From contig JBGPLH010000050.1 in NCBI GenBank assembly GCA_041486365.1, positions 1 to 13,758 of the forward strand: 13,758 bases of DNA. The letters run 5' to 3'. Positions 1-13,758 of the stretch are shown piece by piece. How positions within the stretch are numbered: the stretch's first letter is position 1; every line of letters begins with the position of its first letter. The DNA comes from JBGPLH01 sp041486365 [NCBI: Thermodesulfobacteriota bacterium]. GTDB taxonomy: Bacteria; JAUYMQ01. The notes beneath the pieces were generated by a model. That model did no database searches. It was given only the letters and a program-made list of their open reading frames with translations, and was not told the origin of the DNA. The translations under genes and the position numbers were made by a program.

Positions 1-792
1 CATTCCAACCGCACCATCGCGGGAATCCTCGCGGAGGCCGCCGGGGGCGCCGGCGTTCCCGCCGACGCCATCCAGTTCGTTCCCTGGACCGACCGCGCCG
101 CGGTGCCCCCCCTCCTCAGGCTCGACCGTCACATCGATCTCGTGATCCCCCGGGGCGGCGAGGAACTCGTGCGCATGGTGACGGAGACGGCCACGATCCC
201 GGTGATCCAGCACTACAAGGGTGTCTGCCACGTCTTCGTCGACAGGGACGCCGATCTCGAGATGGCCGAGCGGATCTGCTTCAACGCGAAGGTGCAGCGC
301 CCCGGCGTGTGCAACGCCATGGAGACGATGCTGGTGCACGCCGACGTGGCCGAGAAGTTCCTGCCCGGGATGATCCGGAAGTTCCGGGAGGCGGGCGTCG
401 AGATCCGCGGCTGCGAGGAGACCCGGGCCATCGTGCCCGACGCGATCCCGGCGGCGGAGGAGGACTGGAACGCGGAGTACCTGGATCTCGTCCTCGCGGT
501 GCGGGTGGTGCCGGGCCTCGACGCGGCGATCGTCCACATCGCCACCCACGGGTCGGGCCTCTCCGACGCAATCGTGACCGAGAACCTCCGCGCGGTGCGC
601 CGCTTCACGGCGGAGGTCGACTCCTCGGTCGTACTGGTGAACGCTTCGACCCGGCTGAACGACGGCTTCGAGTTCGGGTTCGGCGCCGAGATGGGGATCT
701 CCACCTCCAAGCTCCACGCCCGCGGGCCCATGGGGCTGGAGGAGCTCACGACCTACAAGTACGTCGTGCTCGGCGACGGGCAGATCCGGTAA
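1..792 (+). CDS. proA: Gamma-glutamyl phosphate reductase (glutamate-5-semialdehyde dehydrogenase), 5' truncated by the window
   Basis: ProA reduces gamma-glutamyl phosphate to glutamate-5-semialdehyde with NADPH, the second step of proline synthesis from glutamate, in the cytoplasm. The frame is open from base 1, so the gene enters from outside; 263 residues are visible. The family is about 415 residues long, so roughly the first 150 are missing. The visible part holds the catalytic cysteine in the PGVCNAMET motif (codon at 310), the [10 protein letters not shown] segment and the family-typical ending with [18 protein letters not shown] and a final GQIR. A GTG at 103 could be taken as a start, but the upstream codons are clearly ProA sequence, so it is internal. 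The TAA stop shares one base with the nadD ATG (TAATG), which indicates an operon with nadD and rsfS. Identification is secure from the motifs. Confidence 0.95.
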
Positions 793-1493
793 TGACCGCG
801 GCGCCGCGCCCCGCCGGGCGCGCTCCCGCCCGGGTCGGGATCCTCGGGGGTACCTTCGACCCGGTCCACCTGGGCCACCTGCGCATGGCCGAGTGCCTGC
901 GCGAGACGTTCTCCCTCGATCGTCTGCTCTTCATCCCCGCCGCGATGCCTCCTCACAAGCCCGGCCGGAGGATCACGGCCGGCGAGATCCGCCTGGCGAT
1001 GATCCGCGCGGCCATCGCGGATCATGGCGCCTTCGAGGCCTGCGACCTGGAGATGGTCCGGGGCGGCCCCTCTTATTCCGTGGAGACGCTCGAGGCCCTG
1101 CGGGAACGCTTCGGGCCGAGGGCGGCACTTCACTTCGCGATGGGGAGCGATCAGTTCGCCGAGATCGAGACGTGGAAGGAGTGGAGGCGGATCTTCGCGC
1201 TCGCGCACGTGGTGGTCGTCGCGCGTCCGCGGAAGACGTCGGGTGCGCCCGAGCGGGCGCTTCCCGTTGAGGCGGAAGGGTCCTTCTGCTATCATCCGAC
1301 GGATGATTCGTTCCGCCACGACTCCGGAATGAAGGTCTTCTTCCGGGACGTGGGCGCGCTCCCGATCTCATCGACCGCGATCCGGGCTCTGGCGCGCGAG
1401 GGGCGTTCGATCCGCTACCTGGTCCCGGAAGGCGTCCGGGAGCTCATCACGCGGCACGGCCTGTACTCCGGGCCGGAGTCCGGAGCGGAATGA
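792..1493 (+). CDS. nadD: Nicotinate-nucleotide adenylyltransferase
   Basis: NadD transfers AMP from ATP to nicotinate mononucleotide, giving deamido-NAD in de novo and salvage NAD synthesis; it is cytoplasmic. The 233-residue product is within the normal family size. The nucleotidyltransferase signature GGTFDPVHLGH lies at residues 19-29 and supplies the HxGH catalytic motif. The second signature, ISSTAIR, lies at residues 192-198 and is followed by the usual RYLVPEGV ending. The frame is open upstream to 309, but that part is only an out-of-frame reading of proA. The ATG at 792, overlapping the proA stop, places the first motif at the expected distance from the N terminus. No strong Shine-Dalgarno is visible, so translational coupling to proA is likely. 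The stop overlaps the rsfS start as ATGA. An extra 12 or so Pro/Ala/Arg-rich residues precede the fold. Confidence 0.95.
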   Translation: MTAAPRPAGRAPARVGILGGTFDPVHLGHLRMAECLRETFSLDRLLFIPAAMPPHKPGRRITAGEIRLAMIRAAIADHGAFEACDLEMVRGGPSYSVETLEALRERFGPRAALHFAMGSDQFAEIETWKEWRRIFALAHVVVVARPRKTSGAPERALPVEAEGSFCYHPTDDSFRHDSGMKVFFRDVGALPISSTAIRALAREGRSIRYLVPEGVRELITRHGLYSGPESGAE

Positions 1494-1921
1494 TCAAGAA
1501 GACGAGCCCCGATCCCAAGCCCGACGGTCTATCCCCCGGCGAGAAATCCCGCATAGCGGTCCTCGCCGCCCTCGACAAGAAGGCCGACCGGCCGGTCCTC
1601 CTCGACGTGAAGACCCTTTCCTCCTTCACCGACTACTTCCTGATCTGCAGTGGCCGATCCGACCGACAGGTGAAGGCCATCGCCGACGCCGTCGTGGAAT
1701 CTCTGAAGCGCATCGGACGTCCGCCCCTCGGCGTGGAAGGCCACACCGAGGGGCGCTGGGTCCTGATCGACTGCGCCGACGTGATCGTGCACGTCTTCCA
1801 CGAGCCGGTCCGTGAGTTCTACAATCTCGAGCGGCTCTGGCACAACGCGCCGCGCGTCAGCCTCGCCCGGTGGGAGGAAGAGGCAAAGCTTCCTCCCTCG
1901 GAGCGCGCGCCCGGCGCCTGA
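1490..1921 (+). CDS. rsfS: Ribosomal silencing factor RsfS (YbeB/Iojap family)
   Basis: RsfS binds ribosomal protein uL14 on the 50S subunit and blocks joining with 30S, lowering translation in starvation or stationary phase. The 143-residue product carries the family core: DYFLICSGRSDRQVKAIAD near residues 44-62, then VEGHTEGRWVLIDCADVIVHVF and the REFYNLERLW block. The length is slightly above the usual 105-130 residues because of an N-terminal charged extension of about 20 residues. The ATG at 1490 overlaps the nadD stop by four bases (ATGA), and a GGAG lies a few bases upstream, so this start is well supported. nadD-rsfS adjacency is a widespread conserved pair. A 50-base gap separates it from the comF-type gene. 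Confidence 0.95.
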   Translation: MIKKTSPDPKPDGLSPGEKSRIAVLAALDKKADRPVLLDVKTLSSFTDYFLICSGRSDRQVKAIADAVVESLKRIGRPPLGVEGHTEGRWVLIDCADVIVHVFHEPVREFYNLERLWHNAPRVSLARWEEEAKLPPSERAPGA

Positions 1922-1971
1922 GCGCTTCCTGTCACCTCGTTCCTCCCTCTCCCGGGAATGCCGGACGGTTC

Positions 1972-2874
1972 ATGCGGCTGCCCCGGATCGGTTCCATCCT
2001 CGATCTGCTGATCGACCTCGCCCTGCCATCCGCCTGTCCCGCCTGCTGCGCGGCGCTCTGCGCCGGCCCGACGCGGTTCTGCTCCGACTGCCTGGCCGCG
2101 ATGGCTCCTCTCGCTCCTCCCTGGTGCCCCCGGTGCGGCGAGCCCTTCGCCGCCGCCGCGGGGAATCATCCCTGCGGGCGCTGCGCCGCGCGCCCGCCGC
2201 CCTTCGGCGCGGTGCGGGCGGCGGGACGATACGAGGGGATCCTCCTGGAATCGATCCACCGGCTCAAGTTCGCGGGAGACCTGGTCCAGGCCCCGGCCCT
2301 CGCGGCGCTACTCGTCCGAGCGGTGCGCGCGCTGCACGCGGACACCGTGAACGAGGGGGCCCGCACGATCGATCCCTCTCCGCTGCACCTCGCGCTCGAC
2401 GACCGGCCCGGACCCGACCTGCTGATCCCCGTGCCCCTTCACCCGCGGCGGCTTCGTGAGCGGGGCTTCAACCAGGCGCACGTCATCGCGGCGGAGGCGC
2501 TGCGCGCGGGGATCCTCGCGCCCCGGACGCGGCTTGACCCCGCCGCGCTCGGCCGCGCGCGCGAAACGCCCCCGCAGACGAGGCTTTCCCGCGCGGAGCG
2601 GCTCGTGAACCTCCGGGGCGCCTTCGAGGCGAGGCATGATCGGGTGAAGGGAAGGACGGTGCTGCTGGTGGATGACGTGATGACGACGGGGGCGACGCTC
2701 GAGGCCTGCGCGCGTGCTCTCATCCGCGCGGGGGCGCGCCGCGTGGACGCCGTGGCCGTCGCGCGGGTCGGTGGGGGAACGGCGGTGGCCCTCCGATCAC
2801 GGGACGCGCCTTACGTCCCGCCGTCGTCTTTACGGTCGAGGCCCGCGGCCCGCTCGAGGCGACGCACACGGTGA
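1972..2874 (+). CDS. ComF family phosphoribosyltransferase-like protein
   Basis: ComF-type proteins combine an N-terminal zinc-binding region with a type I phosphoribosyltransferase domain. Family members are linked to DNA uptake (ComFC, GntX), but the exact reaction is generally unknown. Cysteines at residues 22, 25, 37, 40, 52, 55, 68 and 71 form four CxxC pairs, enough for a zinc ribbon. The PRPP-binding loop, preceded by hydrophobic residues, reads DDVMTTG at residues 234-240. LIPVPLHPRRLRERGFNQ, the family signature, lies between these regions. I chose the ATG at 1972 because the hydrophobic helix and first CxxC follow at the usual distance. An ATG at 1870 is in frame but would overlap rsfS. 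The last 30 or so residues are Arg/Ser/Pro-rich and overlap the end of lpxD on the other strand, so they may be a non-conserved tail. No other competence gene is nearby. Confidence 0.85.
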   Translation: MRLPRIGSILDLLIDLALPSACPACCAALCAGPTRFCSDCLAAMAPLAPPWCPRCGEPFAAAAGNHPCGRCAARPPPFGAVRAAGRYEGILLESIHRLKFAGDLVQAPALAALLVRAVRALHADTVNEGARTIDPSPLHLALDDRPGPDLLIPVPLHPRRLRERGFNQAHVIAAEALRAGILAPRTRLDPAALGRARETPPQTRLSRAERLVNLRGAFEARHDRVKGRTVLLVDDVMTTGATLEACARALIRAGARRVDAVAVARVGGGTAVALRSRDAPYVPPSSLRSRPAARSRRRTR

Positions 2875-3842
2875 AGCAGCTCGGGCAGGCGCTCCAGCGC
2901 AATCACCGCCCGCCGCCACCGGGCGATGGGGAACGCGGGCGCCCCGGCCACGGTCTCGCCCGGCGCCACGTCGCCCGCGACGGCGCCGCGGGAGGCGACG
3001 CGCGCGCCGTCGCCGATGGACTGGTGGCCCGCCGCCCCGGATTGTCCGCCCATGAGCACGCCCCGCCCGAGCTTCGTGCTCCCCGACAGGCCGCTCTGGG
3101 AGGCGATGATCGAGTAGTCCCCCACGTCGCAGTTGTGGGCGATCATGACGAGGTTGTCGATCTTCACGCCGCGCCCGATCCGGGTCACGCCGGTGGTCGC
3201 CCGGTCCACCGTCGAGAGCGCGCCGATCTCCACGTCGTCCTCGATCACCACGGTCCCCACCTGGGGGATCTTCTCGGGCAGGCCTCGCTCGCTCGGCGTG
3301 TAGCCGAAGCCGTCGGCGCCCACCACGACCCCGTCGTGCAGGATCACGCGGCTGCCCACGCGGGCCCGGGCGCGCAGCACGACATGGCTCCCGATAACGC
3401 AGTCCTCCCCGACGCGAACGCCCTCGGCGATCAGGGCGAAGGCCCGCACCTCCGTGCGCGCGCCGATCGCGGCGCCCTCCTCGATCACCACGAGTGGGCC
3501 TACACTCGCCGAGGGATCGACGCGGGCGGAGGGATCGACGACGGCGGTTGGATGGATTCCGGACGGGGCTTTCGTCGGAGGATGGAAGATCGCCAGGACG
3601 CGGGCGAAGGCGAGCTGGGGAAGCTTCGTGCGAAGGGCGGGCTTGCCGTGGGACGGGGCGCCGGGGGGAAGGATCACGGCGGCGGCCGCGCTGGCGGGCA
3701 ACTCCCCCGCTCGACGGGCGTTCACGGCGAAGGTGATCGCACCCGCGCCGGCGTCCTCGATGGACGCGGCGGCGGTGATCTCGACCTCGCCGTCCCCCTC
3801 CAGCTCGCAGCCGAGCGATCGGGCGAGCGCTTCGAGCTTCAT
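2811..3842 (-). CDS. lpxD: UDP-3-O-(3-hydroxyacyl)glucosamine N-acyltransferase
   Basis: LpxD adds the N-linked 3-hydroxyacyl chain from acyl carrier protein to UDP-3-O-acylglucosamine, the third step of lipid A synthesis on the cytoplasmic side. The 343-residue length is standard. Residues 1-95 or so are the uridine-binding domain (starting MKLEALARSLG). From about residue 98 the protein shows the hexapeptide repeats of a left-handed beta helix, with DGFGY at 177-181 and the probable catalytic histidine H236 in MIAHNCDVG. A charged C-terminal helix ends the protein. It lies 38 bases after the reductase fusion on the same strand, so cotranscription is likely. The usual bamA, skp, fabZ and lpxA neighbours are absent, so this is a stand-alone copy here; whether another copy exists cannot be seen. 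It implies an LPS-bearing outer membrane. Its 3' end overlaps the end of the comF-type gene by 64 bases. Confidence 0.95.
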   Translation of the reverse strand: MKLEALARSLGCELEGDGEVEITAAASIEDAGAGAITFAVNARRAGELPASAAAAVILPPGAPSHGKPALRTKLPQLAFARVLAIFHPPTKAPSGIHPTAVVDPSARVDPSASVGPLVVIEEGAAIGARTEVRAFALIAEGVRVGEDCVIGSHVVLRARARVGSRVILHDGVVVGADGFGYTPSERGLPEKIPQVGTVVIEDDVEIGALSTVDRATTGVTRIGRGVKIDNLVMIAHNCDVGDYSIIASQSGLSGSTKLGRGVLMGGQSGAAGHQSIGDGARVASRGAVAGDVAPGETVAGAPAFPIARWRRAVIALERLPELLHRVRRLERAAGLDRKDDGGT

Positions 3843-3880
3843 GGGCCGGAGCTATACCACGTGGCCGCGCGGCCGGGCAA

Positions 3881-5104
3881 TCACCCGTGGTGCTCCGCCA
3901 GCCAGCGCTCGGCATCGATCGCGGCCATGCAGCCGCTTCCGGCCGCCGTGACGGCCTGCCGGTAACGGGCGTCCATCGCGTCGCCGCAGGCGAACACCCC
4001 CTCGATGTTCGTGTCCGTGGTGCCCGGCTTCACCCGGAGGTAGCCCACCTCGTCCATGTCGAGCACCCCCTCGAAGATCCGCGTGTTGGGCTGATGCCCG
4101 ATGGCGACGAAGAGTCCTTGCGCCGCGTGCTCCGAGAGTTCCCCCGTCTTCACGTTCCGGATCTTGACCCCGGTCACGCCCCCCTCGGGGGTACCGAGGA
4201 TCCCCTCCACCGCGCTGTCCCACAGGAAGGCGATCTTCTCGTTCTTGAAGGCGCGCTCCTGCATGATCTTGCTCGCGCGAAGGGTGTCGCGCCGGTGGAC
4301 CACCGTGACCTTCGTGGCGAACTTCGTGAGGAAGAGCGCCTCCTCCATCGCGGTGTCGCCCCCGCCCACGATGAAGACTTCCTGGCCGCGAAAGAAGAAG
4401 CCGTCGCAGGTCGCGCAGGCCGATACTCCGTGCCCCATGAGCCGCTTCTCGCTCTCGATACCGAGGAGCTTGGCCGAGGCGCCGGAGGCCACGATCACCG
4501 CGTCGGCCGTGATGGCCTCACCCTCGCCCAGGTTCACCGTGAAGGGACGCCGCGAAAAGTCGACCCGGGTCACGTCGCCCGGGAGGAACTTCGTGCCGAA
4601 GCGGGTCGCCTGCTTCCGGAAGAGATCCATCATCTCCGGCCCCTGCACGCCGTCGGGAAAACCGGGGTAGTTCTCCACGTCCGTGGTGATCGTGAGCTGC
4701 CCGCCGGGCTGCCCGCCCTCGATCACGAGCGGCGCGAGATCGGCGCGGGCCGCGTAGATGGCCGCCGTGAGCCCGGCGGCCCCCGACCCGAGGATCACGA
4801 CCTTGTGGTGCTCCCTGCGCTCCCCCTTCTTCCCGAGGCCGAGCATCGGATCGAGCCTGCCCTCCACGTCGAGCGCGTGCAGCTCGTCGTAGCCTCCGAC
4901 GTGCACACCGTCGATGAAGATCTGCGGGATCGTTTTGCGTCCGGACCGGCGGATCATCTCGTCGCCCTTGTCGGGCAGATCGTGGATGTTGATCTCCTCC
5001 CAGGTGACGCCCTTCGAGGCGAGCAGGTGCTTGGCGTTGGCGCAGTAGGGGCACCCGTGACCCATGTACATTTCAATGCGAGGCATCGGTTTCGATCCAT
5101 TCAT
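3881..5104 (-). CDS. Glutaredoxin-thioredoxin reductase fusion protein
   Basis: This 407-residue protein joins two redox modules. Residues 7-90 or so are a glutaredoxin fold with the CPYC active site (18-21), the cis-proline TIPQ (58-61) and the GGYDEL glutathione-site motif (70-75). After a short charged linker ([10 protein letters not shown]), residues 101-407 are a complete low-molecular-weight thioredoxin reductase: FAD motif GSGAAG (106-111), redox disulfide CATC (230-233) followed by DG, NADPH motif GGGDTA (247-252), HRRD (270-273) and the C-terminal ACGDAMD FAD motif. It presumably uses NADPH to reduce thioredoxin and/or its own glutaredoxin domain. ATG codons at 5104 and 5086 are both possible starts; neither has a strong Shine-Dalgarno, and 5086 gives a more typical glutaredoxin N terminus. 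The frame stays open up to 5899, but that part is not reductase-like and lies over another gene. Confidence 0.93.
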
Positions 5105-5202
5105 GGCTGACGAAAGGTGGCGGGCCGACGAACTCCAAATAGTGGATTGCTTCGATTCCCCAGGCGGCCGGCGGTCACGGGGCCATCCCGATTTTCCGGG
5201 AA

Positions 5203-5230
5203 AGAATAGGCCGCGGCCGTGAAAAGGCAA
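5203..5230 (-). promoter_or_regulatory. Possible sigma-70 type promoter for the reductase-lpxD pair
   Basis: On the minus strand, TTGCCT (5230-5225) and TATTCT (5208-5203) are separated by 16 bases; each matches four of six consensus positions. It sits in the 173-base gap upstream of the Grx-TrxB gene, the only sizeable gap before it, so a promoter is expected here. The leader would be about 90 bases. Confidence 0.4.
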
Positions 5231-5234
5231 GCGT

Positions 5235-5269
5235 GCCGGGCGCATGGAGCCCAGAGGCCTCCGCCCGGC
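5235..5269 (-). terminator. Possible terminator after the PLP enzyme gene
   Basis: GCCGGGCG (5235-5242) is repeated inverted as CGCCCGGC (5262-5269), with a loop of about 19 bases. On the minus strand it begins 9 bases past the stop of the PLP enzyme. A short T run (5225-5222 on the minus strand, in CTTGCCTTTT) follows only after a gap of about nine bases, so it is an imperfect intrinsic terminator. Confidence 0.35.
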
Positions 5270-5277
5270 GCCGGCGC

Positions 5278-6348
5278 TCAGGCCGGCTCGAAGAACTTCT
5301 GCAGCGGCCCGGGCAGCGTCGCGGGATCCGGCAGGTCCTCCGCGGGCTTCAGGGGCACGGAGTTGAAGGTGTTCCAGAAGAGGACCGGCCCCGGAAGCTG
5401 CCCCGCGGCCCGGAGTGCCAGCACCGCCGCCAGGGCCTTTCCCGTGTAGGTCGTCTCGAGCGCAATCCCGGTGGCGGACCTGAAGAGGGCCACGGCGCGC
5501 TCCGCGTCCGGCGTGGGATGGCCGTAGCCCGGCCCGAGCCACTCCCGCCGGAGATCGAGCCGCGCCGGATCGGCCCGGACGCCGGGCACGTCCGGATCGT
5601 GCTTCCGGAGAAAGTCGAGCGTCCGGTCGGCGAGCCCCCTGACCCGCTCCGGGGTGATCCGAAGGAGATCGTTCACCACGACTCCCCGGACGCGCGTCCG
5701 GAGCCCCGTGAGCGCGAGCCCCGCGAGAAGCCCCGCCGCTGTCCCCATCGACCCGACCGCCACCGCGATCGACAAAGGCTCCGGCAGCTCGCCCGCGCGG
5801 ACCTGGGCCTCCAGCTCGAGCGCCGCCTCGACAAATCCGACGCACCCGAGGGGTGTGGAGCCTCCCGGCATCACGAGGCAGACGCGCCTCCCCGGCCACC
5901 CCGAGAGCAGCAGCCGCCGCGCGCCCGCGAGGGCCGCTCCGCGAGGCGATCGCGCCACCTCGATCCGCACCCCGGCGTCGACGTTGCGCCGCAACATCTC
6001 GAGCACATGGGGCGTCCGCGGCTCCTCCACGGCGACCAGCCGGACACCGAGGCCGCTGCCACGCCCGCAGAGCGCCACGGCGAGCGCGTGATGCGATCCG
6101 ATGCCGCCGAAGGTGACGATCGTGCCGGCGCCGCGCGCGACCGCGTCGCCGAGGATGAACTCGAGCTTTCGCGGCTTGTTGCCGCCGTAGATCGGACCAC
6201 TTCGATCGTCTCGCTTGATCCAGAGATCGGGCCCGACCCGCGCGATCGGCTCCACCCCCGTGGGCCGCACGGTGAGCGGGATCCGCGGGAGGCGGCCGGA
6301 GAGGCGCGGGTATCGCTGGAAGAGATGGAGCGGCGTATCGGCCGTCAC
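5278..6348 (-). CDS. PLP-dependent enzyme, D-cysteine desulfhydrase/ACC deaminase family (divergent)
   Basis: The product is a 356-residue fold-type II PLP enzyme. Known relatives convert D-cysteine to pyruvate, H2S and ammonia, or deaminate aminocyclopropane carboxylate. The PLP lysine is K58 in [11 protein letters not shown]. The catalytic serine site is GSHH at 84-87, where relatives usually have QSN followed by H or Q. The phosphate-binding loop is [13 protein letters not shown], and Y301 sits in YTGK, the desulfhydrase-like version. The C-terminal HTGG loop of relatives reads NTFNS here, so the substrate may differ. I chose GTG 6348: it overlaps the stop of the upstream gene as GTGA and puts the fold at the normal N-terminal length. 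The frame is open to 6483, but that part lies over the upstream gene. No Shine-Dalgarno is seen, so coupling to the upstream gene is likely. Family assignment is firm; substrate is not. Confidence 0.85.
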
Positions 6349-6737
6349 GGATACCAGCCGGTGAGGAAACCGTTGGTGAACATGAGCGCGACGGGCTGCG
6401 TGTTCTCGTCGTAGCGCCAGATCTCGGTCTGATCCCGCGTGAGGTGCAGCACCTCGTCGGGCTCGCCCCAGGCCACGCGGCATTTCTCCCGGTTCCAGCC
6501 CCTCACGACGCGGCCGGCGCGGAGCGCCACCACATCCCGGGGCGGCAGGGCCGGGTGCTCACGGATGTAGATCTCGATCTGGGAATCGAGGCGGGACTTC
6601 CAGATGTCGCCGGCGCTGTTGCGGATGGTGTCGGCGAGGAAGAGAACGAGCGCCGCGGCCATGGTGAACAGGAGAATCCGGAGGATCGGGATCCGTCCGA
6701 GGAGAATGCGGGCCTGGCGGGCGGCAGAACCTTGCAT
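6345..6737 (-). CDS. Small membrane-anchored protein with BamE/SmpA-like C-terminal motif
   Basis: The product has 130 residues. A basic N terminus precedes one hydrophobic segment at about residues 16-35, which suggests a single membrane anchor with the rest outside the cytoplasm; there is no lipobox cysteine. The C-terminal half has a W/C-V-x-WGEPDEV ... EIWRYDE ... [13 protein letters not shown] pattern. This resembles the short SmpA/OmlA (BamE-type) domain, where a G-x-P turn is followed by W-x-Y and an F-x-N/D-G strand. That resemblance is inferred from pattern only. The ATG at 6737 is the first in frame and lacks a clear Shine-Dalgarno. A promoter is seen about 90 bases upstream. The stop overlaps the PLP gene start, so the two are translated together. 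I cannot name a function; the pattern of Trp, Tyr and Gly and the GC-rich codon use make it a real gene. Confidence 0.8.
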
Positions 6738-6763
6738 CGGAAATGCCCGGGGTGGTAAGGCTT

Positions 6764-6793
6764 CCCGCGTCGCCGCGGGTGGGCGCGGCGCCC
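6764..6793. other. Paired short hairpins in the leader of the 130-residue gene
   Basis: CCCGCG (6764-6769) pairs with CGCGGG (6774-6779) over a four-base loop. GGGCGC (6781-6786) is mirrored by GCGCCC (6788-6793) directly next to it. Both lie between the promoter and the start at 6737, so they would form in the leader RNA. In such GC-rich DNA short palindromes are common, so a role is uncertain. Confidence 0.35.
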
Positions 6794-6824
6794 GAACCCC
6801 GCGGGTCGCGCGCCCCTTTTAAAG

Positions 6825-6852
6825 AGTATTGGCCGGTCGCGGAGGGTGTCAA
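6825..6852 (-). promoter_or_regulatory. Probable promoter of the 130-residue protein/PLP enzyme operon
   Basis: On the minus strand a perfect TTGACA -35 (6852-6847) is followed after 16 bases by AATACT (6830-6825), which matches four of six -10 positions. It lies just past the groL terminator hairpin, as expected for a new transcription unit. The local stretch is more AT-rich than its surroundings. Confidence 0.55.
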
Positions 6853-6880
6853 GCCGCAAACCGGGCGCGGCGCCGAAAGC

Positions 6881-6909
6881 AGCGAGGGGACCCCGGGGGT
6901 CCCCTCGCT
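6881..6909 (-). terminator. Hairpin terminator after groL
   Basis: A perfect inverted repeat of 14 bases per arm (AGCGAGGGGACCCC at 6881-6894 and its complement at 6896-6909) begins 16 bases past the groL stop. The tip must open to a loop of a few bases, leaving a very stable stem of about 11-12 pairs. The following minus-strand bases (GCTTTCGG) have only a three-base T run, so it may stop transcription weakly or protect the 3' end of the message. Confidence 0.6.
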
Positions 6910-6925
6910 CGTTCAGGGGCGGGCC

Positions 6926-8578
<1,653 letters not shown>

Positions 8579-8585
8579 TCAGAAG

Positions 8586-8640
8586 AAAAACCCGCGGGAT
8601 TGCCGGTGCGCCGGAACCCTGCGCGCCCGCCGGGGCACCG
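8586..8640 (-). promoter_or_regulatory. Hairpin plus T run between lon and groL (attenuator or terminator candidate)
   Basis: CGGTGC and an inner CCGG (8604-8614) pair with CCGG and GCACCG (8630-8640). An alternative stem joins CCGGAACCC (8611-8619) with GGGATTG (8596-8602) around CCGG. Reading the minus strand, CCCGCGGG and then TTTTTCTTCT (8590-8581) follow. This looks like a leaky terminator or a choice between two stems just before the groL ribosome site. Only about 28 bases separate the T run from the ATG, too few for a full promoter downstream of it. Confidence 0.4.
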
Positions 8641-10985
8641 TCAAGCGGAGCGCCCGGGATTTATTTCCGGCCGCAGGGGGACCTCGGGCAGCACGATCGC
8701 CACGGCGTCGTCGAGGGTGTCGACGAAGGTGAAATCCATCGTGGCGCGCACCGACTCGGGAATCTCCACGAGGTCCTTCTCGTTGTGCCTGGGGAGAACC
8801 ACCCGCCGTATGCCCGCCCGTTGCGCCGCGAGGACCTTCTCCTTGACGCCGCCCACGGGGAGCACCTTGCCCCGGAGCGTTATCTCTCCCGTCATGGCCA
8901 CGTCGGGCCGGACCGGCTGCCCGCGCAGGAGCGACAGCAGCGAGATCCCCATCGTGAGTCCGGCCGAAGGGCCATCCTTCGCAATCCCGCCCGCCGGCAC
9001 GTGGATGTGGATGTCGGCGGTCTCGTAGAAGTCCACAGGGATCCCGAACCGCTGGGCGTTGGCCCGGATGTAGGAGAGCGCCGCCTCGGCCGACTCCTTC
9101 ATCACGTCGCCGAGCTTGCCGGTGAGCTTGAGCGTCTTGCTCCCCTTCATCTTCGTCGACTCGATGAAGAGCACCTCGCCGCCCGCCGGCGTCCAGGCCA
9201 GGCCGACCCCCACGCCCGGCTGGGCCGTCCGCTCAGCGACCTCCGAGAAGAACTTCTGCGGACCGAGGTACCCGTGCAGGTTCCCGGCGGTGATGACGGC
9301 GCGGCTCTCGGCCTTCTCGGCCACCTGGCGCGCCACCTTCCTGCAGAGCGTCGCGATCTCGCGCTCCAGGTTCCGGAGCCCCGCTTCGCGCGTGTAGTCG
9401 TGGATCACCAGCTCCAGCGTCCCGTCGTCGATCGCCAGGTGCTCCGGCGTGATCCCGTTCTCGGCGAGCTGCTTCGGCAGCAGGTACCGCCGCGCGATGT
9501 GGCGTTTCTGCTCGCCCGTGTACCCGGGCAGCTCGAGCACCTCCATGCGATCGCGCAACGGCGGAGGGATCGTGTCGAGGACGTTGGCCGTCGTGATGAA
9601 GAGCACCTTCGAGAGGTCGAAGGGCACCCCGAGGTAGTGATCGCTGAAGGAGAAGTTCTGCTCCGGATCGAGCACCTCGAGGAGCGCCGAGGAGGGGTCG
9701 CCGCGGAAGTCGGTCCCCACCTTGTCGATCTCGTCGAGGATGAAGAGCGGGTTGTTGGAGCCCGCCTTGCGCAGTCCCTGGATGATCCGGCCCGGGAGCG
9801 CGCCCACATAGGTGCGGCGGTGGCCGCGGATCTCCGCCTCGTCGCGGATGCCGCCGAGCGAGACGCGGGCGAACTTGCGGCCCAGCGCCCGCGCGATCGA
9901 GCGGCCGAGGCTCGTCTTGCCCGTGCCCGGGGGGCCGACGAAGCAGAGGATCGGCCCCTTGAGATCGCTCTTCAGCTTGCGCACGGCGAGGAACTCGAGG
10001 ATCCGCTCCTTCACCTTCTCGAGGTCGTAGTGGTCCTCGTCGAGAATCCGCCGTGCCTGGGTGATGTCGAGGTGGTCCTCCGTGGAGACGCTCCAGGGCA
10101 GCTCCACGAGCCAGTCGAGGTAGGTGCGGATCGTGGAGTACTCGGCGGCGTAGGGGGGAAGCCGGCGCAACCGATCGAGCTCCTGGGTCGCCTCCTTCAT
10201 GACTTCGGCAGGCATCTTCGCCGCGTCGATCTTCTCGCGCAGCTCGTTGATCTCGACGGTGCGCTCGTCCTCTTCCCCGAGCTCCTTCTGGATCGCCTTC
10301 ATCTGCTCCCGCAGGAAGTAGTCACGCTGGCTCTTCCCGACGGAGCCCTGAACCTGCTCCTTGATGTCCTTCGTGATCCGGGCGATCTCGATCTCGCGGG
10401 ACAGGTGGGCCGCCACTTTCTCCAGCCTCGCCTTGATCTCGATCGTCTCCAGGATCGCCTGCTTGTCGGCGACGGGAAGGTTCATCCCGAAGGTGATCAG
10501 ATCGGCGATGCGGGCGGGTCCCGCGAGCCCCTGTACCATGGAGGAGAGCTCTCCAGGCAGGTCGCCGCGCAGATCGATCAGAGTCACCGCGAGGCCCTTG
10601 ACGCTCCGTGAGAGCGCCTCGGTCTCGACGTCATCCCGCGACTCCTCCTCGATGGTCTCCACGCGGGCCACGAGGTAGGGATCCGCGCCCACGGCTCCCG
10701 TGATCCGGAACCGCTTCTCGCCCTGGATGATGAGCTGGAGGTTGTTGTCGTTGACCCGGGTGACCTTGAGGAGACGGCCGATGACCCCGACGGCGTGCAG
10801 CGCGTCGACGCCGGGGTCGTCCTGCTCGGGCACGCGTTGCGCCACGACGCCGAGCAAGGGTTCGTCGCTCGCGGCGATGGCCTCGACGAGCCGCTTGGAC
10901 TTGTCGCGGCCCACAAGGATCGGAACCGTGACCTCGGGGAAGAGAACCGTGTTCCGGACGGGTAGGAGCCCGAGTTCCCGCCCGC

Positions 10986-10989
<4 letters not shown>
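8641..10989 (-). CDS. lon: ATP-dependent Lon protease (endopeptidase La)
   Basis: Lon is a hexameric cytoplasmic AAA+ serine protease that unfolds and degrades damaged and regulatory proteins. The 782-residue length is typical of LonA. The N-terminal substrate-recognition domain starts at [20 protein letters not shown] (9-28) and runs to about 205, followed by a helical, coiled-coil-rich region. The AAA+ module has Walker A GPPGTGKT at 352-359 and Walker B LFILDE at 415-420. The protease domain has catalytic S675 in KDGPSAG and K718 in GGVKEK, 43 residues apart as in E. coli. It appears intact. The ATG at 10989 overlaps the dnaK stop (ATGA), and a GAGG lies just upstream inside the dnaK codons, so expression is probably coupled to dnaK. 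In many bacteria lon follows clpX or stands alone, so this partner is unusual. Confidence 0.97.
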
Positions 10990-12890
<1,901 letters not shown>

Positions 12891-12910
12891 GCTTCTGACC
12901 TCCGCTAAGT

Positions 12911-12956
12911 CGCAGATGCAACGGCTCTTCCTACTGAGCATATGCCGTCACCTGCG
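12911..12956 (-). promoter_or_regulatory. Extended hairpin in the dnaK leader RNA
   Basis: On the minus strand CGCAGGTG and ACGGC (12956-12944) pair with GCCGT and CATCTGCG (12925-12911): eight pairs including one G-U, a two-base bulge, then five pairs around an 18-base loop. The stem ends about eight bases before the dnaK Shine-Dalgarno. A second small stem, GGCTC/GAGCC (12958-12962 with 12969-12973), stands at the presumed 5' end of the message. It could stabilise the message or respond to temperature, but the Shine-Dalgarno itself is not inside the main stem. Confidence 0.4.
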
Positions 12957-12979
12957 GGGCTCTATCCCGAGCCAAGGCA

Positions 12980-13008
12980 AATATAGGGCCTGGATTAGCA
13001 AATGTCAA
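12980..13008 (-). promoter_or_regulatory. Strong vegetative-type promoter of dnaK
   Basis: On the minus strand a perfect TTGACA (13008-13003), an ideal 17-base spacer and TATATT (12985-12980, five of six) form a near-consensus housekeeping promoter. Transcription should start near 12973, giving a leader of about 83 bases. No CIRCE element (TTAGCACTC-N9-GAGTGCTAA) and no HspR-type HAIR repeat is seen around it, so the type of heat control is not visible. Confidence 0.75.
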
Positions 13009-13066
13009 GCAGTTAATATGAGTGTATGGCACTAATGCTAGTCCCGTGGCGGGTCCATCTTCCGGC

Positions 13067-13097
13067 TTGCCAGCGGAGACCTGAATCCTGTTACAAT
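13067..13097 (+). promoter_or_regulatory. Extended -10 promoter of the divergent gene
   Basis: TTGCCA (13067-13072, five of six) is followed after 19 bases by TACAAT (13092-13097, five of six), preceded by TG one base away (13089-13090), the extended -10 signature that tolerates a long spacer. Transcription should begin near 13104, about 12 bases before a GGAGG at 13116. It faces away from the dnaK promoter, with about 60 bases between the two -35 boxes. Confidence 0.6.
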
Positions 13098-13115
13098 CAG
13101 GGCACTTAAGACGCT

Positions 13116-13120
13116 GGAGG
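13116..13120 (+). promoter_or_regulatory. Shine-Dalgarno GGAGG that decides the start of the last gene
   Basis: GGAGG is placed six bases before CTG 13127, the right distance for initiation. The nearby GTG at 13122 is only one base away and opens a frame that stops after 17 codons (TGA at 13173). This supports CTG initiation or a sequence error close to the 5' end. Confidence 0.45.
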
Positions 13121-13126
13121 CGTGTC

Positions 13127-13758
13127 CTGTCCACCGCCCCACTCGACCGGAAGCTTTGTCAGGTCGTCGGCCTGAACCAGAACTATACGTCCGCCGCCGG
13201 GACGCTCTACCACATCCAGATCGAGGACCGCGGACCGGTGCAGGACCGCGTGTCCGAAAAGGAGGTCCGGCGCGTCAACGTCATCGTATACGCGAACTAC
13301 GGGGAGGCCAACGCCCGGATCATCCACGGGCGCGATCACGACTTTCCCGACTTTCGGACCCAGGAGCACAACCGCTTCATCGAGCAGCGCATTCAGGAGC
13401 TGGCGGCCGACGCCCGCTCCATCATGGAGGAGAAGGAGCAGCGGCAGGTGATGCGGATCAAGTGCCTGATCCGCGAGTACTACTACACCAAGGACGAGGC
13501 GGCGAAGAAGGAGTTCGAGGAGGCGAACGCCCTCTATCCGTTCCTCTTCTCGCGAGCCTGGATGGAGCTGAAGCAGGAGCGTGCGCGGATGGGATGGGAG
13601 GCGCCCCCACCGCCCCCGCCGCCGCCCGCCGCCAAGGAGCCGGAGCCCGAGCCGGAAGCAGCGCCGCCGGCGGATGTGCTCTATCCGCTGGACGCGGAGC
13701 TGCGCGAGCGCGTCATCGAGATCGAGCGCGTCATCATCGAGCTGGCCCACGACCTCCA
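13127..13758 (+). CDS. Conserved-looking protein of unknown function, 3' truncated, start codon uncertain
   Basis: I do not recognise a named family. The frame is open from 13085 to the window end, and G/C-rich third positions mark coding from about 13124. The sequence reads as a folded soluble domain: GLNQNYTSAAGTLYHIQIED, VRRVNVIVYANYGEANARII, GRDHDFPDFRTQEHNRFIEQ, then charged helices with EEKEQRQ, EYYYTKDEAAKKEFEE and PFLFSRAW. An eight-proline tract follows at residues 160-167, then a Glu-Pro-rich linker and a last amphipathic helix (LRERVIEIERVIIELAHDL) running off the window. No signal peptide or membrane segment is seen. No ATG, GTG or TTG is in frame near the 5' end; the first is GTG 13238, then GTG 13250, both inside apparent coding sequence. 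The CTG at 13127 stands six bases after a GGAGG, so I use it as a provisional start. The dense antisense frame over this region is a leucine-rich mirror. Confidence 0.65.
   Translation, partial: MSTAPLDRKLCQVVGLNQNYTSAAGTLYHIQIEDRGPVQDRVSEKEVRRVNVIVYANYGEANARIIHGRDHDFPDFRTQEHNRFIEQRIQELAADARSIMEEKEQRQVMRIKCLIREYYYTKDEAAKKEFEEANALYPFLFSRAWMELKQERARMGWEAPPPPPPPPAAKEPEPEPEAAPPADVLYPLDAELRERVIEIERVIIELAHDL

Follow-up and report, generated by a model that had tools for sequence, protein, structure and literature searches.

The window analysed here, a stretch of 13,758 nucleotides, carries on its minus strand a grx-trxB fusion gene (3881..5104), identified by translation and profile matches. Its stop-free frame encodes 407 amino acids from the first ATG (5104) and contains the motifs CPYC, TIPQ, GGYDEL, GSGAAG, CATC and GGGDTA. 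The original prediction of one continuous frame with an intact glutaredoxin (Grx) and an intact thioredoxin reductase (TrxB) is thus confirmed, both halves passing their NCBIfam cut-offs. Translation probably starts at the second ATG (base 5086, residue 7), giving a protein of 401 amino acids, because this codon lies 11 residues ahead of the CxxC, as in several relatives when their nearest ATG is taken as the start.

The marks of Grx3-class glutaredoxins are a CPYC dithiol, a TVP-type cis-proline loop and GGx[DE]. Residues 8–88 (4841..5083, minus strand) form such a domain: CPYC lies at residues 18–21 (5042..5053, minus strand), TIPQ and GGYD are present, and the domain scores 102.1 bits against TIGR02181 (cut-off 90) and matches PF00462 at E 6e-19. 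It falls below the stricter GrxC model NF007923 (104 versus a cut-off of 129). A short linker (residues 89–97; 4814..4840, minus strand), delimited by low model confidence and by the spacing in 39 fusions, leads to a low-Mr thioredoxin reductase domain (residues 98–405; 3890..4813, minus strand). This domain scores 393.5 bits against TIGR01292 (cut-off 343) and holds the Rossmann motifs GSGAAG and GGGDTA together with the CATC redox disulfide (residues 230–233; 4406..4417, minus strand). An AlphaFold2 model built from 45 aligned sequences consists of two confident domains (mean pLDDT 89, pTM 0.72), with a mean of 66 for residues 91–100. The reductase domain superimposes on the bacterial thioredoxin reductase (TrxR) 5uth with a VIA Z-score of 40.1 and an rmsd of 2.5 over 302 aligned residues; in the Foldseek and VIA searches with the whole protein, the matches were taken up by this domain.

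The third-position GC content ranges from 0.84 to 0.98 along the frame in 50-codon steps and is even across the linker. An in-frame ATG at residue 87 and a GTG at residue 103 lie in the linker region, neither preceded by any of the Shine-Dalgarno-like words searched. Linker-region ATGs occur in 11 of the 39 fusions at varying positions, two of them (L092 and L148) with a Shine-Dalgarno-like word, and free TrxR may therefore arise as a minor product from an internal start. Between positions 3700 and 5400 of the window, no sigma-70 promoter-like or terminator-like sites were found. Adjoining the fusion on the same strand (5278–6483) is a gene for a PALP-family protein of the D-cysteine desulfhydrase or cysteate sulfo-lyase kind, which stays under every NCBIfam cut-off. 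Genes of the nadD, rsfS and comF families, recognized by family matches, occupy 738..2874 on the plus strand. No gshA was identified within the window.

Among known proteins, the nearest architecture is that of AhpF, which the original prediction did not mention. AhpF likewise joins an N-terminal CxxC Trx-fold through a short linker to a low-Mr TrxR-like domain with a CxxC, in the same domain order. The window protein aligns end to end with residues 122–515 of E. coli AhpF at 26% identity, placing CPYC over CHNC and CATC over CPHC, and AhpF chains (4xvg, 4o5q and 1hyu) were the sole ones to align over both domains among the 50 matches shown. AhpF differs in having an extra N-terminal part and in carrying CHNC and CPHC instead of CPYC and CATC. 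The fusion reaches 205.2 bits against the AhpF model TIGR03140, far from the cut-off of 502.9; E. coli AhpF scores 796.8. Passages of one report describe AhpF as serving AhpC (PMC8945050).

Animal thioredoxin-glutathione reductases (TGRs) of flatworms and mammals resemble the fusion in carrying an N-terminal Grx on an NADPH thioredoxin reductase. In flatworms, TGR is the one enzyme for the thioredoxin (Trx) and glutathione (GSH) systems, and TGRs and filarial Grx-TrxR fusions alike contain the mammalian-type reductase, as parts of PMC8914392 state; a section of PMC6155587 describes TGR as built on a high-Mr reductase whose redox centre is C-terminal. In contrast, the reductase half of the fusion is of the low-Mr TIGR01292 type and its last residues lack cysteine, which places it outside the high-Mr class and bears out the predicted distinction from animal TGR. 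Judged from these sequences, the resemblance would be convergent, because the reductase of TGR is high-Mr and that of the fusion low-Mr. A low-Mr TrxR is also joined to a redoxin in NTRC and in the TrxR-Trx of M. leprae, where the redoxin is a C-terminal thioredoxin. The domain order sets the fusion apart from these, as anticipated: its redoxin is an N-terminal glutaredoxin, and the reductase domain extends to residue 402–405 of 407. By score, each half is an ordinary GrxC (TIGR02181) or TrxB (TIGR01292), and the difference from the free proteins lies in the single chain. Among the papers listed from the open-access full-text literature, from which subscription journals are mostly absent, we recognized none that describes a glutaredoxin on a low-Mr TrxR.

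The fusion recurs well beyond the window. Of 595 stretches from a genome scan with the window protein, the 80 best loci included only one, in a metagenome-assembled genome (MAG; L001), at which Grx was encoded with TrxR. We describe two phyla: a first, to which this MAG belongs (52 genomes), and a second, drawn around a MAG named Deltaproteobacteria (L032; NCBI: Myxococcota; 377 genomes). In the first phylum, 14 of 52 genomes have the fusion, 13 at full length and one (G067) broken off at a contig end, and in two more (G056 and G074) a separate grx immediately precedes trxB. In the second phylum, matches at E up to 1e-135 occur in at least 29 of the 377 genomes and span both domains in 28; these counts are lower bounds, with four candidates scored per genome and in-frame neighbours alone picked up. 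Twenty-four of the 28 coupled loci are uninterrupted, so that at least 24 of 377 genomes are in the fused state, and four (G437, G208, G359 and G185) have one stop between the genes. This domain order is shared by other lineages: 38 genomes are fused, and six in all have adjacent separate genes with grx first.

A further Grx-TrxR fusion lies on a plasmid of Ilyobacter polytropus (Fusobacteriota). Seventy-eight plasmid records cover at least 80% of the query, and among the four examined the fusion was present in Ilyobacter alone; this plasmid was also the only one with the Grx match under a trxB among 40 of 234 records from a search with the Grx half. Apparent fusions on Arthrobacter and Cytobacillus plasmids were rejected as neighbouring genes read through, and a Salipiger plasmid has an unfused trxB-trxA-osmC-grxC run. 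Four of 165 phage records cover at least 80% of the query, at 26–33% identity; three were examined, of which two have a separate trxB frame and one an AhpF-sized frame. Separately, the Microcystis phage MaAM05 (MW495066.1, 31728–32642) encodes a trxB that shares about 70% identity with the reductase domain; its match starts at residue 97 and hence leaves out the Grx.

Both active sites are conserved across the 39 fusions compared, namely the window, 13 from the first phylum, 24 from the second and Ilyobacter. The Grx CxxC is found in all 39 (30 CPYC, 5 CPFC, 2 CSYC, 1 CAYC and 1 CPHC), as are the [TS]xP loop and GGx[DE], leaving the glutathione-site motifs unbroken, and CATCDG is invariant in the reductase. 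GGx[DE] and the FAD motif are 36–47 residues apart, with a median of 37. We conclude that the fusion is a real single protein, that it is recurrent, and that it appears to be a novel form among redoxin-reductase fusions.

To place the window, we compared trees of its reductase half. In a tree of coupled sequences, this half clusters with the second phylum (SH-aLRT 96). Neighbours of the fusion in the window also recur near it in that phylum: proA, nadD, rsfS and comF in G222, and nadD, rsfS and comF in G129. A 73-row TrxR tree, which holds unfused TrxBs of many phyla and leaves out the fusions of the second phylum, did not resolve the position of the window, and a comparison of Lon did not place it either. 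The fused label takes six changes on this tree, at least four of them forced by well-supported branches; among the 46 coupled rows, the fused or separate state likewise takes six changes, at least four forced, and neither tree separates gains from losses. Grx distances correlate with TrxR distances across the 46 rows (Mantel r 0.69, with 0 of 2000 permutations as high) and inside the first phylum (r 0.73, 0 of 2000); in the second phylum alone the correlation is weak (r 0.30, 4 of 2000). Because distances correlate and state changes recur on the trees, grx and trxB have travelled together for a long time, the intervening stop being gained or lost repeatedly.

In the second phylum, the surroundings of the fusion point to glutathione. 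At 20 of the 28 coupled loci a same-strand gshA is found upstream, its end 355–4221 bases ahead of the TrxR domain. It adjoins the fusion in four of these (G395, G392, G314 and G431); in the other 16, a response-regulator gene and an uncharacterised gene lie between. No gshA is near the fusion in G232 and G185 (9 kb read), and at six loci (G208, G405, G115, G411, G384 and G359) less than 4 kb upstream is readable. For G314, 3.25 kb was read, and under a fixed 4.3 kb rule the gshA count becomes 19 of 21. Of ten gshA products tested whole, nine exceed the TIGR01436 cut-off and one (G355) stays under it. In the first phylum, none of the seven loci readable far enough, out of 11, has gshA near the fusion. 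Two other genes accompany the second-phylum loci. At 18 of the 28, an upstream gene of the same orientation encodes a conserved protein of about 520–560 amino acids (L174:6477–8150, minus strand; L175:3090–4655, plus strand), two examples of which have no Pfam match at E 1e-5. A PAS/HisKA/response-regulator hybrid protein is encoded downstream in 24 of 28 (L174:3800–4858, minus strand; L175:5989–7065, plus strand), and its position may reflect linked regulation.

Sixteen of the 52 first-phylum genomes have a Grx3 above the cut-off. In every one of them this Grx3 is the copy tied to trxB, fused in 14 and adjacent in 2, with no other Grx3 there; four more genomes have weaker Grx-like matches below the cut-off. 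Ten of the 14 fused genomes show no further TrxB match better than E 1e-8; G030, G033, G035 and G036 have one. Thioredoxin (trxA) is above its cut-off in all 14. With trxA present and no other TrxB seen, the fused enzyme should reduce Trx too in those ten genomes. All 14 fused genomes likewise match a glutathione-synthetase-type family, either PF02955 with at least 100 bits or PF03917. PF03917 (GSH_synth_ATP), which we take to be the eukaryotic-type glutathione synthetase family, occurs in 39 of the 52 genomes and in 0 of 14 control genomes (for example G045:C162:38262–39587, in L207), and is not special to fused ones. PF04107 is present in 48 of 52 and is alone weakly informative: among five genomes subtyped, two (G045 and G056) exceed the cut-off for plant-type gshA and G055 stays under it, and G035 and G030 score better for EgtA, below the cut-off. 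A glutathione-independent Grx was at first favoured, PF02955 being missing from the G045 clade; this reading was dropped on finding PF03917 in the six fused genomes of the clade and gshA beside the second-phylum fusions. The notion of a fusion standing apart from glutathione is therefore not supported, given the synthetase-type matches, the gshA neighbourhood (six of the 28 loci being unreadable) and the intact glutathione-site motifs.

The original prediction further held that glutathione reductase (Gor) may not be needed, which the genomes support in part. Gor was called by the NF004776 cut-off among the best 20–25 candidates per genome, in MAGs that are incomplete. On this measure, 31 of the 38 fused genomes in the two phyla gave no Gor and seven have it. 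All seven are among the 24 fused genomes of the second phylum; none of the 14 in the first has it, against three of 52 first-phylum genomes overall (G037, G041 and G056). Replacement of Gor by the fusion is therefore not general. Nor is the absence of Gor special to the fusion, because 27 of 42 other second-phylum genomes likewise gave none (15 have it). These 42 comprise 41 without a match in the fusion search (four candidates scored per genome) and G198, whose contig begins at TrxR, and may still contain a coupled Grx. Five of the six genomes with separate grx and trxB have Gor, and the contrast with the fused ones (7 of 38; Fisher p 0.004) is a hint, with only four independent pairs on supported branches, too few for a sign test to reach significance. 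We rejected Gor loss as a strict partner of fusion: the raw association fails after tree pairing, and it is biased by in-frame-only pick-up, candidate limits and MAG gaps.

We consider it rather probable, from sequence comparison, that the fusion is a bifunctional reductase which draws on NADPH to supply both thioredoxin and glutaredoxin; it would be a low-Mr counterpart of animal TGR and work with glutathione. Electrons would pass from NADPH via FAD to the CATC disulfide, and from there to free thioredoxin by the ordinary route. A second route would lead from CATC to the CPYC disulfide of the tethered Grx, probably that of the other subunit, much as AhpF passes electrons from its TrxR-like part to its N-terminal Trx-fold. 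Once reduced, the Grx would act on disulfides in proteins and on mixed disulfides with glutathione; where Gor is missing, it could also turn GSSG back into GSH. We infer every one of these electron-transfer steps; observed are the fusion, the conservation of both active sites, the gshA link in one phylum and, in the other, many genomes with a sole TrxB and a sole Grx3. That the Grx is reduced by its own TrxR is plausible, given that Gor was not found in most fused genomes.

The strongest competitor, which we regard as unlikely, is that the fusion merely fixes co-expression or stoichiometry: the Grx would be reduced by free GSH and the TrxR would act on Trx, with no electrons passing between domains. 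The six genomes with adjacent separate genes suggest that coupling is possible at the operon level, the canonical GSH-site motifs are intact and gshA is nearby, and a review characterizes low-Mr TrxR, in the portion consulted (PMC6155587), as highly specific for its cognate substrate. However, with Gor not found in most fused genomes, this reading does not account for how GSH stays reduced, the inter-domain spacing is conserved, and the AhpF geometry can carry electrons, as excerpts of PMC8945050 indicate. We give even less weight to an AhpF-like donor, in which the Grx domain would not be a general Grx but an arm dedicated to passing electrons on to one fixed partner, be it a peroxiredoxin or, for instance, ribonucleotide reductase (RNR). 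Such an improbable role would draw on the domain order and end-to-end alignment shared with AhpF, on a Grx fused to Facklamia NrdB that serves RNR (according to parts of PMC6187632) and on a peroxiredoxin-like gene about 5 kb from the fusion on the Ilyobacter plasmid; yet the protein scores far below the AhpF and above the Grx3 cut-off, no peroxiredoxin or RNR family was found among the seven window proteins scanned, and the fusion adjoins the gshA region in the second phylum.

That the fusion is a meaningless chance event or assembly join is hardly credible. In-frame stops part the two genes in four relatives, and single-base changes can flip the state, but 38 fused genomes in two phyla and Ilyobacter already refute an assembly artefact, the motifs are intact in every fusion, and a frameshift or join at the linker is ruled out by these relatives and by the even base composition across it.

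Returning to the bifunctional reductase, its wider implication is more tentative: a thioredoxin-glutathione reductase might have arisen in bacteria on a low-Mr TrxB, convergently with animals, which in one phylum sits beside gshA, serves both Trx and GSH/Grx, and spares Gor in many lineages. If this is true, a low-Mr TrxR, a type described as thioredoxin-specific, can power a tethered glutaredoxin, which could explain how glutathione-making bacteria cope without glutathione reductase. Neighbouring grx and trxB genes that have fused and come apart time and again would then be a natural experiment in domain coupling, for which the fused, adjacent and gor-bearing relatives are a ready comparison set.
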